A DNA stretch of 64,000 nt from NCBI RefSeq assembly GCF_000223215.1, contig NC_017243.1, positions 1,116,001 through 1,180,000 of the forward strand, read 5' to 3'. The position numbers and the translations under genes are program-made. The DNA is from Brachyspira intermedia PWS/A (GTDB lineage: Bacteria; Spirochaetota; Brachyspiria; Brachyspirales; Brachyspiraceae). Of the stretch, positions 1 through 64,000 are shown piece after piece (positions within the stretch are counted from its first letter, which is position 1; the number at the start of each line of letters is the position of its first letter). A model generated the notes under the pieces. That model was not told where the DNA came from and did not search any database. It saw nothing but the letters and a program-made list of their open reading frames with translations.

Positions 1-314
1 TTTTTCAAGATAATAATCCTTAATTTATTAATTATATATCTATTATAGTAGATATTTTTATTCAAATCAATACTAAAAAGAAAATACTTCTTTACAAATA
101 TGTAAATTAAATATTTAAATTATTAAAAGAAGTATTTTTGTATAAGCACTATATTGATTTATTAATAATATAATATATCATTAAGCAATTATAATTATTT
201 TAGGGTTTGTATATGCAGTGATATTTTCTTTTGTATAATTTAAAACAGTATTCTAATTTTCATTCTAAGTATTTATTTTATTACATTTATTTATATTTAT
301 TATAGAGGACTTCA
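1..314. other. Intergenic region at left edge
   Basis: No gene is visible in this AT-rich stretch. It holds one strong inverted repeat (81-138, listed separately). The rest is low-complexity A/T sequence in which chance promoter matches are too common to call. The upstream gene lies outside the window. Confidence 0.6.
81..138. terminator. Long-arm inverted repeat, probable bidirectional terminator
   Basis: A perfect 13-base inverted repeat, AAAATACTTCTTT at 81-93 and its complement at 126-138, flanks an A/T-rich loop of 32 bases that contains a smaller palindrome (TTAAATATTTAA). The right arm runs into a short T run. It could end transcription of a gene to the left of the window; the long loop makes it less typical than the other terminators here. 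Confidence 0.5.
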
Positions 315-1172
315 ATGTTAAATATTTTATTAGTTATAATAGGCTCTATTGCTTATGGATTTCTTCCTATTTTTGTTAAGAATATTATTGCTTATAATTA
401 TTCTTCACTTTCAATAGTTTTTTATAGATATTTTCTTACAGCAATTTTTTTGTTTATAATCATTATTGTTTCAAAGAAAAGTTTTAAAATAACAAAAAGA
501 CAATTTATAGAATTATTAATATTTAGTATAATAGGGCTTGGACTTACATTCTTTTTCTTATCACAATCTTTATTATATATATCTGCAGGATTAAGTAATA
601 TGATACATTTCGGATATCCTGTTATAGTTTTGCTTGTAATGATATTTATGTTTAAAGAAAAAGCTAATATATTAAAAGTTCTTTCTATAGTATTTGCTAT
701 TGTAGGAATAGTAATGCTTACTCAAGTTGTAGAGGTTGAATCCTTTTTGGGAGTAGTGTATGCATTAATAACTACAATTACTTACGGCTCTTATATAATA
801 GCTAATAAGAAATGCAGTTTTGCTGAAGTTGATACTATGGTCTCGCTTTTTTATATGTCTTTATTTGTTTCTATTACTTTTTTTATAGTTGGAATGTTTA
901 CAGGTTCTTTACAGCTTCTTAATAATTTATATGTATTTGGAAATTTTGCTATAATATCTTTAGTATGTACAATATTTTCTCTTGGTCTTTTGCTTTATGG
1001 AGTAAAAAGATTGGGTTCTTCTTTGGCATCTATACTTAATATGTTTGAACCGGCTACTACAGTTGTTGCATCTATTTTTATATATAAAGAAGAGCTTACT
1101 ATTAATATTATTATAGGTTCTATTTTAATAATACTTTCTACTATAAGTATGGTGATAGGCAGTAAAAAATAA
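315..1172 (+). CDS. EamA/DMT-family membrane transporter
   Basis: A 285-residue protein made almost entirely of hydrophobic helices, about ten, in two similar halves. This is the architecture of the drug/metabolite transporter (EamA, RhaT-like) family. The second half contains the usual pattern of a short helix after a loop with MFEPATTVV, typical of EamA C-terminal domains. It sits in the inner membrane and probably exports or imports a small metabolite; the substrate cannot be read from sequence. ATG start preceded by a GAGGA ribosome site at about 305. It stands alone, with feoAB starting 146 bases downstream under its own promoter. Confidence 0.85.
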   Translation: MLNILLVIIGSIAYGFLPIFVKNIIAYNYSSLSIVFYRYFLTAIFLFIIIIVSKKSFKITKRQFIELLIFSIIGLGLTFFFLSQSLLYISAGLSNMIHFGYPVIVLLVMIFMFKEKANILKVLSIVFAIVGIVMLTQVVEVESFLGVVYALITTITYGSYIIANKKCSFAEVDTMVSLFYMSLFVSITFFIVGMFTGSLQLLNNLYVFGNFAIISLVCTIFSLGLLLYGVKRLGSSLASILNMFEPATTVVASIFIYKEELTINIIIGSILIILSTISMVIGSKK

Positions 1173-1227
1173 TTCTTATTTTATTGATTTTTTGTGTAAT
1201 AAAATAACAAAAATGTATTTTAGTATA

Positions 1228-1255
1228 TTGACAATTTTATTTTAAATGTTAGAAT
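1228..1255 (+). promoter_or_regulatory. Promoter of feoAB
   Basis: TTGACA at 1228-1233 and TAGAAT at 1250-1255, separated by 16 bases, upstream of feoAB. The predicted start of transcription falls near 1262. Confidence 0.6.
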
Positions 1256-1261
1256 ATACAA

Positions 1262-1276
1262 ACACTTTGTAAGTGT
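1262..1276. promoter_or_regulatory. Small inverted repeat at the feoAB transcription start
   Basis: ACACTT-TGT-AAGTGT, a 6-base inverted repeat with a 3-base spacer, begins just after the -10 box of the feoAB promoter. The position suits a repressor operator for iron-responsive control, but it does not resemble a classical Fur box and no regulator can be named. Confidence 0.3.
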
Positions 1277-1318
1277 CTATTAATTTCTGTTGTAAAATTA
1301 TAAAGGAGATAATTATTT

Positions 1319-3808
1319 ATGAAACTAACAGAATTAGATATTGAAGAAGGTTTTGTTGTTGATAAAGTAGCCACCGATGGTGAGATTAGACAAAGAATTA
1401 TAGAAATGGGATTTACTCCTGGAGCTAAAGGCTGGGTTGTTAGAAAAGCACCTTTAGGAGATCCTATACAAGTTCATATTATGGACTATGAAATTTCTCT
1501 TAGAAAATCGGAGGCTAATGGGATAGAAGTTGCTAAATCAAATGTGGAAATAAAGAAGGAGAGAGTATTAAAGCATATAGAGCATAAAGAAGTAAAAGAT
1601 GAAGATGATACTTTAATAGAAAGTAAATCTGATATAGCAAAGAAAATAAAAGTTCCGTCAAATAATACTAAATTTAAAATAGCTTTGGCTGGAAACCCTA
1701 ACTCAGGAAAAACAACTATATTCAATGCTTTAACAGGTGCTAATTATAAAGTTGCTAATTATCCGGGTGTAACAGTAGAAAAAAGACAGGCTAATATGCT
1801 TTATAATGGTTATACTTATGATTTAATAGATTTACCCGGTGTTTATAGTTTAAGTGCATATTCTCAAGATGAGGTAGTGGCATGCGATGTGCTTCTTAAT
1901 GAGAAACCTGATTTTATAATAAATGTTATAGACTCTACAAATTTAGAAAGAAATCTTTATCTCACATTACAGCTTGTAGAATTAGGTATTCCTATTGTAT
2001 GCGTACTTAATATGTATGAGCATGCTGAAAAGAATGGTATTAAAATAGATGAAAAGAATTTGAGTGAGCTTTTCAAATTCCCAGTGATGAAAGTTCATGG
2101 AAATAAATATGAAAGTGTTGTTAGAATATTAGATGAAATAGAAAAGATGCATACTTCAGGAAATAAGCTTCATAGAGATTCTGCTATAAGATATGGAGAG
2201 GAAGTAGAAAACTCTATTAAGAATATTGTAGATACTATGCATGGCGATATAAGCGAGATTCATAAGAGATGGCTTGCTATTAAAACTTTAGAAAAAGATG
2301 AAAGAGCTATTCACTCTATAAGAAGAGAATGCAATAATGGCGGCGAAGTAATAGAAGTATTAAATAAAGAAATAATTAAATTAGAAACTTCTATGAATGC
2401 AAAAACAGACTCTATAATGGCCGATAAAAGATATTCATATATAAGAGGAGCTTTACAGGAGGCTGTTCATAAAGATAATATACAGGCATTCAATTTTACA
2501 GAGGCTGCTGATGTAATATTCTTAAATAAATGGCTTGGTCTTCCAATATTCTTGGTAGTATTATGGCTGATATTTAAAGTAACATTTACTGTAGGAGCTT
2601 ATCCTCAGGGTTGGCTTGAAGCTGGAATAGGGGCATTATCTAGTTTTGTAGGAAGTTTGCTTCCTGAAGGCAGTTTGATACAGTCTGTTGTTGTTGATGG
2701 TGTTATAGGAGGTGTTGGTGCTGTATTATCATTCCTTCCATTAGTATTGATACTGTTCACAGGAATTTCATTCTTAGAAGACTGCGGTTACATGGCTAGA
2801 GCTGCTTTTTTAATGGATAAGATAATGCATAAATTAGGTTTACACGGTCAGTCATTTATACCTCTTTTCTTAGGTTTTGGTTGTACAATTCCTGCAGTTA
2901 TGGCTGCTAGAACATTGAGAAGTAAGAAGGATAGGGTAGTAACTATATTGATTACAACATTTATGAGCTGCGGTGCTAGACTTCCTGTTTATATATTGTT
3001 TATAGGTGCTTTTTTTGCTCCTAAAATGGCTGCTTCTGTAATGTTTAGTATATATATGATTGGTGTATTGATGGCATTTATAATGGCATTCATATTTAGA
3101 AAAGCATTCTTCAAAGGTGAGGAAACTCCTTTTGTTATGGAACTTCCTCCATATAGAATACCAAGAGCTAAGGCTGTATTAAGACATATGTTTGACAGAG
3201 GCTGGATGTATATTAAGAAAGCTGGTACTTATGTATTTGCTGCTTCAGTTATAATATGGGCTTTAATGACATTCCCTCAATATAAGCCTACTGATGAAGA
3301 TAATGCAAGACTTATGCAGGAAGCTAAATCATTGGCTGTTAGTCAAGGATTAGATGCTAATGATGAAGAAGTTATAACTGCTGAATATGATAGATTAGTT
3401 GCTTCTGAAGGTTTAAAAAATAGTTATGCTGGTAAAATAGGTACATTTATAGAACCAGTATTAAAGCCTTTAGGTTTCGATTGGAGAATAGGTATTGGTC
3501 TTGTTGCTGGAGGTGCTGCTAAAGAGGTATTAGTTTCTACTATAGCACAGATTAAGTCTATAGAAGACGGAGATGAAACAGTTCTCACAGAATCATTACA
3601 GAATGACCCTGTATTTAATCCTGTAGTGGCATATACATTACTTCTTTTTGTACTGCTTTATTTCCCTTGTTTTGCCTCTGTTGGTGTTATAGGTGCCGAG
3701 ATAGGTAATAAATGGATACCTTTCTTAATGATTTATACCTTAACAGTTGCTTGGGTAGTAAGTTTTGCTTTCTATCAAATTGCTGGAAGGATAGCAGGTA
3801 TTATATAG
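1319..3808 (+). CDS. feoB: Ferrous iron transporter, FeoA-FeoB fusion
   Basis: This 829-residue protein imports Fe2+ across the inner membrane. Residues 1-75 form a FeoA (SH3-like) domain, followed by a charged linker, then the FeoB G domain and a C-terminal membrane domain starting near residue 400. Visible motifs: P-loop GNPNSGKTT at 125, the NYPGVT switch, DLPG at 171, and the two gate motifs SCGARLPVY and FPCFASVG in the membrane part. The guanine-recognition motif reads NMYE (231-234) instead of NxxD, and no SAK-like G5 motif is obvious. Fusion of FeoA to FeoB occurs in some other bacteria and ensures equal dosage. AAGGAG lies about ten bases before the ATG. A strong terminator follows. 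Confidence 0.97.
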   Translation: MKLTELDIEEGFVVDKVATDGEIRQRIIEMGFTPGAKGWVVRKAPLGDPIQVHIMDYEISLRKSEANGIEVAKSNVEIKKERVLKHIEHKEVKDEDDTLIESKSDIAKKIKVPSNNTKFKIALAGNPNSGKTTIFNALTGANYKVANYPGVTVEKRQANMLYNGYTYDLIDLPGVYSLSAYSQDEVVACDVLLNEKPDFIINVIDSTNLERNLYLTLQLVELGIPIVCVLNMYEHAEKNGIKIDEKNLSELFKFPVMKVHGNKYESVVRILDEIEKMHTSGNKLHRDSAIRYGEEVENSIKNIVDTMHGDISEIHKRWLAIKTLEKDERAIHSIRRECNNGGEVIEVLNKEIIKLETSMNAKTDSIMADKRYSYIRGALQEAVHKDNIQAFNFTEAADVIFLNKWLGLPIFLVVLWLIFKVTFTVGAYPQGWLEAGIGALSSFVGSLLPEGSLIQSVVVDGVIGGVGAVLSFLPLVLILFTGISFLEDCGYMARAAFLMDKIMHKLGLHGQSFIPLFLGFGCTIPAVMAARTLRSKKDRVVTILITTFMSCGARLPVYILFIGAFFAPKMAASVMFSIYMIGVLMAFIMAFIFRKAFFKGEETPFVMELPPYRIPRAKAVLRHMFDRGWMYIKKAGTYVFAASVIIWALMTFPQYKPTDEDNARLMQEAKSLAVSQGLDANDEEVITAEYDRLVASEGLKNSYAGKIGTFIEPVLKPLGFDWRIGIGLVAGGAAKEVLVSTIAQIKSIEDGDETVLTESLQNDPVFNPVVAYTLLLFVLLYFPCFASVGVIGAEIGNKWIPFLMIYTLTVAWVVSFAFYQIAGRIAGII

Positions 3809-3847
3809 TTTTGATCCATAGGATAGTTTTTTAATATAGTGTTTAGT

Positions 3848-3887
3848 CCAAGGCTTTGCTTAGGCAAGGTCTTGGGCGTTTTTTTAT
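3848..3887 (+). terminator. Rho-independent terminator of feoAB
   Basis: A 12-base-pair stem (3848-3859 with 3864-3875, two G-U pairs) with a TTAG loop, followed by a run of seven T. Confidence 0.9.
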
Positions 3888-3982
3888 ATTGTTAATTAGT
3901 AGAATAATCAATAAAAATATTGTTTACTTAATCTATTTTATTAGTATAATTATTAAGTAAAATTATTTTGAGAATTTATTTT

Positions 3983-5491
3983 ATGAGAAATACTTTATTT
4001 ATTATTTTATTATTAATATTTAATTTAATATTTTTAAATACTTGCGGAAGTTATTTCAGTCCAAGGTATTATTATCAGCAAATGGGAAAGGCTGACAGCG
4101 GAGATGATAATACAGAAGAACCTGATATTGGCGGAGAGGATATTTTAAAACCTGAAGAAGATCCATTTTATAATTATAATGGAGAAAGACCTTGGAATGA
4201 GCCTAATTATAATGGATTTACTCTTGATCTTGATAATGAATATGTAATTGCAGCTTCTTTCGGATTAAAAAATGAACCTACATATATGCTTATAAAAGAT
4301 GATACTTGGAAATTGAAAGACCCTTTAAGAAATGAATATTATTATGATGGTACTAATACCAAAGCTGCTGGATTCAATGTAAGTAAAGTAAAATACTATA
4401 TGTATAAAAATATGAATCCTACTTTCAGTTCTACAAGTGCATACAATAAAAGCGAAAGATTACAAAGATTTTGGTTTTATAGATTTACAGGAAGTGCAGG
4501 ACTTGATACTGATAATTATTTAATAGCAATAGATAGTTATTCAAAATTAGTATTTGCTTTTGCTATACCTGTAAAATGGAAAACTATTGTAGGAATACCT
4601 GCCCCTGTTGAATGGGGATCTGTTGAATTGGGCTGGGAAGCTAGCGCTGACAGTGCTACTTTAAATGAACAGGTAAAATTTGCTGTTGATGGATTTACTT
4701 ATTTTTATGAGTATGATCCTGTTGGTATAGTTCATTCTGATGGTACTATAGAGATATATCCTTGGTGTACTTTATCTATAGCAAATGATAATAGTTATGC
4801 ACCTAGAGTAGAAGGCGGAAAAGTAGATTTAACTAGAAAGATTGCTACTTATGGAACACCCGGACGTTCTCCTTATATGCCTATAAAAATTGTTGAGAAA
4901 AATAAAATGGCTTTACAGGTTCAGAATTTAGAAATAGAAAATATTAGTGCTAAAACTCTTAATACTAAATTTGGAGGTAAAACTGAATATTATGATTATG
5001 CAGGTTTTAGCTATGATATTAGATTGGCAGGAAGTTTAAATACTGAAGAACCTGTATTTAATACTATATCTTCAAAAGAAAAACCTAGTTTATTCTTTGA
5101 TTCTTTAACAACTGTAAATATTGGCGAGAGAAAAAGTATTCTTTCTACAGTTTATACTGCAGATATTCAGTATGAAGATAAAGATGAAGTTTATTTTTCT
5201 TTAGATGCTTCTATAACAATGTATGATAAAACTTATAAAATACCTCAGATTGTTAATGACACTATTTTAATAGAACATCAAAAACCTATGATAAAGTTTA
5301 AATATGATAAAACTCAAGATATGTTTGTATTTGATTCTTCTATAGGAGATACTGCAAATATTTCTTATGATAAAAGTTTTACTCTTAAAAAGGGTGAAAT
5401 TAAAGAATTTGTAATCACAATAAAAAATGCTGCTATAGGGGCAGATGAAACTTCTGGAGAAATAAAATTAATATATACATTATACTATTGA
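3983..5491 (+). CDS. Hypothetical lipoprotein
   Basis: About 502 residues from the ATG at 3983. A TTG fifteen bases upstream is in frame but adds nothing to the signal peptide. The N-terminus is a hydrophobic segment ending in LNTC, a plausible lipobox, so the mature protein should be lipid-anchored outside the inner membrane. It is followed by an acidic, low-complexity linker and then a long beta-rich region with many aromatic residues. I do not recognise a named family. It stands alone between feoAB and radC. Confidence 0.7.
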   Translation: MRNTLFIILLLIFNLIFLNTCGSYFSPRYYYQQMGKADSGDDNTEEPDIGGEDILKPEEDPFYNYNGERPWNEPNYNGFTLDLDNEYVIAASFGLKNEPTYMLIKDDTWKLKDPLRNEYYYDGTNTKAAGFNVSKVKYYMYKNMNPTFSSTSAYNKSERLQRFWFYRFTGSAGLDTDNYLIAIDSYSKLVFAFAIPVKWKTIVGIPAPVEWGSVELGWEASADSATLNEQVKFAVDGFTYFYEYDPVGIVHSDGTIEIYPWCTLSIANDNSYAPRVEGGKVDLTRKIATYGTPGRSPYMPIKIVEKNKMALQVQNLEIENISAKTLNTKFGGKTEYYDYAGFSYDIRLAGSLNTEEPVFNTISSKEKPSLFFDSLTTVNIGERKSILSTVYTADIQYEDKDEVYFSLDASITMYDKTYKIPQIVNDTILIEHQKPMIKFKYDKTQDMFVFDSSIGDTANISYDKSFTLKKGEIKEFVITIKNAAIGADETSGEIKLIYTLYY

Positions 5492-5639
5492 ATTGTATAA
5501 TTTTTTTATAATAATGAATTTTTTTTAAAAAAGTTATAAAAGTTAAATATATACTGTTTATTTTCTTTAATAAATGGCTTATTTTTAAAAAAGAATTTGT
5601 TTAACTAAGGCTATACTATAATTTATTAAGGAAATGCGT

Positions 5640-6341
5640 ATGTATAATGATTTTTATAATGATAATATAAAATTTAGTAATGCCTTAGAAAGCAGCAATG
5701 CAGATATAGCAAATGAAAAGCAAATATTAGCTTCAATTATCTCTAATGGCATATCATTAGAGAAAGCAAATACTATAGTAGAAAAACTTTATTATAATTT
5801 TTATAATCTGCATAATATAGTTAATGCCTCAGAAGAAGAACTGTCAAAGGTTAAGGGGCTTAATTCAAAAAAGATTAATCTTATAAAGAGTATCCCTTCT
5901 ATTTTGGAGTATTATTTACTTAGCAGTTTGAAAGTAGCTTCCCCTCATATAAAGAAAAAAGATTTAATTAATTATCTTATTATAAAATTAGGAAAATTAA
6001 AATTTGAAACTTTTTCTATTATTTGTTTAGATGTAAATAAAAGATTTATATCTATGGAGCATATATTCAGAGGCACAATAGATTCTGCTACTATATATCC
6101 AAGAGATTTAGTAGAAAAGTCATTATCACTAGGAGCAAGTTATGTTATAATATCTCATAATCACCCATCGGGTATATCCAAACCGTCAAAAGAGGATATT
6201 GAAATTACAAAGGTTTTATATAAAGCATTTTTAATGGTAGAAATAAAAATGATAGATCATATTATAGTTGCCGGTAATTCTTTTTATAGTTTTAGGGAAG
6301 ATGGTATGTTTGACAAATACAAACATAATGCGGAGGTTTGA
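5640..6341 (+). CDS. radC: RadC-family JAB/MPN-domain protein
   Basis: About 233 residues. The N-terminal part contains a helix-hairpin-helix-like stretch (VKGLNSKKINLIKS), and the C-terminal part is a JAB1/MPN-type metalloprotease fold with the zinc motif HNHPSG and a downstream aspartate (SKEDIE). RadC proteins are widespread; their role in repair is uncertain. I chose the ATG at 5640 over the in-frame ATG at 5634 because AAGGA (5628-5632) is seven bases from the former and only one base from the latter. The stop overlaps the ribosome-site region of the next gene, so the two are probably co-transcribed. Confidence 0.9.
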   Translation: MYNDFYNDNIKFSNALESSNADIANEKQILASIISNGISLEKANTIVEKLYYNFYNLHNIVNASEEELSKVKGLNSKKINLIKSIPSILEYYLLSSLKVASPHIKKKDLINYLIIKLGKLKFETFSIICLDVNKRFISMEHIFRGTIDSATIYPRDLVEKSLSLGASYVIISHNHPSGISKPSKEDIEITKVLYKAFLMVEIKMIDHIIVAGNSFYSFREDGMFDKYKHNAEV

Positions 6342-6343
6342 GT

Positions 6344-6763
6344 ATGCTTACTACTAATTTAAAGAAACCTTTTTATAATAATATACTTAGTGATAATAAA
6401 GAAGAAGATAATACTAATAAAGATAGATTGAGAGAAGATGATGAGCTTATATCTTCTGTTGGTAAAAATATAAGAGCTATAAGAAAATCACAGACTAAAA
6501 CAATATCAGAAATAGCAGAAATGTCCGGGATATCTGCTAAATATCTTCAAAGTGTTGAGGTAGGTAAAAGAAACATATCCATAATAAATTTAAATAAAAT
6601 AGCCAATGCTTTGAATGTTCCTATAGCTATATTATTTAGTTATGATCATATAGAAAAAACTAAGAAACTTTTATATATAGCAAATAAACTTAAAAATTAT
6701 TCGGCTTTGCAGTTATCGAATATAGATACTATAATAAAGGATTTGAAAAATATAATAGATTGA
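6344..6763 (+). CDS. XRE-family transcriptional regulator
   Basis: About 139 residues with a helix-turn-helix of the Cro/XRE type in the middle (GKNIRAIRKSQTKTISEIAE and the recognition helix around SGISAKYLQSVE). The N-terminal 40 residues are polar and probably disordered; the C-terminal 35 are helical. The ATG at 6344 has CGGAGG seven bases upstream. It starts 3 bases after the radC stop and is likely in the same transcript. The regulated genes are unknown. Confidence 0.88.
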   Translation: MLTTNLKKPFYNNILSDNKEEDNTNKDRLREDDELISSVGKNIRAIRKSQTKTISEIAEMSGISAKYLQSVEVGKRNISIINLNKIANALNVPIAILFSYDHIEKTKKLLYIANKLKNYSALQLSNIDTIIKDLKNIID

Positions 6764-6798
6764 ATTTTTATATAACTTTATCCATCTTCTTTTAATAA

Positions 6799-6835
6799 AA
6801 TCCCTTAATTATATATTTAATATAATTAAGGGATT
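6799..6835. terminator. Bidirectional terminator between converging genes
   Basis: A perfect 16-base-pair hairpin (6799-6814 with 6820-6835) and a 5-base loop. It lies between the plus-strand regulator gene and the minus-strand lipoprotein gene that end towards each other. On the minus strand it is followed by TTTTATT. Confidence 0.85.
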
Positions 6836-6843
6836 GACTTATT

Positions 6844-8817
6844 TTATTGTATATTCAAAATTTTAAGCATTTCAGCTTCTATTGTTTTAATATCGCCTTT
6901 TGCTTCCTGAATAGTTTTGATTTCTGCTCTTCTTTGCTCCAATAATTCTTCCTGACCTTGTTTATCCAAAGTAGCTTTTTTAGCAAAATATGCATCGCTT
7001 ATAAGTTTATCAGCCATTCTCAAAGTTCTGTCTGATACTATTGCTTTGTCTGATGCATTTTCTGCTTTAGACATATCAAAACTTGCATCAGTTTTTAAAG
7101 CCCCTTCAGGTACTCCATCAAGTATACTTCCTTTCCATTCCAATTTAGGCTGATAACTATATGTAATATAATCAAAATAATCTGTATTCTTTATTTCATT
7201 ATTATCAATGAATATATCAAGTGCTTTATTATAAGATTTATCTAATAAAAACATTTTATTTTTACCGTCTTCAGTATATATTTTTTGAATACGTTCTAAA
7301 TTTTGAAAATCCTTATTATTAATAAGCTGTCCTATTTCTGAATCAAAATCTACTTCCAAATTCTCTTTCAAAAGTAAAGTAAAATTCACTGTACCGCCTC
7401 TTCCTCCGCCATAATCATAATCCCCTGAAAGCATTAATTCTTCTTTACCGTCATTATTTATGTCGCATAAGAAGAAAGATGGAAAATATATACGCCAACC
7501 CATTGTTTCATCTATATACTCCAAATATTTTTTTTCATCAAATTTACCGAAACTTATAAATTTAGAGCCTTTAGTATAATCTTTCAAATCATTTGTAGAA
7601 ATTGAATTAATTTCAGCAGATTCTACTTTATCTATATCTCCAAGTCTGAAATTATAAGTTTTTACTTCTTCAAATGAAGCATATATATGATCATTCATAA
7701 ACTCAGGATTATAATAATGTATATTTACTGGTCCGTTCCTAGTACTTTCAATTAAGAATGTATTTTTCTTAAACTGAAGAAAACTAAGTCTATTCCATCC
7801 ATTATAATACTCCAGCAAATCAATTCTATAATAATTTCTAAAATACTCCGCATCATCAAAATATAATTTATCATTGCTGAGTCTGTTTCTAACATATGTT
7901 TTTAAATATTTATTTATTATATTTGTATTAACTATTTCTGGTACTATATTTACTAAAGCTATATGAGCTGTACCTCCAAATTCAATTGAACTTAAAGAAT
8001 AATTATTTTCATTAAATAAATCTATATATCCATTATTTTTTGCAATATATCTAGAGAAACCATTGTTATAAGCATCAGCAACTAATTTTTCCGCCCTTAA
8101 AGAATCAGGAGCTTCTATTATATAATCAACTAATTTCATTTTATTGCTGTAAGCATTATCACCATCATACTTTGCTATTATCATAGATATATTAGTTCCG
8201 CCTGCTTTTTTCCATTCTGTTAAATACTTTTTTTCTTCTTCAAAATAATAAAGCGAATCGCAAGCAAAATGAGATAAGAACAAAGCTAAATAAACATCAG
8301 CATCTTTTTTATTTAATTTTAATAATTCTTCTCTTGCCTTTTTTAATGCTAGATTCTGATCTACATATAAATGTTCATCAGCATAATAATCTGTCAAATC
8401 TTCATTATATATATCCACACTGCTGAATGTTTCACTAAATGGATAATAATTAAAATTAACATTTGATATAAACTCTATAGAATATTTTTTTCTTTCATCA
8501 TCATTTGCGAATTTCCTATTAAGAAAATCGAAATTTCTTTTTGCTTTTTCATTATTTTCTCTTAAATTTTTAAGCTCTTCATCAAATTTAGCTTTATCTA
8601 CTCTAACACCTTTATAAACATATTTCATATCAAAGAATTCTTTTTGATTATTTGTTTGTGAAGTATTGGTTTGAGTATTTTGTGCATTGTTGTTTTGTGA
8701 TTTTTGATTAGTTTGAGTATTTTGTTCTGATTGATTTGCTTTTTTGTTTCCGCCGCCGCATGAAATTACAGCAATCATTAAAATAAATGCTGCGATTATA
8801 GAAATAAATTTTTTCAT
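6844..8817 (-). CDS. Family A array lipoprotein (copy A1), LprI-like C-terminus
   Basis: 657 residues. A signal peptide ends in VISC with the lipidated cysteine at residue 20, followed by GGG and a Q/N/T-rich linker to about residue 60. The large central region is helical and then mixed. Near residue 450 is DINNDGKEEL, a D-x-N-x-D-G loop of the kind that binds calcium. The last 80 residues (578-657) have the spacing of the LprI/DUF1311 lysozyme-inhibitor-type domain (ASFDxxKA...KAIxSDxxL...D...Y...EQRR) but lack its cysteines. A near-copy is A3 (12880-14808). AGAGGG lies six bases before the ATG. It has its own promoter and terminator. Function is inferred, not known. Confidence 0.85.
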   Translation of the reverse strand: MKKFISIIAAFILMIAVISCGGGNKKANQSEQNTQTNQKSQNNNAQNTQTNTSQTNNQKEFFDMKYVYKGVRVDKAKFDEELKNLRENNEKAKRNFDFLNRKFANDDERKKYSIEFISNVNFNYYPFSETFSSVDIYNEDLTDYYADEHLYVDQNLALKKAREELLKLNKKDADVYLALFLSHFACDSLYYFEEEKKYLTEWKKAGGTNISMIIAKYDGDNAYSNKMKLVDYIIEAPDSLRAEKLVADAYNNGFSRYIAKNNGYIDLFNENNYSLSSIEFGGTAHIALVNIVPEIVNTNIINKYLKTYVRNRLSNDKLYFDDAEYFRNYYRIDLLEYYNGWNRLSFLQFKKNTFLIESTRNGPVNIHYYNPEFMNDHIYASFEEVKTYNFRLGDIDKVESAEINSISTNDLKDYTKGSKFISFGKFDEKKYLEYIDETMGWRIYFPSFFLCDINNDGKEELMLSGDYDYGGGRGGTVNFTLLLKENLEVDFDSEIGQLINNKDFQNLERIQKIYTEDGKNKMFLLDKSYNKALDIFIDNNEIKNTDYFDYITYSYQPKLEWKGSILDGVPEGALKTDASFDMSKAENASDKAIVSDRTLRMADKLISDAYFAKKATLDKQGQEELLEQRRAEIKTIQEAKGDIKTIEAEMLKILNIQ

Positions 8818-8849
8818 ATAGTACCCTCTGTATGTATTGTTGTTTTCGC

Positions 8850-8878
8850 ATTATAGATTAAAATTATTAAAATTTCAA
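8850..8878 (-). promoter_or_regulatory. Promoter of lipoprotein A1
   Basis: On the minus strand, TTGAAA (8878-8873), a 17-base spacer and TATAAT (8855-8850). The same arrangement precedes all five genes of the array. Confidence 0.8.
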
Positions 8879-8895
8879 TTATAAATATTTTTAAC

Positions 8896-8936
8896 AATAA
8901 AAAAGTGCATACATATATAATGCATGCACTTTTATT
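8896..8936 (-). terminator. Terminator after lipoprotein A2 (repeat copy 1)
   Basis: A 10-base-pair stem AAAAGTGCAT / ATGCACTTTT (8901-8910 and 8924-8933) with a T run on the minus strand. The same hairpin sequence recurs at 11015, 12826 and 14890. Confidence 0.85.
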
Positions 8937-8950
8937 GCAACTATTAAAAA

Positions 8951-10936
8951 TTATTGTATATTCAAAATTTTAAGCATTTCGGCTTCTATTGCTTTAATAT
9001 CTCCTTTTGCTTCCTGAATAGCTTTTATTTCTGCTCTTCTTTGGTCCAATAATTCTTCCTGACCTTGTTTATCCAAAGTAGCCCTTTTAGCAAAATACGC
9101 ATCGCTTATAAGTTTATCAGCTACTCTCAAAGTTCTGTCGGACACTATTGCTTTGTCTGATCCATTCTCTGCCTTAGACATATCAAAGCTGGCATCAGTT
9201 TTTAAAGCTCCTTCAGGTACTCCATTAAGTATACTTCCTTTCCACTCCAATTTTGGTTGATAACTATATGTAATATAATCAAAAACTTCTGCATTCTTTA
9301 TTTCATTATTATCAATAAATATATCATATGCCTCATTATTAAGAGTATCCAATAAAATCATTTTATTTTTTCCATTTTCTGTGTATATTTTTTGAGTACA
9401 TCCCAAATCTTGGAAACTACGATAATTAATAAACTGTCCTATTTCTGAATCAAAATCTACTTCCAAATTATCTTTTAAAAGTAAAGTATAATGTGCTATA
9501 CCGCCTCTTCCTGCAGAACTAGTATATTCTCCTGAAAGCATTAATTCTTCTTTACCATCATTATTGATATCACATAAGAAGAAAGATACTTCATGTAGAG
9601 GATAATACATGTTGCTAGCTACATGAGATGAATATTGTTCTATATCAAAGCTGCCTGAATCTATAAATTTGGAGTCTTTAGTATAATCTTTCAAATCATT
9701 TGTAGAAATTGAATTAATTTCAGCAGATTCTACTTTGTCTATATCTCCAAGTCTGAAATTATAATTTTTTATCTCTTTAAATGAAGCATATAAATTATCT
9801 TTTATAAAATCAGGATTATAATAATGCATATTTACTAATCCTTTCATAGTGCTTTCAATTAAAAACGTATTCTTTTTAAACTCAAGTAAATTAAGGTTAT
9901 TCCAACCGTCATAACAATAAACTGCATTAATATTGTAATAATTTTGATAATATTCTAAATAGTCTTGTATATCATCATTAGCCAATCTATTATTTATATA
10001 AGTTTTTATATATTTATTCATTACATTTGTATTGCCTATTTCTTCTGCTATTTTTACTGAAGATAAACGGGCAGTACCTTCTAATTCAATTGAAGTTAAA
10101 GAATAATTATTTTCATTGAATAAATCTATATATCCATTATCTTTTACAATGTATCTATAGAAATTATCTTTATAAGCATCAGCAACTAATTTTTCTGCCC
10201 TTAAAGAATCAGGAGCTTCTATTATATAATTAATTAAATTCATTTTTTGTATATAAGTATTCTCATTATCATTTTCTCTCATTATCATAGATATATTAGT
10301 GCCGCCTGCTTTTTTCCATTCTGTTAAATATTTTTTCTCTTCTTCAAAATAATAAAGCGAATCTGTAACAAAATGAGATAAGAACAAAGCTAAATAAACA
10401 TCAGCATCTTTTTTATTTAATTTTAATAATTCTTCTCTTGCCTTTTTTAATGCTAAATTTTGATCGACATATAGATATCCAACAGCATAATAATCTTCAA
10501 CTTCACTATATATGCCCCAACTCCCCCAGCTTATTAAGAATTCTAGATCTAATGTAGCATAATTAACATTTGATATAAACTCTATAGAATATTTTTTTAT
10601 TTCATCATCATTTGAAAATTTCCTATTAAGAAAATCAAAATTCCTTTTTGCATATTCATTATTTTCTCTTAATTTTTTAAGCTTTTCATCAAATTTAGCT
10701 TTATCTGCTCTAATACCTTTATAAACATATTTCATATCAAAGAATTCTTTTTGATTATTTGTTTGTTTGCTTTGATTAGCTGATGTATTGGTTTGAATAT
10801 TTTGTGCATTGTTGTTTTGTGATTTTTGATTAGTTTGAGTATTTTGTTCTGATTGATTTGTTTTTTTGTTTCCGCCGCATGAAATTACAGCAATCATTAA
10901 AATAAATGCTGCAATTATAGAAATAACATTTTTCAT
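8951..10936 (-). CDS. Family A array lipoprotein (copy A2), LprI-like C-terminus
   Basis: 661 residues, with the same order of parts as A1: signal peptide with lipobox cysteine at residue 20, Q/N/T linker, long central region, DINNDGKEEL loop and the cysteine-free LprI-like C-terminus. The leader and linker are nearly identical to A1, and so are the last 80 residues. The central region is clearly more diverged than between A1 and A3, including a different stretch around residues 125-150. AGAGGG ribosome site. Monocistronic. Confidence 0.85.
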   Translation of the reverse strand: MKNVISIIAAFILMIAVISCGGNKKTNQSEQNTQTNQKSQNNNAQNIQTNTSANQSKQTNNQKEFFDMKYVYKGIRADKAKFDEKLKKLRENNEYAKRNFDFLNRKFSNDDEIKKYSIEFISNVNYATLDLEFLISWGSWGIYSEVEDYYAVGYLYVDQNLALKKAREELLKLNKKDADVYLALFLSHFVTDSLYYFEEEKKYLTEWKKAGGTNISMIMRENDNENTYIQKMNLINYIIEAPDSLRAEKLVADAYKDNFYRYIVKDNGYIDLFNENNYSLTSIELEGTARLSSVKIAEEIGNTNVMNKYIKTYINNRLANDDIQDYLEYYQNYYNINAVYCYDGWNNLNLLEFKKNTFLIESTMKGLVNMHYYNPDFIKDNLYASFKEIKNYNFRLGDIDKVESAEINSISTNDLKDYTKDSKFIDSGSFDIEQYSSHVASNMYYPLHEVSFFLCDINNDGKEELMLSGEYTSSAGRGGIAHYTLLLKDNLEVDFDSEIGQFINYRSFQDLGCTQKIYTENGKNKMILLDTLNNEAYDIFIDNNEIKNAEVFDYITYSYQPKLEWKGSILNGVPEGALKTDASFDMSKAENGSDKAIVSDRTLRVADKLISDAYFAKRATLDKQGQEELLDQRRAEIKAIQEAKGDIKAIEAEMLKILNIQ

Positions 10937-10968
10937 ATAGTACCCTCTGTATGTATTGTCATTTTAGC

Positions 10969-10997
10969 ATTATAAATTAGAATAATCAAAATTTCAA
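10969..10997 (-). promoter_or_regulatory. Promoter of lipoprotein A2
   Basis: TTGAAA (10997-10992), a 17-base spacer and TATAAT (10974-10969) on the minus strand. Sequence and spacing match the A1 promoter. Confidence 0.8.
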
Positions 10998-11014
10998 TGA
11001 AAAATATTTAAACA

Positions 11015-11051
11015 AAAAAAGTGCATACATATATAATGCATGCACTTTTTT
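11015..11051 (-). terminator. Terminator after ankyrin lipoprotein B1 (repeat copy 2)
   Basis: AAAAAAGTGCAT at 11015-11026 pairs with its complement at 11040-11051. The loop is the same ACATATAT-type sequence as in the other copies. Confidence 0.85.
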
Positions 11052-11069
11052 ATTTTATTATTTTTATAC

Positions 11070-12743
11070 TTAATAACTAAGATAAGTTTCTAAATCGTCA
11101 GGATTATTTAAATGATAAAGTGTTGCTTTGTCATCTTCTTCCATAACAATATCCATAGCTGTTTTTCCTTCTTTGTTTTTAATGTTATAATCAGCCCCCA
11201 TATTTATAATAACTCCTAACATACCATAACTTCCAACAACATTTTGTACGGCAACTATTAATGGAGTATCTCCGTTGTCATTTTTTTTATTTACATCAGC
11301 ACCATTTTTTATCATATAGTAACAAAGATCTGTTCCAAACCAAACTTCACGTGCTAAATATGTTAAAGGAGTATCTCCTGTTGCTGAACATATAGCATTT
11401 AAATCAGGCTTCAAATCAACAATATTTTTAGCTAAATCTATATTACGATACTTCATTGCTTTTATTAAAGGAGTATATCCGTATCCATCTTCTAAATTTA
11501 TATCAGCACCCTTTTCTACTAAAAATTTAACCATCTCTTTATCATTTCTAGCAGCAGCTAAACCAAGAGGAGTTATCTTATCATATTGTTTATTTAAATC
11601 AGTATCATCTTTTATAAGTTTTTCTAATGCTTTCATATCGCCTTTAGATATAGCATTCATCAATTCATCATATCCGTCTATATTATTTGAATCTTCGCTT
11701 GATAATAATTTTTCTATTTCATAATATTTGCCATCTTGTACTAATTTTATAGCTTGTTCTCTAGTTGTATTAGTATTAAGATTAAAAACATCATTATCTA
11801 CTAATAATTTAGTTATATCATAATTATTATATGCATAAAGCATATAATCATCAGCTGAGTTTAAATTTGCTCCTTCATCAATTAAAAATTTAGCCATTTC
11901 TATATATCCGTTTTCTGCAGCTACTTTCAAAGGAGAATTAACCCAAAATCCGTCATAAAATATTTGAGCATCTATATCTTGTCCTATAGATAATAAATAT
12001 TTAACCATTTCTATATTATTCTGCTCAACTGCTTTTGGAATTAAAGTTTCTTTTGAATCTCCTCTTTTTACAAGAAGTTTAAGTACATCAAGATTGTTGT
12101 TGTCAATAGCAATATCTGTCAAATAAGTAGAATATTCATAACCATAATCTCTATTTTTATCAAGTCCTTTATCAATTAAGATTTTAGTCATTTCAGGATT
12201 ATTATTTCTAACAGCATAGTAAAGCATATCAAGACCGCCTTCTGTTTCTGTTTCCATACCGCTTGCTCTAGCATTAACATCAGCACCTTCTTTTATAAGC
12301 TCTTTTGCTAAATCATTGTATCCGAATTGTACTGCCAAAAACAAAGGAGTAGAATCTTGATATATATATTTATCACCAAAATTTGTATATTCAGTAATTT
12401 TTCCTTCTAGTCCTTCTTCTGCTATTAGTTTTGATATTTCGTATATTGGTGCTTTATATTTATGCTCATTAAGTATTTCATCTATTTTTTTATATCCTGT
12501 AGGTATAGGATCCATTTCTGTACCTTGAATATATTCATTAGTATATTTAGTTGTATCAATGTTAATATCAATATCTGTATTATGATTTTCATTTGTAGTT
12601 GTAGGATTAACATATACTTTATTAGTTTCTGTTTGATTAGTTTGACTATTTTCTGTTTGTTCTGTCTCTTTGTTTCCGCCTCCGCAGGAAATTATCGAAA
12701 CTATTAAAACAAAAATAGAAATAAGAGAAAGAAGTGATTTCAT
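11070..12743 (-). CDS. Family B array lipoprotein (copy B1), ankyrin repeats
   Basis: 557 residues. Signal peptide with the lipobox cysteine at residue 20 (SIISC), GGG, a Q/N/T-rich linker to about residue 60, then about twelve ankyrin-type repeats from about residue 130 to the end, several with the classic TPLxxA...GADVN pattern. Ankyrin repeats bind proteins; on a surface or periplasmic lipoprotein they could bind host or envelope partners, but no ligand can be named. About half of the sequence is closely matched by B2 (14936-16642). Own promoter, AGAGGG ribosome site and terminator. Confidence 0.88.
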   Translation of the reverse strand: MKSLLSLISIFVLIVSIISCGGGNKETEQTENSQTNQTETNKVYVNPTTTNENHNTDIDINIDTTKYTNEYIQGTEMDPIPTGYKKIDEILNEHKYKAPIYEISKLIAEEGLEGKITEYTNFGDKYIYQDSTPLFLAVQFGYNDLAKELIKEGADVNARASGMETETEGGLDMLYYAVRNNNPEMTKILIDKGLDKNRDYGYEYSTYLTDIAIDNNNLDVLKLLVKRGDSKETLIPKAVEQNNIEMVKYLLSIGQDIDAQIFYDGFWVNSPLKVAAENGYIEMAKFLIDEGANLNSADDYMLYAYNNYDITKLLVDNDVFNLNTNTTREQAIKLVQDGKYYEIEKLLSSEDSNNIDGYDELMNAISKGDMKALEKLIKDDTDLNKQYDKITPLGLAAARNDKEMVKFLVEKGADINLEDGYGYTPLIKAMKYRNIDLAKNIVDLKPDLNAICSATGDTPLTYLAREVWFGTDLCYYMIKNGADVNKKNDNGDTPLIVAVQNVVGSYGMLGVIINMGADYNIKNKEGKTAMDIVMEEDDKATLYHLNNPDDLETYLSY

Positions 12744-12775
12744 TTTTTTACCCTCTGTATGTATTATTATTTTTT

Positions 12776-12804
12776 ATGATAAATTAAAATAATTAAAATT
12801 TCAA
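12776..12804 (-). promoter_or_regulatory. Promoter of ankyrin lipoprotein B1
   Basis: TTGAAA (12804-12799), a 17-base spacer and TATCAT (12781-12776). The -10 box departs more from consensus than in A1 and A2, so expression may be weaker. Confidence 0.65.
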
Positions 12805-12825
12805 TTACAAAATATTTTTACCAAT

Positions 12826-12867
12826 AAAAAAGTACATACATATAAAAAAATATGCATGCACTTTTTT
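12826..12867 (-). terminator. Terminator after lipoprotein A3 (repeat copy 3, degenerate)
   Basis: AAAAAAGTACAT (12826-12837) pairs with ATGCACTTTTTT (12856-12867) with one mismatch. The loop has been replaced by an A run. It is a diverged copy of the shared array terminator. Confidence 0.75.
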
Positions 12868-12879
12868 TAACTATTAAAA

Positions 12880-14808
12880 TTATTGTATGTTCAAAATCTT
12901 AAGCATTTCAGCTTCTATTGTTTTAATATCGCCTTTTGCTTCCTGAATAGTTTTGATTTCTGCTCTTCTTTGCTCCAACAATTCTTCCTGACCTTGTTTA
13001 TCCAAAGTAGCTTTTTTAGCAAAATATGCATCGCTTATAAGTTTATCAGCCATTCTCAAAGTTCTGTCTGATACTATTGCTTTGTCTGATGCATTTTCTG
13101 CTTTAGACATATCAAAGCTCGCATCAGTTTTTAAAGCTCCTTCAGGCACTCCGTCAAGTATGCTTCCTTTCCATTCCAATTTTGGCTGATAACTATATGT
13201 AATATAATCAAAATAATCTGCATTCTTTATTTCATTATTATCAATGAATATATCCAAAGCCTCACTAGAAGCTTCATTTAACAAAAACATTTTATTTTTA
13301 CCGTCTTCAGTATATATTTTTTGACTTTTATTTAAATCCTGAAAATCTTGATTATTAATAAGCTGTCCTATTTCTGAATCAAAATCTATTTCCAAATTCT
13401 CTTTTAAAAGTAAAGTAAAATTCACTGTACCGCCTCTTCCTCCGCTATAATCATAATCCCCTGAAAGCATTAATTCTTCTTTACCATCATTATTTATGTC
13501 GCATAAAAAGAAAGATGGATATACACGCCAACCCATTGTTTCATCTATATACTCCAAATATTTTTCTTCATCAAATTTACCAAAACTTATAAATTTAGAG
13601 CCTTTAGCATAATCTTTCAAATCATTTGTAGAAATTGAATTAATTTCAGCAGATTCTACTTCATCTATATCTCCAAGTCTGAAATTATAATTTTTTACCT
13701 CTTCAAATGAAGCATATATATGATCATTCATAAACTCAGGATTATAATAATGCATATTTACTTTTGATTCAATTAAGAATGTATTCTTCTTAAACTCAAG
13801 AAAACTAAGCCCATTCCATCCGTCATAAGCATCTTCATTATTATGATCATAATAATTTCTAAAATACTCCGCATCATCAAAATATAATTTATCATCGCTG
13901 AGTTTATTTGTAACATAAGTTTTTAAATATTTATTTATTATATTTGTATTGACTATTTCTGGCACTATATTTAATGAAGCTACTTTAGCTGTACCTTCCA
14001 ATTCAATTGAACTTAAAGAATAATTATTTTCATTAAATAAATCTATATATCCAGTATTTTTTGCAATATATCTAGAGAAACCATTGTTATAAGCATCAGC
14101 AACTAATTTTTCTGCTCTTAAAGAATCAGGAGCTTCTATTATATAATCAACTAATTTCATTTTATTACTATAAGCATTATCATCATCATACTTTGCTATC
14201 ATCATAGATATATTAGTTCCGCCTGCTTTTTTCCATTCTACTAAATACTTTTTTTCTTCTTCAAAATAATAAAGCGAATCGCAAGCAAAATGAGATAAGA
14301 ACAAAGCTAAATAAACATCAGCATCTTTTTTATTTAATTTTAATAATTCTTCTCTTGCCTTTTTTAATGCTAAATTCTGATCAACATATAAATGTTCATC
14401 AGCATAATAATCTGTCAAATCTTCATTATATTTATCCCAAGTGCTGAATGTTTCACTAAATGGATCATAATTAACATTTGATATAAACTCTATAGAATAT
14501 TTTTTTCTTTCATCATCATTTGCAAATTTCCTATTAAGAAAATCGAAATTTCTTTTTGCATATTCATTATTTTCTCTTAATTTTTTAAGCTCTTCATCAA
14601 ATTTAGCTTTATCTACTCTAACACCTTTATGAACATATTTCATATCAAAGAATTCTTTTTTAGTTTCTGTTTTTTGATTATCAGATGAAGCAGTTTTTTG
14701 TTCATTAGTATTTTGCGATGCTTGATTTACTTCTTTGTTTCCGCCTCCGCATGAAATTATAGTAATAATCAAACTAAGCATTATAATAGTAGAAATAATA
14801 TTTTTCAT
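12880..14808 (-). CDS. Family A array lipoprotein (copy A3), LprI-like C-terminus
   Basis: 642 residues. The body and the last 80 residues are nearly identical to A1, which points to recent duplication or gene conversion across the intervening A2 and B1 genes. The signal peptide (cysteine at residue 20) and the shorter linker differ from A1 and A2. The untranslated leader is of a second type, with GGACGG before the ATG, and is shared with B2. Central DINNDGKEEL loop present. Monocistronic. Confidence 0.85.
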   Translation of the reverse strand: MKNIISTIIMLSLIITIISCGGGNKEVNQASQNTNEQKTASSDNQKTETKKEFFDMKYVHKGVRVDKAKFDEELKKLRENNEYAKRNFDFLNRKFANDDERKKYSIEFISNVNYDPFSETFSTWDKYNEDLTDYYADEHLYVDQNLALKKAREELLKLNKKDADVYLALFLSHFACDSLYYFEEEKKYLVEWKKAGGTNISMMIAKYDDDNAYSNKMKLVDYIIEAPDSLRAEKLVADAYNNGFSRYIAKNTGYIDLFNENNYSLSSIELEGTAKVASLNIVPEIVNTNIINKYLKTYVTNKLSDDKLYFDDAEYFRNYYDHNNEDAYDGWNGLSFLEFKKNTFLIESKVNMHYYNPEFMNDHIYASFEEVKNYNFRLGDIDEVESAEINSISTNDLKDYAKGSKFISFGKFDEEKYLEYIDETMGWRVYPSFFLCDINNDGKEELMLSGDYDYSGGRGGTVNFTLLLKENLEIDFDSEIGQLINNQDFQDLNKSQKIYTEDGKNKMFLLNEASSEALDIFIDNNEIKNADYFDYITYSYQPKLEWKGSILDGVPEGALKTDASFDMSKAENASDKAIVSDRTLRMADKLISDAYFAKKATLDKQGQEELLEQRRAEIKTIQEAKGDIKTIEAEMLKILNIQ

Positions 14809-14840
14809 ATTAAACCGTCCATAAGTATTTTGATTTTTGT

Positions 14841-14869
14841 ATAATAAATTAAAATTATCAAAATTTCAA
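14841..14869 (-). promoter_or_regulatory. Promoter of lipoprotein A3
   Basis: TTGAAA (14869-14864), a 17-base spacer and TATTAT (14846-14841) on the minus strand. Confidence 0.7.
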
Positions 14870-14889
14870 TTACAAAATATTTTCATAAT

Positions 14890-14926
14890 AAAAAAGTGCA
14901 TACATATATAATGCATGCACTTTTTT
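14890..14926 (-). terminator. Terminator after ankyrin lipoprotein B2 (repeat copy 4)
   Basis: AAAAAAGTGCAT (14890-14901) pairs with its complement (14915-14926). Nearly identical to copies 1 and 2. Confidence 0.85.
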
Positions 14927-14935
14927 TATTATTTA

Positions 14936-16642
14936 TTAATAACTAAGATAATGTTCTAAATCGCTTGGATTAGTCATATTATGAAGTGCTGATGTATCAT
15001 CTCTAGCTGAAGCAATATCAATGGCTGTTTTTCCTTCTTTGTTTTTAATATTATAATCAGCCCCCATATTTACAAGAACTCCCACAATAGAATAATTATA
15101 ACTTGCAGCTGCAATCATTAATGGAGTATTTCCTTCCTTATTCTTTTTATTTATATCGGCACCATTTTTTATCATATAATAACAAAGATCTGCTACACCG
15201 CCGTACTTGTTGGCATTTACTAAATATGTTAAAGGAGTATCTCCTGTTGCTGAACATATAGCATTTAAATCAGGCTTCAAATCAATAATATTTTTAGCTA
15301 AACCTATATTACGATACTTAATTGCTATTATTAAAGGAGTATATCCGTATCCATCTTCTAAATTTATATCAGCACCTTTTTCTACTAAAAATTTCACCAT
15401 TTCTTTATCATTTCTAGCAGCAGCTAAATTAAGAGGTGTAATCTTATCATATTGTTTATTTAAATCAGTATCATCTTTTATAAGTTTTTCTAATGCTTTC
15501 ATATCGCCTTTTGATACAGCATTCATTAATTCATCATATCCATCTATATTGTTTGAATCTTCGCTTAATAATAATTTTTCCATTTCATAATATTTTTGAT
15601 CTTTTGCTAATGTTATAGCTTGTTCTCTAGTTGTATTAGTATTAAGATTAAAAACATCATTATCTATTAATAATTTAGTTATATCATAATTACCATAATC
15701 AATAGCTGGACCTATATAATCATCGCTTGAGTTTAAATTGGCACCCTCATCAATTAAAAGTTTAGCTATTTCTATATTGCCATTTTCAGCTGCTACTTTC
15801 ATAGGAGAGTTAATCCAAAGTCCATCTGCAAATATTTGAGCATTTACATCTTGTCCTATAGATATTAAATATTTAACTATTTCTATATTATTTTCTTCTA
15901 TGGCATCAGGAATTAAGCTTGATTCCAAATCAATATCTCCGCTTTCTACAAGTATTTTAAGCATATCAAGATTATTGTTGTCAATAGCAATATCTGTTAA
16001 ATAATAAGGATATTCAAAACCATAATCTCTGCCTGCATCAAGTCCTTCATCAATTAAGATTTTACTCATTTCAACATTATTATTTTCAACAGCATAATAA
16101 AGCATATCAATACCATCTTCTGTTTCCATATCATTTGCTCTAGCATTAACATCTGCACCTTCTTTTATAAGTTCTTTTGCCAAATCATTATATCCGAATT
16201 GTACCGCCAAAAACAAAGGAGTAGAATCTTTATTTACTTTATATATATATTTATCACTAAAATTTGTATATTCAGTGATTTTTCCTTCTAGTCCTTCCTC
16301 TGCTAATAATTTTGATATTTCATATATTGGTGCTTTATATTTATATTCATTAAGTATTTCATCTATTTTACTATATCCTGTAGGCATAGGATCTAACTCT
16401 GTACCTTGAATATATTCATTAGTATATTTAGTTTTATTAATATCATTATTTTCATTAACATTGATATCAATATCTCTATTATTATTTGTAGTTGTTGGAT
16501 TAATATATACTTGTTCATTTGTTTGAGTTTGATTAGTTTGAGTATTTTGTTCTGATTGATTTGTTCCTTTGTTTCCGCCTCCGCATGAAATTATAGCAAT
16601 CATTAAAATAAATACTGTAATTATAGAAATAAAATTTTTCAT
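14936..16642 (-). CDS. Family B array lipoprotein (copy B2), ankyrin repeats
   Basis: 568 residues from the ATG at 16642. The frame is open for another 26 codons upstream, but that stretch contains the conserved promoter, so the shorter start is right; it also puts the lipobox cysteine at residue 20 as in the other four proteins. Signal peptide, Q/N/T linker, then about twelve ankyrin repeats closely related to B1. The signal peptide and the first part of the linker (NQSEQNTQTNQ) match A1 and A2 better than they match B1, which suggests the leader was exchanged between the two families. Confidence 0.88.
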   Translation of the reverse strand: MKNFISIITVFILMIAIISCGGGNKGTNQSEQNTQTNQTQTNEQVYINPTTTNNNRDIDINVNENNDINKTKYTNEYIQGTELDPMPTGYSKIDEILNEYKYKAPIYEISKLLAEEGLEGKITEYTNFSDKYIYKVNKDSTPLFLAVQFGYNDLAKELIKEGADVNARANDMETEDGIDMLYYAVENNNVEMSKILIDEGLDAGRDYGFEYPYYLTDIAIDNNNLDMLKILVESGDIDLESSLIPDAIEENNIEIVKYLISIGQDVNAQIFADGLWINSPMKVAAENGNIEIAKLLIDEGANLNSSDDYIGPAIDYGNYDITKLLIDNDVFNLNTNTTREQAITLAKDQKYYEMEKLLLSEDSNNIDGYDELMNAVSKGDMKALEKLIKDDTDLNKQYDKITPLNLAAARNDKEMVKFLVEKGADINLEDGYGYTPLIIAIKYRNIGLAKNIIDLKPDLNAICSATGDTPLTYLVNANKYGGVADLCYYMIKNGADINKKNKEGNTPLMIAAASYNYSIVGVLVNMGADYNIKNKEGKTAIDIASARDDTSALHNMTNPSDLEHYLSY

Positions 16643-16675
16643 ATTAAACCGTCCATATGTATTTTGATTTTTTGT

Positions 16676-16704
16676 ATAATAAATTAAAATGATTAAAATT
16701 TCAA
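16676..16704 (-). promoter_or_regulatory. Promoter of ankyrin lipoprotein B2
   Basis: TTGAAA (16704-16699), a 17-base spacer and TATTAT (16681-16676) on the minus strand. Confidence 0.7.
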
Positions 16705-16759
16705 TTAAAAATATTTTCACAATAAAAAAGCTAATAATATATACATTTTTTATAAATTA

Positions 16760-17036
16760 ATTTGAATTAGTTTATAAACTTTTCAGGTTATTTAAATAAC
16801 AAAGTGTAAATTCATTATTTTCAGTCATAATCAAGAATTGTTTTACCTTTATTGTTTTTTATATTATAATCAGCATTCATATTTGTAAATGTTTATAAAA
16901 TAGAATAATTTATATTTTCAAAGCTAATCATTAATAGAGTGTATCTTCTACTTTATATATTGATTTAGATAATCGTAAATGATAATTAATAAAAATAGAT
17001 TATAACATTATTAGCAAAATATATAATAATATTAAA
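16760..17036 (-). pseudogene. Decayed ankyrin lipoprotein remnant (sixth array member)
   Basis: This stretch has no open frame but aligns by eye with the 3' part of B2. The best block (about 16850-16950) matches B2 around 15025-15145, with shared strings such as ATATTATAATCAGC and AATCATTAATAGAG. A weaker second block (about 16995-17035) matches B2 near 15285-15325. Many small insertions and deletions destroy the frame, and the 5' half is missing. The rest of the gap from 16743 to 17122 holds nothing I can support. Confidence 0.7.
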
Positions 17037-17122
17037 CTTTTAATATTAATTGAAAATAATATTTGTATTTTTTTAAAAACCATATATATTTATATAAAAT
17101 ATTTCTTTAATAATAGGTTTTT

Positions 17123-18718
17123 ATGAATTCAGCTATATTGTTATCTTCTATAATAATTATACTATGCATAATAGTGAGTAAAATTTCGGTAAAGGTAGGA
17201 GTCCCATCTCTTTTGCTTTTTTTAGTTTTGGGAATGGTTTTTGGTACAGACGGTATTTTAAAAATAGAGTTTGATGATTATAAAGTTGCTGAGGAACTAG
17301 CCACCATCACATTGATATTCATCATGTTTTACGGAGGATTCGGTACTAATTGGAAAGCTGCAAAACCTGTGGCAAATCAGGCATTTCTTCTTTCATTTGT
17401 TGGTACTTTTATAACATCTATGATTACGGGGTTATTGTGCCATTATATTCTTAAATTAAATTTTTTTGAAAGTTTTTTAATAGGTTCTGTGGTAGGATCA
17501 ACAGATGCAGCTTCTGTGTTTTCTATACTTCGTTCTAGGAGTTTGAACCTTAAAGACGGACTTGCTTCATTGCTTGAACTTGAAAGCGGAAGTAATGACC
17601 CTATGTCTTATATGCTTACCGTTATATTTTTGGGTCTTATAGGAAAAACTTTAACATCTCCTTTATCTATAGCATATATGGTGTTTGCTCAAATAGTTTT
17701 TGCTTTGGCAGTTGCAGCGGCTGTATCTTTTATGGCTTATAATATGCTTAAAAGGTTCACATTTCCTGTTAATGGACTTGATACTATATTTGTACTTGCT
17801 GTAGCATTGCTATCATATTCTCTTTCTTCTTTTATAGGAGGAAATGGATATTTAACTGTTTATGTAGTGGGTATAGTTTTAGGAAATACAAAGATTAAAA
17901 ATAAAGTTACATTGGTTCATTTCTTTGACGGAATCACAGGACTTATGCAAATGGTTCTGTTTTTTATGCTTGGACTTTTATCTATACCTTCAAGAATATT
18001 AAATGTTGCTCCAACTTCTATTTATGTAGCTTTATTTGTAACATTAGCAGCTAGACCTATAGCTGTATTTTCCATATTAACACCATTTAAAATATCATTA
18101 AAGAAACAACTTCTTGTTATGGCTGCAGGCCTTAGAGGAGCGGCATCCATTGTATTTGCTATATTTGTAATAGTTAATGATAATTCTATAAGTTATGATA
18201 TATTCCATGTTGTATTTTTCCTTTCTATAATATCAGTATTGCTTCAAGGAACATTCCTTCCTATTATAGCAAAAAAGCTTGATTTGGTAGACTCTGATGA
18301 AAATGTACTTAAAACTTTTAACGACTATGTAGATGATTCAGATATGGAGCTTATACAGGTTAAAATACCTAGTACGCATCATTGGGTAGGCAGACCTATT
18401 ATGGAAATAGAACTTCCTGAAGAATCAATTATAGTAACTATAGAAAGAGGCGACAGTACTATCATTCCTCATGGTAAAACTGTAATTGAGCAGGGTGATG
18501 TCGTTATATTAAATGCTAAAAAGACTAAATATTATGATATTAGTTTAAGAGAGATACATATTAATCATCGTCATCCTTGGAAGGATAAAGAATTAAAAGA
18601 TTTAAATTTACCTCAGAATAATTTAATAGTTATGATAAAAAGGGGAGAAAGTACAGTTATACCTAGAGGAAATACTGTTATTAAAGATAAAGATATTGTA
18701 TTAATAAGAGATATTTAA
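17123..18718 (+). CDS. K+/H+ antiporter, NhaP2 (CvrA) type
   Basis: 531 residues. About twelve hydrophobic helices (residues 1-380) form a CPA1-type cation/proton antiporter, with the characteristic STDAA motif in the first half and a GLRGAASI motif in the second. The C-terminus carries two TrkA-C/RCK-C-like repeats (about 400-465 and 475-531), each with a G-x-ST-x-IP pattern, which usually sense ligands or regulate gating. It should sit in the inner membrane and expel K+ or Na+ in exchange for protons. ATG start with AGG nine bases upstream. A long hairpin follows. Confidence 0.9.
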   Translation: MNSAILLSSIIIILCIIVSKISVKVGVPSLLLFLVLGMVFGTDGILKIEFDDYKVAEELATITLIFIMFYGGFGTNWKAAKPVANQAFLLSFVGTFITSMITGLLCHYILKLNFFESFLIGSVVGSTDAASVFSILRSRSLNLKDGLASLLELESGSNDPMSYMLTVIFLGLIGKTLTSPLSIAYMVFAQIVFALAVAAAVSFMAYNMLKRFTFPVNGLDTIFVLAVALLSYSLSSFIGGNGYLTVYVVGIVLGNTKIKNKVTLVHFFDGITGLMQMVLFFMLGLLSIPSRILNVAPTSIYVALFVTLAARPIAVFSILTPFKISLKKQLLVMAAGLRGAASIVFAIFVIVNDNSISYDIFHVVFFLSIISVLLQGTFLPIIAKKLDLVDSDENVLKTFNDYVDDSDMELIQVKIPSTHHWVGRPIMEIELPEESIIVTIERGDSTIIPHGKTVIEQGDVVILNAKKTKYYDISLREIHINHRHPWKDKELKDLNLPQNNLIVMIKRGESTVIPRGNTVIKDKDIVLIRDI

Positions 18719-18791
18719 TTTTTTATATTTATTTTTTACCATAGTTAGTGTGAATGGTTATATTATATAGTATTTTTCATAAATAATCTCC

Positions 18792-18833
18792 CACTTTTAT
18801 TTAGCTTTAACATACTAAAGCTAAATAAAAGTG
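18792..18833. terminator. Hairpin between converging genes
   Basis: A perfect 17-base inverted repeat (18792-18808 and 18817-18833) with an 8-base loop, between the antiporter gene and the GGDEF gene that end towards each other. Neither side has a strong T run, so it may act with the A/T-rich flanks. Confidence 0.7.
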
Positions 18834-18874
18834 ACTATTATTCTTATATTCCTAATAACTATAAAAAAATTGAA

Positions 18875-19702
18875 TTAAAAATCTAATATAACAGATTTGT
18901 TTCTTCCGGTTTCTTTAGCATTGTATAATGATTGATCTGCTTTGTTTATAAATGTTCTTAGAGTAGTATTTTCTTCTTTTATGGCACCGCCTAAAGATGC
19001 TGTTGCTTTTAGAGAATATTCTTCTGTAGATAAATCTGTTTCTATTATTGAAGTTCTTATCTCTTCCATAGCATTTAGAAGCTCTTTTTTATTATCAATA
19101 TCAAATACTATGATAAATTCTTCTCCACCATATCTTGCCAATACTGATTTATGTATTAGCTTTTTTAAAGAATCTTTCATTACTTTTGAAACTAATTTTA
19201 ATACATGATCTCCTATATTATGACCATAAGTATCATTGTAATGCTTGAATTTATCTAAATCAACTATAACTATAGAGTATATTTCATTAGTAATTTCTTT
19301 TTCTTGTAAATATTTTATTATATATCCGCGATTGTATAAACCTGTGAGCTTATCTCTATTGGCTAGAAATGAAAGTTTTTCGCTATATAATATTATTGAG
19401 AGATAATTGATAAGTATTTGTATCTTATCTTCATTTTTATCCGTATTAATTATTATATAGCCGAATTTATTGCCTCTAGCGAATAATGTATATTCTTTAT
19501 TATTTGTTTTGTCACTAATAACCAATTTATTTTTGGACGTATACCATAATCTTGCTTCTCCGATTTCTTCTTTGTAAAAGTAAACTGCAAAACTTTTTAT
19601 AAAATCTTTAGAACTTGCTTCAAAGGTTTTTATTATTCCGTCTACAGAAAACGGTTCAGGTATATCATTTAGAATATTAATAACTTTAATAACATCATTC
19701 AT
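18875..19702 (-). CDS. Diguanylate cyclase (GGDEF domain)
   Basis: About 275 residues. The C-terminal half is a GGDEF domain beginning at DKLTGLYNR, with the active-site loop GGEEF, a functional variant of GGDEF. It makes the second messenger c-di-GMP from GTP. The N-terminal 115 residues look like a small sensor domain, possibly GAF-like, without membrane segments, so the protein is probably cytoplasmic. No RxxD inhibitory site is present just before the GGEEF loop. I chose the ATG at 19702: a TATAAT box lies at 19717-19712, so the in-frame TTG at 19720 overlaps the promoter. Confidence 0.9.
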   Translation of the reverse strand: MNDVIKVINILNDIPEPFSVDGIIKTFEASSKDFIKSFAVYFYKEEIGEARLWYTSKNKLVISDKTNNKEYTLFARGNKFGYIIINTDKNEDKIQILINYLSIILYSEKLSFLANRDKLTGLYNRGYIIKYLQEKEITNEIYSIVIVDLDKFKHYNDTYGHNIGDHVLKLVSKVMKDSLKKLIHKSVLARYGGEEFIIVFDIDNKKELLNAMEEIRTSIIETDLSTEEYSLKATASLGGAIKEENTTLRTFINKADQSLYNAKETGRNKSVILDF

Positions 19703-19711
19703 AATTGAAAC

Positions 19712-19739
19712 ATTATACAAAAATCAAAATATATTGCAA
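19712..19739 (-). promoter_or_regulatory. Promoter of the GGDEF gene, implying a leaderless transcript
   Basis: TTGCAA, a 16-base spacer and TATAAT (19717-19712) on the minus strand. Only nine bases separate the -10 box from the ATG, and no ribosome site is present, so transcription probably begins at or within a few bases of the start codon. Confidence 0.55.
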
Positions 19740-19759
19740 ATATTAATGAATATAAAAAT

Positions 19760-19786
19760 AAGGGACTCTTATTCCAAGAATCCCTT
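19760..19786 (-). terminator. Terminator of the LysM-M23 gene
   Basis: An 11-base-pair stem with one mismatch (19760-19770 with 19776-19786), loop ATTCC, followed on the minus strand by TATTTTTATA. Confidence 0.75.
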
Positions 19787-19806
19787 TATTTATATTTAAA
19801 TATTTA

Positions 19807-21051
19807 TTATCTTCTTCCTCTTAAATATTTTTTTATAGGTATAAAATCAGCAGGATTTAATGCCACGCCATTTCTTCTAACTTCAAAATGTAAATGGCTT
19901 CCTGTAGATCTTCCTGTGCTTCCCATTCTTCCTATCATAACACCAACGCCTACAGTAGCTCCAGCTTTTGTAGTTATTGAATTAAGGTGTCCATAATATG
20001 TTGTGTATCCTTTGTCATGACGAACTATTACTAAATTACCATAACCACCGCTATATCCTGCAAATATTACTTTTCCTTTTCTAGCAGCATATACAGGAGT
20101 ATTAAGTCTTCCAGGTATATCAACACCCATATGTTTAGTTCTAACACCTGTGATAGGGTGAATTCTATATCCAAATACACTGCTTATTCTAGTTATAGTT
20201 GTAGGAATACTGAACATCTGTCCGAATTTATCGATTCTTTCATCTAAAGTATATTTAGCACCTGGCAAAAATATATCATCTCCAACTTCAATATTGCTAG
20301 GATCACTTATTTTATTAAATGCAAGAACTCTATTTAATGAAACATCGTATCTTTCAGCGATTTCTTCTATAGATTCATCTTTTTTTATTGTGTATAATAA
20401 TCCGTTTCTATTAGGTACAACAATTTTTTGTCCAGGTCTTAATCTATTAGCATTAGTGATTTTATTTACGCTTACTAAAGTATCTAAATTAGCACCTATT
20501 TTTCTTGATATTGTAGTAAGATTATCTCCTTCTTCTATGATATATTCATCATATTTCATTCCTATAGTACCGTCTCCAACCAAAGTATTGTCAGAAGTTA
20601 TAGAATTATAGAATATATCTGTAGCATTTTCTAATGTTACTGCTGATGTTACAGTAGGTACTTCGGATATGCTTGAAGTATTATAGCTTACTTGTTCCGG
20701 AGATATTTCATCTAATATTTTTGAATATGCGGCATTAGAAGGCATTTTATCTTCAGGTAAAATTGCAGCATTGGATGTATGACGCATATTTATTATTAAA
20801 AAATTAGCCAAAATCATAAATAATGATAATGATACTACAGCTAATGCAAATTTTTTGATTATCGATAAGAAAATATTATTTTTTTTATCATTACTTGTAT
20901 ATCTTGTAGAATGAACATAAGTTGTTCTTATTCTTTGAATACTATTGCTTTTACTTAATTTTGACTTGATTTTGAATAATATATCTTCTATATAAGAAAG
21001 AATATTATCATTATTTCGGATTTTGGTGTACTTAAATTTGTTATTTTTCAT
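19807..21051 (-). CDS. LysM-containing M23-family peptidoglycan endopeptidase
   Basis: 414 residues. A positively charged cytoplasmic N-terminus of about 70 residues precedes one membrane helix (about 70-90). Two LysM domains follow (starting at YIIEEGDNLTTIS and YTIKKDESIEEIA), then a C-terminal M23 peptidase domain with the zinc ligands in HMGVD and HLHFE. The protein should be anchored in the inner membrane with the enzyme in the periplasm, where it cuts or remodels peptidoglycan cross-links during growth or division. All zinc-binding residues are present, so it should be active. It has its own terminator. Confidence 0.93.
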   Translation of the reverse strand: MKNNKFKYTKIRNNDNILSYIEDILFKIKSKLSKSNSIQRIRTTYVHSTRYTSNDKKNNIFLSIIKKFALAVVSLSLFMILANFLIINMRHTSNAAILPEDKMPSNAAYSKILDEISPEQVSYNTSSISEVPTVTSAVTLENATDIFYNSITSDNTLVGDGTIGMKYDEYIIEEGDNLTTISRKIGANLDTLVSVNKITNANRLRPGQKIVVPNRNGLLYTIKKDESIEEIAERYDVSLNRVLAFNKISDPSNIEVGDDIFLPGAKYTLDERIDKFGQMFSIPTTITRISSVFGYRIHPITGVRTKHMGVDIPGRLNTPVYAARKGKVIFAGYSGGYGNLVIVRHDKGYTTYYGHLNSITTKAGATVGVGVMIGRMGSTGRSTGSHLHFEVRRNGVALNPADFIPIKKYLRGRR

Positions 21052-21150
21052 ATTGTTACTGTTAAATTAATACTTATTTGATTACTAATAAATAATTCAT
21101 TCTAATATACAAATATTTTATAGTATTGTCAAGTATATAATTTTTTTTAA

Positions 21151-21813
21151 TTAAAATTTTTTCTTAATTATATAATCGGCAATCTCATTGAATGAATTTA
21201 AATAATAATTGTTTTTTAATTCTAACAAAATGTTTTTATCTGTTATTCCATATAGAGCTAACAAACATTTTATACTTGAATTACATGCAAATTCATAATC
21301 AGGTATTCCATCCCCAATCATAACTGTTTCATCTTCTATTAGATTATAATCTTTTTTTAAGCTATTCCATATATTAACATCAGGTTTCCTGTATGGATAA
21401 ACACCATCACCTATAACAGCCTTGAAATATTTTTGTATATTTAGTTTTTCTACTGTTTTTATAGCCATTTTATTAGGTTTATTACTTATAACAAACATAT
21501 TAATATTATGATTGTATAATGTATCTAAAGTTTCATAAACACCTTCATAAGCTTTAGTGTTGTCTACACAATGTTCTTCATAGTATTTTATATAGAAGCT
21601 ATATATTTCTTCCTCAATTTCTTCATTATTACTATATTTATTGACAGCTCTTTTTATAAGAAGTCTAGCCCCATTTCCAACGAATTTATGAGTATCTTCA
21701 ATGGATATGGCTTGTAAACTAAAGTGTTTTAATGAAGCATTTACAGAATTATATATATCTAATATAGAATCAGCTAAAGTTCCGTCTAAATCGAATATTA
21801 TATTTTTTATCAT
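21151..21813 (-). CDS. HAD-family phosphatase, phosphoglycolate-phosphatase-like
   Basis: 220 residues. HAD motif I is FDLDGTLADS at the N-terminus, motif II is VISNKP in the middle, and motifs III and IV appear as the lysine in RKPD and GDGIPDYEFA. Together with the helical cap (residues 15-90) this is the Gph/PGP-like subfamily. Probable substrates are phosphoglycolate or another small phosphate ester; specificity cannot be read. It starts six bases after the def stop and is probably co-transcribed with it. Confidence 0.85.
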   Translation of the reverse strand: MIKNIIFDLDGTLADSILDIYNSVNASLKHFSLQAISIEDTHKFVGNGARLLIKRAVNKYSNNEEIEEEIYSFYIKYYEEHCVDNTKAYEGVYETLDTLYNHNINMFVISNKPNKMAIKTVEKLNIQKYFKAVIGDGVYPYRKPDVNIWNSLKKDYNLIEDETVMIGDGIPDYEFACNSSIKCLLALYGITDKNILLELKNNYYLNSFNEIADYIIKKKF

Positions 21814-21819
21814 AATTAA

Positions 21820-22383
21820 TCAGCTATTTTTTAACATTTCTCTATTATTTGCCTTTTTTATGCCTCTAACTGTATTGTTTCTAAGTTCTTTTAATTCTCT
21901 TTTTAATCTTCTTTTTTGATATGATTCCAATCTGTCTATAAAAGATATTCCATTTGTATGATCTATTTCATGCTGAAGTACTTTAGCTATATAATTTTCA
22001 GCATCAAGAATTTGTTCATTGCCGTCTCTATCTAAATATTTTACTTTAATTTGAGTATATCTAGCAACATCATCTCTTATTTCAGGGAATGAAAGGCATC
22101 CTTCTTCTAAACTTTCAGTTTCATCATTATGCCATATTATCTCTGGATTTATTAATGCCAATTTGAAATCAGGTTTAGTTTCATCATCAAAATCAGGTAC
22201 AGAGATAACTATAAGCCTCTTTAATACTCCAATTTGAACTGCTGCAAGTCCGACTCCTCGCTCTTTATACATCGTTTCAAACATATCATCTATTAAAGTG
22301 AGTATTTCATCATCTATTTTTTCAATCTTTTCTGATACTTTCTGCAATCTTTCATCTCCGTATATTACTAATTCTCTTAGCAT
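21820..22383 (-). CDS. def: Peptide deformylase
   Basis: 187 residues. Removes the formyl group from the first methionine of new proteins. All three family motifs are intact: GVGLAAVQIG, EEGCLSFPE and LQHEIDHTNG, which supply the metal ligands and the catalytic glutamate. The C-terminal 35 residues are highly basic and extend past the core. AGGAG seven bases before the ATG. First gene of a two-gene unit with the HAD phosphatase. Confidence 0.97.
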   Translation of the reverse strand: MLRELVIYGDERLQKVSEKIEKIDDEILTLIDDMFETMYKERGVGLAAVQIGVLKRLIVISVPDFDDETKPDFKLALINPEIIWHNDETESLEEGCLSFPEIRDDVARYTQIKVKYLDRDGNEQILDAENYIAKVLQHEIDHTNGISFIDRLESYQKRRLKRELKELRNNTVRGIKKANNREMLKNS

Positions 22384-22543
22384 ATTATCTCCTAAAATTA
22401 TATATATTTATAAACTATTATTTACAATAATTATCAATTAATATTAAATCTAATATATAATATTAAATTTTTTATTTATAGTCAAGTGATTTTTTAGTTT
22501 ACATAATTTTTTATTAATTATAAGTTAAAATCTGAAAATTCCT

Positions 22544-22571
22544 TTGACAAATGATTTTTTTGTAGTAGAAT
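22544..22571 (+). promoter_or_regulatory. Promoter of the HAD-IB gene, implying a leaderless transcript
   Basis: TTGACA (22544-22549), a 16-base spacer and TAGAAT (22566-22571). The ATG begins only seven bases after the -10 box, and there is no ribosome site, so the transcript probably starts at the start codon. Confidence 0.65.
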
Positions 22572-22578
22572 ACATTTT

Positions 22579-23238
22579 ATGATGAGAGTTGCATATTTCG
22601 ATTTGGATAAAACTATATTAAATAAAGATTCCATATTTCCATTTATGATGTTCTATTTAAAAAAGAATCCTTCAAGTATAATGCATTATATAGCTTTGAT
22701 ACCTTATTTTTTATTATTTTGTTTAAAGATAATAGATAATCAAAAAATAAAATATCAAATAGCACATATATTCAAAAATATAGACATAGAATTCGGAGAC
22801 AAAATAGGTAAAGAGTTTGCTGATACTATAGTACCTTCTTTATATTATAAAGATGCTTTAGAAGAAATAAAGAAATTAAAAAATCAGGGATATACATTGA
22901 TTTTAGTTACCGCTAGTTTTGAGATTTATGCCAAATATATAGCTGAAAATTTAGGTTTTGATAGATGTATGGGTACTGAGTTATGGACTTTTAGGGGAAA
23001 ATATACCGGATATATGTACGGTAAAAATTGCTATGGTGCTGCTAAAAGATACAGATTATTTACTGAGCATTTTTTTCCTCATCATAGCGATAAAAATATA
23101 GCATACAGTGATTCTATAAGTGATTTACCTCTTTTTAATTTTGCCGACACTAAAGTATGCGTTAATCCTGATAATAAATTAAAAGAGCATGCTTTAAAAA
23201 ATAAAGATAAAGGTTTTACTATAGTTAATTGGAGATAA
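22579..23238 (+). CDS. HAD-superfamily hydrolase, subfamily IB
   Basis: 219 residues. Motif I FDLDKTILNKDS at the N-terminus, motif II VTASF, and a C-terminal YSDSISDLPLF that provides motifs III/IV. This pattern is that of the SerB-like (IB) branch of HAD phosphatases; substrates in this branch include phosphoserine and phospholipid head groups, and I cannot decide here. ATG at 22579, with a second ATG directly after it. The next gene begins one base after the stop, so they form a two-gene operon. Confidence 0.87.
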   Translation: MMRVAYFDLDKTILNKDSIFPFMMFYLKKNPSSIMHYIALIPYFLLFCLKIIDNQKIKYQIAHIFKNIDIEFGDKIGKEFADTIVPSLYYKDALEEIKKLKNQGYTLILVTASFEIYAKYIAENLGFDRCMGTELWTFRGKYTGYMYGKNCYGAAKRYRLFTEHFFPHHSDKNIAYSDSISDLPLFNFADTKVCVNPDNKLKEHALKNKDKGFTIVNWR

Positions 23239-23239
23239 T

Positions 23240-24325
23240 ATGGCAGAAAATATTAATAATGTCTATGATAATGCAGCAGCAATAGATGAAGATATTAAAG
23301 ATATCATAAAAGAAAATAATGATATTATTGCAGAAAAAATTAATAATCTTATAGATATAAATAATATTTCTTATGCCAAAAAATTAGCTTTAGAACTGAT
23401 AAAAAAAGATAATAAGTATAAATACGGATACTTAGTTTTAATTGACATATATTATGAAGAAAATGATTTCAAATCTGTAATAGAATTGATTGATAATGCT
23501 CTTAATTTTATAAAAGATGATAAAGATTTACTTGAAAATAAGATAGAGGCACTTATAAGCACTTATGAATATGAAGAAGCAAAGAATGTAATAGAAAAGT
23601 TAATATCTTTCGGAAATGCTGATTCAAGTGTTTATGGACAGTATGGAATTTTACTTTCTATAGAAGGAAAACATAATGAGGCTATAGAAAAATATAAAAA
23701 AGCTATATCAATAGATAATGAAGATGTTTTATCTATGATTAATATGTCTGTAGCTTATAGGGCATTATATAAATATGATGATGCCTTGAATATTTTAGAC
23801 AGAGCATTAACTATAAATAAAAATGATTCTAATATTATAAACAGAATAAACAATATAAAATATTTAATAGATAATTCAAAATTTGATGCAGGAAGATTAA
23901 CAGCAATACAGGCCAATCCTGACAGATTTAATTTATTAGTTCCTGAAAATTTTGATGCCTCTATAGAAGGGTCTTTATTAAAAATAGAAAGTTCTGATAA
24001 GAGAATATCAATAATCATCAGCTATAGTGATAAAAAATATGATGAAGCTGCTATAAAAGAGCTTTTTGACGGATTTAGAAGCAGAAGAGGGGAGCTTTAC
24101 TCTATAATTACACCTATATCCATAAGACAAAGAGAAGAATATAATGATTTATTTGCAGAGTATATATTCATTTCAAAGATAAATAAAAATGATTTCTTTA
24201 ATGCTATAACTGTAGTAGGCAAGGGTGAAGAATCTATAATACTTACAATGTCAGCAACTGTTACAGTGAGCAGTCATTTAATATCATTCGCTAAAGAAGT
24301 TATGAATAGTTTGTATTTTAAATAA
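23240..24325 (+). CDS. TPR protein with C-terminal globular domain
   Basis: 361 residues. Residues 30-215 contain about five tetratricopeptide repeats (for example EAIEKYKKAISIDNEDVLSM and DDALNILDRALTINKND). The last 145 residues form a separate beta-rich domain I do not recognise. No signal peptide, so cytoplasmic. TPRs mediate protein-protein contacts. GGAG five bases before the ATG; co-transcribed with the HAD gene just upstream. Confidence 0.8.
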   Translation: MAENINNVYDNAAAIDEDIKDIIKENNDIIAEKINNLIDINNISYAKKLALELIKKDNKYKYGYLVLIDIYYEENDFKSVIELIDNALNFIKDDKDLLENKIEALISTYEYEEAKNVIEKLISFGNADSSVYGQYGILLSIEGKHNEAIEKYKKAISIDNEDVLSMINMSVAYRALYKYDDALNILDRALTINKNDSNIINRINNIKYLIDNSKFDAGRLTAIQANPDRFNLLVPENFDASIEGSLLKIESSDKRISIIISYSDKKYDEAAIKELFDGFRSRRGELYSIITPISIRQREEYNDLFAEYIFISKINKNDFFNAITVVGKGEESIILTMSATVTVSSHLISFAKEVMNSLYFK

Positions 24326-24449
24326 TATTATAGTATACATAATATTTTATTATAATTTACATAATATAATCCTAAAAAAGTATTAAAGCACTTTTTCATT
24401 AAACCGACAATATTCATAAGTATAATTTTATAATTTAGAGGTTATAACT

Positions 24450-24878
24450 ATGAGTATGTTTGCTGATACAACCTATGCTAAAACTATGACAGTAGCCAAG
24501 AAGCTTTTAAATGTTTATGGACTTAGAGCTGAGGTTATAGCCGATAATATAGCAAATGTATCTACACCTAATTTCAAAAGAAGCGATGTAACTTTTGAAT
24601 ATCAGCTTGCTAGAGCTTTAGACAGTGAAAATTATAATGGCATGGAAGCTAAAAGAACTGATTCAAGACATTTTCCTTTTCATATGCCTATGGATTATAA
24701 ACAAGTTTCACCTACTATTACAGTAGATTATGATACTAGCTATAGAAATGATAAAAACAATGTTGATATAGATAAAGAAATGGCTGAAGAAGCTAAAAAC
24801 ACTTTAAGATATCAAATGTTTACGCAAATAGTTAATGCTCAATATAGAGAAATTAGAAGAATGATAGGTAATGCTTAA
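24450..24878 (+). CDS. flgB: Flagellar basal-body rod protein FlgB
   Basis: 142 residues. Starts with the conserved N-terminal rod motif, LRAEVIADNIANVSTPNFKR at about residues 27-46, and ends in the coiled-coil helix of rod proteins (LRYQMFTQIVNAQYR). Forms the proximal rod of the periplasmic flagellum. GAGG eight bases upstream of the ATG. First gene of the flgB-flgC-fliE unit. Confidence 0.97.
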   Translation: MSMFADTTYAKTMTVAKKLLNVYGLRAEVIADNIANVSTPNFKRSDVTFEYQLARALDSENYNGMEAKRTDSRHFPFHMPMDYKQVSPTITVDYDTSYRNDKNNVDIDKEMAEEAKNTLRYQMFTQIVNAQYREIRRMIGNA

Positions 24879-24913
24879 TCAGTATTATTTAAATTCTTAA
24901 AGGAGTAACAGAA

Positions 24914-25375
24914 ATGGGAATATTTTCAATTATAAATACATCAGGAAGCGGTTTAACTGCTCAAAGAACTAGATTAGATGTTATAGCTGATAATATAGCA
25001 AATGTTAATACAACAAGAACTACAGAGGGCGGAGCTTTCAGAAGAAGCAGAGTAATATTCAAGCCTAGAGATGACGGCAATAAATACAGAAGCCCATTTT
25101 TACCAGATGCTTTACAGCCTAATGTTGGTACTGGTGTAAGAGTATTCAGTATAGAAAAGGATATGGAAACTGCAACTAGATTTGTATATGATCCTTCTCA
25201 CCCTGATGCTATCAAATATGGTGAAAAAGCTGGTTATGTAGAAATGCCTAATGTTAACCCAGTTACAGAAATGGTTGATATGATGGAGGCTTCAAGAGCT
25301 TATGAGGCTAACTCTACTATGATTCAGTCAGCTAAAACTATGTTTGGAAGTGCTTTGAATATAATAAGATATTAA
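24914..25375 (+). CDS. flgC: Flagellar basal-body rod protein FlgC
   Basis: 153 residues. N-terminal rod signature LDVIADNIANVNTTRT and the C-terminal rod helix with NPVTEMVDMMEASRAYEAN. Part of the proximal rod together with FlgB. AAAGGAG nine bases upstream of the ATG; 35 bases after flgB, same transcript. Confidence 0.97.
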   Translation: MGIFSIINTSGSGLTAQRTRLDVIADNIANVNTTRTTEGGAFRRSRVIFKPRDDGNKYRSPFLPDALQPNVGTGVRVFSIEKDMETATRFVYDPSHPDAIKYGEKAGYVEMPNVNPVTEMVDMMEASRAYEANSTMIQSAKTMFGSALNIIRY

Positions 25376-25407
25376 TCATTTGGAAGTAATAATATAAGGA
25401 TATTTTT

Positions 25408-25779
25408 ATGAATATTAATAGTGTAATGAATGCTTATAGTATGAATAATACAAGAACTGGTAATGTAGGAGATAATTACGGATTCGTGCTTAAAACTACA
25501 GACCCTAGACATTATGGACCTGCTCAGCAGTTAAGAAGAAGTTCAAACAATGATTTAATAAGCAATTTCGGTACAATGTTAAGCGATGCCATTGATGCTG
25601 TAAATCAAAAGCAGGTTGATAGAGATAATATAATAGTTCAAGCTGGTATAAGACCTGATCAGGTTGATGTATCAGATGTAATGAATGCTATTGCTGAAGC
25701 TGAATTATCTCTTAGCTTTACAAAGGCTGTAATTGATAGAGCTGTAAGAGCTTATCAAGAAGTAACTACTTATAGATAA
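25408..25779 (+). CDS. fliE: Flagellar hook-basal body protein FliE
   Basis: 123 residues. The C-terminal 70 residues are the FliE core (DVMNAIAEAELSLSFTKAVI, then AYQEVTTYR). The N-terminal 45 residues are extra and polar. FliE links the MS ring to the rod. In many spirochaetes fliF and fliG follow directly; here an unrelated membrane protein follows instead. Confidence 0.93.
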   Translation: MNINSVMNAYSMNNTRTGNVGDNYGFVLKTTDPRHYGPAQQLRRSSNNDLISNFGTMLSDAIDAVNQKQVDRDNIIVQAGIRPDQVDVSDVMNAIAEAELSLSFTKAVIDRAVRAYQEVTTYR

Positions 25780-25806
25780 TAAATTCATCAAATAAATTTA
25801 GTAATA

Positions 25807-26586
25807 ATGAACAATAATAAGCTGTTCTCCTTCAAAAAAGAGTTATTAAGGGCAAGCGTTTATGGTGTAATAGCCATAGCGTTTGCCAACTTAATTTTCT
25901 TTTCAATTTATAATAATAATCAAATATATATCACTATAATTTTAATAATACTTGAAATAATCACTTTAGTATTTTTATATATTGATGCTTCTAATATTAA
26001 TAAAAGAAAATTATTATTCATCAAAAACAATTCTGTATTAGAGCATAATATAAATAAAAAAGTAAGCAAAGAAAATATAATAGATAGACTCAGATATTTC
26101 GGATACAGCATGTATTCTATTAATTCATCAAGAGTTTTTATTAATGCTGAAGTTATAAAAAATAAAAAATCTATTATAATACATGCTTACTATTTCTTTT
26201 TAGTTGATATTGATAAAGACGGAGAAGCTGTTTTAAATAATATAAAAAATGAACTTAATGAAATATTTGATTTGTATGTAGATGATAATCAAAAACTTTT
26301 TAAAAAAGATGATAATGACAAAGACAAAATAGTAAAAGCTAAATTATATAATCATGCTGTTTTTATTTTCTATGGTGATAATATACCAAGCAGAATTATA
26401 GACATGTCAGAATACGGATATACAAAAGAAAAATTATTAAACAGCAATGCACAAATATTCAGCGTATCATATTTGCCAAGTGATAATAAATTATATTTTG
26501 CTGATGCAATAGAAAATGTAATAAACTTAAATAAATTTCCAAAGAATGATTTTGTTTATATTATAAAAGATATATTTTCTTTATAA
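25807..26586 (+). CDS. Membrane protein of unknown function
   Basis: 259 residues. Two membrane helices (about 15-35 and 40-60) are followed by a soluble domain of about 190 residues with many lysines and aspartates, probably cytoplasmic. I do not recognise a family. It begins 27 bases after fliE and could be read from the same transcript; no ribosome site is obvious. A role in flagellar or envelope assembly is only a guess from position. Confidence 0.7.
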   Translation: MNNNKLFSFKKELLRASVYGVIAIAFANLIFFSIYNNNQIYITIILIILEIITLVFLYIDASNINKRKLLFIKNNSVLEHNINKKVSKENIIDRLRYFGYSMYSINSSRVFINAEVIKNKKSIIIHAYYFFLVDIDKDGEAVLNNIKNELNEIFDLYVDDNQKLFKKDDNDKDKIVKAKLYNHAVFIFYGDNIPSRIIDMSEYGYTKEKLLNSNAQIFSVSYLPSDNKLYFADAIENVINLNKFPKNDFVYIIKDIFSL

Positions 26587-26602
26587 CTTTATAAATAAAA
26601 AA

Positions 26603-26950
26603 TTAATAATTTAAATTCACATCGAATCTATCATTTAAAAGAGGAATGATATTTATAACAGGCTCTTCATAAGGGTGAACTTCTTTCATAATTTTTATGA
26701 TGTTTTCTATATTTTTAACATCTGTTGAAAATTCCACCTTATCTTCAGGAGCTTCTGATATTTCATTAACTTTTCCATCGAAAGGATTAGCGTTTTCTAA
26801 AGGACGCCAATAACCTGTAATTTTTGTTACAGACATTACATTATCATAATTTCCAACACCTAAAGCACCTATATTGTTTAAAGCCTCTCTAAGTTTTTGA
26901 GTATATTCTTCAGGTATATATATTTCTATTTTTACTTTTTTTATATTCAT
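26603..26950 (-). CDS. Stand-alone NIF3-insert (YqfO/CutA-like) domain protein
   Basis: 115 residues. A single small alpha/beta domain with IYIPEEYTQKLREALNNIGA near the start and the ending HPYEEPVINIIPL. This matches the CutA-like domain inserted in YqfO/NIF3 proteins, which also occurs alone in many bacteria. Cytoplasmic; function poorly known, possibly metal or small-ligand binding. GGGAT before the ATG. Confidence 0.8.
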   Translation of the reverse strand: MNIKKVKIEIYIPEEYTQKLREALNNIGALGVGNYDNVMSVTKITGYWRPLENANPFDGKVNEISEAPEDKVEFSTDVKNIENIIKIMKEVHPYEEPVINIIPLLNDRFDVNLNY

Positions 26951-27101
26951 ATTAAATATCCCTATATATTGTTTATTATTAGAATATTAAAAAACAATAG
27001 TTTTTGTAATCAATGTTAAATAGTATTGTTTTGACCCCTTTATTTTTTATTGTTTATATACTAATATGCTATTTATTTTATGTCAAATTGTATTTGAAAA
27101 A

Positions 27102-27130
27102 TTGACATTATATAGTAAAATTAATATAAT
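27102..27130 (+). promoter_or_regulatory. Promoter of the mscS gene
   Basis: TTGACA (27102-27107), a 17-base spacer and TATAAT (27125-27130): a perfect consensus promoter 28 bases before the start codon. Confidence 0.85.
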
Positions 27131-27157
27131 TAAAATAATTATCTAATTGGAGAAAAT

Positions 27158-28198
27158 ATGCAGTACCTTAAAGAAACAATATTTTGGAATAATTCATTGC
27201 TTCAATATTTAATAGCAGTAGGAGTTTTAATTATTAGTATAATTTCTATGCGTTTAGCATTGTTGTTTCTATTAAAAATTTTATTAAAATTAAATACTAG
27301 ATTTCAGAGTCCTTTTGTTATAGATCTAACAAAGAGTATAAAAAAAAGAACAAAGCCTATTATATTCATAGCTTCATTGGCCATAGCTAGAATAGGGCTT
27401 ACCCTACCAAAAGAAGAAAGTTCATATTTTGGGAAAATAGTTGTAGTATTTATAATAGTGTTTGTTACGTTATTTATATGCGATATAATTACTAACTTTA
27501 CTAATAATTATTTATCAAAGAAAAAAGATGTTGTTATATCTGATGGTATTATTACAATATTAAAAGCTTTAGTATGGATAATAGGATTTTTAACTATACT
27601 TTCAAATTTAGGTGTTAATGTAAATACTTTTATAACAGGACTTGGAGTAGGCGGTGTAGCTGTAGCTTTTGCGGCACAGAGTATAATAGCAGATTTATTC
27701 AATTATTTTGTTATAGTTTTTGATAAGCCTTTTTTGAAAGGTGATTTAATACAAGTGGATATGGATAAAGGAGTAGTTGAATATATTGGGATAAAATCTA
27801 CACGTATTAGAAGAAATACAGGTGAACAGCTTTTAATATCTAATACTAATTTATTGGCATCTAGAATACAAAACTATAGAATATTAGAAAAGAGAAGACA
27901 ATATATGTTATTAGGAGTTGAGTATTCTACACCATTAGAAAAGTTAAAAGTTATACCAAATATCATACAGACAATTATAGAAAGTACTAGTAATACAGAA
28001 TTTTATAGTGCTAGATTTATAGAATTTGCTGATTCTTCTCTTAATTTTGAAGTTATATATCATATAACTATACCTGATTATGCAGAATTTGTTAAAATAG
28101 TTGAAGATATTAACTATAAAATAATAGATGAATTTAATAAATTGGGTGTAGGCTTTGCATTCCCTTCAAGAACTTTATATATAAGTAAAGATAGTTAA
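27158..28198 (+). CDS. MscS-family mechanosensitive channel
   Basis: 346 residues. Four N-terminal membrane helices, the last being the pore helix with the signature GLGVGGVAVAFAAQSIIADL (about 163-182), then the beta domain and C-terminal alpha/beta domain of MscS. It opens when the membrane is stretched to let solutes out under osmotic downshock. TTGGAG seven bases before the ATG and a consensus promoter upstream. The aldo/keto reductase gene follows after nine bases, so the two are probably co-transcribed. Confidence 0.93.
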   Translation: MQYLKETIFWNNSLLQYLIAVGVLIISIISMRLALLFLLKILLKLNTRFQSPFVIDLTKSIKKRTKPIIFIASLAIARIGLTLPKEESSYFGKIVVVFIIVFVTLFICDIITNFTNNYLSKKKDVVISDGIITILKALVWIIGFLTILSNLGVNVNTFITGLGVGGVAVAFAAQSIIADLFNYFVIVFDKPFLKGDLIQVDMDKGVVEYIGIKSTRIRRNTGEQLLISNTNLLASRIQNYRILEKRRQYMLLGVEYSTPLEKLKVIPNIIQTIIESTSNTEFYSARFIEFADSSLNFEVIYHITIPDYAEFVKIVEDINYKIIDEFNKLGVGFAFPSRTLYISKDS

Positions 28199-28207
28199 GG
28201 ATTATTT

Positions 28208-29065
28208 ATGGATTATACATTATTAAAATCAGATAATAGAATCCCCAATTTTGGAATAGGAACTTGGGGATTAGGTGAAAATGAAGATAAAAAAGAAAAA
28301 GAAATAAGATCTATAGTATTTGCTTTGAATAATGGTGTAAGATTAATAGATACTGCTGAAATGTATGGAAATGGTATGGCTGAAATATTGATATATGAGG
28401 CATTAAAGCATACAGATATTAAAAGGGAGGAGCTTTTTATAATCTCCAAGGTATATCCTCATAATGCTGGAAGAGGTAAAATATTTGATAGTTTAAAAGC
28501 ATCATTAAAACGTTTAGGGTTAGATTATTTAGATATGTATTTGCTTCATTGGAGGGGCAGGGTACCTTTAAAAGAAACTGTTGAATGTATGGAAGAAGCC
28601 AAAAAAGAAGGACTTATAAGAGATTGGGGTGTTTCCAATTTTGATATTGATGATATGAAAGAACTTGAATCATTAAAATACGGTGATAAATGCGTACTTA
28701 ATCAGGTATTATATCACTTAGATTCAAGAGGTGTTGAATTTGATTTAGATCCATATATGAAAGATAGAAATATAGCTTTGATGGCATATTCGCCTTTAGG
28801 AAGGGCAGGGGAACTCGGTAGAAATATTTTTAAAAATAGCACTATTCTTCAAATAGCTGAAAAATATAATGCATCTGCTGCTCAAATAGTATTGGCATTT
28901 ATTAGTAAGGTTTCCGGATATATTCCTATTCCTAAAAGTGCAAGCAGAAAACATCTTTCTGAAAATATTGAAAGCTGTAATATCATACTTACTGATGAAG
29001 ATGTATATATGATAAACAAGGAATTTCCAAAGCCTTATAAAAAGATGCCTTTGGATATCGTATAA
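28208..29065 (+). CDS. Aldo/keto reductase
   Basis: 285 residues forming one TIM barrel. The catalytic tetrad is visible: Asp and Tyr in DTAEMYGNG, Lys in ISKVYP and His in LLHWRG. NADPH-binding residues appear near the C-terminus (IPIPKSASRKHL). It reduces aldehydes or ketones; the substrate is not evident. AAGGAT precedes the ATG. It follows the mscS gene by nine bases and ends at a terminator. Confidence 0.9.
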   Translation: MDYTLLKSDNRIPNFGIGTWGLGENEDKKEKEIRSIVFALNNGVRLIDTAEMYGNGMAEILIYEALKHTDIKREELFIISKVYPHNAGRGKIFDSLKASLKRLGLDYLDMYLLHWRGRVPLKETVECMEEAKKEGLIRDWGVSNFDIDDMKELESLKYGDKCVLNQVLYHLDSRGVEFDLDPYMKDRNIALMAYSPLGRAGELGRNIFKNSTILQIAEKYNASAAQIVLAFISKVSGYIPIPKSASRKHLSENIESCNIILTDEDVYMINKEFPKPYKKMPLDIV

Positions 29066-29087
29066 TTGATTTTAATAAATTAAATAT

Positions 29088-29124
29088 AAAAACTGCTTAG
29101 TATTTAAAATATTTAGCAGTTTTA
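29088..29124. terminator. Bidirectional terminator
   Basis: AAAACTGCT (29089-29097) pairs with AGCAGTTTT (29115-29123) between the aldo/keto reductase gene and the converging glycosyltransferase pseudogene. T-rich on both sides. Confidence 0.75.
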
Positions 29125-29126
29125 TA

Positions 29127-30051
29127 TTAATATAAATGCCATCTGAAACCATATTTTGAAGCTTGTCTTACTCTGTAAATATCTCTTAATTTCTTATTAG
29201 GTATCCACCAAGCTATTTTATTAATTTCTTTCATTTTCTTTTCTACATATTTAGGATCGTAAGCAATACCTCCAAATTCTATCCATTTTTTATTATTTTC
29301 ATTCCATTCATTATTATTGATTCCATTCCAAAATTTTTTTCCCAGGCAGTATGTAATATATAAGCATCTTCATTATCAGCATTATTTGATAAGTAGTATC
29401 TATTATATTTATCAGAAAAATCATTAACTTCTAAATTAAATTCTTGTACCATTAAATTGAATATTGGTTGATCTGCCATTAACCATTTTTCTGTCATTTT
29501 ATAACACCATTCTTTTATTTCTTTTCTTTTTTTTATAGAATCATTTATTAAAAGTACTCCAGAATTAAATACTTTTGCATCTAAATTATATTTGTCAGAA
29601 TTGAATTTTTCTGATAAAATCTTATTTTCTACATTTTCTCTTAAATTTATGCTTTCATAAGATACGGATATATCTTTATTTATATTTAAAAGTTCTATTA
29701 TATCTTTTTGTATTAATATATCAGTATATAAATATAAAACTTTATTATAATTATCTAATAATTCAAAAGCTTCGTATCTTGCAAAAGCCATTAGACTCCA
29801 CATTAATGTACAATTAGCATTTTTCATAGTTTTTCTAATGGAGATACATAGTGATTTATTATAATATTATTATATATTTTTTTTAATGCATTTTCATCTT
29901 TTATATTGATTTTACCGCTTATATAGAGAATTATATCATAATCTTTTTCATTTAATGAAAAGTGTTTTTTCAGTCCTATTAAAACATTTCCAACAGCAAA
30001 CATTTGATTTGAAGTTGAACATAAAACAACTGCTAATTTTTTCTTTTCCAT
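29127..30051 (-). pseudogene. GT8-like glycosyltransferase, two apparent frameshifts
   Basis: Read in three frame segments, this region encodes about 308 residues matching the intact gene at 32515-33426 from end to end. The first segment runs from the ATG at 30051 to about 29835 and ends at a stop in frame; the second runs to about 29335; the third ends at 29127. Each junction is repaired by adding one base to an A run on the coding strand: A5 at 29830-29834 and A7 at 29334-29340. The DTD metal motif of the intact protein is here YTD, so one catalytic aspartate is lost independently of the frameshifts. The C-terminus carries the EINKIAWWIP motif. Likely a true pseudogene. Confidence 0.8.
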
Positions 30052-30219
30052 AATATAAAACCTTTATATTTTTTTATATTCTATAGTATTATTATATTAT
30101 TTGCAATCTTAGCATTGAAAATATAGAAACGTGTTTATTAGTGTATAAATAAAAATTTATTGTAATATATTTATGAGTATTTAGTTTAATTTGGAAATAA
30201 ATCTATATTTTATAAAAAA

Positions 30220-31002
30220 TTAATCTTTTACAAAAGCTAAATCATGAGATCTATATATATCTATTAATAATCTGTATCCTTTGGATTTCATATATTGTTC
30301 TAATACTCCTTCTTTTTCATTATTTTCTACTATGATTAATTTTATATCATATTTATTAAAATCAATGGTTTTTAGTATATTTAATTCAAAACCTTCTACA
30401 TCTATTGATAATAGATCAATTGAACTAATATTTTTGTAGTTATACATTAATTCATCAAATGTCATTGATTTTATATTTAAAGAATTTTCTTTAGATTCAG
30501 ATATATCAATTTTAGCCATTAAACTATGTCCTTCATAGTTTACTAATTTAACACTATCCATTTTTTTATCTAAAATAGCAGCATTGTATAGATCACAATT
30601 TCTGTTTTTTTCTAATTGTTCATAAATTATCGGATTGGCTTCAACGCATATACCAGACCATCCTAATTTTTCAAAAAAGTAAGTGTTGCTGATTTTTATT
30701 CCATCATTAGCTCCTATATCTATAAAAAATCCTTTTTTCTTACCTGAAAATATTAAGTATGATATAAAATCTTGTTCTATTTCTGATTGGAAATTAATAT
30801 TTGTTTGTTTTTCTATCTTTAGTTTAGATTCATATAAATTTTTACCAAAATCTAATACATCATTAAATTTTTCTAAATTTTTTTTATTATTATTAATTTT
30901 TGAAATGTATATATATGATAATAAAATATTTCTTATATTATTCCTTAATTCTCTTTTAGGTATCCACCATACAATTTTATTTATCAATTCTTTATTTAAC
31001 AT
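30220..31002 (-). CDS. FkbM-family methyltransferase
   Basis: 260 residues. The SAM-binding motif FFIDIGANDG is near residue 95, followed by VEANPIIYEQLEKN and the later motif LLSIDVEGFELNIL, all typical of FkbM enzymes that methylate sugars or other small hydroxyl compounds. The first 25 residues carry the island-wide motif INKIVWWIPKRELR. In this setting it probably methylates a surface-glycan sugar. AGGAT lies nine bases before the ATG. The truncated GT8 fragment lies directly upstream. Confidence 0.88.
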   Translation of the reverse strand: MLNKELINKIVWWIPKRELRNNIRNILLSYIYISKINNNKKNLEKFNDVLDFGKNLYESKLKIEKQTNINFQSEIEQDFISYLIFSGKKKGFFIDIGANDGIKISNTYFFEKLGWSGICVEANPIIYEQLEKNRNCDLYNAAILDKKMDSVKLVNYEGHSLMAKIDISESKENSLNIKSMTFDELMYNYKNISSIDLLSIDVEGFELNILKTIDFNKYDIKLIIVENNEKEGVLEQYMKSKGYRLLIDIYRSHDLAFVKD

Positions 31003-31037
31003 CTTTATATCCTTTTATTAATTTATATTATAATATT

Positions 31038-31328
31038 TTATATCGAAATTCTGTAAAACATAGCTGCAGAGAAATGTACTTTAGAAGGAATTTTTTCAAA
31101 CCATTCATCGTACATTTTTATGTCCGGAGTATAAAAATTAATTTCGCATTCTTTTATGTTTTTTAACGAAAGTATTTTATCTTTGTTTTCTTTAGTTATT
31201 CCGCCATCTATTAAATGAAATATTATTTTTTCATCTTCTAAAGAGTTTTTTAAGATTGATGCAATAGCTGTACCCATATACGGAGCATAATTGTTATCAG
31301 ATGATAAGCAAATATTCATTTCAATCAT
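31038..31328 (-). pseudogene. Truncated GT8 glycosyltransferase fragment
   Basis: 96 residues corresponding to only the first third of a GT8 enzyme: MNICLSSDNNYAPYMGTAIA is the usual GT8 start, and the protein stops at AAMFYRISI where full proteins go on with the catalytic core. No further coding sequence fits before the FkbM gene 35 bases on, so the remainder was deleted rather than frameshifted. The DXD motif is missing, so it is not active by itself. It starts two bases after the stop of the preceding glycosyltransferase gene. Confidence 0.8.
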
Positions 31329-31330
31329 TT

Positions 31331-32272
31331 TTATTTATTATCCTTTTTTATAAAAAGGCCTTTTATTTGTCTTATAATTCTTTTTATCTCTCTAGTGATA
31401 TTATATGATAAAGAAAAAGGCTTTATATTAAATCTTTTTATAGCTATTTCAAAATCAGCATTAGCATCACACTTTATTTCTTTTGGGTGAATTAAATGTT
31501 CAGCATCTATAGGGTATGTTTTTCTATTGGCATTTTCATCATCTGGATTTCCTGTATGAGTAGAATCTTCTCCAAAGCCTATATTAGAAATTAAATTTAC
31601 ATTAGGATTAATACATATTCCATCTTTTGAAATTATACAATAAGTCCATTGATAGTCCCAAGTATTTATATCAGCAGTTCTGTAAAACCAGTTCTGCCAA
31701 TAGTCTCTTATATTAAAATCATTGTAGCGTTTTTTTAAAGTCTTTTTAGTATCTTTAAAACTAATAGTCTTCATTGTAGCATCATAATATTTCCAAGCAC
31801 GACTCCAAGAAGCCCAGCCCCAACAATGCTGTATAGTAGCAAAATAATAACTAGCCTCTCCAACTTTTCTATCTAAAGGAGAATCTCCAGCAATATGCAT
31901 TATTTGTTCATTATCTTTATAGTAATTTAACAATTTCTCACAGTAATAAAAAAATGATATTTCAGGCAATACATCATCTTCCAATATTATACCTTGTTCT
32001 TCATTATCAAAAAACCAAGTTATCGCTTTTGATACACCATTACAGCATCCTAAATTTGTATCCTGAAATAATGTTTTTATTTCACATTCCCAATCTATAG
32101 ATTTTAAAATACTTTCTCTAGTGTCAATACATTTTATTTTTTCTTCTTCATTTCTCCAGCCATCAGCTGCTATATATAATTTTTTAGGTTTTATTTTTCT
32201 TATTGCTTCTAAAACTTTTAATGCTGTATCTTTTCTTTTAAAAATTACTAATAATATTGGAGTATCAAACAT
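31331..32272 (-). CDS. Glycosyltransferase, GT2-like (GT-A fold)
   Basis: 313 residues. Begins with PILLVIFKRKDTALKVLEAI and has a nucleotide-sugar metal motif ILEDDVLP, followed by a conserved tryptophan-rich stretch (HCWGWASWSRAWKYYD) seen in this family of surface-glycan transferases. Cytoplasmic or membrane-associated, acting on a lipid- or protein-linked glycan. GGAG lies nine bases before the ATG. The small repeat ORF upstream ends two bases before this start, so translation of this gene may depend on it. Confidence 0.85.
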   Translation of the reverse strand: MFDTPILLVIFKRKDTALKVLEAIRKIKPKKLYIAADGWRNEEEKIKCIDTRESILKSIDWECEIKTLFQDTNLGCCNGVSKAITWFFDNEEQGIILEDDVLPEISFFYYCEKLLNYYKDNEQIMHIAGDSPLDRKVGEASYYFATIQHCWGWASWSRAWKYYDATMKTISFKDTKKTLKKRYNDFNIRDYWQNWFYRTADINTWDYQWTYCIISKDGICINPNVNLISNIGFGEDSTHTGNPDDENANRKTYPIDAEHLIHPKEIKCDANADFEIAIKRFNIKPFSLSYNITREIKRIIRQIKGLFIKKDNK

Positions 32273-32274
32273 AT

Positions 32275-32460
32275 TTATTGCTCCAATATATTAATTTTTG
32301 ATTGTATTTTTATAGCAACAATACCCCATATTTTTACAATATGGGGGAATAAAAAATACGATTTTATTTTTAACTGTTGTGTTGTGTTGTGTTGTGTTGT
32401 GTTGTGTTGTGTTGTGTTGTGTTGTGTTGTGTTGTGTTGTGTTGTGTTGTGTTGTGTCAT
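32275..32460 (-). CDS. Small ORF containing the pentanucleotide repeat
   Basis: 61 codons in the present frame: ATG followed at once by 16 copies of the repeat, read as repeating TQHNT, then about 32 further residues, stopping at 32275, two bases before the next start codon. I infer it works as a length-variable leader rather than as a protein. With one repeat fewer the frame reads through NKIVFFIPPY (the island motif) and stops about 20 bases earlier; with one more it stops immediately after the repeats. No ribosome site of good quality is visible before the ATG. Confidence 0.4.
   Translation of the reverse strand: MTQHNTTQHNTTQHNTTQHNTTQHNTTQQLKIKSYFLFPHIVKIWGIVAIKIQSKINILEQ
32324..32346. 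promoter_or_regulatory. Hairpin between the repeat tract and the GT2-like gene
   Basis: A perfect 9-base-pair stem (CCCCATATT, 5-base loop, AATATGGGG). No T run follows on the minus strand, so it is probably not a simple terminator. It lies within the small repeat ORF, where a translating ribosome would open it, and could act as an attenuator or hide the downstream start. Confidence 0.5.
32376..32457. repeat. Simple sequence repeat, (GTTGT)16
   Basis: Sixteen perfect tandem copies of GTTGT (32376-32455) plus two further bases. Such tracts change copy number by slipped-strand mispairing. Five is not a multiple of three, so each change shifts the reading frame of the small ORF that contains it on the minus strand. 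Confidence 0.98.
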
Positions 32461-32514
32461 AATAAAAACCTTATAGAGAGAATATTAACTTTGTATATAA
32501 TAAAAGTCAATATA

Positions 32515-33426
32515 TTATCTTCCTGTAAGTCCTGATTTTCTTAATAAATATCTTCTTACTTTATCTCTCAATTTAAATGTAGGTATCCACCAAACAATCT
32601 TATCTATTTTTTTTCTTTTAGCGTTATTTTCTTTATAAGTTTGGCTTCCGCCTGATTCTATCCATATTTTATTGTTTTCTTCCCAAAATTTATTGTAAGT
32701 ACCTCTCCAGAATTTATCTGGACCTATAGCATGTATTATATGGGATTTATCTGCATTTTCTGATTTTGGAAAACAGCAGAAAGTTTCTTTTGCATCTAAT
32801 AGTTGTATATTAAATTCTTGACATGCTAAATTCAATATAACTAAATCATTAGTTATATATTCTTCAGTTTTTTTGTAGCACCATTCTGCTATATTTTTAT
32901 AATCTTTTATTTTATCTGATATTATTATATTTCCATCATAAAAAGAATTGCAATCTATATTATATTTAGTTTTTTCTAAAATAGGTATTGTTTCTTTAGT
33001 TTGTGCAGAATTACGTATTGAAATATCAGATAATGTTGCATATAGCTCGAAGTCTAAATTTATTAAATGTGAAATATCTTTTTGTATAACAATATCAGTA
33101 TCTGTATAAAAAACTTTTTGGTAATTATCGAGTATATTAAAAGCTTCAAATCTTGCATAAGCAAAGACACTAAAATTATTTAATTCTCTTAATTCTATCA
33201 TTTTTTTCGAGAATGGTGATTCATATATTTTTATAATTATTCTAGGAAAAATTGTTTTTAAAGCTTTTTCATCATTTGGTTCTAATTTATTTGTATAAAA
33301 TATTATGTCATATTCTTCATCTTTTAAATTTTGAAATAAATATTTTTTTGCTCCTATTATAACATTTCCAACAGCAAAAGCCTCATTTCCTGTTGAGCAT
33401 AAAAGTAAAGCGATTTTTTTCTTCAT
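32515..33426 (-). CDS. GT8-like glycosyltransferase (intact)
   Basis: 303 residues. N-terminal KKIALLLCSTGNEAFAVGNV, then the metal-binding DTD in VFYTDTDIVIQKD at about residue 105, and a C-terminal histidine motif IIHAIG. This is the GT8 layout for sugar transfer from a nucleotide donor. The C-terminus ends with DKIVWWIPTFKLRDKVRR, the island-wide motif. First gene of the minus-strand island; a TAGGA ribosome site precedes the ATG. It is the intact counterpart of the pseudogene at 29127-30051. Confidence 0.85.
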   Translation of the reverse strand: MKKKIALLLCSTGNEAFAVGNVIIGAKKYLFQNLKDEEYDIIFYTNKLEPNDEKALKTIFPRIIIKIYESPFSKKMIELRELNNFSVFAYARFEAFNILDNYQKVFYTDTDIVIQKDISHLINLDFELYATLSDISIRNSAQTKETIPILEKTKYNIDCNSFYDGNIIISDKIKDYKNIAEWCYKKTEEYITNDLVILNLACQEFNIQLLDAKETFCCFPKSENADKSHIIHAIGPDKFWRGTYNKFWEENNKIWIESGGSQTYKENNAKRKKIDKIVWWIPTFKLRDKVRRYLLRKSGLTGR

Positions 33427-33721
33427 TATTGGTATATTTTCCTATTTTTTATATATATTAATATTTTCTAATTATTATATATTATAATATAAAAAAATAA
33501 ATAGTTAATAATATAAAGCTAATTATTAAAATGTTAGCTTTATATGTATAGGGTTTAATATTTTACTGTTGTATAATTTCATTACCAATAATAATAAATA
33601 ATAATTTTATATTTTTGAATTATAATTGTTTTATGTATTGTTTATTATTAAAAAAAGTATATAATATAAGTGTAAATAAAAAATATATTTTTATATAAAT
33701 GAAATTTTAAGGAGAATTAAT

Positions 33722-34696
33722 ATGGCAGAATTGCGTTATAATCCATTGCTTGGAGATTATGTTATGATAGCTAGTCATAGGCAGTCACGTCCTCAGATGC
33801 CTAAAGACTATTGTCCATTTTGTCCCGGCAGCGGAAAAGTACCGGATAGTTATGAGGTTCTTTGTTATGATAATGACTTTCCTGCTTTATCCTTTGAACC
33901 TCCTTATCCTGATGAAGTTGATAATGGAAAATTATTTAGAACAGCTCCATCTATAGGTAAATGTGAGGTTATTTTATACTCTCCTGATCATAATACTACT
34001 TTACCAGAACTTCCTGTAGATCATATAGCTAAATTAGTAGCTTTATGGCAGGAAAGAATGAAAGTTATATCAGAAAACAAAAAGATAAAATATATTATGC
34101 CATTTGAAAATAAAGGCGAGGTAGTAGGTGTTACAATGCCTCATCCTCATGGACAGATATACGGCTATAGTTGGATCCCTTTGAGAATAAAAAGGAAAAT
34201 TGAGATGGCTTCTAGTTATTACAGTGTTAATGGCAGAAATCTATTTTTAGATATGATTGAGCAAGAAGTTGAATATAATAAAAGAGTTATATTTGAAAAT
34301 GATCATTTTATATGTTTCTTGCCTTTTGCATCAGAATATCCTTATGGTATAATGATAATGCCTAAAAAACAGACAAATTCTATTACAGATTTTAATAAAG
34401 AAGAAAGTTTATCTCTAGCAGATGCCTTAAAAAAAGCTACTTCTACATTGGATTTATTATTTGATATGAAATTCCCTTATATGATGTGTATGTATAGTGC
34501 TCCTGTAAATGATGGTTTCAATTACAGTGATATATGGAATTATCATATAGAATTTTTCCCTCCTATGAGAAGTAAGGAGAAACAAAAATTCAATGCTTCT
34601 TCAGAAACAGGAGCTTGGGCACCTTGCAATCCTACAAGTCCTGAGGAAATGGCTGCTCAATTAAGAACAGCATATATCAGATATATGGGAATGTAG
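33722..34696 (+). CDS. galT: Galactose-1-phosphate uridylyltransferase
   Basis: 324 residues. Zinc-binding CPFCPGS near the N-terminus and the active-site motif HPHGQ in TMPHPHGQIYGYSW. Exchanges UMP between UDP-glucose and galactose-1-phosphate (Leloir pathway) and could supply UDP-galactose for the glycosyltransferases nearby. AAGGAG seven bases before the ATG. The GT2 gene follows almost immediately. The gap of about 295 bases before it holds no gene that I can see. Confidence 0.94.
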   Translation: MAELRYNPLLGDYVMIASHRQSRPQMPKDYCPFCPGSGKVPDSYEVLCYDNDFPALSFEPPYPDEVDNGKLFRTAPSIGKCEVILYSPDHNTTLPELPVDHIAKLVALWQERMKVISENKKIKYIMPFENKGEVVGVTMPHPHGQIYGYSWIPLRIKRKIEMASSYYSVNGRNLFLDMIEQEVEYNKRVIFENDHFICFLPFASEYPYGIMIMPKKQTNSITDFNKEESLSLADALKKATSTLDLLFDMKFPYMMCMYSAPVNDGFNYSDIWNYHIEFFPPMRSKEKQKFNASSETGAWAPCNPTSPEEMAAQLRTAYIRYMGM

Positions 34697-34699
34697 AAT

Positions 34700-35691
34700 T
34701 TGCTAAAATTTACTATTATAATACCGCACCGAGTTGGTGAAAATATAGAAAAAACATTAGAAGGGGTATATCTTTCTAATTACCCTAAGGAAAATATTGA
34801 AATTTTTCAGGCAGAAGGAACTCATCCTACTGTGCAGAGGAATGAATGTATTAAACAATCAGCAGGAGATATTGTATATTTTATAGATAATGATTCTATT
34901 GTAAGTGCGGATAATATTAAAGAGGCTAGTACTATATTTGAATCAGATGAAAAAATAGCAATAGTTGGAGGTCCTGCTATACATAAAGTTAGTTCTTTAA
35001 TAGAAATGTATATAGATAAATGTATGAGAGCTTATTATGCTGTAGGTCCTATAGCTAATAGATATAGATTTGATAATAATGATGTAAAAGAGGGAAGTGA
35101 TAGGGATGTTATACTTTGCAATTTGTTTGTAAGGAGAAATGTTTTATTTGAAGCAGGTCTTTTTAATGAGGATTTATATCCAAATGAAGAAAATGCATTG
35201 ATAGATAAAATACTTTCTCTAGGATATAAATTGATATATAATCCTAGAATAATAGTTCAAAGACCTCCTAGATCCAATTTAAAAGCTTATATAAAAATGC
35301 TTCTTAATTATGGAAGGGGCAGATTTGAGCAATTGTTTAGGGATTTTAATATTAAAAATTTGATATTTATTTTGCCTTCTTTATTTGCTAATTACATACT
35401 TTTAAGTCCTATAGTATTGTGTGTCTATCATTTTTCTAAATTAAATGTATTGAAATATTATTTTCTTCCATTATTAGTTTACATAATAATGACTTTTTTG
35501 CTGGTATTGTATATTCTTTTTGTGATAAAGGTTTTATATCAAAAATTCGGGGAATATTTATATATCCTTTTATGTTTTTTATTACTCATTTTTTCTATGG
35601 ACTTGGATTTTTTTACGGAATCATTAGAATAATAACTAAATTTAAGAGAGTTGCTACTTTTTCTATAAAAAAATATAAATCTTTTGAATAA
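34700..35691 (+). CDS. Membrane glycosyltransferase, GT2 family; one-base shortfall near the 3' end
   Basis: The frame from the TTG at 34700 closes at 35632 (310 residues). It is an N-terminal GT2 domain (FTIIIPHRVGENIEKTLEG start, DNDS metal motif, NEEN acid motif) followed by several membrane helices. After 35595 another frame continues in a way typical of the family (YGLGFFYGIIRIITKF) and stops at 35691. Adding one T to the T6 run at 35589-35594 joins them into 330 residues. The true C-terminus is therefore probably the longer one. It starts three bases after galT, so the two are coupled. Confidence 0.85.
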
Positions 35692-35765
35692 TTTTATATT
35701 TACATATTGTCAAAATATCAATATTTTATATTTTTAATTTGTGAAATTAATTTGGGTTTGTATAA

Positions 35766-36251
35766 ATGTATATTTATAAATATGTATTGTTTGTTTTGTT
35801 CATATTTTCATTTGATTTGTATTGTTTTACTGGAGTTAATATTACAGATAGTTTTTATAGTAAAAGTTATATTGATGATGGGGTAACAGATATAAATGAT
35901 ATAGTTTTTGAAGACTATTCTATTAACTTGAATACTATAGGTTTTCCTATGCTAAGTAATTTTTTTATATTAAAAGATAAATTTCCAATATTATCAATAT
36001 TTTATAATTTATATGATTTTATTGGATATGATAAAAGTATAAAAACATATATAATGCATTTAGATTTTTTTAGGACTTTCAAAACTATAGAATGGAACTG
36101 TTTAGACATAAATAAGAATATATCATTTTCTTTTTCATATTCAAGCTCAATGAATGTTAATTATAATAGTATAATAAGAGATTTATCAGCATCTTGTTCA
36201 AGATTTTGTATGGATACAAATATATTGTTAGGTATTCACTTCTTTTTATAA
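35766..36251 (+). CDS. Small exported protein of unknown function
   Basis: 161 residues. An N-terminal signal peptide of about 20 residues (YKYVLFVLFIFSFDLYCFTG), then alternating aromatic and polar residues, ending GIHFFL. Small size, beta-type pattern and aromatic C-terminus would fit an outer-membrane beta-barrel or a fragment of one, but I do not recognise the family. Isolated between the GT2 and cmk genes. No good ribosome site. Confidence 0.55.
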   Translation: MYIYKYVLFVLFIFSFDLYCFTGVNITDSFYSKSYIDDGVTDINDIVFEDYSINLNTIGFPMLSNFFILKDKFPILSIFYNLYDFIGYDKSIKTYIMHLDFFRTFKTIEWNCLDINKNISFSFSYSSSMNVNYNSIIRDLSASCSRFCMDTNILLGIHFFL

Positions 36252-36326
36252 TCTTGATAGCATAAATTATTTATTAGAAAATATTTAAAAAATGTAATAA
36301 AGTTCGTTTTTTATTAAAATAAATAT

Positions 36327-36355
36327 TTGCAAATTATAATTATTTATGATATACT
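36327..36355 (+). promoter_or_regulatory. Promoter of cmk
   Basis: TTGCAA (36327-36332), a 17-base spacer and TATACT (36350-36355), 37 bases before the GTG start. Confidence 0.7.
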
Positions 36356-36391
36356 GTATAGGAAATTATATTAATTTAAAAAAGGTTATAG

Positions 36392-37063
36392 GTGTCAAGT
36401 ACATACGAAATAATCACTTTAGATGGTCCTTCCGGGGCAGGTAAAAGTACAATAGCTAAATTATTAGCAAAGAAATTATCTTTTAAATATTTAGATACAG
36501 GCGCTATGTACAGGGCCGTAACTCTTTATATGATCAAGCATCATATTGATATAAATAATAATAGTGAAGTCATATCAGCTCTTAATAATTTAAGTATTAA
36601 CTTTGATAATGCCGGCAGAATATATTTAGATGATGAAGATGTAACAGAAGCTATAAGAAGTATGGAAGTTGTTAATCTTGTTTCTAAAGTTTCTTCTATA
36701 AGCATTGTAAGACAGAATATGGTATCTCTACAAAGAAAAATAGCAGAAGGCGGTAATTATGTTGTAGATGGTAGAGACATAGGAAGTGTAGTGTTCCCTG
36801 ATTCCAAATATAAGTTTTATATGGATGCTTCTTTAGATGAAAGAGCTAAAAGAAGATATAATGAGGAATTATCTAAGGGTAAGAATATTACTTATGAAGA
36901 GGTTAGGGAAAGTATAAGAAAAAGAGATGAATTTGACTCAAATAGAGAGGATAGTCCTTTAGTAGTACCGGAAAATGCTAATATAATAGATACTACTAGT
37001 ATGACTATTGATGAAGTGGTTGAAAAAATCGCTAATGTGATTTTTAATATAAAGTCTAATTAA
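36392..37063 (+). CDS. cmk: Cytidylate kinase
   Basis: 223 residues. P-loop GPSGAGKSTIAK at about residues 10-21, YLDTGAMYRAVT and the later DGRDIGSVVFP motif. Phosphorylates CMP and dCMP. Starts at a GTG with AAAGG about eight bases upstream. Followed after 49 bases by rpsA, the usual pairing of cmk and rpsA in bacteria, so they are probably co-transcribed from the promoter at 36327. Confidence 0.96.
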   Translation: MSSTYEIITLDGPSGAGKSTIAKLLAKKLSFKYLDTGAMYRAVTLYMIKHHIDINNNSEVISALNNLSINFDNAGRIYLDDEDVTEAIRSMEVVNLVSKVSSISIVRQNMVSLQRKIAEGGNYVVDGRDIGSVVFPDSKYKFYMDASLDERAKRRYNEELSKGKNITYEEVRESIRKRDEFDSNREDSPLVVPENANIIDTTSMTIDEVVEKIANVIFNIKSN

Positions 37064-37112
37064 TATTAGATTATTTTTTTAACCTGTGAAAGTACAGGAG
37101 GGAGAAGGAACA

Positions 37113-38792
37113 ATGGAAGATAATAAAAATTTATCAAATGATGAAATTGAATTTCGCAAGGCTTTAGAGGAAAGTGATAATACATTTTTAAGCCGAGGAA
37201 AAATCGTTAAAGGCAAAGTAGTTCAGTTTGATGATACTGATGTTTTTATAGATTTTGATTCTAAATCTGAAGGTAAAATAAAAAGAAGCGAATTTGATAA
37301 AGAACCTACTATTGGAGAAGAAATAGAGGCTATTGTTTCAGGCGAAGATGATAAAGGTTATGTTATATTATCTAAGAGTGAAATAGATAAGAGAAAATCT
37401 CAAGAATTAATAGATAATGCTGTAAAAAATAATACTGCAATTACAGGCGTTGTTAAAGAAGTTGTTAGATCTGATTCGAAAGTAGCTGGATTTAAGGTAT
37501 CTATAATGGGACATCAGGCATTCTGTCCTTTTTCTCAAATAGATTTAGCAAAAGGAATTAAAGAATCTGATTATATAGGTAAAGAGTTTGAGTTTAGGGT
37601 AATTAAAAAGAACGGAAGAGATGTTGTAGTTTCAAGAAGAGTTTTATTAGAAGAAACTCAAAATGCCGGAATAGAAACATTCTTAAATAATCTTCAAGAA
37701 AATGATATTATTAATGGTAAAGTAAAAAATATTGAGAAATTCGGAGCTTTCGTTGAAATCACACCTGGTTTTGACGGATTCCTTGCTATACCTAATATGT
37801 CTTGGGATAAAGTAATAAATCCTAAGTCTATAATATCAAAAGGTGAAGAAAGAATGTTCAAAGTTCTTCATATTGATAAAGAAAATCGTAAAGTTGATTT
37901 AGGTATTAAGCAATTAGATGAAGACCCTTGGGGTAAATTTGTAGAACAATATCATATAGATGATGTTATACAGGGAGAAGTTACTAATGTTAAAAAATTT
38001 GGTGCTTTTGTAAAAGTTGCTGATGGTATAGAAGGACTTGTTCATGTTTCTGATTTAAGCTGGAATTCTCATGTTAATAATCCTAATGATTTCGTTAAAA
38101 AAGGTGCTTTCTTAGAGTGTAAAATACTTGATATGAATGCTGCTGAAAGAAAACTTACTTTAGGATTAAAACAAGTCAAAGAAAATCCTTGGGATACAGT
38201 TGAAAAAGATTTCCCTGTTAAATCTGCTGTAAAATGTAAAGTAAAAAGAATCATTAAAAACTTTGCTGTATTTGAACTTCCTAATGGTTTGGAAGGTATA
38301 TGTGATATAAGTGATTTTGACTGGAGAAATAACATAGTTAATATGAAAGACTATGTAAAAGAAGGCGAAGAAGTTAATATGGTTATTATGTCTATAGACA
38401 GAGATAAACAAAGAATTAAATTAAGCTATAAACATACTAAAGATAGTCCTTGGAGATTATTTGAAAAAGCACATCCTCAAGGTTCTATAGTTGATGGTAC
38501 TGTAAAAGCTATAGTTGATTCCGGTGCTATTATTTCTTTGGAAGATGATTTAGAAGGTTATATGCATGTTTCTCAAGTAGAAATTCCTAAAGGAAGTACA
38601 TTAGAAGAGGTTCTTAAAGTAGGTGAAACTTATCCTTTCGTTGTAAGAGAAGTTAATCAAAGTAAGAGAAGAATCTCATTATCAAGAAGAGAATATATGG
38701 AAGCTCAAAATAAGAAAGAAACACAAAATTATATTTCTAAAGCAGAGCCTACTTCTTTAACTTATAATCCTTTTGATAATATTAATAACTAA
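37113..38792 (+). CDS. rpsA: 30S ribosomal protein S1
   Basis: 559 residues with six S1 RNA-binding repeats (for example INGKVKNIEKFGAFVEITPG and IQGEVTNVKKFGAFVKVADG), the number found in Gram-negative-type S1. Binds mRNA on the small subunit and helps initiation. I placed the start at the ATG at 37113 because AGGAGG lies between it and the in-frame GTG at 37086, which would put the ribosome site inside the gene. Ends at a strong terminator. Confidence 0.96.
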   Translation: MEDNKNLSNDEIEFRKALEESDNTFLSRGKIVKGKVVQFDDTDVFIDFDSKSEGKIKRSEFDKEPTIGEEIEAIVSGEDDKGYVILSKSEIDKRKSQELIDNAVKNNTAITGVVKEVVRSDSKVAGFKVSIMGHQAFCPFSQIDLAKGIKESDYIGKEFEFRVIKKNGRDVVVSRRVLLEETQNAGIETFLNNLQENDIINGKVKNIEKFGAFVEITPGFDGFLAIPNMSWDKVINPKSIISKGEERMFKVLHIDKENRKVDLGIKQLDEDPWGKFVEQYHIDDVIQGEVTNVKKFGAFVKVADGIEGLVHVSDLSWNSHVNNPNDFVKKGAFLECKILDMNAAERKLTLGLKQVKENPWDTVEKDFPVKSAVKCKVKRIIKNFAVFELPNGLEGICDISDFDWRNNIVNMKDYVKEGEEVNMVIMSIDRDKQRIKLSYKHTKDSPWRLFEKAHPQGSIVDGTVKAIVDSGAIISLEDDLEGYMHVSQVEIPKGSTLEEVLKVGETYPFVVREVNQSKRRISLSRREYMEAQNKKETQNYISKAEPTSLTYNPFDNINN

Positions 38793-38817
38793 TTTAATAA
38801 ATAATTATTTGAAATTA

Positions 38818-38853
38818 AAAATCCTAATATCATTATGGTATTAGGATTTTTTT
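38818..38853 (+). terminator. Terminator of cmk-rpsA
   Basis: AAATCCTAATA pairs with TATTAGGATTT around a 9-base loop, followed by a run of T. Confidence 0.88.
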
Positions 38854-38896
38854 ATAAATTAATAATTATTATATACGATAATCTTTTAAATATTTA

Positions 38897-38924
38897 TTGA
38901 CAAATGAACTAATTAAAGTATAAT
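38897..38924 (+). promoter_or_regulatory. Promoter of the glycolipid synthase gene
   Basis: TTGACA (38897-38902), a 16-base spacer and TATAAT (38919-38924), 46 bases before the ATG. Confidence 0.78.
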
Positions 38925-38970
38925 TTACATATAACTATTCTAAGTAATATTAATTTTTAGAAGGTATATT

Positions 38971-40104
38971 ATGAAAAAGATTCTTATTATATCATCAGAA
39001 TATACAGGTCATGGGCATAAAAGCGTTCATACTTCACTTTTGCAAGGTTTCAAAGCATTATATCCAGAAGAAATAGAATGTAAGGTAGTAAATGGTTTCA
39101 CACTTGGCGGTCCTGATCTTATGGCTGCTGAAAGACTTTATAATAGCTGTATAAAATATGCTCCTCAATTATGGTATAAGATTTTCAAATTTTCTTTTAA
39201 AAATAGAGATATTATAAATAAAAATAATGCATTTCATGTCAAAAGAAAATTTTTAAAACTTATAAAAGAATATAAGCCTGATATAATAGTTAATGTTCAC
39301 CCTATGTTCAGCGGAAGCCTTCTAAGTATTTTGAAGAAAAAAAATATAAATATAAAATTTTTCATTATAATAACAGATTTAATTACAATAAGCAAATTAT
39401 GGTTTGATAATAGAGCAGATAAAGTTATAAGTCCTTCTTATGAGGCTTCAGAATATATGATGCAAAATGGAGTAGATAAGGAAAAAATTATTACATTTGG
39501 TTTGCCTGTTAGAGAAGGATTCAATGCTTTATATAAAACTAAAGAAGAAGTAATAAAAAATACAAATATTAATGGTACATTAAGAATACTTTTACTTAAT
39601 AACTCTGAAAGAACTAAAAGGCTTATGTATATAATAGACGGTTTATATGAAAGATATAAATGTGAAGTAACAGTTGTATGCGGAAGAAATGAAAAAACAT
39701 TTAATAAATTAAGTAAAGAATATTCTTCAAAAGAGCATAAACCTATTATAATGGGATATACTCAAGAGCTTCCTAGATTATTTCATGAGAATGATATATT
39801 GATAACAAGATCAGGTCCTACAGCTATAATAGAAGCTATTAATTGTTTAATACCTATAGTATCTATGGGAGCTTTACCTGGTCAAGAAGAAGAGAACCCT
39901 ATATATATAGATAAGAATGGTTTAGGATATGATACTAGTTCTACAGATGATATATTTAATAAAATAGATTTACTTGTGGCAAATAATAGAGAAAATCTAG
40001 TAAAAATGAGAGAGAAGCAATTTGATTATTACGGAAGAGATGTAAGAGAAAAGATAGTTAAATATATTGCTGATGAATTGTATAAAGATTCAGAGAATAA
40101 ATAA
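38971..40104 (+). CDS. Diacylglycerol glycosyltransferase, MGDG-synthase/UgtP type
   Basis: 377 residues with the GT-B fold. Starts KKILIISSEYTGHGHKS, has NVHPMFSG in the N-terminal domain and the donor-site stretch ITRSGPTAIIEAI and MGALPGQEE in the C-terminal domain, as in MGDG synthases and UgtP. It should transfer glucose or galactose to diacylglycerol to make membrane glycolipids, acting at the inner membrane. AGAAGG precedes the ATG. A small hypothetical gene follows. Confidence 0.88.
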   Translation: MKKILIISSEYTGHGHKSVHTSLLQGFKALYPEEIECKVVNGFTLGGPDLMAAERLYNSCIKYAPQLWYKIFKFSFKNRDIINKNNAFHVKRKFLKLIKEYKPDIIVNVHPMFSGSLLSILKKKNINIKFFIIITDLITISKLWFDNRADKVISPSYEASEYMMQNGVDKEKIITFGLPVREGFNALYKTKEEVIKNTNINGTLRILLLNNSERTKRLMYIIDGLYERYKCEVTVVCGRNEKTFNKLSKEYSSKEHKPIIMGYTQELPRLFHENDILITRSGPTAIIEAINCLIPIVSMGALPGQEEENPIYIDKNGLGYDTSSTDDIFNKIDLLVANNRENLVKMREKQFDYYGRDVREKIVKYIADELYKDSENK

Positions 40105-40167
40105 AATCTTTTTTTAATAATAAAAAATAATGTAAAAAATATCTCATCAATTAAAGAGGTTAATATA

Positions 40168-40638
40168 TTGATTACTAATGCAAAGATGAAAGAATTAATT
40201 TCAGATATTAATTTATCAAATATAGAATTAAAAAATTATTATTCTATATTCGAGAGAGAAAATTCTGAAAATGAAAAATATTGGGTTATAAGTAATGAAA
40301 CGGACTGTACTTTATGCAGAACTTCTTTTGTTGGAAAAAATTTAACAGATTTTGAATGGGGAAATAATGAGATATATATTTCAAATAGTTTGAATGTGAA
40401 AGAAGTACTTAATCTTGCATTGAAGATGTTTATGTCTTTAAAAAATATACTTGAAGAAAATTATTCATACCAAATATTCGACTTAATACTTACCTTATCA
40501 GATGGCAGTAATGAAGCTCCTCCTAATGCTAATATAAGATTCTATGCTGTAAGAGATGATTTTAGAATAGTAGATTTAGAAAACATTGAAGATAATAAAT
40601 CAGAAGCTATTTTAATAGAAACAGTTAATCAAAACTAA
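40168..40638 (+). CDS. Hypothetical protein
   Basis: 156 residues, acidic, no membrane segment or signal peptide, so probably cytoplasmic. I do not recognise a family. The start is a TTG at 40168, eight bases after AAAGAGG; the first in-frame ATG is 18 bases later and has no ribosome site. It lies 63 bases after the glycolipid synthase gene and may share its transcript. Confidence 0.65.
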   Translation: MITNAKMKELISDINLSNIELKNYYSIFERENSENEKYWVISNETDCTLCRTSFVGKNLTDFEWGNNEIYISNSLNVKEVLNLALKMFMSLKNILEENYSYQIFDLILTLSDGSNEAPPNANIRFYAVRDDFRIVDLENIEDNKSEAILIETVNQN

Positions 40639-40746
40639 TATTTTAAGTTTTAGCATAAAAATATTAATTAATTTTATAAAATTCTTTAAACTTATTATTA
40701 ATACATACCCGTATATTAAAAAATAAATTATATACGTAAAATATGC

Positions 40747-40775
40747 TTGATATTTATTTATTGAAATGTTATAAT
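40747..40775 (+). promoter_or_regulatory. Promoter of the Fe-S assembly operon
   Basis: TTGATA (40747-40752), a 17-base spacer and TATAAT (40770-40775). It leaves an untranslated leader of about 85 bases before the small ferredoxin-like gene, long enough for a regulator or RNA-level control, though I see no recognisable site. Confidence 0.72.
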
Positions 40776-40867
40776 ATTCTAACAATGGAAGGTTATAAAA
40801 TAGATTAATGTGATATTCATATTTTTCTATTTTCTTAAAATTAATTAGATAATAGGAGAATCTAAAA

Positions 40868-41044
40868 ATGGCTGATAAAACAATATGTTTTTGTATGGCA
40901 GTAACTGAAAATCAAATTAGAGATGCTATCAAATCAAAAAAATTAAAAACAGTAGAAGAAGTTTCTAATGCAACTAAAGCCGGTACAGGATGCGGCGGAT
41001 GTCAGGTTGCTATAAAACAAATATTAGACGAAATGAATAAATAA
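40868..41044 (+). CDS. Bfd-like [2Fe-2S] protein
   Basis: 58 residues. CFCMAVTENQIRDAI near the N-terminus and TGCGGCQVAIKQIL near the C-terminus give the four cysteines (CxC and CxxC) of a Bfd-type [2Fe-2S] domain. It closely resembles the middle domain of NifU encoded just downstream. Likely a small electron carrier or iron-sulphur relay for cluster assembly. AGGAG ten bases before the ATG. First gene of the unit with nifU and nifS. Confidence 0.88.
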   Translation: MADKTICFCMAVTENQIRDAIKSKKLKTVEEVSNATKAGTGCGGCQVAIKQILDEMNK

Positions 41045-41133
41045 TTTAAAAAATAAAAAATATTATTTTTATATCCCAAAATTATTTAATATATTTATAT
41101 TGTTAAATAATTAACTTAGATGGAGGTAGGAAC

Positions 41134-41967
41134 ATGTGGGAATATACAGATAAAGTAAAGGATCATTTTATAAATCCTAGAAATGTAGGGGAGATAGAAA
41201 ACCCTGATGCAGAAGCTATGACAGGAAGTATCGTGTGCGGAGATGCACTCAAATTAACATTAAAAATAAATAAAGATACTGAAGTTATAGAAGATGCTAA
41301 ATTTCAAACATTCGGCTGTGCTTCAGCTATAGCAAGCAGCAGCATATTAACGGAGATGATTAAGGGTAAAACTCTTGATGAAGCTTCAAAAATTACTAAC
41401 AGAGATATAGCTTTGGAATTAGGCGGTCTTCCAGAGGAGAAAATGCATTGTTCTGTTATGGGAATGGAAACTTTAGAAAAAGCCATTAACAATTACAGAG
41501 GAATTGTCACTGAAGATGATGAACATGATGAAGGAGCTATCATTTGTAAATGTTTTGGTATAACAGATACTAAAATAAAAAGAGCAATCAGAGAGAATAA
41601 CTTAAAAACTGTAGATGAAGTTACTTTCTACACTAAAGCAGGCGGCGGATGCGGAGCTTGTAAAGTTAAAATCGAAGATATACTCAATGAAGAGTTAGCA
41701 GAGATGGAGAGAGAAGCTAAAAATGCTCCAATGACTACTGTTCAGAAAATTAAAAAGATTGAAGAAGCTTTGGAAAAAGTTATCAATCCTATGCTTAAAA
41801 TGGACGGCGGAAGCTGCAGACTTGTAGATGTTGATGGTAATAAAGTTATGATAGAGTTTAAAGGAGCTTGTTCAGCTTGTGCTTCTTCAAAAAATACTTT
41901 GAAAGGTTTTGTTGAGCCTAAATTACAGGAACTTGTTTCTAAAGATTTAGAAGTTGTAGGTGTTTGA
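41134..41967 (+). CDS. nifU: Fe-S cluster scaffold NifU, three domains
   Basis: 277 residues. Residues 1-125 are an IscU-type scaffold with the cysteines in VCGDAL, FGCASA and HCSVMG. Residues 130-195 are a [2Fe-2S] domain (ICKCFG and GGCGACK). Residues 205-277 are an Nfu domain with the CSAC motif. All cluster-binding cysteines are present. It builds clusters with sulphur from NifS. GGAGG before the ATG. nifS begins 17 bases after. Confidence 0.96.
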   Translation: MWEYTDKVKDHFINPRNVGEIENPDAEAMTGSIVCGDALKLTLKINKDTEVIEDAKFQTFGCASAIASSSILTEMIKGKTLDEASKITNRDIALELGGLPEEKMHCSVMGMETLEKAINNYRGIVTEDDEHDEGAIICKCFGITDTKIKRAIRENNLKTVDEVTFYTKAGGGCGACKVKIEDILNEELAEMEREAKNAPMTTVQKIKKIEEALEKVINPMLKMDGGSCRLVDVDGNKVMIEFKGACSACASSKNTLKGFVEPKLQELVSKDLEVVGV

Positions 41968-41984
41968 TTGTACGGAGTTGATAT

Positions 41985-43151
41985 ATGGAAGAGAAAAAAA
42001 TAATATATATGGATAATAATGCCACAACTAGAGTGTACCCTGAAGTATTGGAGGCTATGCTTCCTTATTTTAAGGATCAATACTTTAATCCTTCTAGTAT
42101 GTACACTCCTGCAGGAGCTGTTCATAAAGAGATGGAAAAAGCAAGAGAACAGGTTGCTGATTTTCTTGGATGCGAGCCTATAGAAGTATGTTTTGTTTCA
42201 TGCGGAAGTGAAGGCGATAATATGGCTATTAGGGGAACTATAGAAGCATATCCTACTAAGAATCATATTATAACTACAAAAGTTGAACATCCTGCAGTTA
42301 TAGAAACATGCAAATCTCTAGAGCGACATGGTTATAGAGTCACTTATCTTTCTGTTGATAATGACGGAAATATAAATATTGACGAATTAAAAAATGCCAT
42401 CAATGAAAATACAGCTATAGTATCTATAATGTATGCTAATAATGAAACAGGTGTTATTTATCCTATAAGAGAAATAGGTCAGATAGTAAAAAATGCAGGA
42501 GCAGTATTCCATGTTGATGCTGTTCAGGCTGCTGGTAAATTGCCTCTTAATATGAAAGATGAGCCTTATATTGATATGCTTACAATAGCAGGTCATAAAA
42601 TACATGCCCCTAAAGGAATCGGAGCTTTGTATATAAAGAACGGTACTAAATTAAGAACTGTTCAGACAGGAGGGCATCAGGAGAGAGGACGCCGTGCCGG
42701 TACTGAAAATGTGCCTTATATTATTGGTTTGGGTAAAGCTGCTTCTATGGTTAAGGCTGAACTTCCTAGATTTATGGAGCATACAGCTAAACTTAGAGAT
42801 ACTTTAGAGGCTGAAGTTTTAAAGAGAATAACTGATGTTAAAATAAATGGTAAAGGAGCTAATAGAGTAAGCAATACAGCTAATATTAGTTTCAAAAATA
42901 TAGAAGGAGAAGCCATACTTCTTTTATTAGACGGATATGGAATTTGTACTTCAAGCGGAAGTGCCTGTTCATCTGGTACATTAGAACCTTCCCCCGTGCT
43001 TCAAGCTATGGGTGTACCTTTTGAATATGCACATAGTTCTACAAGGTTTTCTTTATCATTGGACAACACTATGGAAGAGATAATGTATGCTGCCGATGCT
43101 ATAGAAAAGATTGTTAAAAGACTAAGAGATATCTCTCCTTATAGAAATTAA
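41985..43151 (+). CDS. nifS: Cysteine desulfurase NifS
   Basis: 388 residues. PLP enzyme with the N-terminal YMDNNATTRV, the Schiff-base lysine in TIAGHKIHAPKG and the mobile-loop cysteine in SSGSACSSG. Releases sulphur from cysteine and passes it to NifU. It ends the operon before a terminator. In a genome without nitrogen fixation genes in view, this pair is the general assembly system. Confidence 0.96.
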   Translation: MEEKKIIYMDNNATTRVYPEVLEAMLPYFKDQYFNPSSMYTPAGAVHKEMEKAREQVADFLGCEPIEVCFVSCGSEGDNMAIRGTIEAYPTKNHIITTKVEHPAVIETCKSLERHGYRVTYLSVDNDGNINIDELKNAINENTAIVSIMYANNETGVIYPIREIGQIVKNAGAVFHVDAVQAAGKLPLNMKDEPYIDMLTIAGHKIHAPKGIGALYIKNGTKLRTVQTGGHQERGRRAGTENVPYIIGLGKAASMVKAELPRFMEHTAKLRDTLEAEVLKRITDVKINGKGANRVSNTANISFKNIEGEAILLLLDGYGICTSSGSACSSGTLEPSPVLQAMGVPFEYAHSSTRFSLSLDNTMEEIMYAADAIEKIVKRLRDISPYRN

Positions 43152-43178
43152 AAATTAATATTTTGAAATTTTTAAATG

Positions 43179-43206
43179 GCCTGTCATTTATATGATGGGC
43201 TTTTTT
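43179..43206 (+). terminator. Terminator of the nifU-nifS unit
   Basis: GCCTGTCAT pairs with ATGATGGGC (two G-U pairs) around TTTA, followed by six T. Confidence 0.82.
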
Positions 43207-43283
43207 ATTGAATAATTTAAAATTTTAGTCCTAAATAATACTAATTTTTTATAAATATATAATTTGAAATAATTTATTTAATA

Positions 43284-43311
43284 TTGACTTAATGGTTAAT
43301 ATCTATATACT
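43284..43311 (+). promoter_or_regulatory. Promoter of the M20 amidohydrolase gene
   Basis: TTGACT (43284-43289), a 16-base spacer and TATACT (43306-43311), 29 bases before the ATG. Confidence 0.7.
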
Positions 43312-43340
43312 ATTAAAAAATAATTGTTAAGGCAGATAAA

Positions 43341-44489
43341 ATGGATTACAAAAAATTAAATGATATTATAGTTTCTATGAGAAGAGATCTGCATCAAATT
43401 CCTGAAGTTGGTACAGAACTTCCTCAGACAAAAAATTATGTTATAAATAAATTAAAAGAATTAGGACTTTCTTATAAAGAATCTTCGCTTGACAGCGGAT
43501 TAGTTTGCGATATAGGAAGCGGTGATAATGTGGTTGCTATAAGAGCCGATATGGACGCTTTACCTATACAGGAAGAAACAGGATGCGAATACGCTTCTAA
43601 AAATGGTAATATGCATGCATGCGGACATGATGCACATACTGCATGTCTTTTAGGTGCTGCTCATTATTTGAAAGAAAATGAATCAAGATTGAAAGGCAAA
43701 GTAAGATTAGTATTTCAGGCTGCAGAAGAGTTGGCTGTAGGGGCACATAATATGCTTAATTCTGGACTTCTTGAAGGAGTTAAAGCTATAGTTGGTACTC
43801 ATATAGGTACTTTGTCTGCTGATACTCCAAGCGGAGAGTTTATATTAAAAGAAGGCCCTTTAATGGCTTCTAATGACAGAGTATTTATTAAAGTTATAGG
43901 AAAAGGTGCACATGGGGCATATCCTCATCTTTCTATTGACCCTATGCTTACAGCAAGCCAAATAGTACAGGGTATTTATAATATCAAAAGCAGAGAGATA
44001 CTTGCAACAGATCCGGTTATAATATCTATATGTATGCTGCATGGCGGAACTCAGTATAATGTAATACCTACCGAAGTAAATATTGAAGGTACTTTCAGAA
44101 CTTTCAGCGAAGAGAATAGAGCATTTATAACAGAGAGAATAAAAGAGGTGGCAGAATCTATTGCAGCAGCTAATAGAGCTAAGGCTGAAGTTGTTATAAA
44201 GAGAAGAGGTGCACCTGTTGTTAATAATGCAAAAATTTATGAACAGTTAAATGAAGTTTGTAATGAACTTGGATTTAAAAAAGCATCTCATTATAGTTTA
44301 TCAATGGCAGGTGAAGATTTTGCTGATTATTTAGAGAAGATTGACGGAGCTTTTATATTATTTTCTACTATGACAGAAAAGAATATACCTCATCATAATA
44401 GTAAATTTGAGATAGATGAATCAAAATTATATCAGCCTCCTGTTTTGATGAGCGAATGGGCTATTAAATATTTAGAAAATAATAAATGA
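43341..44489 (+). CDS. M20-family amidohydrolase (hippurate/N-acyl-amino-acid hydrolase type)
   Basis: 382 residues. Metal-binding stretches MHACGHDAHTA and QAAEELAVGA, the dimerisation-domain HGAYPH region and the C-terminal MAGEDFADY carry the family's metal ligands. It removes acyl groups from N-acyl amino acids or cleaves related amides; the natural substrate is not evident. No signal peptide, so cytoplasmic. AAGGCAG seven bases before the ATG. Stands alone. Confidence 0.92.
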   Translation: MDYKKLNDIIVSMRRDLHQIPEVGTELPQTKNYVINKLKELGLSYKESSLDSGLVCDIGSGDNVVAIRADMDALPIQEETGCEYASKNGNMHACGHDAHTACLLGAAHYLKENESRLKGKVRLVFQAAEELAVGAHNMLNSGLLEGVKAIVGTHIGTLSADTPSGEFILKEGPLMASNDRVFIKVIGKGAHGAYPHLSIDPMLTASQIVQGIYNIKSREILATDPVIISICMLHGGTQYNVIPTEVNIEGTFRTFSEENRAFITERIKEVAESIAAANRAKAEVVIKRRGAPVVNNAKIYEQLNEVCNELGFKKASHYSLSMAGEDFADYLEKIDGAFILFSTMTEKNIPHHNSKFEIDESKLYQPPVLMSEWAIKYLENNK

Positions 44490-44870
44490 TAATAAAATTT
44501 TATTAATAAAAAAAATATGATTTTTAGTATATACTAAACAACTATATTTTATCAAAAATTATTTTTTTATTTTTGTTATTAGTGGGGACTAGCCCCCACA
44601 CCCCCACTTCTTTTGTTGCCACAAAGAAGCAAAAAGGCTATATTTTAGCTTAAATTTAATATTTTATCTTACATGTAAGACAAAATTAATATTATTTAGT
44701 GCTAATTTTATACTTGCACTTTCGCGAAGCGTATCCGAGCCTGTCGAGGATATAAGGTTCTTTGACGAAGTCCGCCTCGCTGTGCGTGCCTTCGGCAGGC
44801 GTGCGGCGGGAAAAAGAACAATAAAAAAATTAATAGAAGTTAAAATTTTTAATATATAATTAAAAAATTA
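44490..44870. other. Gene-free region with a GC-rich structured element
   Basis: No convincing gene. Bases 44580-44640 are rich in C and G and hold GGGGACTAGCCCCCA and a hairpin CTTCTTT...AAAGAAG. At 44667-44680 is a perfect 14-base palindrome, TCTTACATGTAAGA. At 44721-44728 is the palindrome TTCGCGAA. Bases 44721-44810 are about 62 percent G+C by my count (56 of 90), far above the surroundings, and contain an imperfect stem with outer arms CCGCC and GGCGG around TGCCTTCGGCA. I take this for a dispersed structured repeat or an imported element. Confidence 0.6.
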
Positions 44871-45851
44871 TTGGGATATACTGTGAATTATAATGAAAAA
44901 CATTTAAAAAATATAGATGAAGCTTTAGTAAAGGCAGAACTTCTTTATGATAAGTGTATTTGCTGCGGACATATATGCAATGTTAATCGCAATAAAAACA
45001 AAATAGGAAGATGCAAAATTTTTGAAGATACCAATCATATAAAAACTGCATCTCATACTTTGCATTTCGGTGAAGAGCCTATGCTTGTAGGTGAAGGCGG
45101 AAGCGGTACAGTATTTTTTTCAAGCTGTAATTTAAGCTGTGTGTTTTGTCAGAATCATCAAATAAGTTCTGACGGAGTAGGCGAGATAATTGACATTGAA
45201 ACATTGGCAGATTATTTTTTGGATTTAGAAAAACAAGGTGCAGAAAATATTAATCTTGTGAGTGCCACTCATGTTATTTATCCTGTATTAAAAAGTTTAA
45301 AAATAGCTTTTGAAAAAGGACTTAATCTTCCTATTGTTTATAATACTAATGGTTATGATACTAAAGAATTATTGGATTGTCTATACGGTATTGTTGATAT
45401 ATATTTGCCTGATTTAAAATATGTTTTTGATGACAAGGCTTTTAAATATTCTAGGGCTGAAAATTATTTTAATACCGCAATAAATGCAATAGAGATAATG
45501 AAAGAACAAGTAGGCGATTTAATTGTTAATGAAAAAGGCATTGCTGAAAAAGGTATAATAATAAGGCATTTGATACTTCCGAATAATGAATCAGATTCTT
45601 ATGATGTATTGATAGAACTTAAAGAGAGAGGTTTTTTAAATACTACAATATCTTTGATGTCGCAGTATAATCCTAAATTTAAAGCCTGCAATTTTGAAAG
45701 TATAAACAGAAAATTATACAAAAAAGAGTATGATGATTTAGTTGATTATGCTTTGGATTTGGGATTTGAAAATTTACTTGTTCAGGAAATGGAAAGCTCT
45801 GACAATTATAATCCTGATTTTACTAAAGAAAAGCCTTTTGAAATGCAGTGA
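44871..45851 (+). CDS. Radical SAM protein, PflX-like
   Basis: 326 residues. The radical SAM cysteines are in CNLSCVFCQNHQ (CxxxCxxC) at about residue 88. Upstream lie further cysteines (CICCGHICN and GRCK), as in the PflX branch of putative pyruvate-formate-lyase activators (COG1313). It should carry a 4Fe-4S cluster and cleave SAM; the target protein is unknown. The start is uncertain: TTG at 44871 or GTG at 44883, the latter with GGGA nine bases before. A TATAAT at 44855-44860 lies close to either. Confidence 0.85.
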   Translation: MGYTVNYNEKHLKNIDEALVKAELLYDKCICCGHICNVNRNKNKIGRCKIFEDTNHIKTASHTLHFGEEPMLVGEGGSGTVFFSSCNLSCVFCQNHQISSDGVGEIIDIETLADYFLDLEKQGAENINLVSATHVIYPVLKSLKIAFEKGLNLPIVYNTNGYDTKELLDCLYGIVDIYLPDLKYVFDDKAFKYSRAENYFNTAINAIEIMKEQVGDLIVNEKGIAEKGIIIRHLILPNNESDSYDVLIELKERGFLNTTISLMSQYNPKFKACNFESINRKLYKKEYDDLVDYALDLGFENLLVQEMESSDNYNPDFTKEKPFEMQ

Positions 45852-45902
45852 TTTACATATTGATACAATTATATTTTAAATTTAATTAAATAAGTTTTAT
45901 TT

Positions 45903-45930
45903 TTGACAAAAATATCATATAATGTATAAT
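45903..45930 (+). promoter_or_regulatory. Promoter of the HEAT/MinD-like pair
   Basis: TTGACA (45903-45908), a 16-base spacer and TATAAT (45925-45930), 45 bases before the first ATG. Confidence 0.8.
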
Positions 45931-45975
45931 ATATACTAAGTATAGTATTATTTATTAGATTTTAAGGAAGAAACT

Positions 45976-46170
45976 ATGAATGAAATTTTTGCACTTTTAG
46001 AAAGCGAAGAGGTTGAAAAAAGACTTGAGGCTCTTGAAGAGTTGGCAAAAAATGTAGAAAATTCCGATAAAATTACTGTAATTAAAGCTTTAAAGCCGCA
46101 TATATTAGATTGGGATGAAAATGTTCGTCTTAAAGTGGCTCAAGTATTAAAATTGTATACAGGACAATAA
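45976..46170 (+). CDS. Small HEAT-repeat-like protein
   Basis: 64 residues, about one and a half HEAT-type helical hairpins (EEVEKRLEALEELAKNVEN and DWDENVRLKVAQVLK). No membrane segment. AAGGAAG before the ATG. Its stop lies two bases before the MinD-like ATPase start, so the two are translationally coupled; it is probably a partner or adaptor of that ATPase. Confidence 0.75.
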   Translation: MNEIFALLESEEVEKRLEALEELAKNVENSDKITVIKALKPHILDWDENVRLKVAQVLKLYTGQ

Positions 46171-46172
46171 TT

Positions 46173-46973
46173 ATGGGAAGAATAATATCTTTTTCTAGTG
46201 GAAAGGGTGGTGCAGGTAAGACTTTATGTTCGGTTAATTTCTCTGCAGAATTGGCTTCTAGAGGATATAAAGTTTTAGTTTTTGATATAGATATTAACTG
46301 TTCAAATGTATTTATTTTACTTCATGTAAAACCTCAGTCTAAACTTCAGGAATATTTTGAAGGTACTTTAACATTGAAAGACTGCGTTATAAAAAGCGAA
46401 TATGGTATAGATGTTATCAGTGCTGGAGTTAATATACAGAGATTTGTTCAGTTTGAAAATGATTTTAATTTATCAAATTTAGCTAAAGATTTAAAAGTAT
46501 TATCACAGGAATATGATTATGTCATTATAGATTATGCTGCAGGAATTACTCAGCCTATGATGCGTTTCTATGAGATGTCTGATGATATAATACTTGTTGC
46601 CAATCCTGAAATTACAGCTCTTACAGATCTTTACAGACTTATGAAGATGATATATGTCAATAATATGACAGATAAGATGTATTTGATAGTGAACAAAGTA
46701 AAAAATATAGATTGGGCTATCAATTTATACAGAGAAGTAAAAAAGGTAACTTCAAAATTTTCTCTTGATATTAATTTGGTTCTTTTAGGACCTGTTTTGT
46801 TTGATGAAGAAAAGGTTATGATATCCGTTCAAAAGAGAACACCTATAATAATATTATATCCTAAAACTCCTATCAAAGGCGGTTTTTCATTAGCAGTTAC
46901 TAGATATTTGTATGATATAGGTGTAATGAAAGATGAAAATGCAAGAGAAAAAACTTTCTCTGATTTCTTCTAA
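46173..46973 (+). CDS. MinD/ParA-family ATPase, FlhG-like
   Basis: 266 residues. Deviant Walker A motif SGKGGAGKTL near the N-terminus, then VFDIDINCSNV and the Walker B-like VIIDYAAGI. This family uses ATP-driven dimerisation to place or count structures: MinD for division, FlhG for flagella, ParA for chromosomes. The C-terminus lacks a clear MinD membrane-targeting helix. With no minC or minE nearby, a FlhG-like or other positioning role is more likely. Co-transcribed with the small HEAT protein. Confidence 0.85.
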   Translation: MGRIISFSSGKGGAGKTLCSVNFSAELASRGYKVLVFDIDINCSNVFILLHVKPQSKLQEYFEGTLTLKDCVIKSEYGIDVISAGVNIQRFVQFENDFNLSNLAKDLKVLSQEYDYVIIDYAAGITQPMMRFYEMSDDIILVANPEITALTDLYRLMKMIYVNNMTDKMYLIVNKVKNIDWAINLYREVKKVTSKFSLDINLVLLGPVLFDEEKVMISVQKRTPIIILYPKTPIKGGFSLAVTRYLYDIGVMKDENAREKTFSDFF

Positions 46974-47246
46974 TTTATGTAATTATATGTATTATTATTT
47001 GACTTTTATTTAATATTATAATATATTATTAATATGGGTTTATATTTTAAAATAAAAATATTATAGTGATCGCATCGCATAAAAAATATTATTTCTATAA
47101 GTTATTGAGCTATCTTATGATATTTAGTTCCATAGTATATTCATGTATTTTTTCTTGTTTTAATATTAAATTTCTTTTTTTAAGAAATAATATTCTTCTA
47201 TTTTTCTACATGATTATTAAAAATTATTTTCATTTGGATTTTTATT

Positions 47247-48241
47247 ATGTTTTATAATGACTATGAACATTTTATTAACAAAATAGTATGGTTTATTCCA
47301 TCAAAAAAACATAGAGATAATTTCAGAAAAATTTTATATGATATAGTAAATTCTATGTATAAATTGGAATATATTGCTGATAAACTTAATGTAAAAGATG
47401 ATAAAAAAGGTATGGTTATTGTAGAATCTACTGGTGGTTTAGCTGATCAATTTGGAAAATATATTCTTGGTGAATCAATAAAAAAAATTATGATGTTCGA
47501 GTAAAATATGATCTTACTTGGTTTAGAACACATCACAAAGATATTGATGGTAAACATGAAAGACCATTTGAGTTATTAAAATTATGTCCTGACATTAGTT
47601 ATGATATTGCTACAGAAGAAGAGGTGTTCTTTTATAAAGCATGCTTTGGCAATATGGTTAAGGAATATTTTGATTATGATATTAATCATATTTTAGCAAC
47701 TAAAAAAGATATTTATATTGATTGTTATCCTAAGATTCTTGATATAAATATTGATGATTTAGTTAAAGATATAGATTTGGATAAATATCATTTTAAAGTT
47801 CTTGCAGGTGAAAATTTATCATTATATAATGAATTAAAAAATAATTTTTCTATTTCTGTTCATGCAAGACTTGGAGATAGTCATATTATGCCAGAATTTA
47901 AGAGTATATTTAATTCAGATTATAATGAATATGCCAGTTATTTTATAAAATCAATAAATTTTCTTAATAACAAATTTAAAGATTATAATCCTAAATTTGT
48001 ATTTTTTTCAGATGATATGAATTGGGTAAATGATAATGTTATATCTAAATTAGATAAAAATATTCTATATAGAATAAATATAGAAAAAAATCCTCCGCAT
48101 TTAGATATTTATTTGATATCAAGTGCTAAACATCAAATCATATCGTTAGGTGGATTTGGAAATTTAGCAAGTTTATTCAATAAAAACAAAGATAAAATAA
48201 TAATCAGACCTAATGATTTCCAGTCATTAAAAAATAGTTAA
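47247..48241 (+). CDS. GT11 (fucosyltransferase-like) glycosyltransferase, one-base shortfall
   Basis: Two frames together encode about 331 residues of a GT11 enzyme. The first, from the ATG at 47247, covers FINKIVWFIPSKKHRDNFRK and the donor-site start STGGLADQFGKYILGESIKK, then stops at 47504. The second covers the rest, including the HARLGDS motif and FFSDDMNWV, to 48241. Adding one A to the A8 run at 47480-47487 joins them as GESIKKNYDVRVKYD, exactly what the family predicts. GT11 enzymes add fucose or galactose through alpha-1,2 links. Either an assembly error, a phase-variable gene switched off, or a fresh pseudogene. Confidence 0.82.
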
Positions 48242-48327
48242 AGTATATACCTATTTTTAATAAAAATATAATATATAATTTTTTGTGAAAATATTTATAT
48301 ATAAATAAGAAAAGAAGTTGTTTAAAT

Positions 48328-48356
48328 TTGACAAATACAAATAATATTGGTAAACT
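48328..48356 (+). promoter_or_regulatory. Promoter of the cytidylate-kinase-like gene
   Basis: TTGACA (48328-48333), a 17-base spacer and TAAACT (48351-48356), 30 bases before the chosen start. Confidence 0.68.
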
Positions 48357-48386
48357 ATTAATATAATAAAGATGAGGTATATGCTT

Positions 48387-49004
48387 ATGAGTAAAAATAT
48401 TGTTATCACTATCAGCAGAGAATTCGGAAGCGGCGGAAGATATATTGGAGAAATGGTTGCTAAAGATTTAAATATACCTTTTTATGATAAAGCTATAATA
48501 GAAATGGCATCAGATAAAACAGGATTTTCTCCGGAATATATTAAAGAAAATGAACAAAAATTAACAGGAGCTTCTCTTTTTAATTTTGCTATAACAGGTT
48601 CTTATGCTGGAAATATGGTATTTGGCAATGGTGAATCATTACAGGACACTATGTTTTTTGCACAAAGCAATGTTATAAAAGAAGTGGCATCTAAACATTC
48701 GTGCGTTATAGTTGGAAGATGTGCTAATCATATATTAGAAGGAATGGAGAATTGTATTAATATATTCATTTATTCTGATATGGAAAATAAAATTAAAAGA
48801 GCTGTTGAAGAATATAAATTAGATAGTGCAAATATAGAAAAAATCTTAAAAGAAAGAGATAAATTAAGAGCTAAACATTATAATTATTATACAGGAAAAA
48901 ACTGGGGAGATGCTAGAAATTATCATGCCTGTTTGAATAGCGATTTTATAGGTATAGATAATACAATAGAATTGATAGAAAATATAGCTAAGTCAAAGCT
49001 ATAA
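48387..49004 (+). CDS. Cytidylate kinase-like protein
   Basis: 205 residues. Begins SKNIVITISREFGSGGRYIG, where the glycine-rich loop and following helix replace the classical P-loop of Cmk; later HSCVIVGRCANHIL matches the family. It is the second, cytidylate-kinase-like family found beside true Cmk (36392-37063) in many anaerobes; its substrate is not established. I chose the ATG at 48387 because GAGG lies nine bases upstream; ATGs at 48372 and 48381 are too close or precede it. Confidence 0.83.
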   Translation: MSKNIVITISREFGSGGRYIGEMVAKDLNIPFYDKAIIEMASDKTGFSPEYIKENEQKLTGASLFNFAITGSYAGNMVFGNGESLQDTMFFAQSNVIKEVASKHSCVIVGRCANHILEGMENCINIFIYSDMENKIKRAVEEYKLDSANIEKILKERDKLRAKHYNYYTGKNWGDARNYHACLNSDFIGIDNTIELIENIAKSKL

Positions 49005-49017
49005 TAAGGTATTTATT

Positions 49018-49719
49018 ATGAGTATAATAGCTGATTTGCATACTCATACTTTAGTAAGTGAGCATGCTTATAGCACAGTTGATGAAATGGTGAATTCAGC
49101 TAAAGAGAAAGGATTTTTAGCTTTAGCCATTACAGATCATGGTCCTAAATCTAGTGATGGAGCTAAATCAGTGCATTTTAAAGCTATGCATAGTTTACCT
49201 AATTATATTAATGGGGTTAGACTTCTCAGAGGATGCGAGGCTAATATATTAGATTATAGCGGAAAAGTAGATTTAAGTGAAAGTATATTAGAGTATTTAG
49301 ATTTTGTTATAGCTTCTTATCATGAAGATTCTATACAGCCTTTAACTAAAAAAGATCATACAAATGGATATGTTGGAATTATAAAAAATCCTAACATTGA
49401 CTGTTTAGGTCATGTTGGCAATCCTAAATTCGAATTTGATATTGAATATATAGTCAAATTATGCAAAGAGTATAATAAATTAATAGAGATTAATTCAGCT
49501 TCTTTTACCGTTAGAAGAGGAAGCAGTCCTATATGCCGTGAAGTTGCTTTGGCTTGTAAAAGATATGAAACTAATATTATAGTAACGTCTGATGCTCATT
49601 CAATGTATAAAGTAGGAGATTTTAAAGATGCTGTAGAATTATTATTATCTATAGATTTTCCAGAGCATCTTATACTTAATAGCGATTATGATAAATTGAT
49701 TAAATATCTTGGTATATAA
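49018..49719 (+). CDS. PHP-domain phosphoesterase
   Basis: 233 residues. Metal-binding motifs HTHT at the N-terminus, ITDHG, GCEAN, SYHED, GHVGNP and the C-terminal SDAHS follow the order of the PHP superfamily, close to YcdX-type phosphatases. Probably a cytoplasmic metal-dependent phosphatase; substrate unknown. It follows the cytidylate-kinase-like gene by 13 bases and overlaps the start of the tauE-like gene. Confidence 0.88.
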   Translation: MSIIADLHTHTLVSEHAYSTVDEMVNSAKEKGFLALAITDHGPKSSDGAKSVHFKAMHSLPNYINGVRLLRGCEANILDYSGKVDLSESILEYLDFVIASYHEDSIQPLTKKDHTNGYVGIIKNPNIDCLGHVGNPKFEFDIEYIVKLCKEYNKLIEINSASFTVRRGSSPICREVALACKRYETNIIVTSDAHSMYKVGDFKDAVELLLSIDFPEHLILNSDYDKLIKYLGI

Positions 49720-50521
49720 AAATGATAGTGTTTTTTTGATTGTAAGTTTGTTAGCATCTGTTATAGGTGCTATTTGCGGAATAGGCGGCGGTATTATAAT
49801 AAAGCCTGTACTAGACTCTTTAAATGTTCTTGAAGTAAGTAAAATAAGTTTTTTATCATCATGTACAGTTTTGTCTATGAGTTTATATACATTCATAGTA
49901 TCTAAAATAAAACATGATAGTCTTGTAGATTCCAGAGTTGCAACTCCTTTAGCTCTAGGCGGTATTATAGGGGGAATATTTGGAAAGATGCTTTTTTCCT
50001 ATGTTATAAGGCTTTTTAATAGTGAAAACATAGCTGGTATTTTTCAATCATCTATTTTGATATTATTAACATTTTTTACTTTAATATTTACAGTAAAAAA
50101 CATAGGTGATAAAAAGATAAAATCTATGCATATACAAAATATATTTTTATGTATAATAATAGGTTTGGTTCTTGGTCTTTTATCATCATTTTTGGGTATA
50201 GGAGGCGGACCTTTTAATATAGCTTTTTTATACTTTTTCTTTAGTATGGATTCTAAAGTTGCAGCTCAAAACTCTCTGTATATTATATTATTTTCGCAAA
50301 TTTCAAATGTGTTCATAAGCGTTGCTGACGGAGATGTTTTAAAAGTTAATCTTTCTTATTTGATAGTTATGATTATAGGTGGAATATGCGGTGGTATATT
50401 AGGAAGATTCATAAATAAAAAAATTAATTCTAAAATAGTTGATAAATTATTTATTATTTTATTATTAATTATTATATTAATAACATCTTACAATATATAT
50501 AATTTTTCTGTTAATATATAA
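49709..50521 (+). CDS. TauE/SafE-family anion exporter
   Basis: 270 residues in the open frame from the TTG at 49709, with eight or so membrane helices and the two family repeats GICGIGGG-type (AICGIGGGIIIKP and LGIGGGPFN). Exports or imports sulphite or related organic anions in other bacteria. The more natural start is the ATG at 49722 (IVFFLIVSLLAS), but that frame runs into a stop after a T7 run at 49731-49737; one more T would make it continuous. The TTG start inside the PHP gene is the alternative. Overlapping genes suggest one operon. Confidence 0.85.
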   Translation: MVYKNDSVFLIVSLLASVIGAICGIGGGIIIKPVLDSLNVLEVSKISFLSSCTVLSMSLYTFIVSKIKHDSLVDSRVATPLALGGIIGGIFGKMLFSYVIRLFNSENIAGIFQSSILILLTFFTLIFTVKNIGDKKIKSMHIQNIFLCIIIGLVLGLLSSFLGIGGGPFNIAFLYFFFSMDSKVAAQNSLYIILFSQISNVFISVADGDVLKVNLSYLIVMIIGGICGGILGRFINKKINSKIVDKLFIILLLIIILITSYNIYNFSVNI

Positions 50522-50547
50522 TATACATAAAAAAATGTGAGTTCATT

Positions 50548-51780
50548 ATGTTAGATATAATCATAAAAAATATAGGATCTTTAGTAACAGCGGAGAGTAA
50601 TACCCCATTATTTGGTAAAAATCAGGGAAATATAAAAGTCTATAATAATGTTTCTATAGGTATAAAAAATGGAATAATAGAGTGTATTGGGGATACTGTT
50701 AAAGGAAAAGCTAAGAAAACATTCAATGCCAATGGAGCATTAGTTACTCCTGGTCTGATAGATTGTCATACTCATTTTATATATGGAGGTTCAAGGGAAG
50801 ATGAGATGTATAATATAATCAGCGGTCATATGAGTTATTCTGACATAATAAAATCAGGTTATGGAATATTATCAACTGTAAAAGATACTAGAAATCAGAC
50901 AGAGAATGCTCTTTATAAAAAATCAATACCTATATTAGATAAAATGCTTCATTATGGAACTACTACAGTAGAAGGTAAAAGCGGTTACGGATTAACTATT
51001 AAAGATGAGATAAAAATATTAAAAGTTATGAAAAAACTTAATGATAGTCATAAAATAGATATAGTAAGTACATTTATGGGTGGACATGTAATACCTGAAG
51101 AGTATAAAAATGACAGGGCTTCATATGTAAATTTGATATGTAATGAAATGATTCCTGAAATATCAAAATTGGGTATAGCAGAATTTTGTGATGTATTCTG
51201 TGAAAATTGCGGACTTGATATGGAAGAAACTCATAAAGTTCTTAATGCTGCTCAGGCACATCATTTAGGTATTAAAGTTCATTCAGATCAATTAGAAACA
51301 AGCGGAGGCTCATATTTAGCTGCTAGATTTAAAGCTATAAGTGCTGAACATTTGATTATGTCTGATGATAGGTCTATAGATGTTATAAAAAATCAAAATG
51401 TAATAGCAGTTCTTTTGCCTAATACATCTTTTTATTTGAATATGCCTTATGCTAGAGCTAGATATATGATAGATAAAGGTGTTCCTATAGCATTAGCTTC
51501 GGATTATAATCCCGGATCTAGCCCTTCTTTAAATATGCAGTTTATAATGAAACTTTCATATATTATGTACAGACTTAAGCCAGAAGAGATATTGAATGCT
51601 GTTACTATAAATGCAGCATGTGCTATTAATAGGGGCAAAGAAATAGGAAGTATTGAGGAAGGTAAAAAAGCTGATATTATAGTATGGAATTGTGATAACC
51701 TTAATTTCTTGCTTTATAGTATGGATGATGATTTATGCTCTATGGTTTTTAAATCCGGAGAGCTTGTATATCATAATTAA
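50548..51780 (+). CDS. hutI: Imidazolonepropionase
   Basis: 410 residues. Amidohydrolase-fold enzyme of histidine breakdown: metal ligands in DCHTHFIYGGSRE, substrate-binding HSDQLE, AEHL, and the C-terminal DYNPGSSPSLNMQF typical of HutI. Hydrolyses imidazolone-5-propionate to formiminoglutamate. No other hut gene is present in the window. It lies 26 bases after the TauE-like gene. Confidence 0.93.
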   Translation: MLDIIIKNIGSLVTAESNTPLFGKNQGNIKVYNNVSIGIKNGIIECIGDTVKGKAKKTFNANGALVTPGLIDCHTHFIYGGSREDEMYNIISGHMSYSDIIKSGYGILSTVKDTRNQTENALYKKSIPILDKMLHYGTTTVEGKSGYGLTIKDEIKILKVMKKLNDSHKIDIVSTFMGGHVIPEEYKNDRASYVNLICNEMIPEISKLGIAEFCDVFCENCGLDMEETHKVLNAAQAHHLGIKVHSDQLETSGGSYLAARFKAISAEHLIMSDDRSIDVIKNQNVIAVLLPNTSFYLNMPYARARYMIDKGVPIALASDYNPGSSPSLNMQFIMKLSYIMYRLKPEEILNAVTINAACAINRGKEIGSIEEGKKADIIVWNCDNLNFLLYSMDDDLCSMVFKSGELVYHN

Positions 51781-51822
51781 CATATTTTTATCGTTTTTTA
51801 CTTTGAAGAGTATTGTTTTCTC

Positions 51823-51851
51823 TTGACAATTTGAGTTTATTTGATTATATT
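51823..51851 (+). promoter_or_regulatory. Promoter of the two TPR genes
   Basis: TTGACA (51823-51828), a 17-base spacer and TATATT (51846-51851), followed by an untranslated leader of about 60 bases. Confidence 0.75.
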
Positions 51852-51917
51852 ATAAGAATATGCGTATATATCTCTGTACGTTTTTTAGCTTTAAGGGAGT
51901 AGTTTATTTTAAATATA

Positions 51918-52898
51918 ATGGAAGAGGAATTATTTTCTAGAAAAGAGTCTGTTAAAGATATTTTCAACATTATAGAAACTAAATTAAAGCAGGGTTTGTT
52001 TACGGAGTCTATGGAAGATTTTGATAGGATTATGTCAAAAGATTTTGAATGTGCAAATCTGTATGAAAATATATCCTGTGTTAAATTTTGGATTAATAGA
52101 CTTGATAAATTTAAAACTGTAGAGAGGAATTGCATAGAGTACTGCAAACTGTTAGATTCTACTTATAAGAAATTCAATGTATTCGTACATGGAAAGTCTT
52201 ATGATGAGAATTTAATATCGATTAACGCTATTCATTATTATGTATATAATAAGATTATAGAGTTAATAATGCAAAGAAGTACTAATGATATTGAAGGCAC
52301 GGAGGAACTGCGTTTACTTTCTAATGCTTTTATAGAGTTAAAGGATTATTCTAGAGCATTAAAATCTTATGAATATTTAAATACTATAGAACCATACAAT
52401 TCTAGAACATTAAGTTACATTGCCATGATTTATGATAAATTAGGCGATGAGAAAAAGTGTAAAATGTATGTGAGGGAAGCTTTATTTTATGATCCTTTAA
52501 GTATAGAATTTGAAAATATAAGCATAGAAATAGTAAGAGAAATCAGAGATATAATAATAAAAAGAGGTGTTCATAACAATAGTCAGGAAGAAATAATATT
52601 ATGGATGAGTGCTTATGGTGAACTTATGAACATATTGGATGTGAAAAGACCATTAAATGAACAGGAGGAATTTGATCTTAGAAGAAACATATCCAGATTG
52701 GAAGCAGATTATAGAAAGATAAAGCTTAGAGAAACTACCGCACCTAAACTTTTATCTTCGTATGCATTTTTAACTACGCATCTCATTATGAGACAGAATG
52801 ATTCTGATGTAGAAGAGGTTAAGGTATGGGGCAGAAAGATGGCTGTAATAGATAAAGATTTGCTGCAATACTACATAAAAATATTAGATAAGGAGTGA
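51918..52898 (+). CDS. TPR-containing protein
   Basis: 326 residues, all helical, with TPR-type units in the middle (DYSRALKSYEYLNTIEPYN and KCKMYVREALFYDPLS). No signal peptide. GGGAG about 18 bases upstream of the ATG is rather far, so the ribosome site is weak. It precedes the larger TPR protein by four bases and is surely co-transcribed with it, suggesting the two proteins work together. Confidence 0.78.
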   Translation: MEEELFSRKESVKDIFNIIETKLKQGLFTESMEDFDRIMSKDFECANLYENISCVKFWINRLDKFKTVERNCIEYCKLLDSTYKKFNVFVHGKSYDENLISINAIHYYVYNKIIELIMQRSTNDIEGTEELRLLSNAFIELKDYSRALKSYEYLNTIEPYNSRTLSYIAMIYDKLGDEKKCKMYVREALFYDPLSIEFENISIEIVREIRDIIIKRGVHNNSQEEIILWMSAYGELMNILDVKRPLNEQEEFDLRRNISRLEADYRKIKLRETTAPKLLSSYAFLTTHLIMRQNDSDVEEVKVWGRKMAVIDKDLLQYYIKILDKE

Positions 52899-52902
52899 TA
52901 AT

Positions 52903-55110
52903 ATGTCAGAAGCTCTACAAAAATTAGAAAACGTGTTTTCAGAAGAAACATTTACGAGAAGACCGCTTCTTAATTATACTACTAAGTATTTTGTTGATTT
53001 ATCAGGTATTCTCAATGATATAAATGATAATAATGATATAAATTCTGCTATAGAAACAGCTAAAATGCAGTTAGATAAAAATCCAAATCATATATCAGCT
53101 TTATATGCTAATGGATTTTTAAATTTAAAAATTGAAAATTATTCAGAAATGAGTTTGGAAAAACTTTTAGGCATTTTTAAAAATGCTAAGAAGTGGAATA
53201 TAGTTGAATTCGTATCTCAGAAGATTTTAGATGAATATTATGAGAGCGACTATGCTTTAAGATATTTGGCTAGTTATTATCAAAGCACTAACAGGGAATC
53301 TGAGGCATTAGAAATTTGGGAAAGACTTATACGTTTTGATGTTTCTAATCCAGAACTCCCTGAAAAAATAGCACATACAAAAGAAATGGCAGGCGATATA
53401 AAGAGTGCTGTGCATTATTATAAAATTGCTTTTGAAAGAAATTTAATGAGAGAAAGAGATAATGCAGAAAGTGACATTAAAAAAGTATTGCAGTATGAGC
53501 CGGATAATTATAATTACTTGCTTAAATATGAGAATGCTTTAAAAGCTCTTGTAGATTCTAATATAATGATAGATGTATGGAAAATAATATTCTTCTATTA
53601 TTTTGAGAATAATAAATATAATGAAGCTTTAAAAACTATTAAAAATTTACTTAATTATGAGCAGGATATAGTTGCACAAAATAATAAAAAAGCTAAATTT
53701 TTCAGGCATAGACTTGTAGATGTTTATAAGGCTTTATATCCTAATCATACGCTTTTTGAAAAAATAGAAGAAATATCATCTATTATTAATGTTAATAAAA
53801 AACCTAAAGATTGTATAGAAATATTTGAAAAGTATATACAATATGATGTTGATAAATATGTTATACATAGAAATTTCGGTGTTGGTAAGATTAAGTCAAT
53901 AGATATAAATAATGTTAATATAAAATTTGTATCTCAGGAAGATGTAAGAAAAATGACTTTTGATATGGCAATACAATCTCTTACAACATTGCCTAATGAT
54001 GATATTAATGTTTATAAAGCTTATAGACTTAATGAAATTAAAAAGATAGCAGAAGAAAACCCTACAGAACTTTTAACTATTATTTTAAAATATAGAAAAA
54101 CAATCACTACAAAAGATTTAAAGCAGGAATTAACTTCAAAGCCTGATATTGTAGTGGCAGAATCAGCCTATACTAAATGGCTTGAAAGTGCTAAAAAATC
54201 TGTAAGGGCTTCTACTACAGTTAAATTTGATAAAAATACTTTCCTTTATAATGAGGAAGCTGAAACTTATGATGCTGAAAGTTTATCTAAATTTAATAAG
54301 ACTGATAATTTCTTTGAGAGATATCAAATATATATGGAATATTTAACTTATACTCCTAATTTAAACTCTGAAGAAGCTAAAGAGATGAATGATTATTTTG
54401 TTAATATTTCCAAAGACAAAAAAGCTCCTAATGATCAGAGAATAATAAGTACAATATATTTGAGAAGTCAGTCTAATGCTGACAGCAGTATACCTTTGCT
54501 TTCAGATATAGTTAAAAATATTGATGATTATACTCATGTTTATGAGGTTCTTCCTTCTTCAAATTATAGAGAGAAATTTATAAAAGCTATTTGGGACGGC
54601 AGGAGAGATGATTATTATAATATAATACTTAAAATGCTTTATTCTCCTCAGGTTAAAAATAATTATCTTATAGTAAATAAATTATTTGAAGATGGCAAAA
54701 CAGATATGCTTGCTAAAACTATAGATGATATATTCCTTCACTATAGAGAATGTCCTGAATCATTTGTTTATTTTGCTCAGAAGATACTTGACGGGGAGTA
54801 TTATGATGAGACAGGAGAAGATATCAATATAAATAAAAATTCTCTTATGATAGGTTTGCTTAGTATAATGCCTCATTTATCAAAAATGGTTGATAAGAAA
54901 GAAACATCAGCACAGGCTAGAAAACTTTTGAAAATTGTGTATGATTTAGTATTTGATAAGGCTTATCTGCTTAAATTTATAGAGAATGAATCAGAAGAGG
55001 ATGTTAAAATAATATTTAGCGAATTCCAAAAACTGGTAAATTTAGAACAGCATTATAAAACAGATATTATTTCTGCTGTTATAAAACGTTTCCCTAACTG
55101 GAAGATATAA
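52903..55110 (+). CDS. TPR protein resembling the N-terminal part of spirochaetal GreA
   Basis: 735 residues. The first 300 are TPR-like helices. Around residues 310-365 is a small beta domain (KYVIHRNFGVGKIKSIDINN, then VRKMTFDMAIQSLTTLP), and the remainder is helical. This order resembles the long N-terminal region that precedes the GreA domain in spirochaetal GreA proteins, but I see no C-terminal GreA domain here. It may be a GreA-related factor that lost or never had that domain. GGAGTG before the ATG; ends at a strong terminator. Confidence 0.7.
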   Translation: MSEALQKLENVFSEETFTRRPLLNYTTKYFVDLSGILNDINDNNDINSAIETAKMQLDKNPNHISALYANGFLNLKIENYSEMSLEKLLGIFKNAKKWNIVEFVSQKILDEYYESDYALRYLASYYQSTNRESEALEIWERLIRFDVSNPELPEKIAHTKEMAGDIKSAVHYYKIAFERNLMRERDNAESDIKKVLQYEPDNYNYLLKYENALKALVDSNIMIDVWKIIFFYYFENNKYNEALKTIKNLLNYEQDIVAQNNKKAKFFRHRLVDVYKALYPNHTLFEKIEEISSIINVNKKPKDCIEIFEKYIQYDVDKYVIHRNFGVGKIKSIDINNVNIKFVSQEDVRKMTFDMAIQSLTTLPNDDINVYKAYRLNEIKKIAEENPTELLTIILKYRKTITTKDLKQELTSKPDIVVAESAYTKWLESAKKSVRASTTVKFDKNTFLYNEEAETYDAESLSKFNKTDNFFERYQIYMEYLTYTPNLNSEEAKEMNDYFVNISKDKKAPNDQRIISTIYLRSQSNADSSIPLLSDIVKNIDDYTHVYEVLPSSNYREKFIKAIWDGRRDDYYNIILKMLYSPQVKNNYLIVNKLFEDGKTDMLAKTIDDIFLHYRECPESFVYFAQKILDGEYYDETGEDININKNSLMIGLLSIMPHLSKMVDKKETSAQARKLLKIVYDLVFDKAYLLKFIENESEEDVKIIFSEFQKLVNLEQHYKTDIISAVIKRFPNWKI

Positions 55111-55134
55111 TAAAAATTAAGTTTAATAAAGATT

Positions 55135-55162
55135 AGGGAGATTTAAAAAATCTCCCTTTTTT
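55135..55162 (+). terminator. Terminator of the TPR operon
   Basis: AGGGAGATT (55135-55143) pairs with AATCTCCCT (55149-55157), followed by a T run. Confidence 0.9.
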
Positions 55163-55268
55163 ATATAGTTGTTTTAATAAAATATATTGATAAAAAATAA
55201 AAAATTATATAGCATTATTATGAATAGTAGTGTATAATATATAACAAATTTTTTAAATGGATATTATT

Positions 55269-56456
55269 ATGAAATTAAGATTATCAAAAAGAGCATTAAA
55301 AGAAGATTTTCAGAGCAGTTTTGTAAAAATTATGCTTGAAGTTGCAGCTAAAGGTGATTTGATATCATTTGCGGGCGGTTTGCCTAATCCTGAATCATTT
55401 CCTGTAGAAGAGATTAAAGCGGCAGCAAATAAAGTTTTAGAAACTAAAGGTGCTTACTCTTTACAATATAACAGCACTGAGGGATATGGTCCTTTAAGAG
55501 AGTTTATTGCAAATAGATATAAAAAACAAGGTATTGAAATTGAAGCTAGCGATATACTTATAGCTAATGGTTCCCAGCAGGCTTTAGATATTATTTCTTC
55601 ATGCTTAATAGATCCTGATGACAATGTTTTAGTTGAAGATCCATCTTATTTAGCAGCTTTGCAGTCATTTCATCTATATAATCCTAAAATTCATACAGTT
55701 AATTTGAATGAAGATGGTGCTGATATAGATGAGTTTAAAGAAGCTATAAATAAATATGATAATAAATTCTTTTATTCTGTACCTAATTTCCAAAATCCTA
55801 CAGGTATAACATATACAAATGCTGTAAGAGAGAAAATAGCAGAAATAATGAAAGGTAAAGATACATTCTTTGTAGAGGACAATCCTTACGGAGAATTAAG
55901 ATTTAAAGGTGAACATCAAAAATCATTTGGCACATATTTAGGAGAACAGGCTATATTGCTTGGTACATTCTCAAAAACTGTAGCACCAGGTATGAGATTA
56001 GGCTGGATTGCTTGCAGACAAAAAGAATTATATGCTAAAATGAAAGATTATAAACAGCTTATAGATTTACATACAGGAACATTTGCTCAAGTAGTTGTAA
56101 GTCAGTATTTAGAAGATAATGATTATGATGAACATATCAAAAAAATAATAGACTTATATGGCAGACAATGTAATTATATGCTTGAAGCTATGGATAAATA
56201 TTTACCTAAAGATATGCATTGGACTCATCCTGAAGGCGGTATGTTTATATGGGCTACACTTCCTAAAGGAATAGATGCCGTTGAGCTTTCTAGAAAAGCT
56301 GCTGAGGACGGTGTTGTTGTTGTAGCAGGAGAACCTTTCTATGAAGCTAAAAGAGGTTTAGGTACTTTAAGATTGAATTATACTAATTCTAAACCTGAAG
56401 ATATTGATAAGGGCATATCTATATTAGCAAAAGCTATTGAAAAAATGAGAAAGTAA
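55269..56456 (+). CDS. PLP-dependent aminotransferase, class I/II (2-aminoadipate type)
   Basis: About 395 residues. Begins LRLSKRALKEDFQSS, a start typical of the LysN/MocR-related aminotransferases; contains FAGGLPNPESFP, the PLP lysine in TFSKTVAPGMRLGW and the arginine RLNYTN that binds substrate carboxylate. Transfers amino groups between amino acids and 2-oxo acids; the preferred substrate is not evident. Two in-frame ATGs, 55257 and 55269, are possible; I prefer the latter because the homologous start fits, though neither has a good ribosome site. Ends at a terminator. Confidence 0.88.
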   Translation: MKLRLSKRALKEDFQSSFVKIMLEVAAKGDLISFAGGLPNPESFPVEEIKAAANKVLETKGAYSLQYNSTEGYGPLREFIANRYKKQGIEIEASDILIANGSQQALDIISSCLIDPDDNVLVEDPSYLAALQSFHLYNPKIHTVNLNEDGADIDEFKEAINKYDNKFFYSVPNFQNPTGITYTNAVREKIAEIMKGKDTFFVEDNPYGELRFKGEHQKSFGTYLGEQAILLGTFSKTVAPGMRLGWIACRQKELYAKMKDYKQLIDLHTGTFAQVVVSQYLEDNDYDEHIKKIIDLYGRQCNYMLEAMDKYLPKDMHWTHPEGGMFIWATLPKGIDAVELSRKAAEDGVVVVAGEPFYEAKRGLGTLRLNYTNSKPEDIDKGISILAKAIEKMRK

Positions 56457-56480
56457 AAATAATTTGAATAATATTTTTAT

Positions 56481-56520
56481 AAAAGGCAGTAAATGTAAAA
56501 TTTGCTGCCTTTTATTATTT
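56481..56520 (+). terminator. Terminator of the aminotransferase gene
   Basis: A 14-base-pair stem with one G-U pair (56481-56494 with 56500-56513), followed by a T-rich stretch. Confidence 0.88.
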
Positions 56521-56703
56521 TATATGATTGTTTTTTATATTAAAGTTAGTATATGTTAACATTATTTTACTATATTATATTTTTTTGTAAAAAAATATTT
56601 ATTTGTTTTACTTTTTTATGTATTAAAGGTTATATTAGCTATATGTTGCCTCGCATATAAAACAAAAAACAAAAAAACTCTATATTAAAAAAAGGATAAA
56701 AAG

Positions 56704-57312
56704 ATGATTAAAAAATCAAGTTTATTTATTTTGTTCTTATTCGTTTTTGCTGGTCTTGTATATGGACAAACAGCTAAATCTACTTTAGATGGTATGATGC
56801 AGTCTTATAATGGTGAGATGAATGCATCTGCTAGTTATGCTGAGTATGCTAAAAAAGCTCAAAATAAAAGCGTTGCAGCTTTATTTAAAGCAGCTTCTGC
56901 AGCAGAAGCTTTACATGCTAAACTTTTAAATGATATGGCTTTATCTTCTAAATTATCAACTAAAGCATTAACAGCTAAAATCAATGCTATTAAAACTGGT
57001 ACTGATGTTGATAATTTAAAAAGCGGTATAGCTGGTGAAACTTATGAGTACACAAAAATGTACCCAGCTTTCAGTAAAGTTGCTTCACAAGAAAATAATA
57101 AAAATGTTGCTGAATTAATGAACAGAATAGCTTCTGTTGAAAAAACACATGCTGAATTATATAATAAAACTATACAGGATTTAAATGCTAAAAAATCAGT
57201 TCCTACAGTATATTATTTATGTCCTGTTTGTGGATATGTTGAAGCAGGTTCAGCTCCAGCTAAATGTCCATTATGTAATGCTACAGCTAGTTCTTTCCAA
57301 GCATTTAATTAA
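56704..57312 (+). CDS. Rubrerythrin with a signal peptide
   Basis: 202 residues. The first 21 residues are a signal peptide (KKSSLFILFLFVFAGLVYG). The ferritin-like di-iron domain has its full ligand set: Glu in YNGEMNAS, ExxH in AEALH, ExxE in GETYEY and ExxH in VEKTH. The C-terminal rubredoxin-like domain has CPVCG and CPLCN. It reduces hydrogen peroxide; here it should do so in the periplasm, which is unusual because most rubrerythrins are cytoplasmic. AAAGGAT before the ATG. Monocistronic with its own terminator. Confidence 0.92.
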   Translation: MIKKSSLFILFLFVFAGLVYGQTAKSTLDGMMQSYNGEMNASASYAEYAKKAQNKSVAALFKAASAAEALHAKLLNDMALSSKLSTKALTAKINAIKTGTDVDNLKSGIAGETYEYTKMYPAFSKVASQENNKNVAELMNRIASVEKTHAELYNKTIQDLNAKKSVPTVYYLCPVCGYVEAGSAPAKCPLCNATASSFQAFN

Positions 57313-57352
57313 TTAAAAAAATAATTGATTCGTTAATTTTTTTATAGAGGCG

Positions 57353-57388
57353 AAAGCATTGATAATATTTTATTATCAATGCTTTTTT
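57353..57388 (+). terminator. Terminator of the rubrerythrin gene
   Basis: A perfect 14-base-pair stem (57353-57366 with 57372-57385) with a 5-base loop and a T run. Confidence 0.9.
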
Positions 57389-57457
57389 ATATCTTGAAAA
57401 AATCTTAATAGTTTATATAATATTCTAAATAAATTTTATATTTGGAGAAATTGATAA

Positions 57458-58428
57458 ATGCAATCTACTATGCCGTATATGAATATTATAATAATAGCAT
57501 GCTGTGTACTTGTAGTACTTTTGATTTTAGTTTTAGTGTTAATGAAAAAAACAAGAAACCTAAAGTTTCATTAACAAGTTCTAAAAGTAAATTTTCATTA
57601 TCATCATTATTTAATACTTCATCTATTAATGATGAATTTTTTGCAAGTTTGGAAAATACATTAATAACAGCTGATGCTGGTGTTGAAACTACAAAAGATA
57701 TTATTTCAAAACTTAGAGATGTAATAGAAAAAGAAAATATAAAAGATCCTGCTGAAGCTAAAAAACATTTAAGGGAAATTTTAATATCTAAATTCATTTC
57801 AAAGAAAATAGAACTTAAAGATAAAACTATACTTTTTATAGTTGGTGTTAATGGAGTAGGAAAAACAACTTCAATAGCAAAATTAGCTAATATATTAAAG
57901 AAAGATCATAAGGTTATATTAGCGGCAGCAGATACATTCAGAGCCGCAGCAATAGAGCAATTAGAGGAATGGGCTAATAGACTTTCTGTTACTATAGTAA
58001 AAGGTCAGCAAGCCGGAGATCCTGCAAGCGTATTATTTTCAGCATTAGATAAAGCTAAAGCAACAAATGCTGATATAGTGATAGTTGATACTGCAGGAAG
58101 ATTTCATAATCAGGAGAATTTAGTAAGACAGCTTGAAAAGATGAAGAAAATAGCTACAGAAAGATTTACTGAATTTAAATTTGTACCAATATTAGTATTA
58201 GATGCCAATGTTGGACATAATGGAATAGAGCAGGCTAAAGTATTTACTAATGCTCTAGATATACAAGGTGCTATAGTTTCAAAATTAGATAGTACAGCTA
58301 AGGGCGGGGTAGCAATAAGTATAGCTCATTATTTATCTCTTCCTATATATTATGGAGGATTTGGAGAGAAAGTTGATGATTTCAAAGAATTTGATGCTGA
58401 AAGTTTCGTTGATTCTATATTACAATAA
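57458..58428 (+). CDS. ftsY: Signal recognition particle receptor FtsY, one-base shortfall near the 5' end
   Basis: The NG GTPase core is clear and intact: P-loop GVNGVGKTTSIAK, DTFRAAAIEQL, VDTAGRFHNQ and SKLDSTAKGG. The frame of the core is open back to a TTG at 57442, but that start overlaps the GGAG ribosome site and gives a meaningless N-terminus. The ATG at 57458, ten bases after GGAG, opens another frame encoding a membrane anchor (MNIIIIACCVLVVLLILVL) and LMKK. Adding one A to the A7 run at 57545-57551 joins the two as LMKKNKKPKVSLTSSK, 323 residues in all. FtsY docks ribosomes to the membrane and is essential, so an assembly error is likeliest. Confidence 0.93.
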
Positions 58429-58451
58429 TTAATAATCATTGGAGTTATATT

Positions 58452-59714
58452 ATGTCTTTCACTGTTAAACCTTCAGAAATTTTCGGTTCTATATACATTC
58501 AAATGAGTAAAAGTGATGCTCATAGAGCTTTAATAGCTTCATCATTAGCAAAAACTCCAAGTATCATAAAGCATTGGATTGATAATGTTAGTGTGGATGT
58601 GGAAGTTACAAAAAATGCTGTGTCTAATTTTGCTGATTTAGAAGTCATTGATGATGGTATTAAAGTTTTTCCTAAAAAAGAATATAAAAAAGAATTAACT
58701 ATAGATGTTAAAGAGTCAGGAAGCAGTTTAAGATTTCTAATTCCTATAATGTCTGCATTGGGAATAGCATGCACTTTTACAGGTTCTAAAAAATTATTTT
58801 CAAGACCTATGGAAGTTTATAAAAAAATATGGAAAGAACAGGGATTAGAATTTATTCACTCTGAGAATTCCATTAAAATATCTGGGCAATTAAAATCTTC
58901 AAATTTTAAAGTATTAGGAAATTTGAGCAGTCAGTTTTTGAGCGGACTTTTATTTGCATTGCCTTTGCTTGATGGTAATTCTAATATTATTATAGACGGA
59001 GAATTAGAGTCAGAACCCTATGTTATGATGACTTTAAAAACACTTAAAGCAGCAAATATAGAAACTTTAAGGCATGATAATAATATAATAGAAGTATACG
59101 GTAATCAGGAGTATTCAGGAATTGATTATGAAGTAGAATCTGATTGGTCGCATGCCGCTTTTTTTGCTGCTGCTGGTGCTTTGGGTGGTGAAACTACTTT
59201 ATACGGTCTTAATAAATATTCTATTCAAGGTGATAAGGAAATACTTAATATATTAAAATTTATGGGTGCTTCTGTTTCTTATAATGATGATAGTTCTATT
59301 ACAATAAAGAAAACTAACAGATTACATGCACTTGATATAGATATGTCAGATATTCCAGATTTGGGACCTATAATTACAACTTTGGCTGCTACTGCAAAAG
59401 GTAGGACAAGGTTATATAATGCCGGAAGACTGAGATACAAAGAAAGTGATAGAATGAATGATTTAATGGATAGTTTTTTAAAGATAGGTGCTAAGATAGA
59501 AGTAACTGAAGATGAAATATTAATAGAAGGTGTTGAAAGACTTAAGGGAGGAGATACTACTTCTCATAATGATCATAGAATAGCTATGTCCCTTGCTGTT
59601 GCTTCTGCTGTTTCTGATAATGATATAATTATAGATGATGCTGAGTCTATAAATAAATCATCTTTTAATTTTGTAGAGCAATTTAGAAGTATAGGCGGTA
59701 AAATAGAATTATAA
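58452..59714 (+). CDS. aroA: 3-phosphoshikimate 1-carboxyvinyltransferase (EPSP synthase)
   Basis: 420 residues. Sixth step of the shikimate pathway. Conserved pieces are IQMSKSDAHRALIASSLA, ESGSSLRFLIP, SSQFLSGLLFALPLL, the RYKESDR loop and SHNDHRIAMSLAVAS near the C-terminus, which together bind PEP and shikimate-3-phosphate. Possibly co-transcribed with ftsY, 23 bases upstream. The stop is one base from the end of the converging lipoprotein gene, so the two transcripts must share a boundary. Confidence 0.96.
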   Translation: MSFTVKPSEIFGSIYIQMSKSDAHRALIASSLAKTPSIIKHWIDNVSVDVEVTKNAVSNFADLEVIDDGIKVFPKKEYKKELTIDVKESGSSLRFLIPIMSALGIACTFTGSKKLFSRPMEVYKKIWKEQGLEFIHSENSIKISGQLKSSNFKVLGNLSSQFLSGLLFALPLLDGNSNIIIDGELESEPYVMMTLKTLKAANIETLRHDNNIIEVYGNQEYSGIDYEVESDWSHAAFFAAAGALGGETTLYGLNKYSIQGDKEILNILKFMGASVSYNDDSSITIKKTNRLHALDIDMSDIPDLGPIITTLAATAKGRTRLYNAGRLRYKESDRMNDLMDSFLKIGAKIEVTEDEILIEGVERLKGGDTTSHNDHRIAMSLAVASAVSDNDIIIDDAESINKSSFNFVEQFRSIGGKIEL

Positions 59715-59715
59715 A

Positions 59716-60698
59716 TTATAATATATTTGTAAGCATTGATAGCTGTATATAATTTGTTACAGGTGTGGTTTCTTTTATAATTTTAGAATCTAAAAATATA
59801 TTTTGCTGTACTTCATACCATTTTAATATTTCACCTGAAGTACATGCATTTTTTATATCTGATGAAGAGAACCATATTCCTGTATCTATTTCATTTTTTA
59901 CGGACTTTATATCATTTCCTGTAAGTTTTGCTGTTAATTCGGCTGCCTCATATAAATTGTTTTTTCTATAATCCATAGCTTTTAATATAGCTCTTGAAAA
60001 TCTTTTTACTATATCAGGATAATTATTTATATATTCTGCTGTTGATACAAAACTACTTGTTAATGTAATTTCATCACTATAATTTGTAATATCTGCTAAT
60101 AGATTATAATCATTTGGAATTTTCTCAGTAATTTCTCTTGCATAAGGATCCCATGTTGATACAGCATCAACTTTTCTATTTATTAGAGCATTAGCTAGAT
60201 TAGTAATATTAATATTTGTCAAATTTATATCTTGCAATTTTATATTATTATTTTTCAATACTGCATTAAGCATAGCTTCGCCTGAAGTGCCTAAATGAGT
60301 TGCTACAATCTTTCCTTTCAAATCAGAAATGCTGTTAATACCTGTCCATTTTCCTGTTATTATTTTTTCACCTTTACTTATTCCATTTGGTATTAATATT
60401 TGCACATCTCCATTTATAATCAAAGAATGTGCAGCATGACCAATATACGTAAAATCAACTTCTTTAGAAATCATTGATAAAATTGCAGCATGTCCGTTAA
60501 AAAATTGAAATAGTTCTGCATCTAAATTTTCTTCTTCAAAGAAACCTTTTTCTTTAGCTATTGCAACGGCAGAAGCTCCAGCGAATTCATATAGATATCC
60601 CACTCTTATTTTAGTATTTGCAGGCTTTTCTTCTTCTTTGTTGTTATTGCATGATATTAATGTTATTATAATAAAAAAATATAAATAATTTTATTCAT
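59716..60698 (-). CDS. NMT1-type substrate-binding lipoprotein, one-base shortfall in the signal peptide
   Basis: The frame open from 60603 lacks a signal peptide. From the ATG at 60698 (with AGGAT seven bases before it) another frame encodes MNKIIYIF, and adding one T to the coding-strand T7 run at 60673-60679 continues it as FIITLISCNNN, a proper lipobox, directly into the main frame: 327 residues. The body is a periplasmic binding protein of the nitrate/taurine/thiamine-precursor (NMT1) type, delivering a small ligand to an ABC transporter. No permease or ATPase gene lies nearby in the window. Confidence 0.85.
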
Positions 60699-60753
60699 AA
60701 TATATATCCTATTATATTATAAAATTGAAATATGGTAATATCAGCAATAATAT

Positions 60754-61485
60754 TTATTTGGATTGATTATTAAAATATTTCTTTTTATTTCTAAATCTTA
60801 AGCGTACTACTCTAAATAAAGCTTCAGCTATAATATTTTTAGACATTTTTGATTGTCCGCTTCTTCTCTCATAAAATATTATAGGTTCTTCCTCTACTTT
60901 ATATCCGTTACTTTCAAAAGAGTAATTCATTTCTATTTGGAAAGAATATCCTGCTGAAAGTATATTATCAAAATTCATATTTTTTAATACAGATACTCTA
61001 AAGCATTTAAATCCGCCTGTAATATCCATAATTTTAGAACCTAATATAAATGATGCATATCTGTTTCCGTAGTATGAAAGGAAAAGTCTTCTTAAAGGCC
61101 AATTTACTACACTTATTCCGTTACAATATCTTGATCCTATTACTAAATCTAATTTTTCATTTTCCATTCTTTCTATAAATTTAATTACAAAATCAGGGTC
61201 ATGGGAGAAATCAGCATCCATCTCTATGACATAATCAGGATTGTATTGGAATGAATGTTTAAATCCAGCAATATATGCAGGTCCTAATCCTTCTTTTTTT
61301 TCTCTTTTTAATAAATGTACTCTATTATTTGATAAATATTTTTCTACTATACTTGCTGTACCATCTGGGCTATTATCATCAACAACCAAAATTTCTATAT
61401 ATTCAGGTAATGATAATACTTTATTGAGCATTTTTTCTATATTATCTTTTTCATTATATGTAGGTAATACTATAATAGCTTTCAT
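60754..61485 (-). CDS. Polyprenol monophosphomannose synthase-like GT2 enzyme (Dpm1 type)
   Basis: 243 residues. Starts KAIIVLPTYNEKDNIEKMLN, with DDNSPDGT, EMDADFSHDP and GSRYCNGISVVNWP, the pattern of dolichol/polyprenol-phosphate mannose synthases. It loads a sugar onto a lipid carrier for later transfer outside the membrane, which would fit the glycan genes in this genome. The C-terminus lacks membrane helices. Its ATG overlaps the stop of the DUF4132 gene by four bases (ATGA), so the two are translationally coupled. Confidence 0.9.
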   Translation of the reverse strand: MKAIIVLPTYNEKDNIEKMLNKVLSLPEYIEILVVDDNSPDGTASIVEKYLSNNRVHLLKREKKEGLGPAYIAGFKHSFQYNPDYVIEMDADFSHDPDFVIKFIERMENEKLDLVIGSRYCNGISVVNWPLRRLFLSYYGNRYASFILGSKIMDITGGFKCFRVSVLKNMNFDNILSAGYSFQIEMNYSFESNGYKVEEEPIIFYERRSGQSKMSKNIIAEALFRVVRLRFRNKKKYFNNQSK

Positions 61486-64000
61486 TTTGTATCTGATTGT
61501 CTCCTGTTTCTTTTTGCTACTTTTAAAGTTTTTTGCATATTCTTTTTAATGTAATTATCTATATTAAACATAATATACTTAACATACCTCACATATGAAG
61601 TTCTAGGATCTATTATGTTTTTATATGAGAATATTTCATTATTATCTATAGTATAGAATACAATATCTCCAAATAAAATAATATCATTATCATCTATTGC
61701 ATTATCCATACCCATAAGATTGATTTTTATTCCAACTGATATAGATGTATCTATGATTTTATATCCGACTATATATGAATTCTCATAATCTAATTCCATA
61801 TCAAGATAATCTATCAAATTTTTAAAAGTTTTTATTTTTACTTCTTTATTTCTATATTTTACAATGATGTTTTCTTTTATATCTTCATCTTCAAAAGAGA
61901 AATTAATATTCTGCATTTGATTGAAAGGCTGTTTTATTTTTAAATCTGTTAATAATTGTTTAGCCTTTTTTATTTCTTCATCTGTCATTTCTACAGGACT
62001 TGCCAATGATAATTTATACTGTTTATTTAATTTAACTTCTTCATTATTATCTATTGAAAAGAAAGTATTTGATTTTCTATCGTATTGAACTTGTTTTAAT
62101 ATTTTGTCATTCTTATTATATATAGTCCATATAAAAATATCTGCTAATGTACTCATAACATAATTTTCTGCAAATATTTTTTTCCAATCATCTGCTAACC
62201 ATTTTTTTCCTGTCATTAATGCTTTGTTAAGTCTTGATGCTTGAAATTTATATGAGGCTTTTATATTATTTTTTATGCTGTAAAACTCTTCTAATAAATT
62301 TTTACTTATATTATGATATTTATCTATTTTGGATACATATTCTTTTTTCTTGTTATCAAATATTTTTTCAATATCTAATTTTTCATTTATATATAATGTG
62401 AAAGAATAAGAATCATCTTTTAATAATTTCTTACCTTCTTTGTCTATACCAAAATCAAGTATTATATTATCAGCTAATTTATCCTCAGAAATATCTAATT
62501 TTTTTGCAGCGGCTTTAAATGCTAATTTTGAAGTATTTTTGATTTGATAATATTTTATATTGTTTGATACATAATCAATTAGAATAAGAGAGTAAAGACT
62601 TCCATTGAATGCTAATGTAGATATAGCATAATTAGCAAGAGAAATTCTTCCTGATTCGCACCATTCTTTCAGATTATATCCAACTTTTTCTATTTTATAG
62701 TCTGATTCATATACTAAATATGGAATCATTACATATTTATAAGTTGTATCAGCACCTTCAAATATCCATCTTTCATATATAGTTTTTATTACATTAATAA
62801 ATGAATTAAAATCAAAATACGAAATTAGTTTATCTAAGTCTCTTATTTTTGTAGGTGCTTTTAATCTTGAATATTCCAAATATATATATTTTATTACAAT
62901 AATAGGTATATTTTGATTAGAGTCTTTACTTTTTACTCCATATAATAAAGATTCATCTAAGCATAATAAATTCTTTTCAAATTTTTTATTATAATTCTTA
63001 TTTACGAAATTAACTATGCTATCAATATCTTTAAAACCTGAATTAATTATTTTTTTATTTTTCCATCTTTTAAGTATATCTCTTGCCAAATCATTGTCTA
63101 AAGTTTTTAAATATTCATAAGATTCTTTTTTCTTACGATTGATTATTTTTATTGCTGCTTTTCTTATATTTGATGATTGATTTTCCAAAAGTGAGCATAA
63201 TATTTTGCTTGATCCGAAATCTATATCTTTACTATAAAGCTCATTTAAAAATGGTATAAAATTTTTACTGTTTTTAGTAACTTTTTTTACAAAATTTTTA
63301 TTGGAAAATAGGCTTTCAAAATATTCTGAATTCTTTTTAATAAGAGAATAAAAGAAACTATTAAATTCTCTGTTTTTTATTTGAACAGCAAATGAATCAT
63401 AATATGATATTCTATCATTATAAGAATAAAAGAATATATAAGAAATAATAATATCAGCTAAAGTTATATTAAGATTAGTTAAATAATCTAAACTTTCTTG
63501 ATATGTTGTTGCAAATCCTTCTTTTCTTATTAACATTATATAAGTTAATGCTTTATAGCTATTAGTTTTTAATATTATATTAAGAAGTTTTTTAGCTTTT
63601 TTTGAGTAATCGGATAATAATAAAATATAGTATATTCTATAATTATTCAGTAATGATTTTTTTATAAATTCTATGTCACTATTGCTAGGAGCTCTCTTTA
63701 TATGATATGGTGTATATGGCTTCAAAGCACTAAAATAACCAAATGCAGATTTTTTTACATGGAATTTTTTTATTAAATCGTATCTCTTATCATCTTCATA
63801 TATTATATCATCATTTATTACTGTAATACTATTAGGTGTTCCTAAATGTTCTACAACATTATATTTAACATAATAGGAATCATATATTTTTTGCATTAAT
63901 AAATCTATTTTTTTTTCAGCTATTTTTAAATTAGCTTTTTCATCTTCATTTTTTAATAGAATTGCTGTTAATATTAGGTATATTCCGCAGTTATTACTTG
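61482..64000 (-). CDS. DUF4132-domain protein, 5' end beyond the window
   Basis: At least 804 residues are visible from the first in-frame ATG at 63896, but the frame stays open to the window edge (TAILLKNEDEKANLKIAEKK), so the true start lies beyond 64000. The N-terminal and middle parts are helical with HEAT-like stretches. The C-terminal third has the DUF4132 pattern: GKKWLADDWKKIFAENYVMS, then LADIFIWTIYN and LASPVEMTDEEIKKAKQLL. Function of DUF4132 proteins is not settled. The stop overlaps the next gene by four bases. Cytoplasmic. Confidence 0.8.
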   Translation of the reverse strand, partial: SNNCGIYLILTAILLKNEDEKANLKIAEKKIDLLMQKIYDSYYVKYNVVEHLGTPNSITVINDDIIYEDDKRYDLIKKFHVKKSAFGYFSALKPYTPYHIKRAPSNSDIEFIKKSLLNNYRIYYILLLSDYSKKAKKLLNIILKTNSYKALTYIMLIRKEGFATTYQESLDYLTNLNITLADIIISYIFFYSYNDRISYYDSFAVQIKNREFNSFFYSLIKKNSEYFESLFSNKNFVKKVTKNSKNFIPFLNELYSKDIDFGSSKILCSLLENQSSNIRKAAIKIINRKKKESYEYLKTLDNDLARDILKRWKNKKIINSGFKDIDSIVNFVNKNYNKKFEKNLLCLDESLLYGVKSKDSNQNIPIIVIKYIYLEYSRLKAPTKIRDLDKLISYFDFNSFINVIKTIYERWIFEGADTTYKYVMIPYLVYESDYKIEKVGYNLKEWCESGRISLANYAISTLAFNGSLYSLILIDYVSNNIKYYQIKNTSKLAFKAAAKKLDISEDKLADNIILDFGIDKEGKKLLKDDSYSFTLYINEKLDIEKIFDNKKKEYVSKIDKYHNISKNLLEEFYSIKNNIKASYKFQASRLNKALMTGKKWLADDWKKIFAENYVMSTLADIFIWTIYNKNDKILKQVQYDRKSNTFFSIDNNEEVKLNKQYKLSLASPVEMTDEEIKKAKQLLTDLKIKQPFNQMQNINFSFEDEDIKENIIVKYRNKEVKIKTFKNLIDYLDMELDYENSYIVGYKIIDTSISVGIKINLMGMDNAIDDNDIILFGDIVFYTIDNNEIFSYKNIIDPRTSYVRYVKYIMFNIDNYIKKNMQKTLKVAKRNRRQSDTK

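Follow-up and report, generated by a model that had tools for sequence, protein, structure and literature searches.

The GTTGT array of Brachyspira intermedia PWS/A probably opens a translated leader ORF and makes it prone to slippage; this leader would belong to a self-contained switch cassette of ~240 nt controlling the glycosyltransferase gene downstream. We use the window for the whole stretch of DNA analysed (64,000 nucleotides of contig NC_017243.1, positions 1,116,001 to 1,180,000), and coordinates are numbered from its first letter. Tandem Repeats Finder places at 32375-32457 an array of period 5, with 16.6 copies and 100% matches over 83 bp, at a score of 166 compared with 79 for the second-best array of the 64 kb window. 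It is also the sole (GTTGT)4 array in the whole genome (3,308,048 bp), and a perfect period-5 tract of 83 bp is far beyond chance. The minus-strand ATG at 32460-32458 immediately precedes it, so that a perfect GTTGT repeat right after a minus-strand ATG, as given in the preliminary description, is borne out in full, with 16.6 copies and no mismatch. On the minus strand, the order of elements is the GT8 gene, a promoter-like site, a Shine-Dalgarno (SD) sequence, the ATG, (ACACA)16.6, 102 nt of leader and the next gene:

32515-33426, minus strand: glycosyltransferase family 8 (GT8) gene upstream of the cassette (PF01501, 6.7e-14)
32482-32510, minus strand: putative promoter of the cassette, TTGACT-17-TAATAT, from a consensus scan; kept in the related genome G004 and in B. 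innocens
32469-32472, minus strand: SD-like AAGG of the leader ORF, 9-12 nt before the ATG, from the sequence
32275-32460, minus strand: leader ORF, 61 aa as sequenced, with its ATG at 32460 and its stop at 32277-32275, from the reading frames
32375-32457, minus strand: (ACACA)16.6 array, GTTGT when read on the plus strand (Tandem Repeats Finder)
32370-32372, minus strand: leader stop of the predicted OFF frame (17 units), ahead of the hairpin, from the reading frames
32324-32346, minus strand: terminator-like hairpin CCCCATATTGTAAAAATATGGGG followed by a weak T tract (-13.2 kcal/mol, z -3.8; stem identical in G004)
32291-32293, minus strand: third-frame leader stop (15 units), beyond the hairpin, which also ends the glycosyltransferase frame ahead of the start codon, from the reading frames
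32281-32284, minus strand: SD of the next gene, GGAG; some of its bases pair in the predicted fold (sequence and fold prediction)
31331-32272, minus strand: glycosyltransferase predicted to be under the switch, with a GT-A fold like N-acetylglucosaminyltransferase I (AlphaFold model and fold match)

None of the three frames of the leader strand meets a stop within the array. At the sequenced copy number, the leader stop lies at +97 after the array, 2 nt short of the glycosyltransferase ATG; one extra unit brings the stop to +2 and one unit fewer to +81, and the stop that a translating ribosome would meet cycles among these three positions with a period of three units as the copy number changes. 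The hairpin CCCCATATTGTAAAAATATGGGG occupies +28 to +50 after the array, with 23 nt between the end of the +2 stop codon and its start. Set against this position, the three stops imply that the +2 frame leaves the hairpin free, while the other two run through it. A Pfam match of the leader ORF to ZSWIM8 fell below the cut-off and was rejected because it is explained by low complexity.

In the likely switching mechanism, slippage in growing cells would add or remove one 5-base unit and change the reading frame of the leader. With 14, 17 or 20 copies, ribosomes would quit the message ahead of the hairpin, and the free hairpin would lower glycosyltransferase expression by stopping transcription and/or by keeping the ribosome site concealed. 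With 15/16 and 18/19 copies, ribosomes would pass through the hairpin; at the sequenced 16 copies, leader ribosomes would end 2 nt before the glycosyltransferase ATG, and the gene would be expressed (predicted ON). The surface glycan would then vary at random from cell to cell. Counting against a cassette switch, a transcript from the GT8 promoter could serve the downstream gene too.

Pfam and NCBIfam searches with the downstream protein (31331-32272) gave no match. Its AlphaFold model, built from 18 related sequences, has a mean pLDDT of 88.7 and superposes on N-acetylglucosaminyltransferase I with Z 20.7 over 223 residues; the LEDD motif at residues 97-100 is invariant in the alignment, and the predicted model combines the GT-A fold with a conserved acidic metal site. 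Because the fold matches to N-acetylglucosaminyltransferase I and POMGNT1 (Z 19-21) stand well above the next group (~15), the protein is, on the predicted model, most likely a GT-A glycosyltransferase. The array therefore does sit between two glycosyltransferase genes, as had been claimed, with PF01501 upstream and an N-acetylglucosaminyltransferase I-like predicted fold downstream. A PDB sequence search with the same protein returned designed proteins only, over ~42 residues, and the fold match was preferred to it.

The cassette is present at this site in some relatives and absent in others. In G001, G003 and G007 there is no cassette, the GT8 stop and the next ATG lie 2-3 nt apart, and the glycosyltransferase start codon is the same as in the window; the insert between the two genes measures 242 nt in the window and 230 nt in G004. 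In B. innocens (L100), the same cassette start follows GT8, and the array continues for at least 19 units up to the contig end. The window and G004 share the hairpin stem, the promoter-like boxes and the SD, while their leader peptides diverge beyond the repeat; the promoter-like site is also kept in B. innocens. The G004 leader has stops at +1, +114 and +131 flanking the same hairpin and follows the same frame logic; the whole-leader fold of this orthologue is unexceptional (z -1.3). With one genome compared per species, the copy numbers at the site (16.6 in B. intermedia, 14.0 in G004 and at least 19 in B. innocens) represent differences between species. Together with the anatomy, they fit the proposal that the repeat has the hallmark of a phase-variable locus.

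The pattern across the genus reaches well past the claim of the preliminary description. Searching for (GTTGT)3 followed by 0-4 nt and CAT, with the reversed pattern as control, we found 37 ATG-adjacent sense arrays, partly related and not all independent, in 18 of 26 Brachyspira genomes, compared with 1 match for the control; the same pattern gave none in 270 other Spirochaetota genomes. By hand count, every three-unit pattern match in G000, G004, G006, G007 and G009 is an ATG-adjacent array. The 37 arrays run from 3.4 to 39.4 units (median 14.4). An SD-like core precedes 29 of the 37 leader ATGs, compared with 21% of all window ATGs, and the 70 nt upstream of the arrays have a mean sigma-70 promoter score of 10.2 of 12 against 8.5 when shuffled (sd 0.12), with 26 upstream regions scoring at least 10 compared with 3 in the shuffles. 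In 19 of 21 leaders, compared with 7.4 expected from shuffles, one frame extends to a point no more than 30 nt from the next start; for the first L090 leader and that at L096, both of which carry an extra insert, the distance was taken to the homologous site. Family-wise counts are given where relevant: with one leader per family, the frame reaches the next start in 11 of 13 (5.6 expected, P 4e-4). Frames of both kinds, ON and OFF, are found in the assemblies; draft genomes may mis-size tandem arrays, so that single copy numbers need care and the states read from them are tentative.

On balance, we favour the view that Brachyspira possesses genus-specific switch cassettes, consisting of a promoter, an SD, an ATG-(ACAAC)n leader and, in some cases, a terminator, placed before many surface genes and read out in three ways: fusion, start-stop-coupled re-initiation and ribosome-dependent transcription attenuation. 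In the first arrangement, the repeat encodes the N-terminus of the target protein itself (L103, L108, L114, L115, L116 and L122). In the second, the long frame of the leader either overlaps the next start as ATGA (L089, L093, L118 and L120) or ends ~25 nt before it (L091, L095, L102 and L107). The third comprises leaders with an intrinsic terminator (two at L090, and L096, L097, L105 and L121); canonical terminators are seen in all of these, and the terminator leaders provide one compensatory pair, in one family. Counting against the model, no frame gets beyond the terminator at L121. The targets are glycosyltransferases (GT8, GT29-like and GT2), methyltransferases, a radical SAM protein, arylsulfotransferase lipoproteins, large unknown membrane proteins and one KilA-N protein.

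Several features of individual loci were noted alongside this survey. Arylsulfotransferase-like lipoproteins (PF05935) are the commonest switch target in the genus and occur in both leader and fused forms (L091, L095, L102, L107, L114, L116, L122 and L125). The repeat leaders at L089, L093, L110, L116, L118 and L120 precede large proteins (674-889 aa) that have a single N-terminal hydrophobic stretch (ILGxxxRxGYxSDF) and lack a Pfam match, mostly with an ATGA overlap. At L119 (genome G021), a KilA-N domain protein follows a 22.6-unit repeat leader; KilA-N proteins are often found in phages. By far the most arrays occur in G019 (uncultured spirochaete E21__bin371, 2.0 Mb; L112-L117 and L122), with 177 three-unit matches, several long arrays and some fused to arylsulfotransferase genes. 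A domain-wide scan found the ATG-array pattern in scattered other bacteria; among the 63 arrays listed there, the majority have 3-5 copies and look like chance, in contrast to a few longer ones. Arrays of the ATG-(ACAAC)n type with 12-16 units were seen in Ligilactobacillus salivarius DSM 20555 (L166), Clostridia (L198) and Pasteurellaceae (L186), some with leader-like stops and one running into a long ORF, and these could be independent cases.

The T tract after the window hairpin, TATTGTTGCT, is poor, and terminator-like sites found by consensus scan occur at 1 per 5 kb against 0.5 by chance, i.e., near chance level. The poor T tract makes translational coupling the main rival to attenuation: ribosomes stopping at the end of the leader would re-initiate, or would open the partly paired ribosome site, and the hairpin would not terminate transcription. 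We put the chance of such a purely translational readout at the window locus somewhat below even. The weak T tract favours it, as do the leader stop 2 nt from the glycosyltransferase ATG in the sequenced form, the partial pairing of the downstream SD in the predicted fold, and the leaders at L089, L093, L118 and L120, which have an ATGA overlap and no terminator. However, the hairpin stem is common to the window and G004, and clear terminators stand in leaders ahead of related glycan genes. Attenuation and translational coupling are in any case two versions of one repeat-controlled leader switch.

Three further explanations were considered. If the repeat encoded the N-terminus of the glycosyltransferase and shifted its frame, as in a classical contingency gene, the locus would resemble the six Brachyspira arrays of the fused type listed above. 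In the window, however, no frame through the array enters the glycosyltransferase because of the stop at 32293-32291, which refutes such a fusion; all three frames stop ahead of its ATG, and relatives without the repeat begin at the same methionine, leaving this reading hardly tenable. The earlier proposition that every five-base change shifts a reading frame thus holds for the separate leader ORF and fails for either glycosyltransferase, given that stop and the shared start codon of the relatives. An array that alters promoter spacing or regulator binding for a downstream promoter, with leader translation irrelevant, has counterparts elsewhere in bacteria, such as the repeats at nadA (PMC2791445). 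It is nevertheless very unlikely here, as sense orientation, SD and ATG at the 37 arrays indicate translation, and the promoter-like sites lie upstream of the ATG, so that the array falls inside the predicted transcript. We also consider it very unlikely that the array is a neutral microsatellite or matters only as a TTQHN peptide; its being open in three frames on the leader strand would suit that reading, but SD and ATG stand ahead of the arrays each time, which is unexpected under neutrality, array length runs from 3.4 to 39.4 units across the genus, and the post-repeat peptide differs between B. intermedia and G004 where the hairpin DNA is kept.

The repeat-controlled leader switch has a well-characterized counterpart in the pil1 locus of Streptococcus gallolyticus, where work with mutants proved a GCAGA-repeat leader, a premature terminator and antitermination that depends on translation (PMC3894217). 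There, a leader ending at least 28 nt before the terminator goes with low expression, and one ending just before or inside it with high expression (PMC3894217). Common to the S. gallolyticus pil1/pil3 loci (Danne et al. 2014, PMC3894217) and the window leader are a short leader ORF that has an RBS and ATG of its own and contains a pentanucleotide repeat, a premature stem-loop after it, a repeat number that sets whether the stop falls before or in/after this stem-loop, and a surface structure encoded downstream. The window leader shares two traits of the pil1 type, being a short ORF with AAGG and ATG whose repeat unit is not a multiple of three and whose frames stop both before and in/after the stem-loop. 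By its anatomy, the window cassette would work like the pil1 switch, with no homology between them implied. The unit differs (GCAGA compared with ACAAC in Brachyspira), as does the scale, with two pilus loci in a Firmicute in contrast to dozens of loci across a spirochaete genus; the window cassette also sits between two glycosyltransferase genes, has a weaker T tract than pil1 and is described here from its sequence.

Repeat-in-ORF contingency genes are familiar from the tetranucleotide lipopolysaccharide genes of Haemophilus influenzae and the pentanucleotide opa genes of Neisseria. The window repeat shares with them a unit that is not a multiple of three, a position near the 5' end of an ORF and an association with surface glycan or protein genes; unlike them, it belongs to a leader ORF distinct from the glycosyltransferase, whose frame it never enters. 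Likewise, a leader stop that overlaps or adjoins the next start, in the window and at L089, L093, L118 and L120, resembles start-stop coupling (ATGA), with the difference that in Brachyspira the upstream partner is a repeat leader whose stop moves with copy number.

Brachyspira species are agents of swine dysentery and of intestinal spirochaetosis in birds and humans. If genus-wide switches do act on glycan enzymes and surface lipoproteins, they would matter for serological variability and for selecting vaccine antigens. They would also suggest that repeat-controlled attenuation, detailed in one Streptococcus species, arose independently and is used at scale. No phasome has, to our knowledge, been described before for these gut spirochaetes, so the arrays would constitute the first, and no larger use of repeat-controlled attenuation is known. 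Our literature search found no earlier report of phase variation or repeats of this kind in Brachyspira; no repeat switch is mentioned in the searched passages of the B. intermedia genome paper (PMC3163572), and neither Brachyspira nor leader attenuation figures in a 2025 review of phase variation.

Beyond the cassette and its neighbours, the glycan island of the window is decayed. The GT8 gene at 31038-31328 is cut to 96 aa, compared with 338 aa for the intact form in G004 (L092, 4488-5504), and another GT8 gene at 29279-30051 is split into two reading frames near 29826. A DxIVWWIPFxKLR-like motif occurs at the C-terminus of the 32515-33426 product and at the N-terminus of the 30220-31002 product, as well as at L090, L097, L105, L108 and L121. 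This short motif is found at the end or start of many glycan enzymes of these islands that are not otherwise related, and may be a marker of recombination joints or a membrane anchor.
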